The notes under the pieces were generated by a model, which did no database searches, was not told the DNA's origin, and saw nothing but the letters and a program-made list of their open reading frames with translations. From Methanosphaera sp. ISO3-F5 (GTDB lineage: Archaea; Methanobacteriota; Methanobacteria; Methanobacteriales; Methanobacteriaceae), in NCBI RefSeq assembly GCF_034480035.2, contig NZ_CP118753.2, forward strand, positions 1,003,210-1,067,209: a DNA stretch of 64,000 nucleotides, in the 5' to 3' direction. This document shows, piece after piece, positions 1 to 64,000 of this stretch (positions are counted from its first letter, which is position 1; every line of letters starts with the position of its first letter). Both the position numbers and the translations under genes were made by a program.

Positions 1-361
1 AGTTTTCTAGTTGTTTTACACTAACGTTTAACCGTTTTGCCTGGAATTTTATGTCCTCTTTCCGAACATCTGGTAAAATTTTTAGTGTACTAACAGCTTT
101 CATATAATCTTTTGGACGACTGTTATTCTTCTTTTCAATATTCCGGATTTTCTTTCTTACACTGGTTAGTTCTGACTTTTCCTTCTCCAATTTGGCTTTT
201 AGTTCTTTAATATTTTTTTCTATTTGCTCTTCTTTTTTCACATATACTTCTTTGTTAAGAAAATACATTTTTATTGCTTCAGTTATTACTTTACTCTTAT
301 TTTCACAGTTATTTAACTTGTTTAAGGTTTTTTCATCTGTATAAAATGTCATTTGTGGCAT
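1..361 (-). CDS. Partial putative ribbon-helix-helix/coiled-coil DNA-binding protein
   Basis: Reading leftwards from an ATG at 361, about 120 codons are open to the window edge, so the C-terminus is missing. A GGAGG ribosome binding site (373-377 on the plus strand) sits 11 nt upstream. The first 40 residues (MTFYTDEKTLNKL, then a turn, then KSKVITEAIKMYF) have the strand-helix-turn-helix layout of ribbon-helix-helix DNA-binding domains. A Lys/Glu-rich predicted coiled coil follows (residues about 45-85), then a basic tail. This arrangement suits a plasmid-type partition, copy-control or antitoxin protein. The direct repeats just upstream could be its operator. The family is inferred from pattern only; another small DNA-binding family is possible. 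Confidence 0.55.
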   Translation of the reverse strand, partial: MPQMTFYTDEKTLNKLNNCENKSKVITEAIKMYFLNKEVYVKKEEQIEKNIKELKAKLEKEKSELTSVRKKIRNIEKKNNSRPKDYMKAVSTLKILPDVRKEDIKFQAKRLNVSVKQLEN

Positions 362-393
362 AAATTATTTTTCCTCCAAATATTTATTTTTAC

Positions 394-491
394 AATTACT
401 ACTTTGTCAATAGTATCAATGTTTTCTGAAAATCATATAATTTTCATAATTACTACTTTGTCAGAGGTATCAATGTTTCCTGAAAATCATA
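394..491. repeat. Two 44-bp direct repeats, 54-bp period
   Basis: Positions 394-437 and 448-491 carry the same 44-bp unit (starts AATTACTACTTTGTCA, ends CTGAAAATCATA) with four visible mismatches and a 10-bp spacer. They lie immediately upstream of the leftward RHH-like gene. Long, closely spaced direct repeats next to a small DNA-binding protein gene resemble operators or iterons. Binding is inference. Confidence 0.7.
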
Positions 492-1048
492 GAAGTAGAT
501 GGTAGTATAAAAATGAGGATTCTTTTTTTTTGAGGTGATATGTGGATTAGAATGAGCATAGGGTATGGTGTTAGATTACTGGAATGTCCTGAAAAAACTT
601 GTTATTTTTTTTTAAAATGTTTTATTGAAGTTTATTTCCATTAACTTCTGATTGAGGGTATATAAATAGTAAATGATTAATTTTAATCAAATTTTTTATT
701 TTCTCATATTTTTATATGATTATTTGGTATGATTTGTATTGTATTATTGTATTTAAAATAGTATTTCTGGTGTAAAATAAAATTAATTTAATATTAGTCT
801 TATGTAGTATATATGGGGTGGATTTAATGGATGATTATATTATACGAAATTACTTTTAATTTAATTATTGTTAACAAAAATTCGGTAGATTGTATATTTT
901 GATTGAGTACTGTTAGTTAATTAGGTATTTAACTTCATTAATTGTTTTTTGTAGTATTCTTTTCTTGATAAAAAAAGGGTGAATGGAGGGGGGGGGGGGG
1001 GTGAGTTTAAGGTTTATATGTTGTTATTATTGAATTATTGTTACTAGT
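492..1048. other. AT-rich intergenic region with a G14 homopolymer
   Basis: No ORF with coding character was seen on either strand. The conspicuous feature is an uninterrupted run of 14 G at 988-1001, which lies 48-61 nt past the stop codon of the leftward adhesin. On the adhesin's coding strand it is C14, followed further on by CCC and seven T (973-979), so it may belong to its transcription end region. Confidence 0.6.
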
Positions 1049-3367
1049 TTATTTTGGTATATTTTGTCGTATTTCTTGTGGTGTTTTTTGTCTGAATTTT
1101 ACAACTACTTTGTATGGTGTGTATCCATTAATGAGATCTGTACTATACAGTTCGTTATTATCTTCATATGTATTGTATCCTGTTCTTGTTATTATTTTAT
1201 TATTATTTTTGTTTTTAAAGTAGAATTTTACGCTTGTTATTTGGTTGGTCATGCCTGCACCGACCATATCTATTCTTCCATATTGCATAGCATATACACC
1301 AGCAGGATAAGAACCATCTGATACTTGGTACCAGGAGAGTATTCTGTCTGTTCCAAAATATTCTGTATCAGTTGTTCCAAAGTATATTACTGTATCTGTG
1401 ACTTTAGATAGTGGGGTTTCTACTTCTATTTCTCCTTCTTTTTCACGTGTTTTGAATATGACTCTTTCAGTACTTCCGGCATATTTTGAATTTCCATCAA
1501 ATATTACAGTCATTGAATGTTTTTTAAAGTTATTATTTTTAAAGAGATATGTGTACCTGCCCTTGTTATTTGTTTTAGTTGTATATTTTTTTCCATCTAT
1601 TTGTAATGTTAAAGGCACATTTTTCATCATATTTCCTTTATAGTCAAACACTACTCCTTTTATTTTTGTGTACTTTTTATTTGCCTTTGATGTGTCAGTT
1701 ACACTTATGTATGTAGGTTTTTTAGAAACGTAGAATGTTGTTTTATTCACGGCTTTAGTAAAATGGCGGTCTCCCTTAAATGATATTGTTAAAGTATTAA
1801 GTCCTACTTTATTTGCTTTGAAAGTATATTTGTAATATGCATCTTTGGAATAATCTCTACTAGTTTTTATAGTGAAAGATTTACCATTTAATGTTATGGT
1901 AAGTGGTGTTTGATATGCAGTATAACCTCTATCAGTATCTTTTATATATCCGCTAATAGTAACATCTTCACCCAAGATTTGATCTCCATAGATTTTATCT
2001 AAACGTAGTTCTGTTTCGAATGTATATCCACTTGTCGTAGTTGTTGTTCCAGTGTATTTCTCATTTCCAGCAAAAGACACTGTTAAGCTATCTGTATAAT
2101 ATTCTTTTCCTTTATATTTATAGGAAAATTTTCCATTATTATCTGTTCGTATTTTAGATATTTTCCCATCATGATTCACAGTTAATTGACTATTTTTCAG
2201 TGGATTTCCATAATCATCAGTAAACTCTCCTCTCATTATCCGATAACCATTGACAGTTTCATGATAATATACGGGTGTAAGTGATATTCTTGTATCTACA
2301 GGGGTAATATAAAATGAAGTTTTAGAACTTGTACTTCTGTATACTGAATTTCCAGAATAAGATACAGTTATATTGTTTAAACCAATTTTATCTACTTTAT
2401 ATCGGTAATTAAATATTCCATTTTTATCAGTTTTTGTATTGTATTTTTTACCGTTAATGTTTATAGTTATTGGTAGAACACCAGGATTATAAAAATCGTA
2501 ACCATGTATATCTCCACTTATATATTTATAAGCAGTATAATCATCAGTATATCCTGATACATCTATTATTAATGCTTTTTTGGTTACTTTAAATGTTTTC
2601 TTAGTGGTATTATATTTGTAGTAAGTGTTTCCACTAAAATATGCTGTTATAGTATTGGTTCCAACTTTGCTTGTCTTATATTTAAAAGTATAAACTCCAT
2701 CAGAATCTGTTTTTGCAGCATATTTAATATTGTTAATTTTCAACTTTATAGTGGCACTACTTAATGGTTTTCCTTTATTATCAACAAATTTTCCTGTTAT
2801 TATAGCATAATCCTTATATTCTGTACTATTAATGTTATTCAATCTTATTCGTGTTCCTTTTTTAGTTACTTTAAATGTTGTTTTTGTGGTTGCTGCTTTG
2901 TATTCATTGTTTCCGCTGGATGTTGCTATTATCGTGTTTGTTCCTACTTTGTTTGCTTTGTATTTGTAGAAGTAGTTTCCTGAACTGTATGTTTTTGTCT
3001 TATATTTTTTGCCATTAATGTTTAGTGTTATCACTGTGTTTTTTAATGGTTTTCCATTGATTGTTTTGTAGCTTCCTGTTATCAAGGCTTGATCTGAGTA
3101 TTCTATTGTTTTTATTTTTTTGATTGTTATCTTTGTAGGGGTTTTTGTTGTCTTTGATTCTGTTTTAGTATCTTGTATTGTGTTTTCTTTTTGAATTATT
3201 TTATTGGATACTGGTGTGATATTGGTGTCTTTATGTGTTATCGTCTGGGCGGTGGATAAATGTTTGTTATCTGTGTGGGAATTGTTTTGTGTTGCAGTGA
3301 CTGTTCCTATTAGTAAGAATAAAAGTGTAATGAATAATATTATTCGTTTCATATTTTGATTTAACAT
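1049..3367 (-). CDS. Secreted Ig-repeat adhesin-like protein (six repeats plus C-terminal cap)
   Basis: The 772-residue product begins with a basic stretch and a hydrophobic core ending TVTA, a signal peptide, followed by a Thr/Asn/Lys-rich linker. From about residue 78 there are six Ig-like repeats of 92-98 residues. Each has a TGxY/F start, a middle INGKxYxTKT motif and an xGxNxITxxFxGNxxY end. The last 115 residues are a different domain (WYQVSDG, FYFKNK, GYTPYKVVVKF) shared with the proteins at 13837-17016 and 20344-23529. There is no C-terminal membrane anchor, so attachment must be by another route. A GGAGGA ribosome binding site precedes the ATG. Families like this are called adhesin-like proteins in Methanobacteriales; binding to host, microbe or cell wall is inference. 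Confidence 0.85.
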   Translation of the reverse strand: MLNQNMKRIILFITLLFLLIGTVTATQNNSHTDNKHLSTAQTITHKDTNITPVSNKIIQKENTIQDTKTESKTTKTPTKITIKKIKTIEYSDQALITGSYKTINGKPLKNTVITLNINGKKYKTKTYSSGNYFYKYKANKVGTNTIIATSSGNNEYKAATTKTTFKVTKKGTRIRLNNINSTEYKDYAIITGKFVDNKGKPLSSATIKLKINNIKYAAKTDSDGVYTFKYKTSKVGTNTITAYFSGNTYYKYNTTKKTFKVTKKALIIDVSGYTDDYTAYKYISGDIHGYDFYNPGVLPITININGKKYNTKTDKNGIFNYRYKVDKIGLNNITVSYSGNSVYRSTSSKTSFYITPVDTRISLTPVYYHETVNGYRIMRGEFTDDYGNPLKNSQLTVNHDGKISKIRTDNNGKFSYKYKGKEYYTDSLTVSFAGNEKYTGTTTTTSGYTFETELRLDKIYGDQILGEDVTISGYIKDTDRGYTAYQTPLTITLNGKSFTIKTSRDYSKDAYYKYTFKANKVGLNTLTISFKGDRHFTKAVNKTTFYVSKKPTYISVTDTSKANKKYTKIKGVVFDYKGNMMKNVPLTLQIDGKKYTTKTNNKGRYTYLFKNNNFKKHSMTVIFDGNSKYAGSTERVIFKTREKEGEIEVETPLSKVTDTVIYFGTTDTEYFGTDRILSWYQVSDGSYPAGVYAMQYGRIDMVGAGMTNQITSVKFYFKNKNNNKIITRTGYNTYEDNNELYSTDLINGYTPYKVVVKFRQKTPQEIRQNIPK

Positions 3368-3738
3368 CTATTTTTTCCTCCATTATTATTTTAATTGATA
3401 ATGTTGTATGTTTTCATTGTTAAAATAGTTTATTATTTTAACTAGTGAAAAATATTTTAATATCAAACATTTATTTGATTAAATGCATTGTAAATATTAA
3501 CTAAACAACAAGTTTTAAACATATTTCATTTCATCAAAAAAATAAGATGCATATAATAATCCTTAAGAATCCCTCTTAAATCATGATAATATCGAATGTA
3601 TTAAAAACAAAACTATAAACAAAAATAAATAATTGGAACATTTTGTTTTCATCTAATATTTCTTATCTATTTTACAATAGAATTAAATATAGTTTATTAT
3701 AGAAATAATTTTAATTATAAATATGTGTGGTGTAGTAT
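3368..3738. promoter_or_regulatory. Divergent promoter region, adhesin / helicase
   Basis: This 371-bp AT-rich gap separates two divergent genes and must hold both promoters. Several TATA-like stretches are present, for example TTTATTATAGAAA near 3693, upstream of the helicase gene. No coding sequence was found. Confidence 0.4.
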
Positions 3739-6700
3739 ATGGCACAAAAACCGGATATTAAACAAGAAACTGCAATACATTATCCATTGGAACCTGTATT
3801 GATTGAAGCAGGTCCAGGTGCTGGAAAAACATACGTGTTAATTAACAGAATAAAATACTTATTAGAAACTAAGAAAGTAAATCCTGAAAGTCTACTGATT
3901 ATTACATTCACTATTAAAGCTGCTGATGAATTGAAAAAACGTTTAAGCTCTAAAGAATATAATATCCCTTCAGAAGCATTGAGTAAAATGTTTATCGGCA
4001 CTATACACAGTTTCTGTAATTATCTGTTAACCGAATATTCCGATAAGGAGATATATCTGTTAGAAAATGATGATGTTGATGAACGTAAAGTCATGTTTTT
4101 ACAGAAAAACATGGATAAACTTGGTTTAAAAGGGTACAGTTACGTGGAAAAATGGGAAACAAGTAATATAATTAAAAAATATGATCAATTCACTAATTTT
4201 GGTCTAAAAGATGAAGAACTAGCCGAATATCTTGAAAAGAATTTTGAAGTATCAAAAGATTATAAAAACTTTGTGAATGATTACATGGAAAAATATCATA
4301 CATTTCCTAAGGATTCTGTGAAGGATAATGATGAATATTATAATTCATGGTATTTTGCAAAGTTTATTGCTATCGTAAAATCTTATAAAGGATATGAAAA
4401 ATTATTAAAAGAGAACAATTTATCTGATTTTTCATTTCTACAGGTATATGCAAAGGAACTTTTATCAAAAGATGAGGAGTATATGGCAAAACTTCTACCA
4501 TTTAAGAATATATTGATTGATGAATTTCAGGATATTGACCCTATTCAGAAGGATATATTTGAAATATTAAGGAAATATTCGGATTCATTTACAGTAGTGG
4601 GGGATGATGATCAAGCAATATATGGATTTAGGGGCAGTTACTCTGATAACTTTGAAGATTTTGCTAAAAAGAACAATACTATTGAACTGGATATTAATCA
4701 TCGTTCCGGTAAAAATATTGTAGATTTTAATGAATGTTTCATTAAAAAGTATCGGAGAACTGATAAAAATCTTGTTCCTGAGAAAACATTTGATTCCAAT
4801 GTATATTATATGAAAAGTGACAAGGATGCAGAAAATATTAATTCAGAAGCAGAAAATATATCATTACTTATCAAATCGTTAAAAGATAATAATAAAATTA
4901 AAAATTATTCCGATGTTGGAATATTATTCAGGGGAATTCAAGGAAATGGAAGTCTAAAAAAACCTATCATAGACTTGTTGAATAAGTTTGATGAGCATGC
5001 TATTCCATACAATATGCCTGATATTTCCTCATTAACTGACCAGAAAGAAGTTAAAGTAATGATGACTCTATTATGGTATATGAAGAAATCATCGTCCAGG
5101 ACATATTTTAGTAAAATAGAAAGAGAATGGTTAAATCTAAGAATATTCACAGAATTAAAGGATTGTCTGAAACTAAGTGATGAAACATGTACAATATTAT
5201 CTGAAATAGAAGATAAATTCGAAGAAAATGTTATAGAAGCAGAATACAATCATGAAAACAGATTATATAAAAGGGGTAAACCTAAAAATTTAAAGGCTAT
5301 GTATACAAGATATCATAATGAAAAATGCACAGCCCTATATAATGAAATATTAAATAGTGTTCCACATTTTGAATTAAATGAAAAAACCAGAACCGATTTA
5401 AAAGATATTGGCATAACAGATGAACATGATCTAGATTTCTTTGAAAAACTATATAATTATAGGAAAAACTACTATGAAACTAGTGAAGATAAACAAGATT
5501 CATTATTAGATGTTTATTATAAACTACTGGAAATATCAGGATTATTAAAAGGCAGATTTGATGAAGAAAACACTGTAAATGATAGAATACTGAATAATCT
5601 TGCAATATTCACTCAAACAATATTTAACTATACAGAATTAGTTGATGAAAACGACTTAAACGGATTAATATGGTTTATATTATCAAATTATGAAAACTAT
5701 TCCAGTTATAATGAAAAAACAGGTATGGAAGATGAAGTACAATTATTAACAGTACATAAAGCAAAAGGATTAGAATTTCCAGTAGTAATACTATGTACAT
5801 TAGAAAACAATAATTTTCCATACAAAGAAATAACTAAAGAATCAATAGATGAATTATCCAAAAAAGAGCGTGGAGTTCCAACATATCCAATAAAACCAGA
5901 ATTCTTCAAAAACAAACATTATAATCAAGAAGAAGAAATAGAATTAGAAGATCTTGAAGAAAAACGTATATTCTATGTTGCATGTACACGAGCAGAACAG
6001 TTATTAATATTATCCACAGTATACGATAAAGAAGGAAACAAGCCAGAATTCCTGGAAGAATTAGAGAAAGACACAACTTTATCCGAGATATCACCACATG
6101 ATTTTAATAAGATTGATAAACTAACAACCTCCAAGGATGAAGAAAAAACAGAAAGAATCAGGATGAGCTACACAAGCTTTTCAGCATATAACAAGTGTCC
6201 AAGAATGTACAATATAGGCTACAATTACCAGTTTAGACTTCCAGCATCAAAAGTTATAAATGATGGACTAGCAGCCCACACAATACTAGAAAGAATGAAT
6301 AAAGAAACACTACAAGGAAAAGATATACAAAAAGAAGATATAACCAGAATATCTGAAAAAATACTACAAAACTATCCAGATATTCAAGAAGAAAACTTTA
6401 ACAATGTAATAAAAGGAATAGAAAACTACTGGAAAAATTATGAAAATAGCGAATGGGAAATAATAGGTTCAGAAGTACCATTCAACATAATAAAAGAACA
6501 CTATGACATAGAAGGAAAAATAGATTTAATACTAAAAAATTCCAAAACAAACGATATCAAAATAGTGGACTATAAAACAACAAATCAACAAAAACTAAAA
6601 GCTAGAAAGAAAACTCATGAACAACAATTATGCATATACGCCAAAGCATTAGAAAACTACCTAGAATACAATCAACACAATATCAAATATGCAAGCGTAT

Positions 6701-6876
6701 ACAGTATATATGACAACTATGAATTAGAAATAGAATTAACAAAAGAAAAAATAGAAAAAATAAACAATTCACTAGACAAAACAGTAGAACATATTCTTAA
6801 CAAACAATATGACAAGACCAATAAAGAAAAATGCGACGAATGCCCATACTATAACAAATTATGTAAACATAATTAA
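3739..6876 (+). CDS. UvrD/REP-type DNA helicase with C-terminal RecB-type Fe-S nuclease
   Basis: This is a superfamily 1A helicase fused to a PD-(D/E)XK nuclease in 1045 residues, expected to unwind and process DNA ends during repair in the cytoplasm. Helicase motifs are complete: Walker A GPGAGKT (25-31), GTIHSFC, DEFQD (261-265), GDDDQAIYGFRG, LDINHRS, VHKAKGLEF (about 672-680) and YVACTRAE. The C-terminal nuclease has Asp929 (GKID), Asp944-Tyr-Lys946 and a QLCIYAKAL helix. Cys820 (YNKCPRMY) together with Cys1032, Cys1035 and Cys1042 form the four-cysteine iron-sulfur pattern known from AddB and Cas4. All catalytic residues appear present. The gene stands alone, with divergent and convergent neighbours. 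It could equally be called an AddA/B-like or PcrA-like repair helicase. Confidence 0.93.
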   Translation: MAQKPDIKQETAIHYPLEPVLIEAGPGAGKTYVLINRIKYLLETKKVNPESLLIITFTIKAADELKKRLSSKEYNIPSEALSKMFIGTIHSFCNYLLTEYSDKEIYLLENDDVDERKVMFLQKNMDKLGLKGYSYVEKWETSNIIKKYDQFTNFGLKDEELAEYLEKNFEVSKDYKNFVNDYMEKYHTFPKDSVKDNDEYYNSWYFAKFIAIVKSYKGYEKLLKENNLSDFSFLQVYAKELLSKDEEYMAKLLPFKNILIDEFQDIDPIQKDIFEILRKYSDSFTVVGDDDQAIYGFRGSYSDNFEDFAKKNNTIELDINHRSGKNIVDFNECFIKKYRRTDKNLVPEKTFDSNVYYMKSDKDAENINSEAENISLLIKSLKDNNKIKNYSDVGILFRGIQGNGSLKKPIIDLLNKFDEHAIPYNMPDISSLTDQKEVKVMMTLLWYMKKSSSRTYFSKIEREWLNLRIFTELKDCLKLSDETCTILSEIEDKFEENVIEAEYNHENRLYKRGKPKNLKAMYTRYHNEKCTALYNEILNSVPHFELNEKTRTDLKDIGITDEHDLDFFEKLYNYRKNYYETSEDKQDSLLDVYYKLLEISGLLKGRFDEENTVNDRILNNLAIFTQTIFNYTELVDENDLNGLIWFILSNYENYSSYNEKTGMEDEVQLLTVHKAKGLEFPVVILCTLENNNFPYKEITKESIDELSKKERGVPTYPIKPEFFKNKHYNQEEEIELEDLEEKRIFYVACTRAEQLLILSTVYDKEGNKPEFLEELEKDTTLSEISPHDFNKIDKLTTSKDEEKTERIRMSYTSFSAYNKCPRMYNIGYNYQFRLPASKVINDGLAAHTILERMNKETLQGKDIQKEDITRISEKILQNYPDIQEENFNNVIKGIENYWKNYENSEWEIIGSEVPFNIIKEHYDIEGKIDLILKNSKTNDIKIVDYKTTNQQKLKARKKTHEQQLCIYAKALENYLEYNQHNIKYASVYSIYDNYELEIELTKEKIEKINNSLDKTVEHILNKQYDKTNKEKCDECPYYNKLCKHN

Positions 6877-7041
6877 TAATTCCAAAGAATTAAATATACT
6901 TTCTATAAAATATTTCAAAGTAATTAATGAAACATCTACTAAAGATAATAAAAAAAATGTTATAAAGTAACAGTTATAATTCTTTAAATCAGTTTATATA
7001 TTGTAACAGTGATAATACTACAATATCTCTAAGAAATATAT

Positions 7042-7635
7042 CTAATTAAAATTAAATAACTTGTTAATTTTTTTATTATCTCCCATTCCATTAATAACTA
7101 TGGAACCATCCTTTTTTAATCTAATTTCTATTTTATTTTCTAATAAATTCAATTTATTTTCTAAATATTTATAACGATTACTTAAAAAATGATATTCTTG
7201 ATTACTTGATCCAATCCAAATTTTATCTTGTACCATTTTATTTATATCGAATTCACCAGATATTAATAAATCTGTTATTTCTAATAAATTATTCCAGTTA
7301 CTATCATTAATTTTCTTTATAAAATTATAATTAAATCCAGTAAATGTTACTATAGATAAATTATGTTTTTTAATTAATTTACCTAGCTGATATAATTCTT
7401 TAGATTGTAGAAATGGTTCACCTCCTGAAAAAGTTACACCTTCTATATTTTTATTGGATAAAATATGTTGTGCTAATTTATTAATTTCATATTCTTTTCC
7501 GGAAGTTATATCCCAAGTTTGTTTAGAATTACAATATTTGCAATGCTTTAAACAACCTTGCACAAATATACAAGTTCTATTTCCAGGGCCTTCTACTTTG
7601 GTATTATTTATTATTTCATATATTCTTATATTCAT
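7042..7635 (-). CDS. Small radical SAM enzyme, NrdG-like activating-enzyme fold
   Basis: The 197-residue protein (start chosen at ATG 7635; a GTG three codons upstream is possible) has the core of anaerobic activating enzymes. It carries GNRTCIFVQGC with the radical SAM triad Cys28-x3-Cys32-x2-Cys35, and later TFSGGEPFL (the GGEP SAM-binding motif). It should bind one [4Fe-4S] cluster and cleave S-adenosylmethionine. NrdG normally activates the anaerobic ribonucleotide reductase NrdD, but no NrdD is present here. Instead it is divergent from a zinc-ribbon/HhH, DUF2997 and AAA+ cluster, so its target is probably in that set. Upstream spacing to the divergent gene is about 236 nt. Function beyond radical SAM chemistry is inference. 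Confidence 0.85.
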   Translation of the reverse strand: MNIRIYEIINNTKVEGPGNRTCIFVQGCLKHCKYCNSKQTWDITSGKEYEINKLAQHILSNKNIEGVTFSGGEPFLQSKELYQLGKLIKKHNLSIVTFTGFNYNFIKKINDSNWNNLLEITDLLISGEFDINKMVQDKIWIGSSNQEYHFLSNRYKYLENKLNLLENKIEIRLKKDGSIVINGMGDNKKINKLFNFN

Positions 7636-7871
7636 TTGAAACACTATTTATTTAATATATTATAGAGTTTACTATTATATATACTATTATAAAGTTAATA
7701 AATAAAGCGTTGATTTTGAAAATGAAGTTTACTTTTAATTATACGGGTTATTCAACTAACTTTTTTATATACAATAAATTATAAAAATATTATTAGAAAT
7801 CAGAATTGAATTAAACATAAAATTATAACCTTTATTTATGTTATTTATTTAAAAATATAAAGAATAAATTG
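7636..7871. promoter_or_regulatory. Divergent promoter region of the radical SAM / AAA+ cluster
   Basis: This AT-rich gap lies between the leftward radical SAM gene and the rightward zinc-ribbon/HhH gene. Several TATA-like stretches are present (for example ATATACTATTATAAAG at 7679-7694). Sharing one gap would allow joint control of both arms. Confidence 0.4.
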
Positions 7872-9023
7872 ATGATTATGTCCAATAATAACGAATATTA
7901 TTCTTCAGAACATTTGAACTGCCCTATATGTGAATATCCTATGTATTCTTTTGAGAAAAGTGGTTTTTTTAGTGGAGGCACACATTTTCTCTGTAAAAAG
8001 TGTGGACTGGAATTAACTGATAAAAAGGATAATAGATATTACATTGAAAATGCTCCTGAGAATACAAAATTGAATAAAAAATATAAATATAAAACATTAC
8101 ATTGGAATGATTTACTTCAAATTGCATGTGGAAATTATACTTGGGAAGAAAAAATGGAAATATCTCAATTAATAAGAATAGAAATTACTGATGAAATTTG
8201 TCCCGTTTGTTATGAAAAATATTTGGAAACTTTTAGAAAAGAGGGGATGTTATCATTTAATTCTTTAATATGTCCTAATTGTAATGTTAGATTTGAAATT
8301 TCAAATGATCATGTTTCATTTATATATTCTAGAAATAATTTTTCAATTTTATGGGAATTTTATAATAAAAAATTATATTTAAATCAAATTAGGGATATTT
8401 TAAGTAAGTATAATCAAGAAATCTATCAAAAAAGGATTGAATATGAAGAAAATAATCCTGAAGATTTTTTTACAGAAACTGATTTAGAAACAAACGAATT
8501 AGAAAATACAGAAAAGTTTATTGAAATTGATATTAATAACGCATCTATAACTGATTTATTAAATATTCAAACATTAAATGATGAGCAAATAATGAAACTT
8601 ATCCGATTAAAAGATTCAGGAGTAATATTTTACTCTTATGAAGATTTAAGTGATAGATTAAATCTTACTAATGATGAACTAGAATATGTAAAAAATGAAT
8701 TAATTATAAATGAACTGGAAGATAATATATTCAATAATGAAACAAACAATGGACACTTAGACGAAGAAAGTGAAGAAGAAGATAATCCTTATAAAATTGA
8801 TATTAATTCTGCTGATTTAGATGAATTAACTAACATTCCTAGTATTAATTTAATTAAAGCAAAAAAAATAATAAATTTACGAAATGAAAACAATTATATT
8901 AAGTCTTATGATGACTTAAAAGAAAAATTAAATTTAAATCCTGAACAAATAAATCAAATAAAAAAACGTACAATAATTTCTGAAGTAAATGATGACCTCT
9001 CCGGAAGAATTATAGATTTTTAG
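7872..9023 (+). CDS. Double zinc-ribbon protein with two ComEA-like helix-hairpin-helix repeats
   Basis: The roughly 383-residue product has four parts. First is a zinc ribbon (CPIC ... CKKC, residues about 17-50). Second is another CxxC pair set (CPVC ... CPNC, about 115-145). Third are two helix-hairpin-helix units of the ComEA type, each starting IDIN-(N/S)-A (about 220 and 312) and ending in a YEDL/YDDL segment with Leu-Asn-Leu. Last is an acidic linker and the tail GRIIDF. HhH units of this kind bind DNA or act as protein docking modules. It is the first gene of a rightward operon; the gap to the DUF2997 gene is 34 nt. Start choice is uncertain (ATG 7872 or 7878; a TTG at 7869). No catalytic motif was seen; it may be an adaptor for the AAA+ ATPase. 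Confidence 0.75.
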   Translation: MIMSNNNEYYSSEHLNCPICEYPMYSFEKSGFFSGGTHFLCKKCGLELTDKKDNRYYIENAPENTKLNKKYKYKTLHWNDLLQIACGNYTWEEKMEISQLIRIEITDEICPVCYEKYLETFRKEGMLSFNSLICPNCNVRFEISNDHVSFIYSRNNFSILWEFYNKKLYLNQIRDILSKYNQEIYQKRIEYEENNPEDFFTETDLETNELENTEKFIEIDINNASITDLLNIQTLNDEQIMKLIRLKDSGVIFYSYEDLSDRLNLTNDELEYVKNELIINELEDNIFNNETNNGHLDEESEEEDNPYKIDINSADLDELTNIPSINLIKAKKIINLRNENNYIKSYDDLKEKLNLNPEQINQIKKRTIISEVNDDLSGRIIDF

Positions 9024-9057
9024 AATAATACATAGCAATAATAATTAGGTGATATAA

Positions 9058-9264
9058 ATGTCTAAAAAACTTATAATTAAAATAAAAAAAGATGGTACTA
9101 TCGAATCTGAAACTAAGGGTATAAAAGGAAAAAAATGTGAAAATTATATTCCATTAATAGAAAAATTAACAGATTCTAAAGTTATAAATAAAGAGTATAC
9201 GCAAGAATATTATGAAAATACCGATGAAATACATAATCAAGCATTTAAAAAAATAACTAATTAG
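9058..9264 (+). CDS. DUF2997 family small protein
   Basis: The 68-residue protein has the DUF2997 signature: a strand-rich start (KLIIKIKKDGTIESET), G-x-KG-KKC at residues 22-28 and the end TQEYYEN. It follows a GGTGAT ribosome binding site (9048-9053). The AAA+ gene starts 12 nt after its stop, implying translational coupling. As I recall, DUF2997 genes in cyanobacteria and other bacteria often sit beside DUF1257 (Ycf35) and Ycf46-type ATPase genes, and that context is reproduced here. Biochemical role is unknown. The single conserved cysteine (Cys28) could be a modification or metal site; that is speculation. Confidence 0.75.
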   Translation: MSKKLIIKIKKDGTIESETKGIKGKKCENYIPLIEKLTDSKVINKEYTQEYYENTDEIHNQAFKKITN

Positions 9265-9276
9265 TGAGTGAGAAAA

Positions 9277-10935
9277 ATGCAAGAATTTGATAAAGAGTTA
9301 TGTGATTTATTAAGAGCACGATTTCCTTTTATTCAAATTACCACATATGAAGAAGAACGATTAATAAATGAACTATCACGTATAGTTACTACACCTGAAT
9401 TAATACATACTGTTAGAAACATTTTTATATGGAAATCTTCAGAAGGTTTTAAAAATGATAAAGGAATCATTCAGGAAAATACTTTTGAAAAATTAAGGGC
9501 TTTAAATTTTATTAAAGAATTTGATCAACCAGGACTATTTATTATTTTAGATTTTCATATTTTTTGTGAACGAGCAAATGGAGGTACCGATTTTAATATA
9601 ATAAGAAGTTTAAAAGATTTAATGCCTCATTTAAAACAAAGTCGTGACCCTAAAAATATCATATTTGTTTCACCATCATTCACAATACCTGATGATTTAA
9701 AAAAAGATGTAACAGTAATGGATTTTAAGTTACCTACAGAAGCTGAAATCGAATCAGTTTTAGAAGAAATCATTAAAGCAAATAAAAAAGGAAATCTTGA
9801 AATAAATTTAAATGAAAAAGATAAAGAATCTATAATTAAAGCAGCAGTAGGATTAACTCTACAAGAAGCAGAAAATGCATTTGCACGAGCAATGGTGAAT
9901 GATGGAAAATTGGATGCGGATGATATTGACTTAGTTTTAAAAGAAAAAAGTCAAGTTATTAAAAAGAATGAACTACTAGAATATGTGGATTCGGATGTAG
10001 ATATTAATGATGTTGGTGGTTTAGAAAATCTGAAAAAATGGTTAATTAAAAGAGATAAATCTTGGCTTGATTCAGCAAAAGATTATGGTTTACCTTCTCC
10101 TAAAGGAGTTTTACTTACAGGAGTACCAGGCTGTGGAAAAAGTTTAATTGCAAAATCTATAAGTTCAATGTGGCATTTACCATTGTTACGTTTTGATGTT
10201 TCTAAAGTATTTAACATGTATGTGGGTAATAGTGAATCTAATATGAGAGAAGCTATCAAAACTGCAGAAGCTATTTCACCATGTATTTTATGGATTGATG
10301 AAATAGAAAAAGGATTCTCTGGTTTAAGTAATGGTGGTGATGGAGGTACTAGTAGTCGTATTTTTGGTACATTCCTTAGTTGGATGCAAGAAAAAACTAA
10401 ACCAGTTTTTGTAGTTGCTACAGCAAACAATATATCTGGATTACCTTCAGAAATGATGCGTAAAGGAAGATTTGATGAAATATTTTTTATTGATTTACCT
10501 ACTTATAATGAAAGAAAACAGATATTTAAAGTTCATTTACAATCAAGATTAAAAAAACCTAAAGTTATTGGTGATTTTAATATTGATGAAACTTCCCTTA
10601 ATCATTTAGCAAATTTAACAGAAGGATTTGGTGGTGCTGAAATAGAACAGATTATTATAATGGGTTTGTTTGATGCATTTGCAGAAAATCGTAGTATTAC
10701 AATGAATGATTTTGAAAATGCTATTAAAAATACTGTTCCATTAAGTATCACTCAGGCAGAACAAATAAGAAATATTCGAGAATGGGCAGATATAAGAGCT
10801 GTTGCTGCAACAGCACAAGAAGATAGGTTAAATTATAAAAATCAGTTTGACATCACATCGGATGATTCTTCAGAACCTCCTGAAGATTCTTCAGATATTA
10901 ATGATAGTAGGGGTGGAAGAACTCTTGATTTTTAA
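9277..10935 (+). CDS. Ycf46-like AAA+ ATPase
   Basis: The start was taken at ATG 9277 behind GTGAGTGA (9267-9271 region); a GTG at 9268 is an alternative. The 552-residue protein has an N-terminal domain opening LLRARFPFIQITTYEEER, the typical Ycf46 beginning. A complete AAA module follows: Walker A GVPGCGKS (282-289), Walker B IDE (Asp341, Glu342), sensor-1 ATANN, the arginine-finger region MRKGRFDEI and the sensor-2 region GGAEIEQI. The tail is Ser/Asp-rich and ends GRTLDF, like the product of 7872-9023. Ycf46 proteins occur in cyanobacteria and plastids and are implicated in carbon/photosynthetic regulation there; in an anaerobic methanogen the role must differ. It is likely the motor of the locus, remodelling a partner. 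ATPase identity is firm; Ycf46 kinship is good but unverified. Confidence 0.85.
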   Translation: MQEFDKELCDLLRARFPFIQITTYEEERLINELSRIVTTPELIHTVRNIFIWKSSEGFKNDKGIIQENTFEKLRALNFIKEFDQPGLFIILDFHIFCERANGGTDFNIIRSLKDLMPHLKQSRDPKNIIFVSPSFTIPDDLKKDVTVMDFKLPTEAEIESVLEEIIKANKKGNLEINLNEKDKESIIKAAVGLTLQEAENAFARAMVNDGKLDADDIDLVLKEKSQVIKKNELLEYVDSDVDINDVGGLENLKKWLIKRDKSWLDSAKDYGLPSPKGVLLTGVPGCGKSLIAKSISSMWHLPLLRFDVSKVFNMYVGNSESNMREAIKTAEAISPCILWIDEIEKGFSGLSNGGDGGTSSRIFGTFLSWMQEKTKPVFVVATANNISGLPSEMMRKGRFDEIFFIDLPTYNERKQIFKVHLQSRLKKPKVIGDFNIDETSLNHLANLTEGFGGAEIEQIIIMGLFDAFAENRSITMNDFENAIKNTVPLSITQAEQIRNIREWADIRAVAATAQEDRLNYKNQFDITSDDSSEPPEDSSDINDSRGGRTLDF

Positions 10936-11050
10936 TCATATTTCTAATTAATGCAAAATGACATTTAATTATTTTTTTGCTACAAAATATGTTAGTAAAA
11001 AAAAGAGATTATTATCAAAAAATAAATTATTCAAAAATAGATGTGAAAAT

Positions 11051-11374
11051 ATGACTCAAGAATCTAATATAAATTTCTGTATTAATTGTGGAAATAAACT
11101 TACTTCCAATGCTAATTTTTGTATTTATTGTGGGGCAAAAATTGATGATGATACCGAAGATACAAGTAATATATCAAATAATAAAATTTACATTAATAAA
11201 GCAAACCTACAAGAATTATTAAAAATTCCGTATATTGAAATAATTCATGCAGAAAAAATTATAAGAATGAGAAGAAGGGGATTTGAGTTAAAAACATATG
11301 ATAAAATGAAAATGAAATTAAATTTAAATAATGATGAAATAAATGAAATTAAAAAATATACTTCATTAGAATAA
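11051..11374 (+). CDS. Small zinc-ribbon plus helix-hairpin-helix protein
   Basis: The start was chosen at ATG 11051 (107 residues), because the zinc ribbon begins directly after it. An upstream ATG at 10958 would add an unlikely 31-residue extension. Residues 9-29 hold a double CxxC zinc ribbon (FCINCG, FCIYCG). The rest is one ComEA-like HhH unit (YINKANLQELLKIP ... AEKIIRMRR) matching those in the protein of 7872-9023. It is the last gene of the rightward operon, 115 nt after the AAA+ gene. It looks like a minimal version of the first gene's adaptor architecture. Function unknown; DNA or protein binding is inferred from the fold. Confidence 0.7.
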   Translation: MTQESNINFCINCGNKLTSNANFCIYCGAKIDDDTEDTSNISNNKIYINKANLQELLKIPYIEIIHAEKIIRMRRRGFELKTYDKMKMKLNLNNDEINEIKKYTSLE

Positions 11375-11407
11375 AAATATTTTATTTTAAAATTTTTTCA
11401 AAGTATA

Positions 11408-12112
11408 TTAATTAATATTTAATGTAAGTATAATTGAATCTTCATTATCAATTATTTCAGATTCTAAATTTAAATTTTCGTTTTCTATTCTTTCTAATAC
11501 TTTAAGGTATGTTTGTTCTTGAATTAGTAATGCATATTCATCTGATATGTTTTTTACATAATTTTCAGCTTCTTTTTTATTATAATTTCCTATGAATAGA
11601 AAATCTAAAGTTTCATCATCATTTTTTTTTAAAATTATTTCACCTTTATTTTGAAATTCATTTAATGCTTTTTTTGAAGAAAAACCCAAATAATTATCTT
11701 TTAATATGGAATTAATAATTTTTTCATCTTTTAAATTGGAAGGTATTTTAAAGCTTTGTTTAGATTTTTCATTTACAATTGTTAAATTTACATTATCTAT
11801 ATTAGAAATTTTTTTGAAATCATTATTAATAGCATTTATAAATATATTTATGTCTTTAAGATCATAATCTCCTACAAATCGTATTTCAATTTTGTTATCT
11901 TTTAATCTAAATAACATTGTCCCTTGATTTTCAAAATTAATAAAATCTTGTTTTGATTTAAATCCTAAAGTATGATCTTTATCTAAAATTTCATTTAATG
12001 TATCCATACTATTAACACTAGTTCTAATAGTTACATCCGTATCAACAAAATGACTTTGTATATCCAATAATAAACCTATTCCTATTGGAATAGTCACTAG
12101 TTGTAAACTCAT
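11408..12112 (-). CDS. Possible DUF1257 (Ycf35)-like protein with internal duplication
   Basis: The 234-residue product starts MSLQLVTIPIGIG. It contains two related units of about 65 residues (about 42-105 and 137-200), each with a LGFxSKxxxxxFxNxG segment followed by a FVGDYDLK or FIGNYNKK segment and a helix. The end (DEYALLIQEQTY, then a helix, then SEIIDNEDSIILTLNI) resembles the QRYAYH ... IxLVL ending of DUF1257/Ycf35 proteins. That family is the usual companion of DUF2997 and Ycf46, which fits the location 33 nt from the operon end and convergent to it. Sequence similarity is weak and was judged by eye, so the family call is tentative. The gene itself looks real, with good codon use and an ATG. 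Confidence 0.55.
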   Translation of the reverse strand: MSLQLVTIPIGIGLLLDIQSHFVDTDVTIRTSVNSMDTLNEILDKDHTLGFKSKQDFINFENQGTMLFRLKDNKIEIRFVGDYDLKDINIFINAINNDFKKISNIDNVNLTIVNEKSKQSFKIPSNLKDEKIINSILKDNYLGFSSKKALNEFQNKGEIILKKNDDETLDFLFIGNYNKKEAENYVKNISDEYALLIQEQTYLKVLERIENENLNLESEIIDNEDSIILTLNIN

Positions 12113-12770
12113 TTTCGTTACCTCAAATTATTTCACAATATAATAAATCATATTACATTTATAATATATAAGTATTTATTATTTAAATCCAGATTAACCT
12201 TTAATTTATAAATTCAAGTAGAACTAATTTAATGATAATAGAAATAATTAAAGATTAAATTTTATTAAGTGATTTTAGAGAAAATATTTCGTTGTATTCT
12301 TTATTATTTTTTTAGTATATAAATACTCTAATAATAAGAATTGAATATATTTAATAGAAATAATTTTAATATGTTTTAGATATTTATTATTAAAATTATT
12401 AAAATTGATAAATTCAATAAATATTAACTTATATAATTATATATAAAAATTTAACAATTATATAAGGTTATTCTAATCGTTATATCTAAAAATATTTAAA
12501 TATACAAGAATATAATTTATAATAGTTATTAGAATATATTTTTAATGTGCGACATTTAGTATTTGGATAATAAAACTAATAATATTAAACATTAAAATAT
12601 CTTCAAATCATTAAAATTCTTTATATATCTGATGTTTGATAGGGATTCATTAGAATAGTTATGAATAAAGAGAGAATTAATGATTAAAAATAATATTAAA
12701 TATTAAAACGTTTTAATTATAAATAGTTAAGTATCATTTTTTTTCATAATAAACTTTAAAGGTGGAAAAA
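12113..12770. other. AT-rich intergenic region
   Basis: About 650 bp of extremely AT-rich DNA with no coding stretch on either strand. It must contain the promoters of the two divergent flanking genes; a TATA-like ATTATAAATA lies at 12716-12725, about 45 nt upstream of the zinc-ribbon membrane protein start. Nothing else was recognised. Confidence 0.4.
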
Positions 12771-13394
12771 ATGTATTGTCAAAAATGTGGTTATGAAAAT
12801 AAAGAATCAGCTAAATTTTGTAAAAAATGTGGTACCGCTTTAACTATACATGCAAGTTTAAAAAATCATAACCCTACATCACGAACTGATAATAATTCTT
12901 CAAAAAATAATAAAATAATAATTATTTCTATAACTATAATTATAATTTCACTAATTATTGCTGGATCAATTCTTTATATGTCTGAAAATAATTCAAAGAC
13001 TGAAAATATTTCTTCAAATAATGAAAATAATGCAGTTAATTCTAATGTTAGTAGTAATGAAAATTTAAATGATAATTTAAAAATTATTAGTGGAAGTTTT
13101 TCAACAGCTACTCCATTACCTGCAAAAACATATATTACAGTATATGTTGGAGATAATCATGCAGGTGAAAATGTTAAAATTAGGGTATTTTATAGTTATA
13201 GGGGAACTACATTAAATGCGGGGAATATTGTACCATTAACTGTTGAAAGTACAGGTCATTTTACAATGAGAACTGCAAACGAACTTACTAGTTATCCGGA
13301 TCATGCATCTATAACTTTATATGATGGATCAGGAAATGTAGTTGATACTAAAGAGGTTGATATTAATCCAGTTAGTGGAACACAAACTTTTTAG
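12771..13394 (+). CDS. Zinc-ribbon, single-membrane-span protein with external beta domain
   Basis: The start is at ATG 12771 behind GGTGG. The 207-residue product has a cytoplasmic zinc ribbon (CQKCG ... CKKCG, residues 3-24) and one transmembrane helix (about 45-68, Ile-rich). A Ser/Asn-rich linker leads to an extracellular beta-rich domain of about 100 residues (from LKIISGSFSTAT to the end, with YVGDNHAGENVKIRV and PDHASITLYD). It is a close paralogue of the protein at 53426-54067 and more distantly of 52761-53363. The architecture suggests signalling or scaffolding across the membrane. Ligand and partners are unknown. Confidence 0.75.
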   Translation: MYCQKCGYENKESAKFCKKCGTALTIHASLKNHNPTSRTDNNSSKNNKIIIISITIIIISLIIAGSILYMSENNSKTENISSNNENNAVNSNVSSNENLNDNLKIISGSFSTATPLPAKTYITVYVGDNHAGENVKIRVFYSYRGTTLNAGNIVPLTVESTGHFTMRTANELTSYPDHASITLYDGSGNVVDTKEVDINPVSGTQTF

Positions 13395-13836
13395 GATAAG
13401 GTATAATTTTTGATTTTTTTTCTATTTTTTTCTTCTTTTATTAGTTTTTGTTAAATTTTGTTTGTTTTTTGTTTTAATTTATATATTTTTTTATTTTTAA
13501 TGTAAGGTTTTATTATCGTATCTTTTTTTTTTATATGGGCTTTCGAATAGTATCATATTCTTTTATAAAATTTAATAAAACCTATGAATATTAAAATTAG
13601 ATTTTATTAGTAATAATGATCATTTTTAAAAGATTAATACTTATTTATATGGTTGTTGTAGATTTTTTATTATCTTAAAAAGAGGGGTTTACTGTATAAA
13701 TTTTTTGTTTAGTTTTTTACGTACTGGTGTTATGTTTAAATGGTTAAATTTATATGTTTTTAAATACTATTAATATTCAACTATTCATTTTAATTTTAAT
13801 GTATAGTTAGATTTACAACAATTTTTAGTGAGTTAT
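13395..13836. other. Intergenic region upstream of adhesin
   Basis: T-rich on the plus strand just after the preceding stop (13410-13530), suggesting a transcription end. A TATA-like TTTATATG lies at 13749-13756, about 80 nt upstream of the adhesin start. No ORF was seen. Confidence 0.4.
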
Positions 13837-16800
13837 ATGGATAAAAAACAAGTTGTGTTAATATATTCTTTTTTATCATTACTTTTTGTACTCTTTGCAA
13901 TGACAACGATTAGTGCATCTGATTTTAATGATTCAGTTGATGATAAAAGGATATCTGATGATTATTCAAAGGATATGGTTACTCAAAAAAGTAGTAATAC
14001 TTTTGATGATTCGTTACGAGAAAATAGTGATATTAATAAGTTGAATGATTCTTCAAAGTTTAATGATAATATTAATACAAAAAGTATGGAAAAAATCAAT
14101 ACAAAGCCCGTTAAAAAGGAGTGGGATAGTTCTTATTTATTCACAGATTTGGAGTTAAATGTTAGTGATACAGTATATGTGGGGGATAATATATCAATTA
14201 ATGGTGTGTTATATTGTGGTTATTATACGGATACTCCTTATATATATGAGAATATTAGTGTGGAATTTGAATCTGATATTTATAATTTAACTACAGATGA
14301 AAATGGTTATTTTTATTTAAATGTTCCAGCTAGTATTGCTGGTAGATATACAATAATTGCTAAATATTCTAATGATAATCCGAGGATTGGTAATTCAATA
14401 GATTATGCTTATGTAGAGATATTGAAATATGATACAAGCATTACAGTAGATACTGATAAGAGTATATATGTTGGTGATGAATTTCATATTTATGGTAATT
14501 TAAAAACATATAAAGGTAATATACCTAATGCTACAATAAGATTAACTGTTGATAATAGTTCTTACTATATTACAACATTAGATGATGGTAGTTATAATGC
14601 TAACATAACAGTTTCATTCAGTGGTAATAAAACTGTTGAAGTATATTATCCTGGATCATATAATTATACTGATATAACTAGCATAACTTCTGTTTATGCG
14701 TATGATAGTACTCAATTATCAGTAGTGTCTCATAAGAGTGGATATGTTGGAGAGAAAGTTAGTGTATATGGAAATCTGAAAAAATTTGGTGAAAATTTAG
14801 CAAATGCTAGAATAACCTTAAAAGTAGATGGTAAAACATTTTCAGTAATAACTGATGAATATGGAAATTATAATGCTAAAATTTTGATGTCGAAAATGGG
14901 GAATAAGACAATAATATCATCATATGTTGATTCAAAGAATAATATTTATGATACAAATAAAACAATTGTTAATGTGAAGAAAAAACCTACTAAACTAACA
15001 TTAAACACTACAAGTACAGTCCTAGTAGGAAATAAAGTGAGCATTTATGGAAAACTTACATCAAGGGATGCTTCTGTATCTGATAAAACAGTAACAATCA
15101 ATTTTGATGGGAAAAAATATAATGTAACTACAAATAAAAATGGTTTTTATAGTCTTAAAGCAGAAGTTAAATCTTCGGGTAAGCATAAAGTCCGGGTAAA
15201 TTATGCTGGTTCTACGGTTTATACTTCTACAGTAAAGTCCAAATCATTCAGGGCTGAAAAAAGGAAAACTAGTATTAGATTAAGTAAGCCATTGAATTTA
15301 TTTGTAGGAGAAAAAGTGAATATTAAGGGTAAATTAATTTCTAAAGGAAGTTTATTATCTGAAGAGCTATTAATTATTGATGTTGATGGTAAAAGGTATA
15401 AGTCTAAAACTAAAAAAGATGCTAGTTTTGGTCTTAAAATAGGTGTTAAGTCTTCTGGTAAGCATAAAGTCAGGGTAAGCTATAATGGTTCTGCAGTTTA
15501 TACTTCTGCAGTAAATTCCACATATTTTGCTGCTGAAAAAAGATTAACTCATATTTCTTTAAGAAGTACTAAAAAATTATATCTCGGAGATAAACTCAAT
15601 ATAAATGGAAGATTAACATCAAAAAAGGGTGCAATACCTAAGCAGAAAATTAAATTAACGGTAGAAGGTAAAACGTATACTATCACTACTAAAAAATATG
15701 GAGAATTTAATCTAAAAGTAACATCAAAATCCACATCATACAAAAGAATATACGTCAAATATGATGGAAATAATAAGTATAAAAGTTCACGAAACAATAC
15801 CAGTTATACATCAAAACCATTGAATAAGATTACAATCGGAAGTACTTCAACAGTTTATGTTGGAGAACGGGTAAGTGTCTATGGTAAATTAACTACTCGA
15901 GATAAATCAGCAGCATACAAAAAGGTAACAGTTAATCTGGAAGGAAAAAATTATAAAACAACAACTAATAAGTATGGAAAGTATAATCTAAAGCTTATAC
16001 CATTAACTAGTGGAACAAAACGGATTACAGTATCCTATGGTAACATTAATAAGTATGGAGTATCAGAGTACACGTACTTCGATGCATACAAAAAGTCATC
16101 AACCATATCAGTGCAATCATCGGATTCAGTACAATTTGGCGATAAAGTAAATGTTTACGGAAAATTAACCTCCAATGGAAATGAAATTCCATATAAAACA
16201 ATTAAAATAAATATAAATGGAAAACATTATTCTACAACAACAAATCAGCACGGATATTATAACATAGCTATCACAACAACATCAATTGGTAAAAACAAGA
16301 TTTTAGCTACATTTACTGGAAGTGATGAATATTATGGTAGTGATGATTATGTGTATTTCACAGTAACTAAACCGGATTCAAAAATAACTGTCAGCACGAC
16401 TAAAAACCCTTGTGTAGGTGATGATGTGAACATATATGGAAAATTATCATCTAAGGGAAGAGGATTAGCAGATCAAGAAGTTGTTATAAATGTAGAATCC
16501 AAGTATTATTATGTTTTCACAGATACAAATGGGAAATATAATTTAAAAATAGATGCTTTAAAAAAGGGAAATAATTATATATCAGTGTATTATGATGGGG
16601 ACAGTAATCATAAAGCTACTAGTACAAACACAAAATTCAAAGTTATTGAACCATTTGGAACATTAATGTTAGATGTAGGTACTATGTATTATGGTGAGTC
16701 AACCTCTAAGAGATATGTTGGAAATAATTTATTCTCATGTTGGTATCAAACATATGATGGACAATATGATAAAGGAATACATGTAGAAACAATAGGTTAT

Positions 16801-17016
16801 AATCCTAGAACTGATAGGTATAGTTCACCGGAGTATACAATTACAGATGCATTATTCTTCTTTAAAGATAGTGATGATGAAATTCATTGGAGTCATGCTA
16901 ATATAGATTATAATTATTATACTTATTTAGGTCATACATGGGTGTCTGGTTGGACTCCATACAAAGTAGTAGTCTACTATCGTAAAGCAACAGCATATGA
17001 AAGACAAAATTTCTAA
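13837..17016 (+). CDS. Secreted Ig-repeat adhesin-like protein (nine repeats plus C-terminal cap)
   Basis: The start was taken at ATG 13837; the GTG at 13828 is part of the GTGA ribosome binding site. The 1059-residue product has a signal peptide (ending TTISA), an Asp/Ser-rich linker, and nine Ig-like repeats of about 92 residues. Typical repeat elements are YVGxKVxIYGKL, GKxYxxTTNKxGxY and GxxxIxVxYxG. A C-terminal domain of about 120 residues (SCWYQTYDG, FFFKDSDDE, GWTPYKVVVYY) is homologous to the ends of the 1049-3367 and 20344-23529 products. Repeats are more diverged from each other than in the two leftward adhesins, suggesting an older array. No membrane anchor is visible. Confidence 0.85.
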   Translation: MDKKQVVLIYSFLSLLFVLFAMTTISASDFNDSVDDKRISDDYSKDMVTQKSSNTFDDSLRENSDINKLNDSSKFNDNINTKSMEKINTKPVKKEWDSSYLFTDLELNVSDTVYVGDNISINGVLYCGYYTDTPYIYENISVEFESDIYNLTTDENGYFYLNVPASIAGRYTIIAKYSNDNPRIGNSIDYAYVEILKYDTSITVDTDKSIYVGDEFHIYGNLKTYKGNIPNATIRLTVDNSSYYITTLDDGSYNANITVSFSGNKTVEVYYPGSYNYTDITSITSVYAYDSTQLSVVSHKSGYVGEKVSVYGNLKKFGENLANARITLKVDGKTFSVITDEYGNYNAKILMSKMGNKTIISSYVDSKNNIYDTNKTIVNVKKKPTKLTLNTTSTVLVGNKVSIYGKLTSRDASVSDKTVTINFDGKKYNVTTNKNGFYSLKAEVKSSGKHKVRVNYAGSTVYTSTVKSKSFRAEKRKTSIRLSKPLNLFVGEKVNIKGKLISKGSLLSEELLIIDVDGKRYKSKTKKDASFGLKIGVKSSGKHKVRVSYNGSAVYTSAVNSTYFAAEKRLTHISLRSTKKLYLGDKLNINGRLTSKKGAIPKQKIKLTVEGKTYTITTKKYGEFNLKVTSKSTSYKRIYVKYDGNNKYKSSRNNTSYTSKPLNKITIGSTSTVYVGERVSVYGKLTTRDKSAAYKKVTVNLEGKNYKTTTNKYGKYNLKLIPLTSGTKRITVSYGNINKYGVSEYTYFDAYKKSSTISVQSSDSVQFGDKVNVYGKLTSNGNEIPYKTIKININGKHYSTTTNQHGYYNIAITTTSIGKNKILATFTGSDEYYGSDDYVYFTVTKPDSKITVSTTKNPCVGDDVNIYGKLSSKGRGLADQEVVINVESKYYYVFTDTNGKYNLKIDALKKGNNYISVYYDGDSNHKATSTNTKFKVIEPFGTLMLDVGTMYYGESTSKRYVGNNLFSCWYQTYDGQYDKGIHVETIGYNPRTDRYSSPEYTITDALFFFKDSDDEIHWSHANIDYNYYTYLGHTWVSGWTPYKVVVYYRKATAYERQNF

Positions 17017-17680
17017 TTAAATTTTTTAAATTTTATCTTTTTTTTTATGAGTTTTGAACAGTAAAAAAACATGATAAAAAAAGTAGGATATTGCAAAAAA
17101 TATGTAATATTTATTTCAAACTCATATTTACTATTTTTTTTGTTTACAAAGATTTTATAGTTTTATAGTTCTAATATCGGCTTGTTAGATGTTTAAGTAT
17201 TGTAATATTGTTTTATTTAAAATTATGTATTGTTTTTTTTCTTATTTTTTTTTCTTTCTGCTATTGTTGTTTGTATCGTGGTATTAGTGTTTTGTCGTAG
17301 TTGTTTTCTTCTAGTTTCTCTCGTATGTATCGTGCCTGTGTTTTGTCTCTGGTTTTGTGGTATGTCTTGTTTTGGTGCTTTGTTTTTTTGGTTATGTTGT
17401 GTGTTTTTTTGTTTGTTGTTATGTTTCTGTCTGGTTTTTGTGCGTTTAGTACTCGTGTGGGTGTTATGTGTCGTGGTTTGTTGTTAGTGTTGTTTGGATT
17501 AGTTGTGTGTAAGTATATAATTTTATGTTCTTTGTTTGAAAAAAATTAGTTGTTATGTGTATGGGGGGATTGTTTTTTGTTAGTTATATTATTAGGAGTA
17601 TTGTTTGGGTGAAGGTGGTGATGGGTGAGGGGAGAGTGTTGATTAAGATTTGTTATCTGTTCTTTTTAGAACATTTTTTT
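17017..17680. other. Intergenic region between convergent adhesin genes, AC/GT-skewed
   Basis: It begins with T-rich DNA after the 17016 stop (likely terminator, 17030-17046) and contains one copy of a hairpin repeat (17161-17222). From 17230 to 17560 the plus strand is strongly G/T-biased. On the minus strand it is stop-free for roughly 95 codons but has no start and is Asn/Thr/Lys-rich, probably a decayed coding remnant or low-complexity DNA. A C-rich (minus strand) patch at 17617-17637 follows the stop of the next leftward gene. Confidence 0.45.
17161..17222. repeat. 62-bp hairpin repeat, copy 1
   Basis: This matches 23891-23952, identical over the first 18 bases and over the 12-base CGGCTTGTTAGAT/CTGCTTGTTAGAT core region apart from one base. 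In RNA from the plus strand the stem survives with one U-G pair and one terminal mismatch. It lies between two convergent adhesin genes. Confidence 0.55.
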
Positions 17681-18964
17681 TTAAACTTTGTAATATCTAT
17701 AGACTCCATCATAGTCTAAATGACGTTTGTATATTTCTCCTGTTTTTTTATTTCTCATATATGAATTAGTTCTTGTTCCAATGCGTTCGATGTTAGGATC
17801 AGGTCCAAAATCATATCTTATCTCTATTTTATCTCCAAATATTGTTGTTGAAGTTATTATTGTATTTTTTTTGGTATTCTCGTGTACTGTGACTGTTCTT
17901 GTTGCTTTTACTATTGGTATACTGATTGTTGTTTTGACTGATGATTGAGCGTATTTATTGTTTCCGTGGTATGTTATTGTTATTTTCTTGGATCCTGATT
18001 TTGTAAGTTTGGTTTGGAAATCGAAGCCTCCGTACTCGCCCGTCGTTGTTTTATAATATTTTCCATTTATGTTCAGTGTGACAGGTACTTTTTTCAGGTC
18101 AGTATCTTGCTCATCATAGACAAGACCACTAAGGAGTAGCATCTTATTTGTTTTATTGTAATATGGCTGGTATAATGAGGTGTATGTGGTTATTTTGTTG
18201 ACTTTGAATGTTTTCTTTGTTGAGTTGTATTTGTAGTAATCATTTCCTCGGAAGTATGCAGTTATGTTGTTGGTTCCTATTTTGTTTGTTTTGTAGTTAT
18301 ATGTGAATTCTCCATTCTTGTCTGTCTTAGTGCTGTATTTTTTTCCGTTTATTTTCAGGATAATTGTTGCACTCATTAATGCTTTTGCTTTGTTGTTTGT
18401 GAATTTTCCCTTGATGATTACTTTATCAGTGTATTCTGTTGTTGGTATGTAGTTTATTTTTATGCGTGTTCCTTTCTTGGTTACTTTGAATGTGGTTTTT
18501 GTGGTTGCTGCTTTGTATTTGTTGTTTCCAGGGTATGTTGCTGTTATGGTGTTGGTTCCTACTTTGTTTGTCTGGTATTTGTAGAAGTATTTTCCTGAAC
18601 TGTATGTTTTTGTTTTGTATTGTTTGCCGTTGATGTTTAGTGTTATCGCTGTGTTTTTTAATGGTGTTCCCTTGCTGGTTTTATAGGTTCCTGTTATCAT
18701 GATTTTGTCTGAGAATTCTGTTGTTTTTATTTTATTGAGTGTGATCTTGGTTGGTGTTTTGGTTGTACTGGTTTTCGTGTTTGTTGTGGTGTCTTGTTTG
18801 TTTATTTCTTTTGTATCTGTTTGTGTGTTTTGTAGGCTTTTTTCTATTGTATTTTTATTAGTGTTTGTCTGGTTATTGTGTTCTGTTGCGCTTGCTATTC
18901 CTATGAGTAGTACTGTTAGTATTAGCAGTAGTAATAGTTTTTTTATTGTTTGTTTCTTTTTCAT
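17681..18964 (-). CDS. Secreted Ig-repeat adhesin-like protein, short form
   Basis: The 427-residue product has a signal peptide (MKKKQ ... IASA), a Thr/Asn-rich linker and three Ig-like repeats (about 75-355). The end is different from the other adhesins: the last 55 residues (FGDKIEIRYDFG ... KKTGEIYKRHLDYDG) match the C-terminus of the membrane protein at 62213-62968. Repeats 1 and 2 are nearly identical at DNA level to two repeats of the 20344-23529 gene, and repeat 3 matches its fifth. A GGAGGA ribosome binding site precedes the ATG. It looks like a recombinant of a shared stalk with another tip. Confidence 0.85.
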   Translation of the reverse strand: MKKKQTIKKLLLLLILTVLLIGIASATEHNNQTNTNKNTIEKSLQNTQTDTKEINKQDTTTNTKTSTTKTPTKITLNKIKTTEFSDKIMITGTYKTSKGTPLKNTAITLNINGKQYKTKTYSSGKYFYKYQTNKVGTNTITATYPGNNKYKAATTKTTFKVTKKGTRIKINYIPTTEYTDKVIIKGKFTNNKAKALMSATIILKINGKKYSTKTDKNGEFTYNYKTNKIGTNNITAYFRGNDYYKYNSTKKTFKVNKITTYTSLYQPYYNKTNKMLLLSGLVYDEQDTDLKKVPVTLNINGKYYKTTTGEYGGFDFQTKLTKSGSKKITITYHGNNKYAQSSVKTTISIPIVKATRTVTVHENTKKNTIITSTTIFGDKIEIRYDFGPDPNIERIGTRTNSYMRNKKTGEIYKRHLDYDGVYRYYKV

Positions 18965-19143
18965 TCTTTTATTCCTCCTTTATTTTATTGGATGTTATGT
19001 TTATGGGTTTGTTATTCTTTTAATTTAATCTTATTATTTATTTTGTTTGTCTTGTTGGAGTTTTGTATTGTTTGTTGGTTTTCTTTTGTTGTTGTGTTTG
19101 TTGTGATGTTTTGTATGTATGTGGAGGCTATATTTTGTGTTTA

Positions 19144-19539
19144 TTATTTATTTGCTATTTGTTCTAGTAGGTTAATTATTTTATTATTTTGTTCAATTAT
19201 CATATCTAGTTTCATATTTTGTGCTGCCATAAATCTTCCATTTACTTTATCTATTCTGCTTATTCCATCTGTTACATATGCATCATATACTTTGTCTGCT
19301 AGTTTTGATTCTATTGAATATTCTTGTTGTTTGTTTTTATAGTAGTTTATTCTTCCTAAAGTGTAGTTCATGCAGTTATGACATGCTTCTATTCCTTCTG
19401 TTTCAGCTATTTCTGTTAATGTATTTTCTAGGCTTTTTACTCCTGTTTTTCCTAGGACTTTTTTTATTTCATTTTCATGATTTTTTATTAGATTTTTTGC
19501 TAGATCTTCTTCTGCTGTGTTTTTACTTAATAATCTCAT
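19144..19539 (-). CDS. Hypothetical protein with CHNCM motif
   Basis: The start was chosen at ATG 19539 behind GAGGAGATAT, giving 131 residues. An upstream start would lack a ribosome binding site. The protein is mostly helical by composition, soluble, with no signal peptide. It contains one Cys pair (ACHNCMNY, near residue 70) and a C-terminal hydrophobic heptad-like helix (MKLDMIIEQNNKIINLLEQI) that may dimerise. I do not recognise the family. It lies among surface protein genes on the same strand but has no obvious link to them. Confidence 0.65.
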   Translation of the reverse strand: MRLLSKNTAEEDLAKNLIKNHENEIKKVLGKTGVKSLENTLTEIAETEGIEACHNCMNYTLGRINYYKNKQQEYSIESKLADKVYDAYVTDGISRIDKVNGRFMAAQNMKLDMIIEQNNKIINLLEQIANK

Positions 19540-19740
19540 TTTTATATCTCCTCTTTTTTTTAATATAATTATATTTGGATAATATTTTTTTTTATCTGAT
19601 ATTTGTTGATAGGGCAATGTTTTTATTATTTTTTTCTATTTTTTTTCAATTATTGTAAAATTATATTATGGATTTTTGCATTAACGGGGTGAGGATTTTT
19701 TATTGTTTTAAAAATATTTATAAGGGTGAATTTTATGTGT

Positions 19741-20132
19741 TTATATTCGTCCGTTTTCTCTGTCTATTTCATAGAATTCTGGATGGTATTTGTCATATTT
19801 TCCTTCTTGTAATGATCTTTCATGGTATAATGCTGGGAATCTTTCTGCATATTCTTTTTCTGACATGCTTACGTATTCATCGTTTATGTATGTTCCATAT
19901 TCTTCCTCGGATGATTTTTTTCTGATGTTTTACTGTTTTTTGTTGTGGATTTTGTTGTTTTTGTGGTTGTGTTGTTTGCTGTGGTGTTGTTTGTATCGTT
20001 TAGTGTTATGTTTATTGTATTGTTTGTTGTGTTGTTTTTATTTGTAGTTTGTAGTCCGAATCCTATGTATGATGCTATTATGATAATTATTAGTGCAGTT
20101 ATTCCTAATATTATGAGGTTATTGTTTTTCAT
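19741..20132 (-). pseudogene. Frameshifted small sequon-rich membrane protein
   Basis: The intact N-terminus (residues 1-75) has a membrane anchor (NLIILGITALIIIIIASYIGF) and a sequon-rich spacer containing INITLND. The reading frame then ends early. A second frame continues in the same direction as an acidic/aromatic domain (EEEYGTYINDEYVS ... KYHPEFYEIDRENGRI) to a stop at 19741-19743. The two frames meet at a run of seven A (plus-strand T7, 19915-19921); one extra A would join them into a protein of about 130 residues, the size of its paralogues at 36834, 37256, 37736 and 54235. It is either a pseudogene, a slippage-controlled gene or a sequencing error. Confidence 0.7.
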
Positions 20133-20343
20133 ATTATATCCTCCTTTTATTTGGTTTTCTTTTTTTGTGTCTTTTGTTATGTTATTTATGTTTTATTAAG
20201 TTTATTTGTTGTGTTTTTTGTTTATTTTAGTAGTTTATTATGGAATTTAGTAGATACTATAGTATCATTGTATTATTGTGGGGGATATGAAAAAAATAAT
20301 ATTTAAAAAAAGAACTTAGGGGGGGGTTAATAAAAAGGAATTC
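20133..20343. other. Intergenic region with G8 tract
   Basis: It holds the promoter and GGAGGATAT ribosome binding site of the leftward small membrane protein gene. A run of eight G at 20319-20326, 18 nt past the adhesin stop, appears as C8 followed by T-rich DNA on the adhesin's coding strand. Confidence 0.45.
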
Positions 20344-23300
20344 TTAGTAATATGAGAACCATTTTTTTGTTTTAGGATTGTAGCCATATCCATTATTCCA
20401 TTTATTTTTCTCTGTGGATGTCATTTTTCGATATTCTGCCACGACTTTATATGGAGTGTAACCGGATACTAAACTATGATACATACTGCCTCCGGTTCCT
20501 GTTTCAAATTTTTTGGTAATTATTTTTCCCGCATTGTTTTTGAAATAGAATGTTGCATCAACTATTAAATTATGTGGTGGATCACCCATATCGCTAGCAT
20601 AACAATCCTCTACAAAAATATGAACTCCTTTCTCATTTTGTCTGTCAGTTAACTGATACCATGCAGTAAAGATATCATCACCCACTCTTTTACTATCCTC
20701 AGGGTATGGTCCAGTAAGTAGGTGAGTGTATAATTCAACTGTATTGTAGTTTGTTACTGTGAATGTTTTTGTTATAGATGATGCTTTGTAGTTAGTATTT
20801 CCTTTGAATGTTGCTGTTACTTTGTTGGTTCCTGTTTTTGTGGTTTTATATGAGTAATAGTAGTATCCATATTCATCAGTTTTAGTGTTATAATTTTTAC
20901 CATTGATTGTTAATACTATGTTGCTGTTTTTAAGGGAATTATAATTATTGTCTGTGAATTGTCCTGTTATGTCTACGTAATTTCCTAGTGTGGTTTTTGA
21001 TATTGAGTCCAGGGTTATTTTTGTAGCTTTTACTATTGGTATATCGATTGTTGTTTGGAATGATGAGCTTAAGAATTTATTATTTTCAGGGTATGTTATT
21101 GTTATCGTGTTTGTACCTGCTTTTGTAGGTTTGGCTTGATAATAGAAGTATCCGTAGTTGTCTGTTGTTGTTTTATAATATTTTCCGTTAATATTAATTG
21201 TGACTGGTGCTTTTTTCAGGTAATTGTTTTGCTCATCATAGACAGCACCACTAATGTATATTATTTTATTTGTTTTATCATAAACTGATTGGTATAATGA
21301 TGTGTATGTGCTCATTTTGTTTATATCAACTGTTATTGATTTTTTTGATCCTATGTATTTGTTTGTTCCTATGTATTGTGCTGTTAGCTTGTTTTTTCCA
21401 GCTTTTTTGGCTGTGAATGTGTAACTAAAGTAACCCTTTTTATTTGTCTTGACGGTTTTTTTAGCTCCATTATAGTATATGTTTATTTTCGTGTTTTTTA
21501 GTGGATCATTATTATTATTGTATAGTTCTCCAGTTATTGTTTCCTTTTTTCCTATAGTTGCAATGGAATAGTTATCCATATATAATGTAGTTGGCATTCT
21601 AGTTACTTTGAAAGTTTTACTGGTTTTTGCCATTTGGTAGTAGTTATCTCCTTTGAATGTTGCAACTATATTGTTTTTTCCAGGTATTTTAGTTTTATAC
21701 TCATAAGTATAAATACCATCCTTGTTTGTTTTTCGTGTTACAGTATTGCCATTAATTTTTAAGATTATGGATTTGCCGTTTAGTTTGTCATTAGCTAATA
21801 GTTTTCCACGTATTTCAACAGTATCAGTATAGTATGTGTTTGGTATATTGTTTATTGTTAATGTTGTTTTTTTCTTTGTTGTTGTGAATGTTTTATTTGT
21901 TGAGTTGTATTTGTAGTAATCGTTTCCTTTAAAGTATGCTGTTACTGTGTTGGTTCCTACTTTGTTTGTCTGGTATTTATATGTGAATTCTCCTCGGGTG
22001 TCTGTTTTTGTAGTGTATTTTTTTCCGTTTATTTTCAGGATAATTGTTGCACTTTTTAATGCTTTTGCTTTGTTGTTCGTGAATTTTCCTTTGATGGTTA
22101 CTTTATCAGAGTATGCTGTTGTTGGTATGTAGTTTAGTTTTACACGTGTTCCTTTTTTAGTTACTTTAAATGTGGTTTTTGTGCTTGCTGCTTTGTATTT
22201 ATTGTTTCCTGGGAATGTTGCTGTTATGGTGTTGGTTCCTACTTTGTTTGTCTGGTATTTGTAGAAGTAGTTTCCTGAACTGTATGTTTTTGTCTTGTAT
22301 TGTTTGCCATTGATGTTTAGTGTTATCACTGTGTTTTTTAATGGTGTTCCCTTGCTGGTTTTATATGATCCTGTTATCAGTGTTTTGTCTGAGAATTCTA
22401 CTGTTTTTATTTTATTGATTGTAATCTTTGTTGGTGTTTTGGGTGTATTGTTTTTGTAAGTTTTTTCATTGTATGTTATGCTGATTTTAGAGGATGGTAT
22501 TTCATTACCTGTTGTACTAGTATTTACTGTTGTTTTGGTTGGTGTTTTGGTATTGTAATAATAGTCATCATTATAATTATAGTTTGAATTGTAGGTATCT
22601 TTATTGTTATAATTTGAATTGTAATTATAACTATTGGCTATGACATTTAAATAGGCATATGCTATTGTAGTACCACCATACTTATTGTATATACTAGGAG
22701 TATATATGGCTTTTAATTGCCCGTAACATTCATTGATAAATCTACATTTAATGCTAGCTATTCCATTTTTTACGTTAGTTTGAGCAATAAATTTATCGGA
22801 TAATTGGAAATTAACGGTACCTCCTTCAACATTTACATTACCATATTTTATGTTGATAGAAATTGTACAATATTCGCCAGTATAGACAGTCTGATCTGGG
22901 AAAGTAATATCATATTTAGGAGTATATTGTGTGTAATCAGTATAATCATATTCATTTTCATAACTTGAATATGAATCTTTTTTTATAGTTAAAATACCAG
23001 TACCACTATAACGATCTTCATATGTGGCTATAATGTTATAAGTTCCTTCGGTTAATTTAATATTAATTGAAGCTATTCCATTTTCAACATAGCTATATCC
23101 TAAAGTTCTTCCGTTAGTAGAAAACTCTACATATTCCCTATTAGCTGGATTTCCATAATAATCTCTAACTGAAGCAGTTATATCCACATAACCTTCATAA
23201 TCAGTTTTAGAGGGTACAGTAACTGTGTATCCATAATTATATTCTTTTAATGTTTTGTTATTATTTTTAACTAAATTTTTAAATGCTTTTTTTTCATAAT

Positions 23301-23529
23301 TATTAGAATCTTTGTTGATGTATTTCTTAGAATTTGTTTCATTATTTATTTTTACTGTGTCCTTGGTTTGTTTTGTTTTTTCTATTGTTGGATTAGCAGA
23401 TGTTGTGTGTTTTGTTATGGTGTTTGTTGTTGTGTCTGTGTCATTTAGATCATTTGCACTGAGTATTCCTAATGATGCTATGAGTACTATTGATAGTAAG
23501 ACTATGAATATTTTTTTATTTATCCTCAT
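20344..23529 (-). CDS. Large secreted Ig-repeat adhesin-like protein with aromatic linker and C-terminal cap
   Basis: The 1061-residue product has a signal peptide (ending IASLGILSA). Two Ig-like domains of a distinct type come next (about 105-180 and 205-300; motifs YEGYVDITASV and YTGEYCTISINI). A Tyr/Asn-rich linker (about 300-365) follows, then six Ig-like repeats of 92-95 residues with INGKxYxTKT signatures. The last 135 residues form the WYQ/FYFKN/GYTPYKVV domain shared with 1049-3367 and 13837-17016, ending in an aromatic tail (KKWFSYY). Repeats 1 and 2 are near copies of those in the neighbouring 17681-18964 gene, evidence of recent exchange. A GGAGGAAAAGAA leader precedes the ATG. 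Confidence 0.85.
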   Translation of the reverse strand: MRINKKIFIVLLSIVLIASLGILSANDLNDTDTTTNTITKHTTSANPTIEKTKQTKDTVKINNETNSKKYINKDSNNYEKKAFKNLVKNNNKTLKEYNYGYTVTVPSKTDYEGYVDITASVRDYYGNPANREYVEFSTNGRTLGYSYVENGIASINIKLTEGTYNIIATYEDRYSGTGILTIKKDSYSSYENEYDYTDYTQYTPKYDITFPDQTVYTGEYCTISINIKYGNVNVEGGTVNFQLSDKFIAQTNVKNGIASIKCRFINECYGQLKAIYTPSIYNKYGGTTIAYAYLNVIANSYNYNSNYNNKDTYNSNYNYNDDYYYNTKTPTKTTVNTSTTGNEIPSSKISITYNEKTYKNNTPKTPTKITINKIKTVEFSDKTLITGSYKTSKGTPLKNTVITLNINGKQYKTKTYSSGNYFYKYQTNKVGTNTITATFPGNNKYKAASTKTTFKVTKKGTRVKLNYIPTTAYSDKVTIKGKFTNNKAKALKSATIILKINGKKYTTKTDTRGEFTYKYQTNKVGTNTVTAYFKGNDYYKYNSTNKTFTTTKKKTTLTINNIPNTYYTDTVEIRGKLLANDKLNGKSIILKINGNTVTRKTNKDGIYTYEYKTKIPGKNNIVATFKGDNYYQMAKTSKTFKVTRMPTTLYMDNYSIATIGKKETITGELYNNNNDPLKNTKINIYYNGAKKTVKTNKKGYFSYTFTAKKAGKNKLTAQYIGTNKYIGSKKSITVDINKMSTYTSLYQSVYDKTNKIIYISGAVYDEQNNYLKKAPVTININGKYYKTTTDNYGYFYYQAKPTKAGTNTITITYPENNKFLSSSFQTTIDIPIVKATKITLDSISKTTLGNYVDITGQFTDNNYNSLKNSNIVLTINGKNYNTKTDEYGYYYYSYKTTKTGTNKVTATFKGNTNYKASSITKTFTVTNYNTVELYTHLLTGPYPEDSKRVGDDIFTAWYQLTDRQNEKGVHIFVEDCYASDMGDPPHNLIVDATFYFKNNAGKIITKKFETGTGGSMYHSLVSGYTPYKVVAEYRKMTSTEKNKWNNGYGYNPKTKKWFSYY

Positions 23530-23942
23530 TTCTTTTCCTCCTTCTTGTTTTTAGTAATCTTAATTAATGTAAATTGTAATTTTACTTTTAAGTGTTATTT
23601 ATATCTGCTTCTATTTTTATTTATATTTAATTAGTTTTTTTAGTCTGTTTGTATTTTTTTTTATTATTTTTATATAAGCAGACTATTTTCTAGAAATAAT
23701 TAATGTTTTTTTCCTTTGTTTTCTTGGTTGTTATATATACTGTTAACATGGAACTAGAAGTTGTGTTGTTGGGTTGTTTTTCTGTTCTATTAGGTTTAGT
23801 ATTATCTTGTGGTATATGTCTTGTCTTGTTTCTTGTATTTGGTCCTTAAGTGTTAGTTCTTCTTGTTTTTTTTAGTATGATTTTTTTTTGTTTTATAGTT
23901 CTAATATCTGCTTGTTAGATATTCGAGACGTATAATATTCTT
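23530..23942. other. Intergenic region with decayed coding remnant
   Basis: It contains the adhesin's promoter side and, on the minus strand near 23750-23872, about 40 stop-free codons with helical character (EELTLKDQIQETRQDIYHK). These lack any start and look like the tail of a lost gene. A second hairpin repeat copy overlaps the right end. Confidence 0.35.
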
Positions 23943-23952
23943 TTATTTAAAA
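23891..23952. repeat. 62-bp hairpin repeat, copy 2
   Basis: This copy has a perfect 7-bp stem, AATATCT (23903-23909) and AGATATT (23917-23923), with the 7-nt loop GCTTGTT. It overlaps the stop region of the 23943-24479 gene. The same loop and most of the stem are found at 17161-17222. Confidence 0.6.
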
Positions 23953-24479
23953 ATAGTATTTTTTGCTAATTTGGCGCTGTTTATTATTTTTTGTGATAAT
24001 CCTTTTCCATGTTCCTGGTATACCCATACAATCACAACTTTATCATTGATTGTCTTCTTTTGCTGGAAATATCTTCCTTCACCATCTATGGTGTCTACTT
24101 GTTCTCCATCTTTGTATTTGTCCATGTATGGAAGATTTTGTTTGTCAATTACCATAATGTTGATATCGTTTTGTGTGTCATGGTATTCGTGTGCTGTTCC
24201 TTTCGTGTTAAAGTTATCTACTTTGTCCATCTCTAAACTGTAATCTCCTCCAGTGTTAAAGTTATAGTAACTGAGTGTTGTTGAGTTATTGGTAATGGTA
24301 TTGTTTGATTGAGGTACTGTTATTGTTACATTGTTGAGTTCTATTGTTGTGTTGTTGTCTATTACTGGGTTGAAGTCAAGGTCCGTTATGTAGGATGCTG
24401 CAAACATTAATATTACCAGTAGTAGTATTAGGCCTATGCAGCCCCCGAATATTGTTATTCCATCTTTAAAGAAGCCCAT
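23943..24479 (-). CDS. Membrane-anchored extracellular protein
   Basis: The start was set at ATG 24479, five bases after GGAGTGA, giving 178 residues. One N-terminal transmembrane helix (about 8-30, GCIGLILLLVILMFAASYI) is followed by a Thr/Asn spacer and an extracellular domain. That domain begins NNVTITVPQSN and includes DTQNDINIMVIDKQN. A similar opening (gene-specific N, then VP-x-S, then YN or YD turn) occurs in the proteins at 38262-38993 and 62213-62968, suggesting a family of single-span surface proteins. Function unknown. Confidence 0.7.
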   Translation of the reverse strand: MGFFKDGITIFGGCIGLILLLVILMFAASYITDLDFNPVIDNNTTIELNNVTITVPQSNNTITNNSTTLSYYNFNTGGDYSLEMDKVDNFNTKGTAHEYHDTQNDINIMVIDKQNLPYMDKYKDGEQVDTIDGEGRYFQQKKTINDKVVIVWVYQEHGKGLSQKIINSAKLAKNTIFK

Positions 24480-24707
24480 ATTTTCACTCCTCCATTTCAT
24501 ACTTTCTTTATTCGTTATTTTTATTATTTATTAATAGCATATACTTATCTTTTTTTGTTAAAAATACACAATAAGGAATATTTGCTAATGTTAATAAAAA
24601 TTATAGGTATTTATAAAAAGTAAATGAATATATATAAATTAGCTAATAAAAAAGTAAAAGGAGTAATAACCTTTATTTTAAGTATTAAAAGGGGTGAAAA
24701 TGGTATT

Positions 24708-25409
24708 ATGAAAAGTTTTAAAATTATATTATGTTTATTATTTACCGGATTATTAATGACAAACGTATGTGCATATAATGATGCTCCACCAGGTGATTGG
24801 ATGGTAATAAATGGCGTGTTAACTAATGGCACATATAATACAACTGACTTGACACGTAACTGGGATTCCAGGAGGGATGTTACTGTTGAAGTATCCAATC
24901 TTGTTTATGTTTATAATGATGGCATCTCACAAAAGTATAAAGGCGATTCAGGTCTAAGTTATGCTATGTTTAATGATAGTAAAGGCTGCTGTTATCATAT
25001 GAGTAAAGACTTGGTGAGAGGTATAGCTTTTGCTACAAAGTATAAGTTTGACATAAAAAAATTCTCAACAAGCTGTTACCGTAATACGGGTAATCAATAC
25101 GAAGATCCAGAGGATTTTTATAAGATAAACGAAGAAATACGATTAGAAAATGGTACAGTTATTAAACCATTAAGTATAGATCAGGACTTAACAAGGGAAC
25201 AAAAGACGTATTTTGATGATTACCAGACTCAACTGGTGAATTATTATCAGGAAAAGGAGATAAAGGCTCTTGAAGAGAATACTTACTGGACGGGAAAAGT
25301 GGATACTGGTTTAGATGTCAGTAACCGTATTGCTTCAAAAAGTAAAACCAGTGGTTCATTCCATGGTTACACTAGTAACGGTGGCTACCTATTTGGCCGT
25401 TATAACTAG
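24708..25409 (+). CDS. Secreted protein, first of a tandem pair
   Basis: The start was taken at ATG 24708 (233 residues), because GGGGTGA lies 10 nt upstream and the protein then begins with a good signal peptide (MKSFKIILCLLFTGLLMTNVCA). The mature part has conserved elements shared with the next gene: LTNGTYNTT, a WD pair, VYNDG, KYKGDSGLSY, FND, the (K)DLxRxIA segment and a C-terminal SGSFHGYTSNGGY motif. Three cysteines (CC, and C in STSCYR) could form disulfides. It is followed 82 nt later by its paralogue. A TATA-like TATTTATAAAAAG lies at 24608-24620. Family not recognised. Confidence 0.7.
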   Translation: MKSFKIILCLLFTGLLMTNVCAYNDAPPGDWMVINGVLTNGTYNTTDLTRNWDSRRDVTVEVSNLVYVYNDGISQKYKGDSGLSYAMFNDSKGCCYHMSKDLVRGIAFATKYKFDIKKFSTSCYRNTGNQYEDPEDFYKINEEIRLENGTVIKPLSIDQDLTREQKTYFDDYQTQLVNYYQEKEIKALEENTYWTGKVDTGLDVSNRIASKSKTSGSFHGYTSNGGYLFGRYN

Positions 25410-25491
25410 AATACTCTCTTTTCTTCCCCCCACTTTATTAGGATTAAAAGAAATATTAAAAGTATAAAATAAGAATATAGAGGTGAAAAGA

Positions 25492-26235
25492 ATGGGTGAT
25501 ACAACTAATGCAATACCCTGTTGCTGCTTATTAATAGTAAAATTATTTTTAGCAGTTTTCATGTTTCCATCCCATAATACCACGGTCCATACATATAATA
25601 CAGAAGAACCGGAAGAAGTTATGGGAGACTTCAATGTAGTAAACAACACATTAACAAATGGTACATTCAACACAACTAACCTGAACAACACATGGGATGT
25701 AGTCAGGTACAAAAACTATTCCATAACACCAACAGACTTCATATTTGTATATAATGATAAGAACACAACAAAATATGATGGAGATGCCGGCCTGGAATAC
25801 TCCACATTCAATGATACAAATACAGGCAGTACCTACAGAATGAACAAGGATCTGACCCGTGCAATAGCATATACAACCAAGGGTAAATTCGATTTAAAAG
25901 ATGGATTTAACCTTACACGGTACAGAAGTAGTGGAGAAAATTATTATATGCCAGATTCTGAAACAATTACCTTAAATAATGGGACAAAAATTGAAGCATT
26001 ACATATTTATGATAATTTAACACTTGAACAGGAAAAGTACTTTGTTGATTATGAAGAACAACTCTATCGTTATATTCAGGAACAAAGACTAAAAGATATT
26101 GATAGGGATACTGCAAGTGCTGTGGAGTGGGATAGTGAATTGGATGTTCAGAACAGGATATCATCTAAAGAGTCTGGTGGTTCCTTCCGTGGTATTTCAA
26201 GTAGGGGAAGTTATATTTATGGCCATTATGACTAA
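25492..26235 (+). CDS. Secreted or anchored protein, second of a tandem pair
   Basis: It begins at ATG 25492 behind GAGGTGA (247 residues). The N-terminus is hydrophobic with a CCC cluster (residues 9-11), a possible lipid-anchor or signal segment. The body is colinear with the preceding protein (LTNGTFNTT, VYNDK, KYDGDAGLEYSTFND, KDLTRAIAYTTKGKFDL, GGSFRGISSRGSY), so the pair arose by tandem duplication and then diverged to roughly 40 percent identity by eye. A C-rich patch (26245-26251) and T-run (26262-26270) follow the stop and probably end transcription. Function unknown. Confidence 0.7.
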   Translation: MGDTTNAIPCCCLLIVKLFLAVFMFPSHNTTVHTYNTEEPEEVMGDFNVVNNTLTNGTFNTTNLNNTWDVVRYKNYSITPTDFIFVYNDKNTTKYDGDAGLEYSTFNDTNTGSTYRMNKDLTRAIAYTTKGKFDLKDGFNLTRYRSSGENYYMPDSETITLNNGTKIEALHIYDNLTLEQEKYFVDYEEQLYRYIQEQRLKDIDRDTASAVEWDSELDVQNRISSKESGGSFRGISSRGSYIYGHYD

Positions 26236-26340
26236 GAACATACTCCTCCCCTATTATACACTTTTTTTTAATTAATTTATAAAATATCCAATAATCATTA
26301 TTTATTTCTTATTCTAACGATGTAAATAAGTGTTTGCACT

Positions 26341-26358
26341 CAAAAACCTTTATATAAG
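26341..26358 (+). promoter_or_regulatory. Strong archaeal BRE/TATA-like promoter
   Basis: CAAAAACC (B-recognition-like) followed by TTTATATAA. Transcription would start near 26382-26384, ahead of only a 12-codon ORF and broken coding pieces. It may drive a small RNA or be the relic promoter of a dead gene. Confidence 0.4.
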
Positions 26359-26534
26359 AACTCTTACAAACTAAGAAGTAGAGATGGGAAAGAATTACCT
26401 CCAAATCATGGGTATTGGTTGAAGATAATAAACAAGAAAAAAATATATGATTGAATAAAATGATATTAGTTTCAGACTCACCCATAAGAGCTGCAAAAGG
26501 TAATCAAGAAGTAAAATACTAAAGGTGAACCCTC

Positions 26535-26691
26535 AAGAAAAAACTTGATAACATAAAAACAGCAAGAGTGACAAAACCTGAACTAACAATAAAAGTCCCT
26601 AAACAAAGAATAATATAAAATACCCGGACTAAAAAAAAATGCTTACGGCTACACAATAGCCGATAAAAGAGTAAACTTCAAAAAAAAATGA
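26535..26691 (+). pseudogene. Decayed coding remnant in two frames
   Basis: 26535-26618 encodes KLDNIKTARVTKPELTIKVP and a few more residues before a stop. 26623-26691 continues in the +1 frame as PGLKKNAYGYTIADKRVNF and then a stop. Together they look like a short protein end broken by a frameshift. No family was recognised, and no start codon with a ribosome binding site is seen. Confidence 0.3.
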
Positions 26692-27250
26692 AGCAGACAA
26701 CATAATACAATACAAATATAATTATAACCAGAATTTTTCCCATTCTCCCTAAACTTTATTAACTAACATTGACTCCAATAAAGTATCCCCACTTTTTTTT
26801 GCCCTTATAATTATTATAGTCAATAAATGAACAAAAAGAAAGGATTTCCATGTTTAATACAATAAATATTTTTTTTCTAACAGAGTGGGAACAAAGACAA
26901 TAAATTACTACTAATAACACTTTATAATTCAATTAATAAACCGCTTATGTTAAATATTGTCCAAAACAGATACCTGCAGGTAATAAGTATTTAATCATAG
27001 AATAATTACATAATAATCAAATAATGGCATAGATTTATATTCACTTTTTACAGAATTCATGAATGATTTAACATAAAAAACATTTAAACACCAAAATATA
27101 CTCACATATTTTCAATTAAATAAAATGACTTAAAACACTTCATGACGAAGCAATTATCTTGGTTAATAATATAATATAAGTATTAACGGTATTATAACTA
27201 GTCTTTATCATTATCAAGTTACATAACAAATAATCATCATATATAAGCTA

Positions 27251-27263
27251 TTCGTATAACGAA
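27251..27263. promoter_or_regulatory. Inverted repeat TTCGTATAACGAA upstream of the flavin reductase
   Basis: TTCGT and ACGAA form perfect half-sites around ATA, about 70 nt before the start codon and just upstream of the AAAATATTTATGC TATA-like element. The position suits an operator. A half-site (ATAACGAAGAA) recurs after the gene near 28700. Confidence 0.35.
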
Positions 27264-27333
27264 GAATCTGTATTAGCAAAATATTTATGCTTAAAAAGAT
27301 AAATAAACCAGTATAATTACTCAGGTGTAAATA

Positions 27334-28656
27334 ATGCGTATAGTTATTGTCGGAGCAGGTGCTGCAGGATTAACCTTAGCATCAAATATAAGAAAAAAAG
27401 ATAAAAAAACTGAAATAATAGTATTTACTAAACATAACGAAATAGCATATGCCCCATGTGCCATTCCATTAGTTCTCGGAGGATGCATAGAATCATTTGA
27501 TGATATAATAATGCATGATGCAGATTATTATCAAAAAAAGAACATACAAATTCATCTATCAACCAAAGTAACAAGTGTAGATTCAGCAAATAAATCCATA
27601 ACTTATGACGAAGAGGAAAAAACAAAAACACTTACATATGATAAATTAGTACTAGCTACAGGATCAGATATTATAACTCCCGAGTTTGACATAGATGATA
27701 TGAACAATATATATCCATTAACAACTATTACTGATGGAAAAAATATTCAAAAATCAATCGAAAATAAAAAAGAGATAATATTCATTTCAAACTTATCTAT
27801 TGGTATTGAAAGTGCATACGAATTAGCAAAAAAAGAATATAATGTAACATTCCTAGAACAATCACCAAATATTTTACCATTATTCCTTGATGAAGAAATA
27901 TCACAAAAACTAGTAGAATTAAATAAGGGAGTAAACTTTGAAACAAATGCCCATATAAAATGCATCACAACCAATGACTCTAAGAAAGAAATCCATTATA
28001 ATGATAAGATCATATCCGCGGATGTAATCATATTACCAAACATTAAAGTTCCATCCACCACTCTAGCCAGACAAGCAGGCTGTGAAATTGGAGATTTTGC
28101 AGTTAAAATAAACGAATACCTTGAAACCAGCGTAGAAGATATTTATGCTATAGGTGATTGTGTAGAAGTAAAAAGTCATATAACAGATACACAAACATAT
28201 TCACCAGCAGCAACCACAGCAGTTCGTCAGGCAATGATTCTAGCAGAAAATATAACAGGCAACAAGATAACCTTTAATCCTGTTGTAAATACAGTTGTCT
28301 CACAGGTAGGAAATTACTATTATGCATCAAGTGGTATAACAGAATCATTTGCAAACATGATAGGAATGCCCGTTGTAACACAAACCATGGATACAAAGCA
28401 AAAAGCAAGATATTACCCAGAAAATAATAACTTATATATTAAGATGATATGTAAATGTGACGGTACTATTGTGGGCTGTCAAATGATATCTAAATGTGAC
28501 CTTTCATCTAAAATTGATGTTTTATCATTTGTAATAACAGAAAACTTGAAATGTGATGAACTTGTTCAAAAAGAATTTTCTTACACGCCATCATTAGCAT
28601 CAATCATTAATCCTCTAATTAAGATATCAATGGAAATTTCTAAAAAAATAGGATGA
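27334..28656 (+). CDS. FAD-dependent pyridine nucleotide-disulfide oxidoreductase (CoA-disulfide reductase/NADH oxidase family)
   Basis: The 440-residue protein begins with the FAD-binding motif GAGAAG (7-12). It has the single redox cysteine Cys42 in YAPCAIP, as in NADH oxidases and CoA-disulfide reductases, then the second FAD motif IYAIGDC, and a C-terminal dimerisation domain from about residue 320. It would reduce disulfides or oxygen using NAD(P)H. The second nucleotide-binding loop, normally GGGxIG, reads SNLSIG here (about residues 153-158), so NAD(P)H binding may be altered or lost. The gene is single, with a possible operator upstream. The precise substrate cannot be read from sequence. 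Confidence 0.85.
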   Translation: MRIVIVGAGAAGLTLASNIRKKDKKTEIIVFTKHNEIAYAPCAIPLVLGGCIESFDDIIMHDADYYQKKNIQIHLSTKVTSVDSANKSITYDEEEKTKTLTYDKLVLATGSDIITPEFDIDDMNNIYPLTTITDGKNIQKSIENKKEIIFISNLSIGIESAYELAKKEYNVTFLEQSPNILPLFLDEEISQKLVELNKGVNFETNAHIKCITTNDSKKEIHYNDKIISADVIILPNIKVPSTTLARQAGCEIGDFAVKINEYLETSVEDIYAIGDCVEVKSHITDTQTYSPAATTAVRQAMILAENITGNKITFNPVVNTVVSQVGNYYYASSGITESFANMIGMPVVTQTMDTKQKARYYPENNNLYIKMICKCDGTIVGCQMISKCDLSSKIDVLSFVITENLKCDELVQKEFSYTPSLASIINPLIKISMEISKKIG

Positions 28657-28794
28657 AAAAACATTTAAACATTTTTTTTCCAATTCGATACATATGTCTA
28701 TAACGAAGAAAAACCTTCCCCCCTGAAATAAACTATACAATAAATGTATAACTAATAAAACATAATATATTCTAAGAAGATATGGGGACAATAT

Positions 28795-29100
28795 ATGCAG
28801 GACCGATTTATAATAGCTAAAGAATTTGCAGAAAAAATCAAATCAGAATACATTAAAAAGATTATACTTTTTGGTTCAGTAGCTCGTAAAGAAGATGAAA
28901 AAGATTCAGATATAGATATATTGATAATAAGTAACCATAGAGAAAAAATTCAAAATATTATTGATGATGAAATAGCATGGATTATGTATGATAAACAAGA
29001 ACTAATTTCAGCACACATTATGGATGAAGACCTGTTTAACCAAACAAAAAACTTCACATTTTTAACAAATGTCCTAAAGGATGGTGTTATAATTGGATGA
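28795..29100 (+). CDS. Minimal nucleotidyltransferase (MNT-type antitoxin)
   Basis: The 101-residue protein has the nucleotidyltransferase signature FGSVARKEDEKDSDIDIL, with Gly27-Ser28 and the metal-binding Asp39 and Asp41. This is the MNT component of HEPN/MNT toxin-antitoxin pairs, which modifies or neutralises the HEPN RNase encoded next to it. A GGGG ribosome binding site precedes ATG 28795. Its stop overlaps the start of the HEPN sequence, as usual in such operons, but the HEPN gene is broken. The antitoxin ORF itself is undamaged. Confidence 0.85.
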   Translation: MQDRFIIAKEFAEKIKSEYIKKIILFGSVARKEDEKDSDIDILIISNHREKIQNIIDDEIAWIMYDKQELISAHIMDEDLFNQTKNFTFLTNVLKDGVIIG

Positions 29101-29467
29101 AATAACCGCATTAATGAATTAAGCAAAACGAAAAATTAAATAATAGTAAAGTGTTATATGAAAATAAAGGTTATTCTGATTCAGTTAGTTTATCATATTA
29201 TGCAATGTTTTTATCAGCAAAAGCATTATTAATTAAAAAAAAACTGTAAATTTGGAAAAACTCATCAAAGTTTAATTCAAGAGTTTAGCAGAGTTATATG
29301 TTCATGAAGATGACTTTGATTATAATATGTATAAATATTTAGCTACTTCACAATCATTAAAAGAAGAAGCAGATTATAATGTTATAGATCGTATTGATGA
29401 AAGACTAGCAAAACAAAAAATTAATCAAGCAGAAAAGTTTATTATTGAATCTGAAAAATTCATTTAA
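29097..29467 (+). pseudogene. Broken HEPN-domain toxin gene
   Basis: Across three frames the DNA encodes the parts of a HEPN protein of about 120 residues. The pieces are DEITALMN then a stop, SKVLYENKGYSDSVSLSYYA, FLSAKALLIKK, then (after a shift near an A-run at 29237-29246) CKFGKTHQSLIQEFSR. After another shift near 29301 come VHEDDFDYNMYKYLATSQ and IDERLAKQKINQAEKFI, ending at 29465-29467. At least one nonsense codon (TAA after ATG AAT) and three frameshifts are present. It directly follows the MNT antitoxin gene, its expected partner. No functional toxin can be made. Confidence 0.75.
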
Positions 29468-29647
29468 TACAAAATTATTATATCTTACGGAAATTTCGGA
29501 AGTTTTCATATTAAATTTATTATGCTATTTGTTAAAAAAATATTAAAGAAAAAATTCATAGACTAATTTCTTGATATAATAATCAACACGCCCAATTTAT
29601 CAAAACATTATAAAATTCCTTTTCAATCAGTTTAGCCTCATCATCAC

Positions 29648-30248
29648 TTATATTTCGTTATAAATATGCTTAAAATCTTTTTTAAACCTTCTAATTGAGC
29701 GTGATGAGGGTGTAATATAATCACACACATACTTATACATATCATGATACAATGCCAAATCTTCAATTTCTTCAGAACTACTCACATGATTAGTTTTAGC
29801 ATAAACAATCAATTTTAACATAGAACGAGGACTATACGAAGTTCTACCTACACTTTTTTCACAATGTTTAATTCCACATTCATCCATAAATTCTTCCATA
29901 AAATCAACAAAAAAACGAGCCTTATAATCAAGAGGAACATTATAATCTTTAGTATTAAACACCAATTCACTCTGTGCAATATCATTATTAATTGAAACCA
30001 TAAATAAAATAACCAATACAACTAATTTCTAATATAAAATATGTACGAGAAATTATATAAACTTTACTAATTAAATAATTAACTATATAACTAAAGAAAA
30101 TATTATTATGAGTAGTATAAAATATGATAAATTATTTATTGGAGGTATATGATATAAAGAATTTATATTAAAAATTATGAAAAATAGGAGTATTAAATCT
30201 GGAAAATTTTTTTGTACTTTTTCGAAAAATTAATTTTGGCCAACACTC
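29648..30248 (-). mobile_element. Remnant of an IS1182-like insertion sequence
   Basis: A terminal sequence AATTTTGGCCAACACTC (30232-30248; inverted, GAGTGTTGGCCAAAATT) matches the ends of the copy at 39161. Inside it, ATG 30001 to the stop at 29648 encodes about 117 residues of a transposase N-terminus. The ORF carries an SPRSMLKLIVYA segment like the DUF772 domain, then TPSSRSIRRFKK. The catalytic domain and the other end are missing. A short in-frame-like tail (DDEAKLIEKEFYNVLINWAC) follows at 29585-29650 in another frame. Confidence 0.65.
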
Positions 30249-30314
30249 TAATTAACCTTCAAACAATTATTTTATTATATAAGAAAATTATCTAAATACA
30301 CATATTATAGGTTT

Positions 30315-30728
30315 TTATAACTTATCGTTTTCTTTTAAATATTCTTTTAATCCTTCTATTATTTCATTTTTCTCTTCGGGAGTAATTTCTATGTTTTCTT
30401 CCTTGATAAATGATTCGGTGAGGTTTTCAAGTAATCGTTCTTCATATTCCTTTTTCAAATTTAGTTCCATGTATAACATGGTAATATAGAACAGTTTATT
30501 ATTAATCACAGAATACTTGGAAAAATCATCATTTTCATCAGGTTCTTTCACAATTTTTTCTATTAAATCCTTTATAGATGTGTTATCTTCTTTAAGAATT
30601 TTATTGTAAGTTGTTAGTTTTTCTGGATCATACTTTTTTAGTCTGTTTATGCAATTGGTTATTATTGTAGCATTTGAATCTAAGCATATTGATATTATTT
30701 TATATATTTCATCTTCCTCGGCTTTCAT
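30315..30728 (-). CDS. Hypothetical protein, helical and acidic
   Basis: The 137-residue product is rich in Glu, Lys, Asn and Ile and predicted all-helical. It has no signal peptide, membrane span, cysteine motif or nucleotide-binding motif. The start ATG lies after a weak GAAGTG site. It is separated from the ADP-ribosylglycohydrolase gene (same strand, upstream) by about 120 nt of AT-rich DNA, so co-transcription is possible. I do not recognise the family; the region around it is full of mobile and toxin-antitoxin remnants. Confidence 0.6.
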   Translation of the reverse strand: MKAEEDEIYKIISICLDSNATIITNCINRLKKYDPEKLTTYNKILKEDNTSIKDLIEKIVKEPDENDDFSKYSVINNKLFYITMLYMELNLKKEYEERLLENLTESFIKEENIEITPEEKNEIIEGLKEYLKENDKL

Positions 30729-30848
30729 GGGTTTAACACTTCTTCTATTTTTTTGTTTATTATTATCTTATATTATTAATATTTTAAATAACTTTCATAA
30801 CACAATCACTAAAAAAATCATCACATTACCTATAAAAAAATAATGGTA

Positions 30849-31781
30849 TCAGAGGCTTTCATAGAACCTATCACATAAACTTTTCACAAAATCAATTTTA
30901 GCAGTTTTTTTCATCCACTCACATGGAATACTACTTATTCCATAATATAATCCGGTTAATCCGCCAGTAATCATAGCATTAGTATCAGTATCCCCTCCAA
31001 AATTCACAGCCTTAAGAACTGACCTAGAATAACTGCTGGAATGATATGAACAATATACAGCTACCTCTAAAGAATTAACCACGTAACCCATACTAAATAG
31101 TTCATCTTCCTCACACTCTAATACATGATTATATAAGTTTTCAAAGCAGGGATACATACTGTTTTCATAATATCTTCTTGATCTGTCAATACCTCTATGA
31201 ATTAATTCTTTTAAGTCACACTCCTTATTGTTAAGTATTTCCTGTATAATCATGTTATATATGTTGCATGATGCCTTGCTTATAGGATGTGCATGGGTTA
31301 ATGAAGATACACTATCTATAAGTTTTATCTGTTCTTTCATTGTTAATTCTTTTGCATGATTATATAATGTTATTGGCAGTATTCTCATTAATGAACCATT
31401 ACCATTATCTCGTTTCCCGTTTAATCCACACCTTGTTGCTCTAATATTGTACTGAATATGATTTATCAATGCTTCCCGTGTTGTTACACCTATATCAAAT
31501 ACCACTCCATTTGCTGTGTATTTTGATTCAAGGTACCATTGACAAAATTTCTCCATCATGTCTTCAAGGTTTATTGAATTTGTTATGCTGTCTATTGTTG
31601 CCAGGGTTAATGATGTGTCATCACTCCATGTTCCCACGGGCTGGTTGTACATGCCATGGCCTGTCATAGTAGTTGCAGGATGTTTTTTCATCTTGCTACG
31701 TGAACTAAATTCATAGGGTACTCCCAGTGCATCAGCAACTGCAGCTCCTATAATTCCAGAATATATTGTATCTTTTTCCAT
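30849..31781 (-). CDS. ADP-ribosylglycohydrolase (DraG/ARH family)
   Basis: The start was taken at ATG 31781 with GGGGTGA upstream (310 residues); the in-frame GTG at 31793 is part of that site. Motifs of the dinuclear-metal ADP-ribosyl hydrolases are present: GAAVADALGVPYEF near the start, GTWSDDTSLTLA, NGNGSLMRI and GGDTDTNAMITGGL near the end. The enzyme removes ADP-ribose from proteins, nucleic acids or small molecules. It lies 18 nt after the HNH endonuclease gene, so the two form an operon. No ADP-ribosyltransferase is seen nearby. The target is unknown. Confidence 0.88.
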   Translation of the reverse strand: MEKDTIYSGIIGAAVADALGVPYEFSSRSKMKKHPATTMTGHGMYNQPVGTWSDDTSLTLATIDSITNSINLEDMMEKFCQWYLESKYTANGVVFDIGVTTREALINHIQYNIRATRCGLNGKRDNGNGSLMRILPITLYNHAKELTMKEQIKLIDSVSSLTHAHPISKASCNIYNMIIQEILNNKECDLKELIHRGIDRSRRYYENSMYPCFENLYNHVLECEEDELFSMGYVVNSLEVAVYCSYHSSSYSRSVLKAVNFGGDTDTNAMITGGLTGLYYGISSIPCEWMKKTAKIDFVKSLCDRFYESL

Positions 31782-31799
31782 AAGCCCTGTCACCCCTAT

Positions 31800-32363
31800 T
31801 TATACTGCCATTCGTATGTTTCTTTTTCCTACTTTCTCAAAAACTTCTCGTTTAACAAGGTATTGTACTTCAGCCTCTGTTTCAACTGATTCTATGCCAT
31901 AAACATCTTCCATAAGCATGTTCACCCAGTCAATAGGTGTTACTCCATTATCAAATCCACTTGTCTGCACAACATGTATTATCGTGTTTCTTATGTTATT
32001 GTTTAACAATGGCTTGGTTGTACTCATCTCTTTTCGAGTGGGGTATAATGGGAATTCTCTTACTGTTCCATTATCATAGTTTATTGATATGCTCGTGGCA
32101 TTCCATTCATTTTTCAATAGGAATTGGCTCCATGTGTATGGGTTTACTTCCTGGTATAACTGATGGTATTTGCAGTGACATTTTTCACATAATGTTATTC
32201 CATTGGATATGTCTGAGAATAGAAATCCATAGTCTTTTACTCCATAAATATGGTGTACTTGGAGTCTTTCTCTTGATCCACAGATGAAGCATTGTTGTTT
32301 GTCCCTTTTTCGTATGTCTGTTGTCCATAGGTTAGTTTGTAAATATTTTCTACTATTCATCAT
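31800..32363 (-). CDS. HNH endonuclease-like protein
   Basis: The 187-residue protein has an HNH domain at residues 25-67: CFIC (Cys25, Cys28), HH (37-38), Asn54, LCEKCH (Cys59, Cys62, His63) and His67. The C-terminal half (about 110-187) looks like a small alpha/beta or winged-helix region without clear motifs. Tandem ATGs follow GAGGAGA; the first was taken. It is transcribed leftwards and precedes the ADP-ribosylglycohydrolase gene. HNH proteins nick or cut DNA in defence, mobile or repair contexts; which applies here is unknown. Confidence 0.8.
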   Translation of the reverse strand: MMNSRKYLQTNLWTTDIRKRDKQQCFICGSRERLQVHHIYGVKDYGFLFSDISNGITLCEKCHCKYHQLYQEVNPYTWSQFLLKNEWNATSISINYDNGTVREFPLYPTRKEMSTTKPLLNNNIRNTIIHVVQTSGFDNGVTPIDWVNMLMEDVYGIESVETEAEVQYLVKREVFEKVGKRNIRMAV

Positions 32364-32472
32364 ATCTTTCTCCTCTTGTACTATAATAAAATATTGGATT
32401 ATTTTACTATATAAAAATTACTAAAAAATATTCCATATTTATGTATAACATGATACAAATATAAAAACACGG

Positions 32473-32673
32473 AACTATATTTTACATAAATATTAATAAT
32501 AATTCACCATATTAAATAAAACAAGATATAACATAAAATAATAATTAAAAACATATACTAAAATATTATTCCAAACAATTATTAAAATCAAAAAAAAATA
32601 CAACAAAACACACACTACGTATCCACCACATTAAAGGAAAATGATAAAAATGAACCAAGAACGAATATTATAC
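32473..32673 (+). repeat. 201-bp duplicated leader, copy A
   Basis: Nearly identical to 35998-36198, including promoter-like DNA, the 5' leader and the first eight codons (MNQERILY) of an ORF. Copy A differs at the ribosome binding site: AAAGGAAAATGAT here, AAAGGAGGATGAT in copy B. The two copies lie on either side of the antitoxin/toxin pair and the IS element. Confidence 0.85.
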
Positions 32674-32964
32674 AATACTCAATGTGCATGGACATGTGAT
32701 GATGCACAAGACACAAAAAGATCAACAATAACAAGATAAAAAGCAATAAATGTTGCAGAAAAAAATCAAAAACAAACAAAACACCGACAATTACAAAGTA
32801 ATAAAGCAGACCTGTTAAGACGAACAGAACAATACAAACAACTAATCAAAGAATATGAAAACACTACACTAGACAACGAACTCCTAAAGAAGATCATCAA
32901 ATTCCAACTAAAAAAAAGCACACCAAAAAGACAACAATGTTACACACTAGACGAAAAAGAATAA
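32650..32964 (+). pseudogene. Nonsense-interrupted ORF behind the duplicated leader
   Basis: The frame from ATG 32650 runs 104 codons to a stop at 32962-32964 but is broken by TAA at codon 30 (32737-32739). The first eight residues equal those of the 36175 gene. The rest is different: a short Cys-containing stretch (TQCAWTCDDAQD), then a basic helical coiled-coil-like segment (QLQSNKADLLRRTEQYKQLI, LLKKIIKFQLKK). The ribosome binding site has also decayed. It looks like a chimeric gene formed when the leader duplicated onto another ORF, now dead. Confidence 0.6.
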
Positions 32965-33064
32965 TTCACAAATGATAAAAAATTATATATATTCTTAAAA
33001 ATATAACTCTTTACCAAGCAATTTATTTAATTCGAAAATAATTAAAAAAATGGAAGTTATGTTT

Positions 33065-33319
33065 ATGAAATCAATTCAAATATCAGATGAAGTTCATCAA
33101 TTACTAACAAAAATAAGTAATGGAACTCAAAATTTTGATGATGTTATATATAAATTGTTAATCGACTCCAAATATGTATCTAATGAAGAATTTTCTGATG
33201 AAGAGGCATCTTATTATAATGAATGTATAAGAAAAATAGAAGAGGGTGATTACTCTGGAACAAGCAAATTAGATTTGGATACTCTTGATGATGAACTAGA
33301 TAGAATGGATGACGATTAA
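33065..33319 (+). CDS. Type II antitoxin-like protein
   Basis: The start was chosen at ATG 33065 (84 residues); ATGs at 33050 and 33059 are possible. The N-terminus (MKSIQISDEVHQLLTKISNG then FDDVIYKLL) is a ribbon-helix-helix or VapB-type DNA-binding segment. The C-terminal part is very acidic (LDLDTLDDELDRMDDD), the usual toxin-neutralising tail. The next ORF, starting two bases after the stop, is a frameshifted RelE-like toxin. The pair is therefore a RelBE-type locus in which only the antitoxin remains intact. Confidence 0.75.
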   Translation: MKSIQISDEVHQLLTKISNGTQNFDDVIYKLLIDSKYVSNEEFSDEEASYYNECIRKIEEGDYSGTSKLDLDTLDDELDRMDDD

Positions 33320-33321
33320 AA

Positions 33322-33607
33322 ATGCAGTATACTTTAATTCAAACTAATAGAGCAAAAAAGAGATTTAAAACATTTTAAAAAATCAAACAAGAAGCTCTAT
33401 GAAAAAATTAAGGAAGGGTTGTACAATATACAAATAGATCCATATAATGCTGATAATATCCAATTAAAAAGTAATAAATGTCCAAAATGTAGAAGATACA
33501 GGGTTGGAAATTATCGTATAATATATTATGTTAATTCATCACAAAAAATTATTGAAATAATTAAAATATTATTCCAAGAAGAAATGATTATTCTCAATAT
33601 TAATTAA
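33322..33607 (+). pseudogene. Frameshifted RelE/ParE-like toxin gene
   Basis: ATG 33322 encodes MQYTLIQTNRAKK and then reaches a stop. In the +1 frame the protein continues as RDLKHFKKSNKKLYEKIKEG, then DPYNADNIQLKSN, RRYRVGNYRIIYYVNSSQKI and a stop at 33605-33607. This is the RelE/ParE fold (RVGNYRIIY core strand). The frames meet at an A6 run near 33354-33359; removing one A restores about 94 codons. The partner antitoxin is immediately upstream. A sequencing error is possible because a single base is involved. Confidence 0.75.
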
Positions 33608-33650
33608 ACTTTCAATAATATGTTAATCAATATTTTTTTTGTTTTTGAGA

Positions 33651-35724
33651 GAGGGTGTGCGACAACTCTCAGATATAACTATTTTTTTTATACTTTAAAT
33701 CTTTTTATTTTTATTATAATTCCTTGATTTTAATTATTTTTTTATAAATTTTTTGTATTCATTTTTATTTTACTTATTAATTGTGTTTTTTAGGTATATT
33801 TATATATAAGGTTGTATAAATATATTATATAGAGAATTGAATTTAATGATTTTGTTATTTATGGTTTTACAAGAAGATACTATTGGTCAGACATTTTTGT
33901 TACCTAAGGATATACGTACTATGATTCCTGATGATCATGTTTGTTTTTTTATTGAAAAGCTTGTGAATTGTGTGGATTTTAGTGAGATTGATTTTCAGTA
34001 TGTTGATACTCCTGGTCAGAAGGCTTATCCTGCGGCCATGTTGGTTCGTATCATTATCTTGGGTACTATTTATTCTATTCATAGTAGTCGTAAGTTGGAA
34101 CGTATTGTTCGTGAGAATATAGTGTTTATGTATTTGGCTGGATTTCAAACCCCTGTTTTCAGCACTATCGCAGCTTTTAAACGCGAACACAAGGAGATTA
34201 TAGAAAAAATTTTTCTTGAAACAATCAATTATGGACATAACAAAAATTTAATTGATTTAGACAGCATCAGCATTGATGGAAGTAAAACAAGAGCATATGC
34301 CAATAAATATAATAATTTAACCAATGAAGATGTACTAAAACTTTTACATATCATCCGTAAAGGCATTATTACGGATATGGAAGAAAATAAAGCTTTAGAA
34401 AACCGAGAAAACAAAACCGTACAAAATACAAACAATACCAAAGAACAAATCAAAGAAGCACTACGAGAAGCACGTAATATCAAAGTTAAACCAGATGAAA
34501 AACCAAAAACAATAAAGAAAATAAAACACGAAGAATCACAAGATGAAGTGGATGAAGAACAACAAACATTAGATATTTACCGTAATAAACCGATGAAAAA
34601 CAGTATGGAGCATGATGAGAGCAAATTTGACGAAGAAATGTATGAACTAATCGATGAAAATGATTTAAACTTCTGTGGAAAACAAATACTAAAACAAGCC
34701 ATAGAACACCCAGAAACAGCATACAAACAAATAAGAAAACTAGAAAAATGCAAAACAGAACTAGAAAAGAGTGGTAAAAATACCGTTAATTATACAGATC
34801 CAGAAGCACGTAAAAGTCCCAACAAAGAAGGAATAACACAAACCGGATACAACGAACAAATAGTAGTAGACAACAAAAACGGACTAATAATAGCAGTAGA
34901 CGTAACCACAGATGGAAACGACCAAAAACAACTAATACCAATGATAAACCAGACACAAACAAACCTACAAAACGCCCTAAACCTAACAAATGAAGAATCA
35001 GAACAAATAATGCAAAACATGGATATACTAGCCGATAACGGATACTACACCAACCAAACAGTACACGATATCTATGAAGAAGGAAAATACTCCATATTAA
35101 TGCCAAATAGAGAACAAGCAGGCAAACAAAAAGATTGTCTAAGACGAAACAGCCAAAGAAAAACCAACAATAACAAAAAAGACGGATACGGAAAACATAA
35201 CATGATAAAAGACGAAGAAAACTACGGATACATCTGTCCAGAAAACAAAATACTACCTGTTAAACAAGTTTACCCTGGAAAATACACGGACAGAATAATA
35301 TATTACACCAGTGAATGCAGCAAATGCCCATCCAAAAAGATCTGCTTAACCAACAAGATGACAGGTAAAGTAATAACAGATTACACAAGTGATGCCAAAG
35401 AACTACTGGCTTATAAATTCGAAACACCAAACGGACAAGCACAATACAAGAAGAGAATGCCAATGGTCGAACCACGATTCGCATACAACAAATACACACT
35501 AAAATACAGACAATACCACCTACTAGGAGTAAACAACGCAAAAATGCAACAAACACTCATGGCCACAGCACAAAACATAGTAAAAATACACAACATAGAA
35601 CAAAAAGAACTAACAAACAATAAAAAGACAATAAATCTAAATTAAAAAATAGAATATAAAATTAAAATTGAATTAAAGTGCCCATAACAATTATCCTAAA
35701 ACACAATAATTGTTGCACACTCTC
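33651..35724 (+). mobile_element. Apparently intact IS1182-like insertion sequence
   Basis: Imperfect 17-bp terminal inverted repeats: GAGGGTGTGCGACAACT at 33651-33667 and AATTGTTGCACACTCTC at 35708-35724 (inverted GAGAGTGTGCAACAATT). The 2.07-kb element carries one long transposase gene. A TATA-like TTTATATATAA lies at 33799-33809. No target-site duplication was evident. Confidence 0.75.
33846..35645 (+). CDS. IS1182-family DDE transposase
   Basis: About 599 residues from ATG 33846; starts at TTG 33837 or ATG 33861 are possible. The N-terminal DUF772-type domain (PAAMLVRIIILGTIYSI) precedes the DDE catalytic core: Asp144 in SIDGSKTRAYA, Asp397 in LADNGYYT and Glu542 in PMVEPRFAYNKY. A cysteine cluster (CSKCPSKKIC) lies between the last two. 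A charged, low-complexity insertion with many Glu/Lys (about 175-260) separates the first Asp from the rest. It catalyses cut-and-paste movement of the element. All three acidic residues are present, so it may be active. Confidence 0.88.
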   Translation: MILLFMVLQEDTIGQTFLLPKDIRTMIPDDHVCFFIEKLVNCVDFSEIDFQYVDTPGQKAYPAAMLVRIIILGTIYSIHSSRKLERIVRENIVFMYLAGFQTPVFSTIAAFKREHKEIIEKIFLETINYGHNKNLIDLDSISIDGSKTRAYANKYNNLTNEDVLKLLHIIRKGIITDMEENKALENRENKTVQNTNNTKEQIKEALREARNIKVKPDEKPKTIKKIKHEESQDEVDEEQQTLDIYRNKPMKNSMEHDESKFDEEMYELIDENDLNFCGKQILKQAIEHPETAYKQIRKLEKCKTELEKSGKNTVNYTDPEARKSPNKEGITQTGYNEQIVVDNKNGLIIAVDVTTDGNDQKQLIPMINQTQTNLQNALNLTNEESEQIMQNMDILADNGYYTNQTVHDIYEEGKYSILMPNREQAGKQKDCLRRNSQRKTNNNKKDGYGKHNMIKDEENYGYICPENKILPVKQVYPGKYTDRIIYYTSECSKCPSKKICLTNKMTGKVITDYTSDAKELLAYKFETPNGQAQYKKRMPMVEPRFAYNKYTLKYRQYHLLGVNNAKMQQTLMATAQNIVKIHNIEQKELTNNKKTINLN

Positions 35725-36174
35725 CATTTTTCTCTTTTAACTCATTTATTATATTATATGTGTATAATGCTTATTTTTATTAGTTGTTGCTATTAATATA
35801 ATTAAATTATTATTTAAATATGTATTTAATTATTTTGTTAATTAGAATTCTAGTGTGTATCATTATGAACAAAGATAATGCAGTATTTTTATCCGGATAT
35901 TTTTCTATTTCAATAATAAAATGGAATATATAATAAAATATATATTATTTTTTTATTCCATATTTATATAATAAAAGATACAAATATATAATTATCTAAC
36001 TATATTTTACATAAATATTAATAATAATTCACCATATTAAATAAAACAAGATATAACATAAAATAATAATTAAAAACATATACTAAAATATTATTCCAAA
36101 CAATTATTAAATTCAAAAAAAAATACAACAAAACACACACTATGTATCCACCACATCAAAGGAGGATGATAAAA
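35725..36174. other. Intergenic region carrying duplicated leader copy B
   Basis: After the IS end the DNA is AT-rich and non-coding. The last 200 bp are the duplicated leader, which supplies the promoter and ribosome binding site of the next gene. Confidence 0.5.
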
Positions 36175-36198
36175 ATGAACCAAGAACGAATATTATAC
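35998..36198 (+). repeat. 201-bp duplicated leader, copy B
   Basis: Matches 32473-32673 with few differences. Weaker similarity extends left to about 35957. This copy keeps the intact GGAGGATGAT ribosome binding site and leads into a full-length ORF. Confidence 0.85.
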
Positions 36199-36759
36199 GG
36201 AAACAAATGCTTCCTAATAGAAGAAGACGAAAAACTATTAACTTACCTCGAAGATGAAGGATTCCAGAGTACAAAATACATAAAACTACCAAAGATAAAC
36301 TATATATATGTGAACACAGAAAGCATGTGCTACGCCTTACAACCCCTAGGAGTAAAAATAGCAACAGACTTCCTAGACACAACACTAGAAAATGCATTCA
36401 AAACACACGAATTCAAAAACATATGGAACATACTAAAAAAACATAAAAAAACAAGAAAAAACAAAACAAACAAGGATAGAAAACATTTATCCGACGGAAA
36501 CTCAAGCCTACTAGTTAAAGATGAAGAATTAAAAAATAATTACACAAAATTCAAGCAATATCTGGAAAAAGAAAAATTCAAACCACTAAAAAAAGAACAA
36601 AACACTGATTGGATCCTCATAAACATAGGAAACAAAACATACCTAAACAATACAGATAATCCCGAAATAATATCACATATTAACATGAACCTGGAAGAAG
36701 CATTAAGCATAAAAGAATTTAAAACAATATGGAACAATATAAAACCACACCATAAATAA
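36175..36759 (+). CDS. Hypothetical protein with two related halves
   Basis: ATG 36175 follows GGAGGATGAT; 194 residues. Two halves align by eye. One runs YLEDEGFQSTKYIKL ... YIYVNTESMCYAL ... LENAFKTHEFKNIWNILKKH; the other runs YLEKEKFKPLKKEQ ... WILINIGNKTYLN ... LEEALSIKEFKTIWNNIKPH. They point to an internal duplication of a unit of about 75 residues with conserved EFKxIWNxxKxH ends. No signal peptide or membrane span is seen. Family not recognised. The gene is transcribed from the duplicated leader and precedes three small membrane protein genes. Confidence 0.65.
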   Translation: MNQERILYGNKCFLIEEDEKLLTYLEDEGFQSTKYIKLPKINYIYVNTESMCYALQPLGVKIATDFLDTTLENAFKTHEFKNIWNILKKHKKTRKNKTNKDRKHLSDGNSSLLVKDEELKNNYTKFKQYLEKEKFKPLKKEQNTDWILINIGNKTYLNNTDNPEIISHINMNLEEALSIKEFKTIWNNIKPHHK

Positions 36760-36833
36760 AAAACCAAACAAAGAAGTATGATGAAATAAAAATATCAAAA
36801 CATACTCTTAACCAAACGTGGGGACAAAACCTT

Positions 36834-37220
36834 ATGAAAACTAATAACAAGATAATAATCGGAATAATTACAATAGCCCTCCTTACAATACTAATATACA
36901 CAGGCCTCACAACACAAACAACAAATAATAACACAACAAACAATACTGAGATAAACATAACAGTTAACAATACAAACAATACAACAGACAACCAGACAAG
37001 CATTAAAACATCCTCACAAAAAAAATCCAAATCAACAAATAAATCCAATGAACCAGAGATAATAAGCGATGAAATACAATATAATTATCAGAGAGATGAC
37101 GGTAGTTATTATAGGCAAGTAGAATATGCTGATGGAAACTTCAGACAAATCGATACTAATGGAAAAATTATAGGTTCATCCTTTGAAAATGACCATGTTG
37201 ACTCACCATCAATGGAATAA
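36834..37220 (+). CDS. Small sequon-rich membrane-anchored protein
   Basis: 128 residues: an N-terminal anchor (IIIGIITIALLTILIYTGL, about 6-25), a spacer packed with Asn-x-Ser/Thr sequons including INITVN, a Ser/Lys stretch, and a C-terminal module of about 45 residues. The module reads DGSYYRQVEYADGNFRQ, then DTNGKIIGSS. It is nearly the same as the end of the protein at 38262-38993. The protein would sit in the membrane with its tip exposed beyond the pseudomurein. It is first of three similar small genes in the same direction. Role unknown. Confidence 0.7.
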   Translation: MKTNNKIIIGIITIALLTILIYTGLTTQTTNNNTTNNTEINITVNNTNNTTDNQTSIKTSSQKKSKSTNKSNEPEIISDEIQYNYQRDDGSYYRQVEYADGNFRQIDTNGKIIGSSFENDHVDSPSME

Positions 37221-37255
37221 CAACATACAACTAATAATCAAGGAGGATAAAACTC

Positions 37256-37639
37256 ATGGATGAAAGAAATTTAATAATCATCTGTATTACGGCAATAATA
37301 TGTGCAGCAATCTTATCATTCACAATCATCTCCTACAATAATACAGCAAAAATTAATGAAACAGTTAATAATTCATCAAATAATACTACGAACATAACAT
37401 TAAATGAATCAAAAAACCATACAAATAACACCACATCCACAACCACTAAGTCCACATCAAAAAGTAATTCAAAGAGCAGTTCAAAATCAAATTCAAATAA
37501 TGGATACAAATGGTCCGCACAATATGGAGACTACATAAGAGAATACACAGACTCAGAGGGTGTTCAACACATAGAAAGTAAAGGCGGAATGAAAGAATCA
37601 TATAATCCAAAAACAGGAGTTTACACATCAAATTTCTAA
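37256..37639 (+). CDS. Small sequon-rich membrane-anchored protein
   Basis: 127 residues, ATG 37256 behind GGAGGAT, 35 nt after the previous stop. An N-terminal span (NLIIICITAIICAAILSFTII) is followed by a sequon-dense spacer (NNTTNITLNES region), a Ser/Lys/Asn linker and a short C-terminal tip (GDYIREYTDSEGVQHIES). The membrane segment is very like that of the protein at 54235-54639 (NLIIICITAIIC), so these are paralogues with different tips. Function unknown. Confidence 0.68.
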   Translation: MDERNLIIICITAIICAAILSFTIISYNNTAKINETVNNSSNNTTNITLNESKNHTNNTTSTTTKSTSKSNSKSSSKSNSNNGYKWSAQYGDYIREYTDSEGVQHIESKGGMKESYNPKTGVYTSNF

Positions 37640-37735
37640 AAAATAACAATATTAAAAAACCCTTACTATAAAATACAAAAAAAATAATATAATACACATA
37701 ATCACATTAACCAAAAGAAAAAGTGATGAATAACC

Positions 37736-38137
37736 ATGATAAAAAATAACAACCTAATAATCATAGGAATAATTGCATTAATACTAGTAGGAATACTAGG
37801 TTATGCCGGATTTGCAACACAAACAGTTAAAAATAACTCAACAAACGCAACAGAAATAAATATCTCATTAAATAATAACACAACAAATAATTCATCAGAA
37901 AACGAAACAATAACTTACAAACCAACAACTAAAAAAGAAGATAAATCAGAAGAAAATAAGTCACAGATAACCGAACCTTCAAACAATCAACCAAAACCAA
38001 ATATAGATCAGGATCTATGGCCAATTGAACCAGATTATCCTTTTGATGAAAATCCCGATCATGGTCGCAGTAGCAGTTCAAGTAGATCCAGCAGTTCAAG
38101 TAGTGGTTCTAGTTCTAGTAGCTCCAGCAGTAATTAA
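37736..38137 (+). CDS. Small sequon-rich membrane-anchored protein with poly-Ser tail
   Basis: 133 residues starting after a GTGATG site. The N-terminal anchor (NLIIIGIIALILVGILGYAGF) precedes a sequon-rich spacer (EINISLNNN), a Pro/Asp-rich stretch (LWPIEPDYPFDENPD) and a C-terminus made almost only of Ser with a few Arg and Gly. The Ser tail could be a glycosylated stalk or the result of AGT/AGC slippage. It belongs to the same paralogous family as its two upstream neighbours. Function unknown. Confidence 0.65.
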   Translation: MIKNNNLIIIGIIALILVGILGYAGFATQTVKNNSTNATEINISLNNNTTNNSSENETITYKPTTKKEDKSEENKSQITEPSNNQPKPNIDQDLWPIEPDYPFDENPDHGRSSSSSRSSSSSSGSSSSSSSSN

Positions 38138-38261
38138 TAATACTAAATAAAAAAAGTCCATCAAAAAATCATAAACATATTAAAACAAGAAAAAAAATAT
38201 AAAATAATTCATCAAAAAAGGATATCTATAATCTAAAGGTAAAAAAATTGAGGGAGAAAAA

Positions 38262-38993
38262 TTATCCTGCAATGTCAGAACCATAAAGCTCCCTTAATTT
38301 TCCCTGATCACTATCATAACTACTTCCAATCAGCTTACCATTAGTATCATACTGCCTGAAATTACCATCCTTATAGGTAACCTCCCGATAATAACTTCCA
38401 TCACCAGCTTGTAAATTCTCCTTAACTTTTTCACTTTCAATCTCAGAACCAGAAGAAGATGATTTTTTCGTAGAATTAGAATATTCTACACTACCTGTAT
38501 CATTAGTACTGTTACTTGTCTCATTCAGGGAAGAGTTAACCGAATTTACATTTATACTGGATAATATATGCTCCATATCCTCCTTATTTTTAGTAATTAT
38601 GAAAACATTTTTATGCCCATAATTTGTAAGGTAAGTATAAACCTTCATAGTATCTGAATGATTATATGTAATGTTAGAGTTTTGCTGTAATTGTGCTCCA
38701 ATCTGGAAAGCATCCCGTGTACCAGCAAATGATGCTGCTTCACTCATATCACTTAAAGTAGCATCTGTACTGTCAAATACAAAGATTGCAACACCTTTCT
38801 CAGTATCATTATAGATACTGTAATGTTCTGTCTGATTTAATACTGTCACATTACTCTTAGGAACTTCAAAAGTCACACCATTCATTGTAATATTCATATA
38901 CTCGGGAGATGAATTATACAATAAATAAGCTCCAGCTCCAATACAAAGTACTGCAACAATCACTCCTATTATAATTAAGCCTTCTTTTTTCAT
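38262..38993 (-). CDS. Membrane-anchored extracellular protein with DGSYYR tip
   Basis: 243 residues. An N-terminal span (LIIIGVIVAVLCIGAGAYLLY) leads to an extracellular domain beginning NITMNGVTFEVPKSNVTV, similar to the openings of the proteins at 23943 and 62213. A Ser/Asn linker and the C-terminal module DGSYYREVTYKDGNFRQYDTNGKLIGSS follow, shared with the 36834 gene on the opposite strand. It is convergent with the small-protein cluster. A C-rich patch (CTCCCTC on its coding strand) directly follows the stop. Function unknown. Confidence 0.7.
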   Translation of the reverse strand: MKKEGLIIIGVIVAVLCIGAGAYLLYNSSPEYMNITMNGVTFEVPKSNVTVLNQTEHYSIYNDTEKGVAIFVFDSTDATLSDMSEAASFAGTRDAFQIGAQLQQNSNITYNHSDTMKVYTYLTNYGHKNVFIITKNKEDMEHILSSINVNSVNSSLNETSNSTNDTGSVEYSNSTKKSSSSGSEIESEKVKENLQAGDGSYYREVTYKDGNFRQYDTNGKLIGSSYDSDQGKLRELYGSDIAG

Positions 38994-39160
38994 ATATAAT
39001 ACTATAACAGGTATTAACTAAAATACTTATGTTAACAATAGTTATTATATAAATATTATTTAATATGTCCAGATTAAATAATAAAACATAATATTTAAAC
39101 ACTAATATGATAATCTTGTGATGTTATTAGAAGAAATAAATTATTTTTTTTTCATATATT

Positions 39161-41247
39161 GAGTATTGGACAAAACTTTTAAATCGCTTATTTTTATAAT
39201 ATTTTTTATATTTTTCTCTATTTTTGTATTTTTTAGTTGTATGTTCTCTTTCTAATTATGTATTACTTTTTTACTATTTAATATTATTATTTTTTCGTTA
39301 TTTTTATAATTTATTTTTCTTATTTTCCATTACTTTTATATATTATTTTAATTATAATTTATTATAATTACTTATTATTGAATATAACTTATTAGTTATA
39401 AGTTATAAGTAATTTAGAGTTTAAATAAAAATGTATTATTAAATTTATAAATGAATTATAGGTTATATTATAATTTATTGATGTGTGGTTTTTTGTTATG
39501 ATTTCAAAGATTTTATTGGAAAGGAGTAAGTTTATTCGTGATAATAAGTTTATTAATTTGGTTTTGGATGATGATTTGCTGTTTTTTATCATGTTTTTTG
39601 TTGAAAATTATTGTGATGAGATTTGTGCTGATTTTGTTCAAAAAGGCACGGGTAGGCCTCGTTATCCGATTGAAAGGATGTTATGTTTGATTTTATATTC
39701 ATATTGTAAGAAAATTTTTTCTCCAGTACTTATTGAGTCTAATTGTGTTCAAATATTCCTTATATGATTATAATGAATGGTTTAATGCCTTCTAGTCGCA
39801 GTATTAGTCGTTATCGTAAACTTTTAGGTTGTTATTATAAAGTTATATTATCTATGACATTACAGTTAGCTTTGGATTTAAATTTAACGGATTTTGACCA
39901 TGTAGCTATTGATGGAACAATTATTAAGGCATATAATAGTAGTTATAATGTTATTCGTAAAAGTGATGTTAATCGTTTATTAAAGATATTAGAAAATGAT
40001 AATTATGATCAAGAGTTAATTAAAAAATTAAAAAAACCTGCACGTGATTTGTTAGAAGATAAAATGAAGTTAGATCAAAAAATTGACTTTTTATATCATA
40101 TAAAAGAGGAATTAAGAAAATCAGGACAAAAAACATGTCCCCTTTATGATACTGAAGCTCGTTGGATGTTAAACAAAAAAGGCAAAAAAAATTATCATAC
40201 AACCTACAATCAGCAGCAGAATACACCAGTAAGTTAATACTAGCTGTACATGTTTCCAATAAAGCAACTGACCATTATCAACTACCTCCAACAGTAGTAA
40301 AAGCCATAAACAACAGTCCAGTACCACTTAATAAAATTAGTGCAGATACAGGATATCACAACGAAATAAGCATGAGTATACTGGAAAAATACGAATTAGA
40401 CGGATATATTCTCAATCGAAAACAAGCAAAAGAAAATAAAAAGAAATACAACCCCAACCCATTCCATAAAGACAACATGATAGAAATAGAAGGAACCAAT
40501 GCATTCTTATGTTTCAACAATGAACTATTATTCTTCAAATACAAATACATAGTAAAAAATAATGCTAAAAAAGAAGACACAGACCCTTATGAAATAAAAA
40601 GAATATATAATAACCCAGAAGCTTGTTATATGTGCCCTTACAAAAAATTATGCTTCACAGACAGCCACGTACACAGACAAATAACAGAATACGGATCAGA
40701 ATACTCACAACAAATGAAATACAAACTAGAAACAAAAGAAGGAAAAGAAGAATATCAAAAAAGAGGAAAAACAGTAGAAGCACCCTTCGGAACACTCAAA
40801 CAACAATACCACATCAACCAACTACCATTCATAAACAAACAAAACGTAAAAAACATAATAAACCTATACAGCATAGCATACAACTTAAACAGAATATTCG
40901 AAATAATACACATAGATTTAGATGAAAATAACGAATATCAAACATTTAAAAAAGAAAAAATCAAAGAATACAAAACAATACCCTGAATAAAAAACATAAA
41001 ATAACAACCCTTTTAGAACAAATCACTGTTGGTTAATTCTGGACTAAAAATAAACCATTAATAAAATTAACATTGTTAAGCATTTTTCAGAAAAAATAAA
41101 AAACCACACCAGAAAAGCCCAAAACAAACCCCAATCAACCTAAAAACAAGAATAAACAATTTTACAAAAAAAGCCCCATTTAACTAAAAAAGAACAAAAA
41201 AGAAAGTATCAATAAAACTAAGTCATCAGAAAGTTTGTCCAATACTC
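39161..41247 (+). mobile_element. Degenerate IS1182-like insertion sequence
   Basis: Ends GAGTATTGGACAAAACTTT (39161) and AAAGTTTGTCCAATACTC (41230-41247) are inverted repeats with one gap. The length, 2.09 kb, is almost the same as the element at 33651. It encloses a transposase broken into three frames. The flanking DNA showed no clear target duplication. Confidence 0.78.
39498..40986 (+). pseudogene. Frameshifted IS1182-family transposase
   Basis: Three consecutive frames encode one transposase. 39498-39767 gives the DUF772-type N-terminus (GRPRYPIERMLCLILYSY). About 39750-40237 gives PSSRSISRYRKLL, the first catalytic Asp in AIDGTIIKAYN and the helical insertion. About 40200-40986 gives Asp in SADTGYH, CYMCPYKKLCF and the final Glu in VEAPFGTLKQQYH. 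Breaks lie near 39740-39750 and 40205-40220. All three catalytic residues persist, so the inactivation seems recent. It is a different subtype from the 33651 element and closer to the remnant at 29648. Confidence 0.78.
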
Positions 41248-42155
41248 GTGATTATTATACTTTTTTTGATATAATCTGTTGTTTGTGAATTACCTCTTAG
41301 AAAAATATGGCTATACACCAAAAGATACTTTTTATATGATAATAGATAATCCCTTGATTAAATGACAAAAAATAGTATGAAAAACTATGTGAAAAAGGGT
41401 CCGATTATCCTGTATATGTCATATTGTAATCAATTGCTGAATACAACACAATACAAGTAATATGATATTAACACATCAGAAATTTTAATAGATAAATATA
41501 TCATATGATTAGTGATTATATGCACATCATATCAACAGATACTAATATTGTGGACACTACCTGATTAGTAGATTATAATCTTGTTATATGTTGCCAGTCT
41601 CAATGTAAAGTTAACCAATTATATAATGTTTTTACTCTAAAAAGAGAGGGTAGTGAAAAATTAGCACTATATAATCATCACAAGACCATCCTAATAATAC
41701 AAAACCTTTAAATTTTCTCATTTATAATTTAGAATAAAAGCATATGTTTACACAGTCTCTTAATGCTTTTCGATGATACATTCTTATCTTTAACAATATA
41801 AATTAATAATTATTCAATCAGATAAAATCACTATTAAGTCCTTCTCGGTAAAAAACAGAATAGTCTCTTTTAGAATGAAATCTATATTGATTATTATTAT
41901 TATACAATTATATGTTGGTAAATAACTATAATTATGTAATCATATTAACATGTTATTCACTAATTATTTACATATACTAAACAATAACTAGAACTCCTTC
42001 CATACAAAAAATATAATTAATAATAAAAACATATTACATATCAATTAATTTTAAGAAAAGATATCAAATCATACTCCAAAATTTTAGGAAGAATAGATTA
42101 ATATCACATCTAAAATTAATTAAAAAAAAAACACAAATAATAGGAGGTAAAAAAA
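41248..42155. other. Intergenic region upstream of the giant adhesin
   Basis: About 900 bp after the IS end. Near 41273-41364 a short open stretch (VNYLLEKYGYTPKDTFYMII, then a stop) looks like the remains of a coding sequence. The rest is AT-rich with no ORF. The giant adhesin's promoter must lie here; the GGAGGT ribosome binding site is at 42143-42148. Confidence 0.35.
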
Positions 42156-45100
42156 GTGTTGAAAAACAAGAAACTGGTACTAGTAGCATTAACAATAATA
42201 CTACTAACATGTATCACAGCAGTAAACGCAACAGACATACAAAACAATGACACAACACCAACAACAACAGTAACAACAACACACACAACACCAACAACAA
42301 CCACGATTGACACAACACCAACACAAACAAGCAAGCAACAAGCATTGGAAACAAACACAACAAAAACAAAGGCTATAAACAAACAAACACAACAGAAAAC
42401 CAAAGAAGCAGCAATAAACGATTACACAGAACTATATAATACATTAACAACAAGCACAGACCCAGAATTAACAGTAGAACTAAACACAGATCAAACATAC
42501 ACAATAACACAAAGCATATTATTAAACGAAGCAATAAACAAGCTTACCATAGAAGGAAACAATGCAATAATAGATGGAAACAATAAATACAGTTTCCTAG
42601 TTATAAACCATAAATGTGATCTAACAATAAACAATCTAACACTAACACACTGCCTAGCAAACAATACAATCCTAGGAAACCAGTATATTGATGGTGCAAT
42701 ATACCAGAAAGATGGAATAATAACATTAAAAAACTCAAACTTCAACAATAACAAAGCAACAAGTAACCTCTATTTAACAGGTACAGTAATAAATTTCCAT
42801 GGACAAAAAATGAACATAGAAAAATCCACATTCGAATCTAATGAAATAAATAGTAAACAACTGGATAATAGTGGGGGAGCAATCAACTTTGAAGGAGAAG
42901 GAGATTATTCTAATTACATCTTAAACATAACTGAAAGTAACTTTACAGATAACAGTATAAAAAGTGTTAGTAATCGTATAGATGCTTATGGTGGAGCTAT
43001 ATGCTATTGGAATAATAATGGACATAATAGTTTATATATTACAAGATCAAAATTTGAAAACAATAAAATAAAAACAGCAGGTAATGCTGAAACTGAATCA
43101 ATGATAAACAGTTATGGAGGAGCATTATACTACAAAGCTGATGTTTTAGATGATGTTAATATTTCTGATTCTAGTTTCACAAGTAATGGGATTGTAAATG
43201 GGAAGGAAACTGGTGAATTAGGTAATGTTAACTCCTATGGTGGAGCTATAGATCTTAATTATAATAGTCATAATGATGGTCTTGATTTTACTGTTGTTAA
43301 TAACAGTTTCACTGATAATAGTATTAGTAACCGGAAAGCCGATGGTTCTTTAGAAGTTTATGGTGGTGCTTTAAGCATTCGTTATTTTAATGACTTTTCT
43401 AGTACAAATTATGTTCCAGTCTTGAATTTATCTGATAACGTGTTCTCACATAACACATTGAATAATTTCACGGAATCCTGTGGTGGAGCAATATATTCTA
43501 ATGTACTGTTAAATACAGTAATATTTAACACTAATTTCACAGATAATCATTTACTTACTGTTTCATCAAGTAGTATAAGTGCAAAAGGTGGAGCCATATT
43601 CATTGAAAATGAAAAGGATAATGGACGAAATAGTTTAACCATTACAAAATCAAAATTTAACAACAATAAAATTACAATATATAATTCTGAAGATAACTCA
43701 AATAGCCTAAAGGGAGGAGCATTATACTTCAATACTAATGGGTTAGATGATCTTAATATATCTGATTCTAGTTTCTCTGGTAATGGTATTGTTAATGTGA
43801 ATGAAACAACGGGTGAGTATTCTTCAGGGGATTTTGATTCCAGTGGTGGAGCAATAGACATTACTTTCAATAATCCAGATCAAAGACTTGTATTTACTGT
43901 TGTTAATAATAGTTTCACTGATAATGGTATTAGTAACCAGAAAATAATTGGTTCTGGAATAGGTTATGGTGGTGCTTTAAGTATTAAAAGTACTAGTCCT
44001 AGTTCAGATGTTGTTCCAGTATTTAATTTATCTGATAATGTGTTCTCACATAATTCTTTGAATAATTTAATGGAATCCTATGGTGGGGCTGTATATTCTG
44101 ATGCATTGTTAAATACGTTCATATATAACAGTAATTTCACAGTAAATTCTATTAATACAGGAAATGGTCAAAAAGCATCTGGTGGTGCTTTAGCATTAGT
44201 TGGATTTATAAATATTAGTAACTCTAATTTCCATGATAATCTTATTAAGGCAAGTGCGCTGGATTATGATATGTATGAGTCTGATTATTATGGTGGAGCA
44301 GTCTTTATTGATAAATTAAAAAGTTATGGTTATGAAACTGAGAGTAATGATTTTGTAATTGAAGAATCTAACTTTACAGGTAATAGAATTATAGCTAACG
44401 GTCTAATTGATGATCTATATGTATATGGTGGTGCAGTATTTTACGAAAACGATGCTATGATAAGTTCTGATACTTCTGCAATGATAATTAATAATTCTTA
44501 TTTCAATGATAACACAATAACGGTTACTTATAGATATCGTGTATTTACATCTGGTGGGGCAATATACTTTAATCAGATGGGTGCTAGTTCAGTCAGATTA
44601 AATATTATTAATTCTGAATTAGATGAAAACCATGTAAAAAATGTACTTGTTGGTGAATCTGGGGAGATTAACAGTTATGGTGGAGCATTATACTGCAATG
44701 TCAATAATTTAGATAATGTTATCATATCTGATTCTAGTTTCACTGATAATAGTATTGTTGATGTGAATAACTCTGAGTATGGTTCTTATGTTGGTGAATC
44801 CAGTGGTGGAGCAATAGATATTAAATATGGTAGTTATAATGAAGGTCTTGTAATTACTGTTGTTAATAATAGTTTCACTGATAATGGTATTAGTAACCAG
44901 AAAACATTAGGTTCTGGAATAGGTTATGGTGGTGCTTTAAGTATTAAAAGTACTAGTCCTAGTTCAGATGTTGTTCCAGTATTTAATTTATCGGATAATG
45001 TGTTCTCACATAATTCTTTGAATAATTTCAGAGAATCATCTGGTGGGGCTGTATATTCTGATGGATTGTTAAATATGTTCATATTTAACAGTAATTTCAC

Positions 45101-48100
45101 ATTGAATTCTATTAATACAGGAAATGGTCAAAAAGCATCTGGTGGTGCTTTAACATTTGAAGGATTTATTAACATTAGTAACTCTAACTTCCAGGATAAC
45201 TTTATTAAGGCAAGTGCACTGGAAGGTATGAGTGATTCTAAATATTATGGTGGAGCAGTCTCTATTGATAAAATAAATAGTTATGGTTATGAAACTGAGA
45301 GTAATGATTTTGTAATTGAAGAATCTAACTTTACAGGTAATAGAATTATAGCTAACTGTATAATTGATAATCTATATGTATATGGTGGTGCAATATTTTA
45401 CGAAAACTCTGATATGATAAGTTCTGATACTTCTGCAATGATAATTAATAATTCTTATTTCAATGATAACACAATAACGGTTACTTATAGATATCGTGTA
45501 TTTACATCTGGTGGGGCAATATACTTTAATCAGATGGGTGCTAGTTCAGTCAGATTAAATATTATTAATTCTGAATTAGATGAAAACCATGTAAAAAATG
45601 TACATGTTGGTGAATATGGAGAGATTAACAGTTATGGTGGAGCATTATACTGCAATGTCAATAATTTAGATAATGTTAACATATCTGATTCTAGTTTCAC
45701 TGATAATAGTATTGTTTATGTGAATAACTCTGAGTATGGATCTTATGATGGTGAATCCAGTGGTGGAGCAATAGACATTATTGCAAGGGGTTTTAATCCT
45801 AATGCTGTATTTACTGTTGTTAATAATAGTTTCATTAATAATGGTATTAGTAATCAGAAAACAATTGGAGCTGGAACTGGTTACGGTGGTGCTTTAAGCA
45901 TCCGTGATTATTCAAATGGAGATAATGTTATTGTCTTGAATTTATCTGATAATGTGTTCTCACATAACAGTTTGAATAATTTCAGAAAATCATATGGTGG
46001 AGCAGTATATGTTGATGCTATTGAAAATACTGAGTCAGTGTTTAATATGTCCATATATAACACTAATTTCACATTGAATTCTATTAATACCGAAAATGGA
46101 GAAATAGCAAATGGTGGTGCATTAAGTCTTTCCGTATATTTAGATATTAAATGTTCTAACTTCCAGGATAACATTATCCGGGCAAAATCAGAGGATAATC
46201 AATGTCCATATTATGATGGTGGAGCAATATATATCCATAATGATAATTATGAGACTCTAGTGAGTATAGTTAACAGTAGCTTTGTTAATAATGCTATTAT
46301 TATCCCTAAAATAAACGATGAAGGAAAGGCTAGAGGTGGAGCTATAAGTATTAAAGGAATTTATGATATTAACTTAACCAATTCCAATTTTACAGGAAAC
46401 AGTATAACCGGCCAATTAAATGAGGCACATGGTGGAGCTATAAACCTAGATACTAAGGGAATCATAACAATCTCTGATGTAAAATTTGATGATAATATCA
46501 TAAATGTAAAATATGAACGTGTGGAGAATGTAAGTGGTGGAGCAATAAATATATATTCTTATGATTATAATCAACCATTTACCTTTGCTAATATAAGTTC
46601 ATCATCTTTCACAAGAAACACAGTTAGAAGTGAAGGATTAGCAAACGAGGCATATGGTGGAGCAATATATGTAAGTGGAGACAGTAACAGTCAATTCGCA
46701 CTATCAAATTCCAACTTCACAAGTAACAGTGCAAGTATAGGAAACCCTAACATTGAAGATGCTAAAAATAAAGTAAATGGTGGAGCAATATACAATAGAG
46801 GTTTATCCACTGAAAACTTTAACCTAAACAATAATGAATTCAGAAACAACACTCCTGAAAACTTCATAGTAAACAGTACAAACAATATCATACTAGACAG
46901 AAACGATGAGCACATACCAGGCTGTGCAACAGTAGAAGTATACCTTGATGATGAACATTTAGGCACAGCAAAACTAACAAATGAAGCAGGCACACCAGAA
47001 ATCATAGATTTCCCAGCAAAAGAAGGAACACACACATACAAGCTAGTAATCACTGAAGACAAAGAAAATGAACACTTCAAGGAAAACATTTACTACATAA
47101 CCTACACCCTCGCAACCAGTACTGATACAACACCAACAAAGATAACACTAGCATACGATCCAAACAATATTAAGATGGGTGATACAGTAACAATAACAGG
47201 TAACTTCACAGACAATGAAGGCAATAAACTAGACACAAGTAAAGTTCACTTATATGTAAATGATGTGGAAGTAACCCTAACTGCTACAGAGGACGGATTC
47301 AAGTACGAATTTGTAGCAAACACAACCAACTATTACGTATTAGCAGTATTTGATGGAAACACCACATACCAGGCCAGCATGAACAAAACATCATTCAATG
47401 TAACTAAACGTCCAACAAGCATCACAGCAGAACGCCTATCCGATGATGTTGAAAACGTTGCAATCAAATTCACAGTAAAAGACACAACTTCAAACAACAT
47501 TATCCCAGAGGGAATAATAGTAATAACCGATGAAGAAGGAAACATAATACAATCATCCAAGTATGATGAAAACACCAAAAACATCACAATCACTGACCTT
47601 CCAAGTGGAACACATACAATAAATGTCACATACATAGGAAACAACACATACAACATGTCAACACAGGAACTAACAGTAACAGTATTACCAAAAACAAACA
47701 TTACAATAGAAGTACTAAACCATACAAAAGGAAACGTAGTAATCAATTACACAGTAACCAAAGACGGACAACCAATAGGTGCAAATGTTGACGTACAAAT
47801 AAAATTACCAAACGGTACCACAGTAACCCGTAAAACAGACAATAATGGTAAAATCAGCATAACCGATCCAACAGTTACAAGTGGTGAACACACAACAACA
47901 GCAACACTACCAACAAGTAATGAATACATAGGTACAACCTCAGATAAGGATGTTTACGTAGCAGATGATGTACAATCATTACTAGATGAAATCGAAGAAC
48001 TCAAAACAAACATAACAGAACTCAAAACAAACATCACTAATCTAGAACAAGAATTAGAGGAAGCAAAACGTAACAATACAGAACTTAAAGAAAACATCAC

Positions 48101-50120
48101 AAAACTCGAACAGGAACTAGGTGAAGCTAAACAGAACATCACAAATCTGGAAAACAACATAACAGAACTGGAAAGAGCATTAGAAGCAAACAAAACAGCA
48201 CTAGAAAACAATATCACAGCACTACAAAACAATATCACAGCACTAGAAAACAATATCACAGCACTAGAAAACAATATCACAGCACTAGAAAATGCACAGG
48301 ACACAATAGATAAACTAACAAAAGACATAGAAAACCTAACAGAAGCACTACAAAACAATATCACAGCACTAGAAAATGCACGTGAACAAATAGAAAACCT
48401 AACAGAAGCATTAAATAACAACATTACTGCTTTACAAGAAGCTGAAAGAGAAAATCAACAACTAAACAACACAGTTAATAACCTTACAAAAGAATTAGAA
48501 AATGCAAATAAAACAATAGAAAACCTAACAAAAGATCTGGAAAAAGCACAGGACACAATAGACGAACTAAATGAAACCAACAAACAACTAAACGACACAG
48601 TAAACAACCTAACCAAGCAATTAGAAGACGCAAACAAAACAATACAAAATATTACAAAAGAATTGGAAGATGCAAACAATAAAATAGACAACCTAACCAG
48701 TCAATTAGAGGATGCAAACAACAAGAACAAGCAACTAGCAGATGAACTCAAAGAAACAAGAGACAAAGTATCAGAACTCGAAAAACAATTAAAAGATGCA
48801 CAGGACACAATAAAAGACCTAGAAGACCAACTAGACAAACTAAACAAGACAAGCAAAATAACAGTAATACCAACCAATGGAACAGTAGAAGACAACAATG
48901 TAATAGTAACACTGGAAAACAAACTAGGAACACCAATCAGTAACGCTACCGTCAATGTAACAAACAAAGACGGACAAACAATAGGAAACGCAAAAACAGA
49001 CAAAGATGGAATAGCAGTAATACCAGTAAATACAAAGGCAGGAACAGAAGAAATAACAGTAACCTACCCTGGAAACACTAACTACACACCAGTAAGCAAA
49101 AAAATAAATGTAACAACAACTAAAAACAATGTAACAGTAACAGTAGACCCAGTAGAAGGAATAATAGGAGAAACAATAACACTAACAGCACACCTAACAG
49201 ATAAGAACGGAAACCCAGTTAGTGGAGGAAACCTAGTATTCAAGCTCAACGGTAAAACACTACGCAAAGACGGAAGCTTCAACAGCACAGCAAGTCCATG
49301 GAAATTCACTGTAAAAGATGGAATAGTAACAGTAACAATAAATGCTGACCTATACCTACGTAACGCTAAAAACCTAACAGCAAGCTACAGTGGAAGCTAC
49401 AAGTACAACGAAGCAAAAAGTAACACAGTAACCGCACAAATCAAGAAACGAAACGCTAGAATAACAGTAAACACTAACCCTAAAGTACAAGAACAGTACA
49501 AGACAATAACTTTCAAAGCAAAAATCATAGACACAACACCAAACTATAAAAACAAGACAATAATATCAGAAGGAAACAAAGTACTCTTCAAAATCAACGG
49601 AAAAACAATCAAAGACAACAAAGGCAAAAACGTACTAGTAACAGTTAACAGTAATGCTACTGCAACCTACAAGTACACTGTACCGGCTGGTATGGGTGGA
49701 ATCTCAAAAACAGGCACTGTCCGTGACTACACCGTAGAAGCATTACTTGTAAGTGATAATTACTATCCAGACACCCGTAACACAACAACATTTAATGTTG
49801 AAAGAAGTCCAGTGACAATCGAATTAAACAAAGTAACAGTGAACAAAAACAACAAGTTAAGCATAAAAGCTAACATCAAAGATTACAAATCAAACAATGT
49901 AATTGGTGACAACCAGGTTAACATTAAGATTAATGGTAAATCATATGTGAACCCAAAAACTAATAAGACCCAAAACTTCAAAGTTACAAATGGAGTTGTG
50001 GATTTAAGTGGTTTACAGTTATCTAAGGATCTTAAGGTTAAGAAGGTTACCATAGTTACTGGTGCTCGTCAGGCTTACTTTGGTGGTCGTAACGAAACTA
50101 GTAAAATAGTAAGAGTATAA
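42156..50120 (+). CDS. Giant secreted adhesin: beta-helix, Ig-like domains, coiled coil
   Basis: The 2654-residue product starts at GTG 42156 (TTG 42159 possible) after GGAGGT. It has a signal peptide (LVLVALTIILLTCITAVNA) and a Thr-rich linker. A right-handed parallel beta-helix follows at about 90-1590. It is made of more than thirty GGA(I/L/V) turns alternating with F-x-x-N segments, as in polymorphic outer-membrane-type repeats. Then come Ig-like domains (about 1655-1930), a coiled coil (about 1936-2233) with heptads such as ALENNIT, and further Ig-like domains to the end. No C-terminal anchor or sortase motif is seen. The gene contains tandem 960-bp duplications. It is an adhesin-like surface protein probably hundreds of nanometres long if extended; ligand unknown. 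Confidence 0.88.
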   Translation: MLKNKKLVLVALTIILLTCITAVNATDIQNNDTTPTTTVTTTHTTPTTTTIDTTPTQTSKQQALETNTTKTKAINKQTQQKTKEAAINDYTELYNTLTTSTDPELTVELNTDQTYTITQSILLNEAINKLTIEGNNAIIDGNNKYSFLVINHKCDLTINNLTLTHCLANNTILGNQYIDGAIYQKDGIITLKNSNFNNNKATSNLYLTGTVINFHGQKMNIEKSTFESNEINSKQLDNSGGAINFEGEGDYSNYILNITESNFTDNSIKSVSNRIDAYGGAICYWNNNGHNSLYITRSKFENNKIKTAGNAETESMINSYGGALYYKADVLDDVNISDSSFTSNGIVNGKETGELGNVNSYGGAIDLNYNSHNDGLDFTVVNNSFTDNSISNRKADGSLEVYGGALSIRYFNDFSSTNYVPVLNLSDNVFSHNTLNNFTESCGGAIYSNVLLNTVIFNTNFTDNHLLTVSSSSISAKGGAIFIENEKDNGRNSLTITKSKFNNNKITIYNSEDNSNSLKGGALYFNTNGLDDLNISDSSFSGNGIVNVNETTGEYSSGDFDSSGGAIDITFNNPDQRLVFTVVNNSFTDNGISNQKIIGSGIGYGGALSIKSTSPSSDVVPVFNLSDNVFSHNSLNNLMESYGGAVYSDALLNTFIYNSNFTVNSINTGNGQKASGGALALVGFINISNSNFHDNLIKASALDYDMYESDYYGGAVFIDKLKSYGYETESNDFVIEESNFTGNRIIANGLIDDLYVYGGAVFYENDAMISSDTSAMIINNSYFNDNTITVTYRYRVFTSGGAIYFNQMGASSVRLNIINSELDENHVKNVLVGESGEINSYGGALYCNVNNLDNVIISDSSFTDNSIVDVNNSEYGSYVGESSGGAIDIKYGSYNEGLVITVVNNSFTDNGISNQKTLGSGIGYGGALSIKSTSPSSDVVPVFNLSDNVFSHNSLNNFRESSGGAVYSDGLLNMFIFNSNFTLNSINTGNGQKASGGALTFEGFINISNSNFQDNFIKASALEGMSDSKYYGGAVSIDKINSYGYETESNDFVIEESNFTGNRIIANCIIDNLYVYGGAIFYENSDMISSDTSAMIINNSYFNDNTITVTYRYRVFTSGGAIYFNQMGASSVRLNIINSELDENHVKNVHVGEYGEINSYGGALYCNVNNLDNVNISDSSFTDNSIVYVNNSEYGSYDGESSGGAIDIIARGFNPNAVFTVVNNSFINNGISNQKTIGAGTGYGGALSIRDYSNGDNVIVLNLSDNVFSHNSLNNFRKSYGGAVYVDAIENTESVFNMSIYNTNFTLNSINTENGEIANGGALSLSVYLDIKCSNFQDNIIRAKSEDNQCPYYDGGAIYIHNDNYETLVSIVNSSFVNNAIIIPKINDEGKARGGAISIKGIYDINLTNSNFTGNSITGQLNEAHGGAINLDTKGIITISDVKFDDNIINVKYERVENVSGGAINIYSYDYNQPFTFANISSSSFTRNTVRSEGLANEAYGGAIYVSGDSNSQFALSNSNFTSNSASIGNPNIEDAKNKVNGGAIYNRGLSTENFNLNNNEFRNNTPENFIVNSTNNIILDRNDEHIPGCATVEVYLDDEHLGTAKLTNEAGTPEIIDFPAKEGTHTYKLVITEDKENEHFKENIYYITYTLATSTDTTPTKITLAYDPNNIKMGDTVTITGNFTDNEGNKLDTSKVHLYVNDVEVTLTATEDGFKYEFVANTTNYYVLAVFDGNTTYQASMNKTSFNVTKRPTSITAERLSDDVENVAIKFTVKDTTSNNIIPEGIIVITDEEGNIIQSSKYDENTKNITITDLPSGTHTINVTYIGNNTYNMSTQELTVTVLPKTNITIEVLNHTKGNVVINYTVTKDGQPIGANVDVQIKLPNGTTVTRKTDNNGKISITDPTVTSGEHTTTATLPTSNEYIGTTSDKDVYVADDVQSLLDEIEELKTNITELKTNITNLEQELEEAKRNNTELKENITKLEQELGEAKQNITNLENNITELERALEANKTALENNITALQNNITALENNITALENNITALENAQDTIDKLTKDIENLTEALQNNITALENAREQIENLTEALNNNITALQEAERENQQLNNTVNNLTKELENANKTIENLTKDLEKAQDTIDELNETNKQLNDTVNNLTKQLEDANKTIQNITKELEDANNKIDNLTSQLEDANNKNKQLADELKETRDKVSELEKQLKDAQDTIKDLEDQLDKLNKTSKITVIPTNGTVEDNNVIVTLENKLGTPISNATVNVTNKDGQTIGNAKTDKDGIAVIPVNTKAGTEEITVTYPGNTNYTPVSKKINVTTTKNNVTVTVDPVEGIIGETITLTAHLTDKNGNPVSGGNLVFKLNGKTLRKDGSFNSTASPWKFTVKDGIVTVTINADLYLRNAKNLTASYSGSYKYNEAKSNTVTAQIKKRNARITVNTNPKVQEQYKTITFKAKIIDTTPNYKNKTIISEGNKVLFKINGKTIKDNKGKNVLVTVNSNATATYKYTVPAGMGGISKTGTVRDYTVEALLVSDNYYPDTRNTTTFNVERSPVTIELNKVTVNKNNKLSIKANIKDYKSNNVIGDNQVNIKINGKSYVNPKTNKTQNFKVTNGVVDLSGLQLSKDLKVKKVTIVTGARQAYFGGRNETSKIVRV
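43890..45830 (+). repeat. Tandem duplication of about 957-960 bp inside the giant adhesin
   Basis: Two long units, starting near 43890 and 44850, are largely identical. For example, the sequence at 43951-43980 recurs exactly 960 bp later, and that near 44521 recurs 957 bp later. A third, more diverged unit starts near 45811. Units keep frame, each encoding about 320 residues of beta-helix. Confidence 0.85.
48198..48281 (+). repeat. Four 21-bp tandem repeats encoding coiled-coil heptads
   Basis: The unit GCACTAGAAAACAATATCAC(A) repeats four times with one substitution, in frame, encoding ALENNIT from residue 2015. Because 21 bp equals one heptad, gain or loss of units would change stalk length without breaking frame or register. 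Another partial copy lies at 48345-48371. Confidence 0.85.
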
Positions 50121-50344
50121 TGAATTTTTATTCTTTATACTCCCTTAACCCCCCAATTATTATTTTTATTTTATTATTATCTTTTTTTTAGATTTTAATC
50201 GTATTACAAGTGATAATTTTAATAAAAACTTGGAATAGAGTTCTATTTTTTACAAAAAAAACATTTTTGATAATCTCTAATATTTCCTTAAAGTGGAGAA
50301 TATATGGAGGGAAGGATAAAAAAATATATTAAAACACATGAAAT
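50121..50344. terminator. Convergent 3' region with C- and T-rich tracts
   Basis: After the adhesin stop come CTCCCTTAACCCCCC (C6 at 50149-50154) and T-rich stretches up to 50190. On the other strand, C-rich CCTTCCCTCC (50307-50316) follows the stop of the leftward phosphatase gene. Archaeal transcription ends in T-rich DNA; the role of the C tracts is unclear. Confidence 0.45.
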
Positions 50345-50986
50345 CTATATGTTTTCTTCTTTAATAAGGTCAAGTATTTCCTCAGCCCTACTGATAACCA
50401 TTAATGGATACGGATTTTCATAGTCTTCACGGCTTCCCTGACCATAAGTTACCAGTACCAAGTCAATACCCGCATTTATTGCTACTTTCACATCAGCATC
50501 CTTGTCACCAAGGTATACAACTTCCTCGAGGCTAACATTTTCATTGTTTATTATTTCATTTACTCTGTAGGGGTTTGGTTTATCAGGTACTCCTTTCCTG
50601 TACCCGGATATGTGCTTGAAGTTCACTTCATTGAAATACTTTTCTGCTAACTTTTCAACGGTTTTTTCTTCACGGTTACTGCATATTGCAAGTGTAACTC
50701 CATGTTCTTCAAGTTTCTTCAGTACCTGTATTATCCCGGGGTATGGCCTTGTATTCGTTAACGGGTCTTCTTTGTATAATTCAATGTATCTGTCATATAC
50801 GGGCGTGTTTTTACCGGCATTGTTGTCATTCAGGTATTTTCTAAATGTGGGGTAATGTAAATTGTTAAAGTCTTCTGTATATGGGGGTATATTAAATTCC
50901 TCCAGTACCCTGTTAACACAGTTATATGAGTCTTCGAATGTGTCCAGTATCATGCCGTCCAGGTCAAAAATAAATAAACGCTTCAT
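50345..50986 (-). CDS. HAD-family phosphatase (phosphoglycolate phosphatase-like)
   Basis: 213 residues with the haloacid dehalogenase motifs: FDLDG with nucleophile Asp8 and Asp10; motif II Ser in LAICSNREE; a motif III Lys in the YRKGVPDKPNPY region; and motif IV YLGDKDADV. The helical cap between motif I and II marks subfamily IA, which includes phosphoglycolate phosphatase and pyrophosphatase PpaX-like enzymes. It is cytoplasmic and a single gene. The residue after motif I is Met (DLDGM) rather than the usual Thr/Val, which is tolerated in the family. Substrate cannot be read from sequence. Confidence 0.85.
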   Translation of the reverse strand: MKRLFIFDLDGMILDTFEDSYNCVNRVLEEFNIPPYTEDFNNLHYPTFRKYLNDNNAGKNTPVYDRYIELYKEDPLTNTRPYPGIIQVLKKLEEHGVTLAICSNREEKTVEKLAEKYFNEVNFKHISGYRKGVPDKPNPYRVNEIINNENVSLEEVVYLGDKDADVKVAINAGIDLVLVTYGQGSREDYENPYPLMVISRAEEILDLIKEENI

Positions 50987-51164
50987 ATTGAAATATTTGT
51001 TTTAATTAGTTTTTATTATTTTTTAATAAAAATTATCATATTGAATATTGTTCAAAAATTATCAAGCATATACCCTATATTTAATACACTAATAACAAAC
51101 ATATTATATAATGTTATTAATATGATGAAAGTATAAACACAATATAGTTAATGGTGAATAATCT

Positions 51165-51941
51165 ATGAACAATCAGGAAATCATAAAAACAAGAAAAAGC
51201 ATCAGAACATTCAACAATAAAAAAATAAGCAAGGAAGATAAAGAAAAACTCGTCCAATACATGCAAACAATCAAAAACCCCTATGATATACCCATAGAAT
51301 TCATAATACTAGACCAGGACAAATACAATCTATCAAATCCAGTAATAGAAGGCGAAGACTTCTACATAGCAGCAAAAGTACCAAAAACAGAACAATGCGA
51401 AGAAGCATACGGATACTCCTTCGAAAAACTAATACTATACGCATGGAGTCTGGGAATAGGAACAACATGGATAGGAGGAACATTCAACAGAGAACTCTTC
51501 GAAAAAGCAGCCAATATAAATGATGATGAATACATGATGATAGCAACACCAGTAGGCTACCCATCAAATACTAGAACACAAGTAGATAAGGACCTGAGAA
51601 ACACTATCAAAGGAGATACAAGACTACCCGTACAAGAACTATTCTATGAAAATAACCTACAAACACCATTAGAAACAAAAGAAGAGTGGATGGAAGCAGT
51701 AAGATGGGCACCATCAGCCGCAAACATGCAACCCTGGAGGATAATACGCAATGAAAACAAGTACCATTTCTACCTGGAACACACAAAGGGGTACACATCC
51801 ACAGTAGAATGGGATGTGCAGAAGATAGACATGGGAATAGCAATATGTCACTTCATGACAATACACGGAGGACAACTCAGCCATGAAAATCCAGGCATAC
51901 AAACAAGTGTAAACATTGAATATATAGCAACAATAAAATAA
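51165..51941 (+). CDS. Nitroreductase family protein, tandem (TM1586-like) type
   Basis: 258 residues starting after GGTGA. The N-terminal part has RKSIRTF, an FMN-phosphate binding arginine segment, and LILYAWSLGIGTTWIGG. The second half repeats a nitroreductase-like segment (AVRWAPSAANMQPWRII, then DMGIAICHFM). This matches the single-chain tandem nitroreductases such as TM1586, where two domains form one pseudo-dimer with FMN. Likely reaction: NAD(P)H-dependent reduction of quinones or nitro compounds. It is followed 26 nt later by an Fe-S flavoprotein gene, so the two probably form a redox operon. Confidence 0.85.
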   Translation: MNNQEIIKTRKSIRTFNNKKISKEDKEKLVQYMQTIKNPYDIPIEFIILDQDKYNLSNPVIEGEDFYIAAKVPKTEQCEEAYGYSFEKLILYAWSLGIGTTWIGGTFNRELFEKAANINDDEYMMIATPVGYPSNTRTQVDKDLRNTIKGDTRLPVQELFYENNLQTPLETKEEWMEAVRWAPSAANMQPWRIIRNENKYHFYLEHTKGYTSTVEWDVQKIDMGIAICHFMTIHGGQLSHENPGIQTSVNIEYIATIK

Positions 51942-51967
51942 GATATAACAAGGGAGTTTGATAAATT

Positions 51968-52603
51968 ATGACAAAGAAAATCGTAGCAGTAAATGCAGGA
52001 CCAAGAAAAGGATGGAATACCGACACACTAATAGATGAAGCAATAAGAGGAGCAGAATCCGAAGGAGCAGAAGTAACCAAGTACAACCTCTTCAAACTGG
52101 ATAAATACACAGGATGCATCTCATGCTTCGTATGTAAAAAAGAACAATTCAAGGGAAACTGCATAGTAAAGGATGGACTAAAAGAAGTACTAGATGCAAT
52201 CAGAGAAGCAGATGGACTAATAATAGGCTCACCAAACTATCTTGGAGAAATGACAGCATCATTCAGGGCACTCTACGAAAGACTAATCTTCCAAAACCTA
52301 ACATACAATACAGAAGTACCATGCTGCAACCAAAACCCAACCAACGTACTCCTAGTAATGACAAGTAACGCACCAGACGACATGTACACACCATTAATAC
52401 AGAATTACCAGTCCACACTAAACAACTTTGTAGGATCAACAGATGTATTTGTCAGCGGAAACACATTACAAATAGAAGATTACAGTAAAACAGACTGGCC
52501 ATGGTTTTTCAATGCAGAAGAAAAATATGAAAGACACGAAAAAATATTCCCAAAAGAACGAGAACAAATGTACCAGAAAGGAAAAGAACTAGCAAAAAAA
52601 TAA
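51968..52603 (+). CDS. Iron-sulfur flavoprotein (NADPH-dependent FMN reductase fold)
   Basis: 211 residues with a flavodoxin-like start (IVAVNAGPRKGWNTDTLIDE, FMN phosphate loop), then a compact cysteine motif GCISCFVCKK ... GNC (C-x2-C-x2-C plus Cys) typical of archaeal Isf proteins that bind a [4Fe-4S] cluster. LIIGSPNYLGEMTASF and a YERL segment follow. Isf proteins transfer electrons, often from ferredoxin to oxidants including oxygen or peroxide, in methanogens. It is co-oriented with the upstream nitroreductase with a GGGAG ribosome binding site between them. A C-rich patch and T-run follow the stop. Confidence 0.85.
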   Translation: MTKKIVAVNAGPRKGWNTDTLIDEAIRGAESEGAEVTKYNLFKLDKYTGCISCFVCKKEQFKGNCIVKDGLKEVLDAIREADGLIIGSPNYLGEMTASFRALYERLIFQNLTYNTEVPCCNQNPTNVLLVMTSNAPDDMYTPLIQNYQSTLNNFVGSTDVFVSGNTLQIEDYSKTDWPWFFNAEEKYERHEKIFPKEREQMYQKGKELAKK

Positions 52604-52760
52604 CACCACCACCCCTTTCTAACCAATAACTTTTTTTAATTAATCAATTATAAATTACAGCATAATATCCTCCACTAAACTCCAATATCAATCAACAAAA
52701 AGCTATAAATACATACAAAAATAAACCCTTTCATAAAGATAACAGGAGGAGAATAATAAT

Positions 52761-53363
52761 ATGATTTGTCCAAACTGTGGTCTAGAAAATGTAGAAGGAG
52801 CAAAATTTTGCCAAAGCTGCGGACATCCACTAAACAATTACCAGAACCCAGGATACAACAATTACACACAACCAATACCAACACAAAAAAATAAAAACAA
52901 CAACACAATACTCATCCTATGCATCACAATCATCATATTAACAGCAATAATAGCAGGAACATACCTATTCTTACTAAACAATAACGAAACAACACCTAAC
53001 AATCAGGCAAACGAGATAAATATTCCACAACTAAATGTAAGCTCTGCATCATTCTACCTGGACGGAAACCCAAACACTGGAATACCAGCAACAATAACAG
53101 TCGGAAAAGAACACGTTGGAGAAAACATGGAAGTTATCACAACATACTCAAGGGACGGAACAAACCTAAACAGCCCATCAGGATACGAAAACCATGTAGT
53201 AGACGAAGATGGAAACATAAAAATAACAGAATACGCACCAATACCAAAATACCCGGATTACTGTAAAATAGAAATACGATACAAAAACAATGTATACCAA
53301 TACGGTTGTGACATGGGCAAACACAAAGGATCACAAACAAGCACACCAAGACCAATATCATAA
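52761..53363 (+). CDS. Zinc-ribbon, single-membrane-span protein with external domain
   Basis: 200 residues from ATG 52761 after GGAGGAG. Cytoplasmic zinc ribbon (CPNCG ... CQSCG, residues 3-22), a Pro/Gln/Asn linker, a membrane helix (ILILCITIIILTAIIAGTYLF, about 52-72) and an extracellular beta-rich part (VSSASFYLD ... VGKEHVGENMEVITTYSRDG). It is homologous to the next gene and to 12771-13394, but its tail is more diverged and ends in a Ser/Thr/Pro stretch. It is co-directional with the next gene, 62 nt apart, which is consistent with duplication. Function unknown. Confidence 0.75.
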   Translation: MICPNCGLENVEGAKFCQSCGHPLNNYQNPGYNNYTQPIPTQKNKNNNTILILCITIIILTAIIAGTYLFLLNNNETTPNNQANEINIPQLNVSSASFYLDGNPNTGIPATITVGKEHVGENMEVITTYSRDGTNLNSPSGYENHVVDEDGNIKITEYAPIPKYPDYCKIEIRYKNNVYQYGCDMGKHKGSQTSTPRPIS

Positions 53364-53425
53364 CTCATAGAAAAATAATATAAACCAAGATACATAACCA
53401 AAACAAAAGGTGGCCTGAAAATAAA

Positions 53426-54067
53426 ATGAAATTTTGTCCACAATGCAGATATGCAAACACGGATGATGCAATGAACTGCACAAACTGTGGCCAACCACTA
53501 GATACAAAAATATCATATCATAACAATTACCAGGCAAGAAATAAAGAATCAAACACAAAATACATTATAATAAGCATAACAATAATACTAGTCACACTAA
53601 TAATAGCAGGAACAGTACTCCTACTAGCAAACAATCACACAAACACGCCAAACCAAGAACAAATAAACACACCAGAACAAGCAGCAAACACAACAACACC
53701 CACTAATAATATGACAACAAATAATGAACAAAACAAGGCAAACACACCACTCAAAATAATAAGCGGAAGCATAAAAACAGGAAGCTCACTACAAGACAAA
53801 ACATACATAACAGTAAATGTAGGAAAAGAACATGCCGGAGAAAACGTGAAAATCAGAGTAAACTACAGTCGTAACGGCACACAACTAAACCCAGGAAACA
53901 TAGTGCCAAAAACAGTGGATAACACGGGAACATTTTCAATGCCAAGTGCAAACTCATTCAAATACTATCCAGACCATGCACATATAACATTATATGATGC
54001 CAACGAAAATATAGTGGATACAAAAGAAGTAAACCTAAACCCAACCAGTGGCACTCAAAACTACTAA
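53426..54067 (+). CDS. Zinc-ribbon, single-membrane-span protein with external domain
   Basis: 213 residues; ATG 53426 after GGTGG. Zinc ribbon CPQCR ... CTNCG, membrane helix (IIISITIILVTLIIAGTVLLL), a Thr/Asn/Gln linker, then an extracellular domain LKIISGSIKTGS ... VGKEHAGENVKIRVNYSRNG ... PDHAHITLYD that is very close to that of 12771-13394. The two copies 40 kb apart share even the last residues (SGTQ-x-aromatic). It probably forms a paralogous set with the upstream gene. Function unknown; transmembrane sensing or scaffolding is a guess. Confidence 0.75.
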   Translation: MKFCPQCRYANTDDAMNCTNCGQPLDTKISYHNNYQARNKESNTKYIIISITIILVTLIIAGTVLLLANNHTNTPNQEQINTPEQAANTTTPTNNMTTNNEQNKANTPLKIISGSIKTGSSLQDKTYITVNVGKEHAGENVKIRVNYSRNGTQLNPGNIVPKTVDNTGTFSMPSANSFKYYPDHAHITLYDANENIVDTKEVNLNPTSGTQNY

Positions 54068-54234
54068 AACATCATTCAAAATAATCTAAAAATCCAGAAC
54101 AATATAATTGTTACTGGATCTAACCTCACAACTCTTTTTTTTTTAATACAATATATAAACAAATTATTTAAACACAAACTAGTAAACTAATAACTATATA
54201 ATAATTCAATAAAATATACATGGGAGGGAAAAAA

Positions 54235-54639
54235 ATGGAAGAAAAAAACCTTATAATCATCTGTATCACAGCAATAATATGCGTAGCAATAATAGCCGGA
54301 GTCATATTATACATAAACAATAGTAACCAAGCAAACAACACTACCAATAACACAACAAACAATACAATCAACGTAACAATCAACGACACAAACAACACAA
54401 ACAACACAACTACCACTACAAAGAAAACAACAACAAAGAAAACCAAAAAAAATACTGATCCAGATTATGATCCAGAACGTGATGCAAGCCACAAATATGC
54501 AACAGAAGACAATCCAATAACTGTACAACAAAGTGATGGAGAATACACTTACTATGGACCAGGACACTATGATTACTATGCCGGAGGCAATCACATGTCT
54601 GGTGGTTACTATAAAGAACAAAAAGAGAGATACAGCTAA
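54235..54639 (+). CDS. Small sequon-rich membrane-anchored protein
   Basis: The start was taken at ATG 54235 directly behind GGGAGGG (134 residues); the ATG at 54220 lies before that site. Membrane span (NLIIICITAIICVAIIAGVIL), a sequon-dense spacer with INVTIND, a Thr/Lys stretch, and an aromatic, His/Gly-rich tip (GEYTYYGPGHYDYYAGGNH). The anchor is nearly the same as in the 37256 gene; the tip is unique. Member of the same small surface-protein family. Function unknown. Confidence 0.68.
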   Translation: MEEKNLIIICITAIICVAIIAGVILYINNSNQANNTTNNTTNNTINVTINDTNNTNNTTTTTKKTTTKKTKKNTDPDYDPERDASHKYATEDNPITVQQSDGEYTYYGPGHYDYYAGGNHMSGGYYKEQKERYS

Positions 54640-54779
54640 AAAAGTAGTATTCTCTTAAACCTCTTCTCCTCTTATTTTAGATTATTATTAGTAAAAAGTA
54701 CATACAGATTTAAATCAACAATCCAAATCAAGTTTAAATAAAAAAAAATTAATAAAATAAAAAAAATAATAATGGAGTT

Positions 54780-55628
54780 TTAATGCCATTTGATACTACT
54801 CATATCCTCTTCTTCTTTTAAAACTTTGGCATGCATTATATTTTCCAGGAAGTTATGAGCATATACAGTTACCTCTTTTTCATAGTAATCCTTGTTCTCA
54901 TTGAAGAATTCATCAGGAAAATGTAGTTCTACAGCTAATTCATAGGGAGGTAAAATCTTTTCCTTCTGATAATCCCTGCCGATAAGGGCTAATTGAAAAT
55001 CATTTAACTTGTCAAGATTGTCCTTTACTGGCCATATTTTTCTGTTTCTGAATTGATTAGTTTCTATTTCTGGTATTATCTTTTTGTAAGCACCCCTGGT
55101 AATGCTTAGACTCAGTTCATCCAGTAGTATGGTGCTGTTGTCATTAATTGTATACGCAAGTTCATCTATCCAGTACTGGTATGATTTAAGAGTATTGTTG
55201 GCAGTGAATAGTATTTCATATTTTATCTCATATTTCTTGTCATTGTTAATTGTTTTTTCTGATAATATTCTGCTTTTATCAATGTAATTTCGTATTATGT
55301 TCTTAAGATTATATATTCTCTTACCTGATGGGTATTCCCTAGTACTCATATCATATGCTATTTTCACGTGTAATGTTTTTCTCCGGTAATCCTTATTATG
55401 GAAGATGTAATGTTGTATTCCATTCATATCATGGAATGTTATTACTCCTGAACCATATCGTCTTTTAGTATATGATTCCTCTTTGGGCTTATGGTAGTCC
55501 AGAGGTGATATGCTAAGTTTATTCGTGTTTAGGAAGTTTTCAATTCTTTTATTGAACATATTATTATCTTTTTCTTTTATTAGTAAAAAAATTTTTTCAT
55601 TTACATATACTATCCATGTTTTATCCAT
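54780..55628 (-). CDS. Hypothetical protein
   Basis: 282 residues with mixed alpha/beta composition, no signal peptide and no membrane span. Features are a central RYGSGVITFHDMNGIQHYIF strand-rich segment, KRIYNLKNIIRNYIDKSR, an ILLDELSLSITRGAYKK segment and a C-terminal FPDEFF ... NFLENIMHAKVL part. I do not recognise the family. The gene is single, between a convergent small membrane protein and the divergent MtaA gene. Codon use fits its neighbours, so it is probably a genuine cytoplasmic protein conserved in related methanogens. Confidence 0.65.
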   Translation of the reverse strand: MDKTWIVYVNEKIFLLIKEKDNNMFNKRIENFLNTNKLSISPLDYHKPKEESYTKRRYGSGVITFHDMNGIQHYIFHNKDYRRKTLHVKIAYDMSTREYPSGKRIYNLKNIIRNYIDKSRILSEKTINNDKKYEIKYEILFTANNTLKSYQYWIDELAYTINDNSTILLDELSLSITRGAYKKIIPEIETNQFRNRKIWPVKDNLDKLNDFQLALIGRDYQKEKILPPYELAVELHFPDEFFNENKDYYEKEVTVYAHNFLENIMHAKVLKEEEDMSSIKWH

Positions 55629-55760
55629 GTATTACTTATTAATACGTATGTTTAAAGATTAAATAGCAATTAATAACATAATATATTATTAAAGTCCGTG
55701 ATTAAAAAGAATTAATTAATCTAGTATTCTACATGATTATAGATATTGGAGTGTTTTAGG

Positions 55761-56774
55761 ATGAATTTGAAAGATAATTTAATTAACGTGTTAAAGGGTA
55801 AAGGTTCAGAAATAACTCCTGTTGTAGCATTCCCCACAGTGTTAACAACACAATTACTGGATATGGCTCATACAACATTTGATGAGGCATGTCATGATGC
55901 AGATAAAATGGCAGAGGTAGCAGGTTCAGTGTATGAACACACAGGCCTTGAGGCAATAACTGTGCCATTAGACTTATGGTTTGAATCAGAATCATTCGGA
56001 TATGTTGTTGAAAGACAGGAAGGAAAAATTACTCCAAAAGTATGTGTTGCACCATTCAAGAGTGTTGAAGAATTGGAAGTTCCCCGAGATTTTACTTGTC
56101 TAGGACAATTTCCTGTAATAGAGAAAGCAGCAAGCATACTTCATGAAAGATATGATGACAAGGATGTGCCACTAGTGGGTGAAGTGACGGGTGCTTTCAC
56201 ATTACTAACTGATCTTGTGGATATGGGTGAGATAATTAAGATGTTGAACTCAGATTATCTGGGAATTGATGATGCCCTCGAAGAGATTAACACAGTATTA
56301 TTGGATGAGGTGGAGTTTTATAATGATATTGGCGTTGATGTGATAGTGGTGAATGATCCTAGTTCCACGTCACGTATATTGAAGCCTGACCTGTTTGAGG
56401 ATCTTGTTGGACCTTACTTATCTGAATTGTATGATGCAATGAATGTTCCGGGTGTTCTTCATATATGTGGTGATACACGCCCATCCTTGGAGCATATGCT
56501 CTCATGTGGCTATGATGGTCTCAGCATATCACAGGAAGTGGACATAACTAGTATAAGTGCTTTACGTGAGGAGATTGGAAGCAATACTATGATTTGTGGA
56601 AATGTTGCTATTGGTGAAACGTTATTGATGGGCAGTGCTGATAAGATATTGGAAGATTCAACAGAATGTCTGGAGAAGGGAGTTGACATTTTAGGTCCTA
56701 GTTGTAACATTGCCTATGAAACACCCCTGAACAATATACGGGCAATGGTGGAAGCAAGGAATAGTTATTTGTGA
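55761..56774 (+). CDS. mtaA: Methylcobalamin:coenzyme M methyltransferase (MtaA-type)
   Basis: Start at ATG 55761 (337 residues); the upstream in-frame ATG lacks a site. This uroporphyrinogen-decarboxylase-fold enzyme transfers the methyl group from methylated corrinoid protein MtaC to coenzyme M, giving methyl-CoM in methanol-based methanogenesis. The zinc ligands expected for MtaA/MtbA are visible: His234 and Cys236 in VLHICGDTRPSL and Cys315 in LGPSCNIAYETPL. The N-terminal region (VVAFPTVLTTQLLD) and VVGEVTGAF-like segment also fit. MtaB and MtaC are not in this window. MtbA (methylamine) is the alternative paralogue, so the symbol is probable rather than certain. Confidence 0.85.
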   Translation: MNLKDNLINVLKGKGSEITPVVAFPTVLTTQLLDMAHTTFDEACHDADKMAEVAGSVYEHTGLEAITVPLDLWFESESFGYVVERQEGKITPKVCVAPFKSVEELEVPRDFTCLGQFPVIEKAASILHERYDDKDVPLVGEVTGAFTLLTDLVDMGEIIKMLNSDYLGIDDALEEINTVLLDEVEFYNDIGVDVIVVNDPSSTSRILKPDLFEDLVGPYLSELYDAMNVPGVLHICGDTRPSLEHMLSCGYDGLSISQEVDITSISALREEIGSNTMICGNVAIGETLLMGSADKILEDSTECLEKGVDILGPSCNIAYETPLNNIRAMVEARNSYL

Positions 56775-56912
56775 CACGCCATTAATAACAAATTTTTAGA
56801 AGAGTATATTCATAAGAAGGTATAAATTATAGGAAGAACTATTATTGATTATAAGCCGCATAATTATAATATAATCAATAATAAATACTATAATTATTAT
56901 TTTGTGGGGGTA

Positions 56913-57674
56913 ATGGAAATTAAAAGAATAACAAATAAGAAAGTACACCTGGTACTATTCATGCTACTGTGTATCGTATCATTATCAGTATCCTCTGCAT
57001 ACTATACTGGAACAGGTTTCACACACAGTAAGGCAGATAATTATTATGACTCATATTCTACACAGGACATACTGGGAAAATATGAGAACACCTATTTAAC
57101 CAGTGAAGAACGTGCCGTCTGTACAAAAGTAGTGGATGGAGATACAATCTACTTATCCAATGGAAAAAAAGTTCGACTAGTGGGAGTAAACACTCCAGAA
57201 AAAGGAGTGGCAGGATGTCAAGCTTCCAAAAGATTTGTTGAAAAATTATGTTTAAACAAAGAAGTTGGAATAAATGCTGATGACCGAAAATACACAGATA
57301 AGTATGGTAGAACACTAGCCGTGGTAATAGTTGATGGAAAGAATTTGAATGAAATGCTTCTAAAGGAGGGCCTGGCAGAGGTAATGTTCATACCACCAAG
57401 TGAATTCTCACCATACAAGTGGGCTGAGGGTGCACCAGCAGCTGATCATGTGACAACAACAGATACCAGTACTAGTGTAGAGTCTTCCAGTTCCACTAAT
57501 AACCTGGCCAGCAGCAGTTCTGATGGTTATGTGGGAAATATAAATTCACAAAAGTTTCATAAGCCGGACTGTAAAGGAGTAAGTAAGATGAGTGATAAGA
57601 ACAAGGTTTACTTCTCCAGCAGACAGGATGCAATTGATAATGGGTATCAGGCCTGTCATATATGCAACCCCTAA
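56913..57674 (+). CDS. Secreted thermonuclease (SNase) with C-terminal Ada-like metal-binding tail
   Basis: The start ATG 56913 follows GGGGGT; 253 residues. Signal peptide (HLVLFMLLCIVSLSVSSA), then a staphylococcal-nuclease fold at about 70-170: VDGDT (Asp75, Asp77), Arg88, Glu96 in VNTPEKG and Arg133 in YGRTLAVV, matching the catalytic Arg-Glu-Arg set. The usual calcium-ligand Asp before TPE is Asn93. After a Ser/Thr linker, the last 45 residues (FHKPDCKGV ... GYQACHICNP) look like the zinc-binding module seen in Ada and in secreted nucleases. It probably degrades extracellular nucleic acids for nutrition or defence. Confidence 0.88.
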   Translation: MEIKRITNKKVHLVLFMLLCIVSLSVSSAYYTGTGFTHSKADNYYDSYSTQDILGKYENTYLTSEERAVCTKVVDGDTIYLSNGKKVRLVGVNTPEKGVAGCQASKRFVEKLCLNKEVGINADDRKYTDKYGRTLAVVIVDGKNLNEMLLKEGLAEVMFIPPSEFSPYKWAEGAPAADHVTTTDTSTSVESSSSTNNLASSSSDGYVGNINSQKFHKPDCKGVSKMSDKNKVYFSSRQDAIDNGYQACHICNP

Positions 57675-57912
57675 ACACCCTATTTTTTTTAAATAATTAT
57701 ATTAGTACATGTACATGTAATACTAGTTTTTTCTAAAAATGTATCATACAAATCATTTTAAACAACATACCAATAAGAATAATACAAACATTTATAAAAA
57801 ACACCATAAATACTATTACACAACTACAAAAACAATACATATAAATAAAATATTACCTGTAACTAAAAAAAAATGAAATAAAATAATAAAAAAACGATAA
57901 GGGGAAAAGAAA

Positions 57913-58692
57913 ATGATAACCTGGAAACACTTATTCAACCAGAAAATATTAGAAAAAAGCAAAAACTACAAAGGAAAAATCAGTGAAATAAAACATACTC
58001 CAAGTACAATAACAGCACAACTAAAAACAAACAAAGAATTCAAAGTAGAACTAATAATAGAAGAAAATCAATTATTTGACCTAAACTGTACATGTTCAAA
58101 CAAAACACATTGCATACATCAAGCAGTATTCCTACGATTCATAGAAGAATTCCCAGAAATCCTAGAAGACCACCAAAAATACTATAAACCACAAAAATCA
58201 GTATTAAACAAAGACTGCGAACAAATGCTAAAACAAGTAAGCATAACACGCCTAAACACATTCATAAAAAAAGAATTAAAACAAAACCCACAATTCAAAT
58301 ATGATTTCATCAAATACTTCCAGAACAAATCATTAATAGATGAAAAACTATACGAAAAAAAACTGAACACAATATTCAACAACGCAAAAGGACAAGGATT
58401 CAGCTACCATGGCTACTATGAAATGAGAAGCCTAGCAAAACCACTAAAAAAATACATGAGAACCGACATTAAAAAACTAATAGAAGCAAAAGAATACAAA
58501 CTAGCATGCAAACTATTAAACAATATAATGGAAAAGTTATCAGATGAAAATTACTTCGATGATAGAAGATTCTATGACATAGTTTATTATTACCAGGATT
58601 ATGCAGATATACTACTAGAACAGAACATTAATGACAAAGATAAAAACAAAATAAAAAAATATTTAATCCACTTCTACGAATTCGGATTCTAA
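57913..58692 (+). CDS. SWIM zinc-finger protein
   Basis: 259 residues. A SWIM motif Cys59-x-Cys61-x5-Cys67-x-His69 (NCTCSNKTHCIH) follows an N-terminal beta-rich segment (KNYKGKISEIKHTPSTITAQ), the usual layout in archaeal and bacterial SWIM proteins. The remainder is basic and helical. SWIM domains bind DNA or protein and often occur with SWI/SNF helicases, but no helicase is adjacent here. The gene is single, with an AAGGGGA site before the ATG. The precise role is unknown. Confidence 0.78.
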   Translation: MITWKHLFNQKILEKSKNYKGKISEIKHTPSTITAQLKTNKEFKVELIIEENQLFDLNCTCSNKTHCIHQAVFLRFIEEFPEILEDHQKYYKPQKSVLNKDCEQMLKQVSITRLNTFIKKELKQNPQFKYDFIKYFQNKSLIDEKLYEKKLNTIFNNAKGQGFSYHGYYEMRSLAKPLKKYMRTDIKKLIEAKEYKLACKLLNNIMEKLSDENYFDDRRFYDIVYYYQDYADILLEQNINDKDKNKIKKYLIHFYEFGF

Positions 58693-58816
58693 AACAAAAT
58701 GATTATACAAACATGTTACATAAAATGTGGTTATCAAAGAAAAAATACATTGAAAAAAATATAAAAAATAGAAGATTAGAATATTATTATCCATTCTAAT
58801 CACACGTTTTTAACAT

Positions 58817-59629
58817 TTAATTGAAGTTTATTGTTTGAGTAAATATTGGATTACTACTAAAGCTTTCACTTACTCGTATCTCTACCTTTGCAGGCTTTTT
58901 ACTTGAATCTTCATAATATGGTATGTTCAGCTGATATTTCTGATTAGCTTTAACATCATTTAAGATTCCAGAATCATAAGTTTCCGTAATTTGTGTTCCA
59001 TCAGCTGCAAACCATACTCCTTTTACCTGTACACTTTCAAGATCTTTCTCAGAAGTTAATGTTCCCTGCACTCCACCAGTATAAGTTCCATAAGATACTT
59101 TCAAATCACTACTTACATTAGTAATATGTATCCCATTTGCCTTTTCTTGTAAATTATTATTATAACTGGCATCACCAATTACACCGGATAATATTATCAG
59201 TACTGCAGAGATAATTACCACTGCCCAGTAGATAGTATTGTTGGATGTTCGTGGAAAATTCGGATATCTTTGTTTAATCTGTGTTTTGTTCATATAATAG
59301 TTTTCATCATCAAATTGTGAGCTGTTTTCTGATTTATCTTTCTCAGTGTATGCTATTATTGCTGCTATTATATAGAATAGGAAACCTGCCAGTCCCATTA
59401 CACTGGTTCCTATCAGCACTCCTACTCCACATACAATGTATTGTGCTATTGCAATTTTATAATCCTTATTGAACAGGTAGATTCCTAACAGTCCTAGTAT
59501 GCTAGCTATAAGTGTTATTGACCCGTTTGTTGCAAGGTCTGCACTTAGTCCTGACCATGCATATGCATAAATTGCTCCTCCCAGACCACATATGAATGCA
59601 AGTACTGCTATTATGGGATTAATTTTCAT
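58817..59629 (-). CDS. Multi-span membrane protein with external FxLYD-like domain
   Basis: 270 residues. Four N-terminal hydrophobic segments (about 5-27, 35-54, 60-80, 82-95) are followed by a charged cytoplasmic loop, a fifth span (IYWAVVIISAVLIILSGVI, about 133-151) and an extracellular beta domain (GTYTGGVQGTLTSEKDLESVQVKGVWFAADG) with the FxLYD pattern. The N-terminal part resembles DUF4064-type membrane domains. It probably forms an operon with the SHOCT protein gene that follows leftwards upstream (18 nt). Function unknown; cell-envelope role likely. Confidence 0.72.
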   Translation of the reverse strand: MKINPIIAVLAFICGLGGAIYAYAWSGLSADLATNGSITLIASILGLLGIYLFNKDYKIAIAQYIVCGVGVLIGTSVMGLAGFLFYIIAAIIAYTEKDKSENSSQFDDENYYMNKTQIKQRYPNFPRTSNNTIYWAVVIISAVLIILSGVIGDASYNNNLQEKANGIHITNVSSDLKVSYGTYTGGVQGTLTSEKDLESVQVKGVWFAADGTQITETYDSGILNDVKANQKYQLNIPYYEDSSKKPAKVEIRVSESFSSNPIFTQTINFN

Positions 59630-59647
59630 ACGCTTAATCCTCCCCTT

Positions 59648-60193
59648 TTATTCTATTTTCATTTTAAGTAGTTCTTTCTTTTTTTCCTCAAATTCTTCCT
59701 CTGAGATTATGCCCTCTTTCATAAGATTGTGGAAGTTACGTATTTCCTCGGAGATATTGATTTTTTCTTCTTTTTCCTCGGTTTCTTGGATTAATGGTGT
59801 GTTATTGTAATTAATGCTTGTGTCAGTGTAACTTGGAGTTTTGTTTAATAGTTTTTCGTCTTTTCGTGTGTTATTTCTCATTCTTTTAATGCTTTCATAG
59901 AAGTTTTTAAATTCAATCTCGTTTTCTAGGCAGTTTACCTCAAATTGGTCTCCTGCTATTCCAATATAAAATTTATCTTTTAATAGGAAGTTACCCTTGG
60001 AGAATAGTAGAAAATCGATGTCCTGTACTGGTTTATTATAATTAAACATTGAATCAAGTGATCTGATTTTAAATTTATTCTCTGATAATTCAAGGGATAC
60101 ATTTCCCACATCTTTTATTTTTGCACTGTTTAGTCGGGGTACATCCACTTTTTTAGTATGGGTGTTAACCTCGTTGATTTTGTTTAAAGTCAT
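59648..60193 (-). CDS. SHOCT-domain protein
   Basis: Start at ATG 60193 after AGTGAT (181 residues). The last 30 residues (FHNLMKEGIISEEEFEEKKK) are a clear SHOCT (short C-terminal) oligomerisation motif. The first 110 residues have alternating strands (GNVSLELSENKFKIRSL, IDFLLFSKGNFLLKDKFYIG, AGDQFEVNCLENEIEFKNFY) like bacterial PH-type domains that commonly precede SHOCT. It is immediately upstream of the membrane protein gene at 58817-59629. Function unknown; often associated with membrane quality control. Confidence 0.78.
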   Translation of the reverse strand: MTLNKINEVNTHTKKVDVPRLNSAKIKDVGNVSLELSENKFKIRSLDSMFNYNKPVQDIDFLLFSKGNFLLKDKFYIGIAGDQFEVNCLENEIEFKNFYESIKRMRNNTRKDEKLLNKTPSYTDTSINYNNTPLIQETEEKEEKINISEEIRNFHNLMKEGIISEEEFEEKKKELLKMKIE

Positions 60194-60374
60194 AAAAATC
60201 ACTAAAATTAATTATTTAATGTTTACATGTAATTGTATATAGGATGGTTAATTTAAAGGTATTGTTATTATATATTATGGGTATGACGGGCAAATTAGTA
60301 TGTGGCATTATTTTTAAAAATAGTTATTGAAATTTAAGTATAATTATGTTAAAGGGGAGGGTGGGTGGTGAAGT

Positions 60375-60890
60375 TTATTCAAGGTCTAACTGTCCGAATA
60401 ATAATGGTATGCTATGTCCCTCGTTAATAGCCTGAGTACAAAGGTGAGCATCATACGAGGAGTATATTATAAGTGCTATTCCCATTATTAATGAAAGGAT
60501 TGTTCCAACAGCTTCTGATACTACTAATATTATTGCTACGTTAAATAATGTTATAAGTAATCCAACAGCTCCAATTACGAGTCCTCTCTTGAATAATCCA
60601 AGATATATTTGTCCTATACCTGCTAGGAAGTAGAAGAATATACCACCTATACAATTTAATATTATTGCAATAATAGCATTTTTCTTTTTGGGTGGTGTGT
60701 AGTTTGGCTGATAAGTGTTTGGCTGAGTGGTTGGTTGTTGGTAGGTCTGGTTATTATCCTGGTAATTATTGTTATTGTCTGGATTAAAATCGTACTGTGT
60801 TTCAGTATTTTCTGGTAAATTATATCCACAGGATGAACAGAACTTTGCATTGTCCTTATTTTGATATCCACAAGACTGACAAGTTTTCAT
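60375..60890 (-). CDS. Zinc-ribbon TM2-like membrane protein
   Basis: Start at ATG 60890, seven bases behind GAGGTGA (171 residues). N-terminal zinc ribbon (CQSCG ... CSSCG, residues 3-22), a Gln/Asn/Pro-rich linker, then three hydrophobic segments (about 70-165) including IGQIYLGLFKRGLVIGAVGLL, which fits TM2-type membrane domains. The C-terminus is cytoplasmic and short. A G-rich patch at 60353-60369 follows the stop. It may sense or regulate envelope state; no direct evidence. Confidence 0.75.
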   Translation of the reverse strand: MKTCQSCGYQNKDNAKFCSSCGYNLPENTETQYDFNPDNNNNYQDNNQTYQQPTTQPNTYQPNYTPPKKKNAIIAIILNCIGGIFFYFLAGIGQIYLGLFKRGLVIGAVGLLITLFNVAIILVVSEAVGTILSLIMGIALIIYSSYDAHLCTQAINEGHSIPLLFGQLDLE

Positions 60891-61739
60891 TATCATTTCA
60901 CCTCTTCATGTCTTTTTGTTTAGAAATAATATATATTTACTGTTTATTATACTTTCACTTATTTGTTTAATATAATTTCTTATTAAATTAAATAGAATGT
61001 TTATGTTCATTAAATATAAACTTTGTTTTTATAATATCAACATAGTACTGGATTATATTAATTTAATAATGTTCATTTTGTTTTAGTAAATTGTGTATTT
61101 GTCATTATTTCTTATTTTATTTATTAAATTAGAAATTTTTTTGATATAATATTTAATTTTGTTGTTTAATCTTTTTTTTATAATTTATTTTGTATTTATA
61201 ATAATTTTTGAAGGTAACTCTTTAATTATTTTTTTTATTGATTTTTTTTAAAAATTATCTTTATTCTTTAATGGTTATTGATGTAAATTATCTCACTATT
61301 ATTTTTTATTTAGATATATCTAATTTTATAAGAAAATTATTTAGAAATCTCTTTTAATAATCCGTTTAATAAATTATAAAACCCAATTAAATTTATTAAA
61401 TACAATAAATAAATATAAATTGTTAATATTATTTATAAAAACATAGTATACGGTAAGTAATCAAGGGGGTCTTGATAAGTAATATATTTCATATTCATAT
61501 ATACATACTTAACAATCATACTAAAAAAAAAAGTTTCATCCACATAAAAAGTATTACAAAAACGAATTTATGCCAACACTCAATTTTTAAAAAAAATTAA
61601 TAACTAATTGATATTAGTTAATTTAGTAGTTTATCTGAAATTTCTAGAAGAGATTCTTTTGATATTGTTGAATTTTAACTCTATTAACTGATAATAATAC
61701 TGGTTTTGTTTTTTTCTCGAATAAAATACTGATAATGAT
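60891..61739. other. Long AT-rich intergenic region with an inverted repeat and a lone IS-end-like sequence
   Basis: About 850 bp without coding character. A TATA-like ATTTATAAAA (61431-61440) is followed, near its expected start site, by the inverted repeat ATCAAG-GGGGT-CTTGAT (61460-61476). Further right, AATTTATGCCAACACTC (61565-61581) resembles the terminal repeats of the IS1182-like elements, but no second end or transposase is seen. Confidence 0.4.
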
Positions 61740-62069
61740 TCATAATTCTTCGATGATCATCTTTGTTCCGTGTTCGTATGCGTATGATTCTTGTTGTAGT
61801 ATGTTGTTGTTTTCTTTGTACCATTCTCTGAATATTTTCTCGGGCGTGTTTTCTTCTTGGTTGGTGAAGATTGTTATCAGTATTTCGTTGAAGATTCTTG
61901 TCTTGTAGTGTCCTTTTACTTCTGTTATGTAGAAGCTATTGTATCCTTCAGTGTTTAGTTGTTTTATTAGTTTGTCTATTATGTTCTCGTTTTTTAGTGA
62001 TATTAGTTTTCCATCCTGGTATTTGTAGCAGGGTATGTGCAGTACATATTTCTGGTTTAGGGTTATCAT
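61740..62069 (-). CDS. Hypothetical protein
   Basis: 109 residues, predicted alpha/beta: short strands (KYVLHIPCYKYQDGKLISL, GYNSFYITEVKGHYKTRIF, ILITIFTNQEE) and a C-terminal helix (PEKIFREWYKENNNIL). It resembles a small dodecin- or DUF3574-like fold only superficially, so no family is assigned. No signal peptide. A possible ribosome binding site (GAGGAACAATAAA) precedes the ATG. The gene stands alone on the minus strand. Confidence 0.6.
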   Translation of the reverse strand: MITLNQKYVLHIPCYKYQDGKLISLKNENIIDKLIKQLNTEGYNSFYITEVKGHYKTRIFNEILITIFTNQEENTPEKIFREWYKENNNILQQESYAYEHGTKMIIEEL

Positions 62070-62212
62070 TTTATTGTTCCTCTTTTTTTTGTTGTGTATA
62101 TATTATTTTTTGGGGTTGTGAATTATTTGTATGTTATTATAGTTATAGATTAAATGAAAAAAAGCCGTATATCCATATTAAGGGAGGGAATATATGGGGG
62201 TTAAACTTGTTT

Positions 62213-62968
62213 CTATTTGAAATAGTATGCTCCACCATCCAAGTATCTTTTTACTGTTTTACCAGTTTTCTTCTCTCTAATGTAAATATTATTTTCTGTT
62301 CCTATATATTCATAGTCAGGATTTCCAGCGAAGTCATGTCTTTCACCTATCTTTTCACCATATATAGTATCTTCACTAGAACTTTTCTTAGTACTGCTGG
62401 TCTTCTTTGTCTTCGTGCTGCTAGTCTTTTTTGTATTGGTTGTGGTAGTATTATTTGCTGTTGTGTTGTTTTGTGCTGTTAGTCCTAGTGCCATGTTTGT
62501 GAAGTTTCCCAGGTCCATGGCAGGTCTTATCTCGGATTTTTTCATTGTATCTACTATGTGGGTTATTGTTTCTAATTTGTTTGTTGTGATTATTATCATT
62601 GATCCTGTCATTGCATTGTAGTCGAAGTATGTGTATGTTCCGCTTTTATTGTATAATGTTATGTTTTCGTGTGTGCAGTTTTGTCCCAGGTTGCTTCCGA
62701 GTTGTGCTCCTATATCGTAGCATCCGTTCAGGTTTTGGTCTTGTGTGTTTTTCCATGACCATGTTTTGATGGACAGGTTATGTCCTCTATCATCGTATGT
62801 GTTATAGTTTTCAGTTTTATTGTCAACATTAGATGTGCTTTGTGGTACTTCCAGTTGGTAACCACTCATCTCCACTGCCTTGTATGAGGGTACTAGTGCC
62901 ATGTATACCATGATACATGCGAAAATAATTATTATGGCGGCAATTATTGCCCCTATTTTTTTGTCCAT
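62213..62968 (-). CDS. Membrane-anchored extracellular protein with adhesin-type tip
   Basis: 251 residues. N-terminal membrane anchor (IGAIIAAIIIIFACIMVYMAL), an extracellular domain beginning MSGYQLEVPQSTSN with YDDRGHNLSIKTWSW, a Thr/Lys/Ser linker with sequons (NNTTANNTTT) and a C-terminal module of about 52 residues (IYGEKIGERHDFAGNPDYEY ... KKTGKTVKRYLDGG). The last module is homologous to the end of the Ig-repeat adhesin at 17681-18964. C-rich tracts (CCCCC and CCCTCCC on its strand, 62183-62201) follow the stop. Function unknown. Confidence 0.72.
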   Translation of the reverse strand: MDKKIGAIIAAIIIIFACIMVYMALVPSYKAVEMSGYQLEVPQSTSNVDNKTENYNTYDDRGHNLSIKTWSWKNTQDQNLNGCYDIGAQLGSNLGQNCTHENITLYNKSGTYTYFDYNAMTGSMIIITTNKLETITHIVDTMKKSEIRPAMDLGNFTNMALGLTAQNNTTANNTTTTNTKKTSSTKTKKTSSTKKSSSEDTIYGEKIGERHDFAGNPDYEYIGTENNIYIREKKTGKTVKRYLDGGAYYFK

Positions 62969-63118
62969 TTATCTTCTCCTGTATACTTGTATTATATTTA
63001 ATCTATTGATTGGGTTTCATATTAATTAAATTATTTTTCATATGCAATGTTGCTGTATTTTATTGAACTGTGAACTGAATTAATAAGGTATATATTATAA
63101 ATTCGTAGTTACAAATAA

Positions 63119-64000
63119 ATGATTATGATAGATTATATTATAAGGGATAATCAAGAATCGGAAGTTTTTGAAAGTAATGATGATACATTAAACGCAAAGA
63201 ATATACTTAAAGAAAACTATCCCTATATATATGAGTGTATGAAAAAAGAGGGTTTTATATTAGAAAATACTGAATGCAATATATTTAAAGAATTATTATA
63301 TGATAATAAGGTAGTAGGTTTTATTGCTTATAATATTGATGAAGATTTTGATAGTATTTCACTAGTAAATGTTTATATAATGCCTGAGTATCGTGGAAAT
63401 AGCATTTTATACAATGAATTGTCAAAAATTTTGAAAAGTGATATTGTATTTTCTGTTTTAGAACCGAATAATTTGATTATAGACTTGTTTATAAAATATG
63501 GGTTTGCAGAAAAATTAAATGAATACCTGGTAGCATCCAGTATATCATTGGATGTAAAATCAGAAAATTATATATCAAATACTAACGATTTTATCCTGGA
63601 TGATGACTCTTTTTATGGATCAAACTTATATGATACTGCTATAAGTGCTACACTACTACTAATAGATATTTCATCTCCTGGAAGTAATATCATATGTTAC
63701 AGTAAAACATTAGAGAGCGATAAAGTTAACTACAATGCAGAAAAACATAGAAATAACATTCAATCACACTTAAAAAATGTAAAAGAAGATATGTTAGAAA
63801 ATTGTGATTTATTTGCAGATATTTTAGTAGATTTAAAGGAAAATCTTCCTAAACCAGAATATGATATAAATGAACTTGTAGGAAAACCTCCTGAATTATC
63901 AGAAATTCTAAAAATAGCATTAGAAGAAATAGGGAAAGAAAGAGTTAAAGAAATACAGGAACAATTGATAGAAGAATATGATGAGGGCATAGTACGTAAT
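63119..64000 (+). CDS. Partial GNAT-like protein (runs off the right edge)
   Basis: From ATG 63119 (or 63125) 294 codons are open to the window end. Residues about 60-135 look like a GNAT acetyltransferase core: VVGFIAYNIDEDFDSISLVN, then VYIMPEYRGNSILYNELSKI (acetyl-CoA loop region; the usual RGxGxG reads RGNSIL), then LIIDLFIKYGFAEK. The region after residue 150 is a different helical, acidic domain of unknown family. There is no strong ribosome binding site. The missing glycines weaken the acetyltransferase reading. The C-terminus lies outside the window. Confidence 0.6.
   Translation, partial: MIMIDYIIRDNQESEVFESNDDTLNAKNILKENYPYIYECMKKEGFILENTECNIFKELLYDNKVVGFIAYNIDEDFDSISLVNVYIMPEYRGNSILYNELSKILKSDIVFSVLEPNNLIIDLFIKYGFAEKLNEYLVASSISLDVKSENYISNTNDFILDDDSFYGSNLYDTAISATLLLIDISSPGSNIICYSKTLESDKVNYNAEKHRNNIQSHLKNVKEDMLENCDLFADILVDLKENLPKPEYDINELVGKPPELSEILKIALEEIGKERVKEIQEQLIEEYDEGIVRN

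Follow-up and report, generated by a model that had tools for sequence, protein, structure and literature searches.

What function does a methanogen gene cluster serve that sets a radical SAM enzyme beside an AAA+ ATPase, zinc-ribbon proteins and two small conserved proteins? We analysed a window of 64,000 nucleotides from Methanosphaera sp. ISO3-F5, and an ORF check placed the genes at 7042-12112 of this window, as first noted. The NrdG-like radical SAM protein (rSAM; 7042..7644, minus strand, 200 aa) has an intact CX3CX2C motif and a conserved C-terminal extension of ~40 residues. The plus strand carries a zinc-ribbon protein with two HHH_3 repeats (7869..9023, 384 aa) that ends in SGRIIDF, a DUF2997 protein (9058..9264, 68 aa), a p97-like AAA+ ATPase (9268..10935, 555 aa), and a protein with a zinc ribbon and a single HhH (10958..11374, 138 aa as called, with a start that is probably internal). 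A divergent DUF1257-type protein of two tandem ferredoxin-like repeats (11408..12112, minus strand, 234 aa) completes the set. The first-pass annotation had read the locus as a radical-based protein or nucleic-acid modification system driven by an AAA+ protein. Its gene identities and compact linkage were borne out by Pfam and NCBIfam profiles and by co-distribution in genus genomes, and the idea of a single system also stood; modification as the centre of that system probably does not.

The DUF2997 profile (PF11211) was matched well over its cut-off (54.9 bits vs. 24.1 for gathering; 7.7e-15), as had been predicted, and the alignment shows G13, G21 and C27 invariant and K23 and G24 nearly so. 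The rSAM contains a Fer4_12 domain (Pfam, 1.6e-32), C31, C35 and C38 are invariant in its family alignment, and its best solved relative is PFL activase. The 384-aa protein matched HHH_3 at 2.8e-18 and has Cys pairs; the 138-aa protein gave Zn_Ribbon_1 and HHH_3 (26.6 bits, just below the 27-bit cut-off). The DUF1257-like call held only in part. The 234-aa protein in the window has no Pfam match, PF06868 included, whereas its wider family is homologous: PF06868 matches 4 of 15 members of the wider alignment, and a 41-member family profile compared with DUF1257 proteins and their neighbours gave an hhalign probability of 95.8% (E 7.7e-9). The eight methanogen sequences alone reached 19.8%, short of significance. 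A sequence search of solved structures with this family returned nothing significant, and a fold search returned a generic ferredoxin-like fold alone, with designed proteins as the best matches.

A gene-neighbourhood survey indicated that the genes are conserved together within the genus and across several phyla. The DUF2997, rSAM and DUF1257-like genes share exactly one set of 6 genomes among the 20 of the genus, and the co-occurrence of one gene pair in these 20 has p = 2.6e-5. The same gene set was also found in Bacillota, Actinomycetota, Bacteroidota, Melainabacteria, Fusobacteriota and others; absences in the high-GC loci L066, L069, L070, L077, L078, L081, L084 and L089 should not be taken as true negatives, these having been mis-framed by the simple ORF caller. 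The linkage is far beyond chance and supports the earlier view that an AAA+ remodeller, radical chemistry and adaptors form one system. This gene system is widespread and apparently undescribed. The same-species genome G122 yielded no clean empty site for comparison, as the flanking UvrD-like gene is also missing there.

The ATPase has a degenerate N-terminal AAA-like domain, a canonical AAA domain (residues 281-409; Pfam, 1.5e-32), and a disordered linker followed by a C-terminal tag. It matches p97/Cdc48/VAT in sequence (E about 1e-50) and p97/Cdc48 in fold over about 550 columns. It resembles p97/Cdc48/VAT in its two AAA-type domains and in a fold match along the whole chain, and differs in that it lacks the first-domain Walker A and the p97 N-domain and that its tail is the tag found on partner proteins. 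A p97/Cdc48 proper has two functional AAA domains and an N-domain; here there is a single P-loop in the sequence and the fold match is to D1-D2 only. The best reading is a p97-like ATPase with a degenerate D1 and an active D2. In the AF2 models, of which the best of five alone was confident, confidence recovers from 43 to 73-78 in the final 15 residues. The earlier label of Ycf46-like is consistent with full-length similarity to a cyanobacterial ATPase, the Geminocystis copy that adjoins DUF1257 and DUF2997 (43% over 93%).

A C-terminal tag shared by the ATPase and its partner proteins is a new finding. Its consensus is [G/E]-R-x-[VIL]-[DE]-[FL]-COOH. The ATPase version is RGGRT[LI]DF, present in the window as RGGRTLDF (10909..10932, plus strand; R551 nearly invariant), and the 384-aa HhH protein carries GRIIDF (9003..9020, plus strand; in-frame pattern match G000:C1:1012215-1012232), while the 138-aa protein is without a tag. 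The tag terminates 75 of 316 near ORFs vs. 7 of 516 far ORFs, all 7 of the latter in extended clusters; the chance expectation among near ORFs is ~0.2. HhH directly precedes the tag in 74 of 84 tagged partners and does not in 10, with the limit that most tagged HhH proteins are homologous and their tags are not independent events. Tags also end proteins with unrelated domains (Mrr nuclease, TPR, and coiled-coil proteins, including a zinc-ribbon coiled coil). A hydrophobic TM window was detected in 69/84 tagged proteins vs. 240/632 in the background, and the tagged partners, usually TM-HhH or zinc-ribbon-HhH, are mostly membrane-bound. The genome-wide search used a DNA pattern that skips the Leu codons TTA/TTG at position -3, and in-frame ORF ends alone were counted because the raw pattern counts equalled the reversed control (15 vs. 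16 and 9 vs. 9). Unlinked tagged TM-HhH proteins occur in the source genome and also in G120, where the cluster itself lacks a linked protein of this kind. One copy of the tag is internal (L019), which argues for a linear docking motif.

Placing a radical modification driven by the AAA+ protein at the heart of the cluster probably mistakes its centre of gravity, since the strongest conserved link is between the ATPase and the proteins with the same tag. We give an even chance to protein remodelling by a AAA+ system that is guided by the tag: by analogy with p97, the ATPase would act as a remodeller and recruit its dedicated clients by means of a tag that matches the ATPase tail. The gene set, its co-distribution, the tag, the domain architecture and the membrane segments are observed; from these we infer ring assembly, docking, remodelling and a cofactor role, and likewise that a radical modification takes place and what it acts on. 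A fuller form of the reading, to which we lean somewhat less than evenly, is an undescribed machine whose p97-like ring would read the C-terminal peptide and recruit membrane HhH proteins or other cargo, the rSAM modifying the ring, the tag or a small cofactor. The ATPase would form a ring resembling that of p97/Cdc48, with two AAA-type domains of which the first has no P-loop. Candidate clients or adaptors would typically consist of N-terminal membrane segments or zinc ribbons, then HhH, then an R-x-(V/I/L)-(D/E)-(F/L) end. The tag peptide may dock on the ATPase body, and the ATPase tail and client tails would then compete for one site. Through docking, HhH proteins anchored in the membrane would reach the ring, where assembly, disassembly or extraction would follow. 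The DUF1257-type protein, with its ferredoxin-like fold, and the DUF2997 protein may serve as small cofactors of the ring, and the rSAM, which is related to activases but has no glycyl radical enzyme nearby as a partner, may modify one component.

The tag could instead be the substrate of the rSAM, the C-terminal peptide of the ATPase and its partners being modified (e.g., at Arg, Asp, or the Gly-Gly of the ATPase) so as to control assembly. In rSAM-bearing loci every complete ATPase C-terminus has the tag (54+2 of 56, the 2 being one copy cut off by the contig end and one that runs on for two residues), which leaves some room for the rSAM to read or modify it, and one clade of the ATPase tree (support 100/99) is marked by the tag and the rSAM alike. 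The reading is nevertheless unlikely. Six Methanosphaera genomes with no detected rSAM, DUF1257 or DUF2997 keep the ATPase with its tag unchanged, and in two of them a partner, its tag likewise unchanged, adjoins it; the tag thus goes with the ATPase and not with the rSAM. Glu replaces Gly in 29/75 partner tags (~40%), and Omnitrophota and phage ATPases with tag-like ends are seen with no rSAM nearby. A glycyl-radical role for the RGG tail of the ATPase was also considered and is not favoured: the Gly is missing in the rSAM-bearing locus L082 and is often Glu in partners.

HHH_3 is the ComEA/T2SK family of HhH domains, and the HhH proteins might be membrane-located or cytosolic DNA binders, with the ATPase and rSAM taking part in the uptake or repair of DNA or in defence. 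Among the tagged proteins is one TM-Mrr nuclease, and one core triad on a cyanobacterial plasmid lies near RloB and a zeta toxin. We consider this improbable: the loci hold no conserved polymerase, ligase, helicase or nuclease, the HhH proteins often no longer have the canonical GIG hairpin, and most bacterial loci looked at have housekeeping-type neighbours. PADLOC matched no defence system to the core genes; their similarity to IetA (AAA) and viperin (rSAM) was no more than generic. The proteins share HHH_3 and often N-terminal membrane segments with ComEA and type II secretion K proteins, but are tagged, sit beside the ATPase, and belong to a conserved set without secretion or competence genes. 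Apart from the HhH domains themselves, no pointer to nucleic-acid modification was found.

A short C-terminal tag with a dedicated AAA+ protein recalls ssrA-ClpX, and the tag might act as a degron, with the ATPase unfolding tagged proteins for a protease. This is quite improbable, as the ATPase is itself tagged, the loci have no conserved protease, and the ATPase C-terminus is R-x-hydrophobic-D-F and not the HbYX motif of proteasome activators.

That the rSAM simply activates NrdD as a normal NrdG, in an accidental neighbourhood, is disfavoured and scarcely credible: NrdG (TIGR02491) is its best named model and the genome has one NrdD, but the score (106.7 bits) is under the 126.1 cut-off, the NrdD lies away from the cluster, a separate NrdG2-type rSAM is present, and distribution already contradicts it, with NrdD in 19/20 genus genomes and the rSAM only in the 6 with DUF2997/DUF1257. 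This supports the view that the enzyme does not serve NrdD, of which the first-pass annotation had noted no copy nearby. The rSAM also lies beside the ATPase in several phyla, including Tenacibaculum and Citricoccus, genera generally described as aerobic. It shares the Fer4_12 domain and CX3CX2C with NrdG and PFL activase; unlike them, it has the ~40-residue extension, its distribution tracks DUF2997/DUF1257, and no glycyl radical enzyme was found in the loci examined. The hairpin at its C-terminal end resembles the N-terminus of DUF2997 (hhalign, 87%), but the match covers 14 columns only and was dropped as too short to claim homology.

A close known relative of the proposed remodelling system is the cyanobacterial and plastid Ycf46-Ycf35 (DUF1257)-DUF2997 group, with a homologous ATPase and the same DUF2997 and DUF1257 families. 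The cyanobacterial-type core ATPase clade differs in lacking a conserved tag whose position -5 is Arg, and the core loci of this type that were seen have no tagged HhH partners and, with the exception of a Treponema plasmid, no NrdG-like rSAM. In Synechocystis, duf2997-ycf35-fed7 form "cluster g" (PMC4284462), and freshwater Nemaliophycidae plastids are without both ycf35 and ycf46 (PMC5940233). The tagged bacterial and archaeal version, with its defined partners, makes the function of Ycf35, DUF2997 and Ycf46 of cyanobacteria and red-algal plastids directly testable. If the remodelling reading is true, it would bring to light a new pair of tag and AAA+ reader, a methanogen-genus radical SAM enzyme that has a putative protein target, and a tag-and-remodel system spread over bacteria and methanogens.

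The source genome holds more than the cluster described here. A second paralogous cluster begins ~3 kb upstream of the window and a third copy of the ATPase is an orphan; both, like the common C-terminal tag, had been overlooked in the first-pass annotation.

An ORF check of the window showed that the first-pass annotation had placed the cluster genes correctly, and family profile searches identified most of their products. A radical SAM protein (rSAM) of the Fer4_12/NrdG type, 200 residues long, is encoded at 7042-7644 on the minus strand. It is followed on the plus strand by a zinc-ribbon protein with two HHH_3 helix-hairpin-helix (HhH) repeats (7869-9023), a DUF2997 protein (9058-9264), an AAA+ ATPase (9268-10935; closest contig match a Methanosphaera MAG, 80%) and a second zinc-ribbon/HhH protein (10958-11374). 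The last gene, on the minus strand at 11408-12112, had been called DUF1257-like. The window protein itself gave no match in a Pfam search, but PF06868 was matched directly by 4 of 15 aligned homologues across bacteria, and a 41-sequence family profile matched a DUF1257 set in profile-profile comparison (95.8% probability, E 7.7e-9), which the methanogen subset alone did not (19.8% probability). Its AlphaFold2 model (mean pLDDT 86) contains two ferredoxin-like repeats in tandem, and a fold search with this model gave no specific structural family. In hhalign, the C-terminal hairpin of the rSAM (KIEIRLKKDGSI) and the N-terminus of DUF2997 (KLIIKIKKDGTI) show a resemblance (87%) over 14 columns only. 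On either side of the cluster lie genes for large, repeat-rich surface proteins that resemble adhesins (1049-3367 and 13828-17016). Positions 3739-6876 encode a fusion of a UvrD-type helicase with a PD-(D/E)XK nuclease domain; its 76% identical copy in another genome (G131) has no adjoining cluster.

The linkage of these genes, previously read from gene order, was borne out by their distribution. Among 152 class genomes, only 7, from two genera, have DUF2997, and the identical 6 of 20 genus genomes hold DUF2997, the rSAM and the DUF1257-like gene (p = 2.6e-5 for one gene pair within the genus). A seventh genus genome gave only a weak rSAM match (33% identity, E 3e-16), and in the fragmented genome G118 the rSAM sits on a different contig. 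Species-representative genomes were searched for the ATPase, and the resulting 80 loci were analyzed by ORF calling and family profiles. In this contig set, which is skewed towards the nearest ATPase relatives and in which high-GC loci have miscalled ORF frames (absences there are not true negatives), the combination of ATPase, DUF1257-like, DUF2997, rSAM and HhH genes recurred in Bacillota, Actinomycetota, Tenacibaculum, Gastranaerophilales, Sebaldella and others, with shuffled gene order. A Rhodococcus plasmid also has it, annotated AAA - hypothetical - DUF2997 - helix-hairpin-helix - 4Fe-4S single cluster. Plasmid relatives of the ATPase occur in Klebsiella, Enterobacter, Nostoc and Planktothrix (26 of 68 typed conjugative). 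The window rSAM is not simply the NrdD activase, since NrdD is present in 19 of 20 genus genomes vs. 6 of 20 for the rSAM, the own-genome NrdD lies far from the cluster (in agreement with the earlier remark that none is nearby), and a separate NrdG2-type rSAM is also present.

The ATPase ends in RGGRT[LI]DF, and neighboring proteins end in [G/E]-R-x-[VIL]-D-[FL]. This tag (R-x-V/I/L-D-F/L) terminates 75 of 316 ORFs near core genes (the core families themselves left out) vs. 7 of 516 farther away, and all 7 belong to clusters of this kind that are extended (L042, L043, L052). From the motif's internal frequency, ∼0.2 occurrences would be expected by chance among the 316. Most tagged HhH proteins are homologous, so that their tags do not count as independent events. 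Hydrophobic segments of membrane-spanning length were present in 69 of 84 tagged partners vs. 240 of 632 background ORFs. An HhH domain immediately precedes the tag in 74 of the 84, with TPR or GYF domains N-terminal to the HhH in some. The other 10 include a TM-Mrr nuclease, zinc-ribbon coiled-coil proteins and other membrane proteins; the tag is thus a separable module. One protein (in L019) carries an extra internal copy. Unlinked tagged TM-HhH proteins were found at 2.21 Mb in the own genome and in G120, where no HhH gene is linked to the cluster. Seven tagged proteins in succession beside one ATPase at a rumen bacterial locus (L052, 2299-7341) suggest client expansion.

At rSAM-bearing loci every ATPase C-terminus is tagged, except one truncated by the contig and one with two extra residues, and these ATPases form one clade (100/99 support, midpoint root). 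Cyanobacterial, Asgard and Omnitrophota ATPases form a separate core clade; they adjoin DUF1257/DUF2997, generally without rSAM and tagged partners. Some of them end in a related hydrophobic-D/E-hydrophobic tripeptide, which suggests that the partner tag copies an older ATPase tail. The methanogen ATPases, a single supported group (100/97), nest inside bacterial diversity, which fits an acquisition from bacteria. Six genus genomes keep a tagged ATPase without detectable DUF2997, DUF1257-like or close rSAM genes, and in two of them a tagged partner directly adjoins it (TM-HhH in L142; zinc ribbon in L145). Since the tag is maintained with the ATPase alone, this within-genus comparison, the most telling one, favors the ATPase as the tag reader. 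A Treponema succinifaciens plasmid (L104, 3-14067) carries a core-clade ATPase relative and an rSAM among genes resembling those of a contractile injection system (VgrG/Pvc8, baseplate V). An ATPase relative of Mycobacterium phage Shida (L110, 2572-4353) ends in KVRVLDL, which fits the tag, and in Pseudomonas phage SM1 (L109) the ATPase stands with DUF1257-like and DUF2997-like small genes, as judged by eye.

The ATPase aligned in fold with p97/Cdc48 D1-D2 across ∼550 columns and also matched it in sequence. Unlike p97/Cdc48 it has a single P-loop, so its first domain is degenerate. In the ATPase model, judged by pLDDT and with only one of five models confident, the last 15 residues follow a disordered linker (pLDDT 43) and rise again in confidence to 73-78, a pattern that tail docking could produce. 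In the proposed mechanism, one site would serve both the client tags and the tail of the ATPase itself, and membrane-anchored HhH proteins would thereby be brought to the ATPase ring. The scheme casts DUF1257-type and DUF2997 proteins as putative cofactors and the rSAM as an enzyme that would modify one component; the invariant Cys in G-x-x-G-x-x-C of the DUF2997 family alignment is one candidate target. Co-occurrence of the core gene triad is already known. Synechocystis 'cluster g' is duf2997-ycf35-fed7 (PMC4284462), and ycf35 and ycf46 are jointly absent from freshwater Nemaliophycidae plastids (PMC5940233), both consistent with a functional core. DUF1257 and Ycf46 otherwise received passing mentions, and the non-subscription literature searched yielded no report joining the core genes with a radical SAM enzyme or C-terminal tag; the novelty lies in the tag, the tagged partners and the rSAM.

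Besides the window cluster, the own genome carries a second one and, in total, three copies of the ATPase. This paralogous cluster (L003, G000:C1:985000-1003300, 8880-14899) starts ∼3 kb upstream of the window and encodes a zinc ribbon/HhH protein, ATPase, DUF2997, HhH and DUF1257-like proteins, without an rSAM; both of its HhH proteins end in the tag. The third ATPase copy, an orphan but tagged, is at G000:C1:1148681 (7685-9343 of L140, G000:C1:1141000-1158000). A few kb from it there is a run of masked bases, and its position is conserved in the same-species genome G122.
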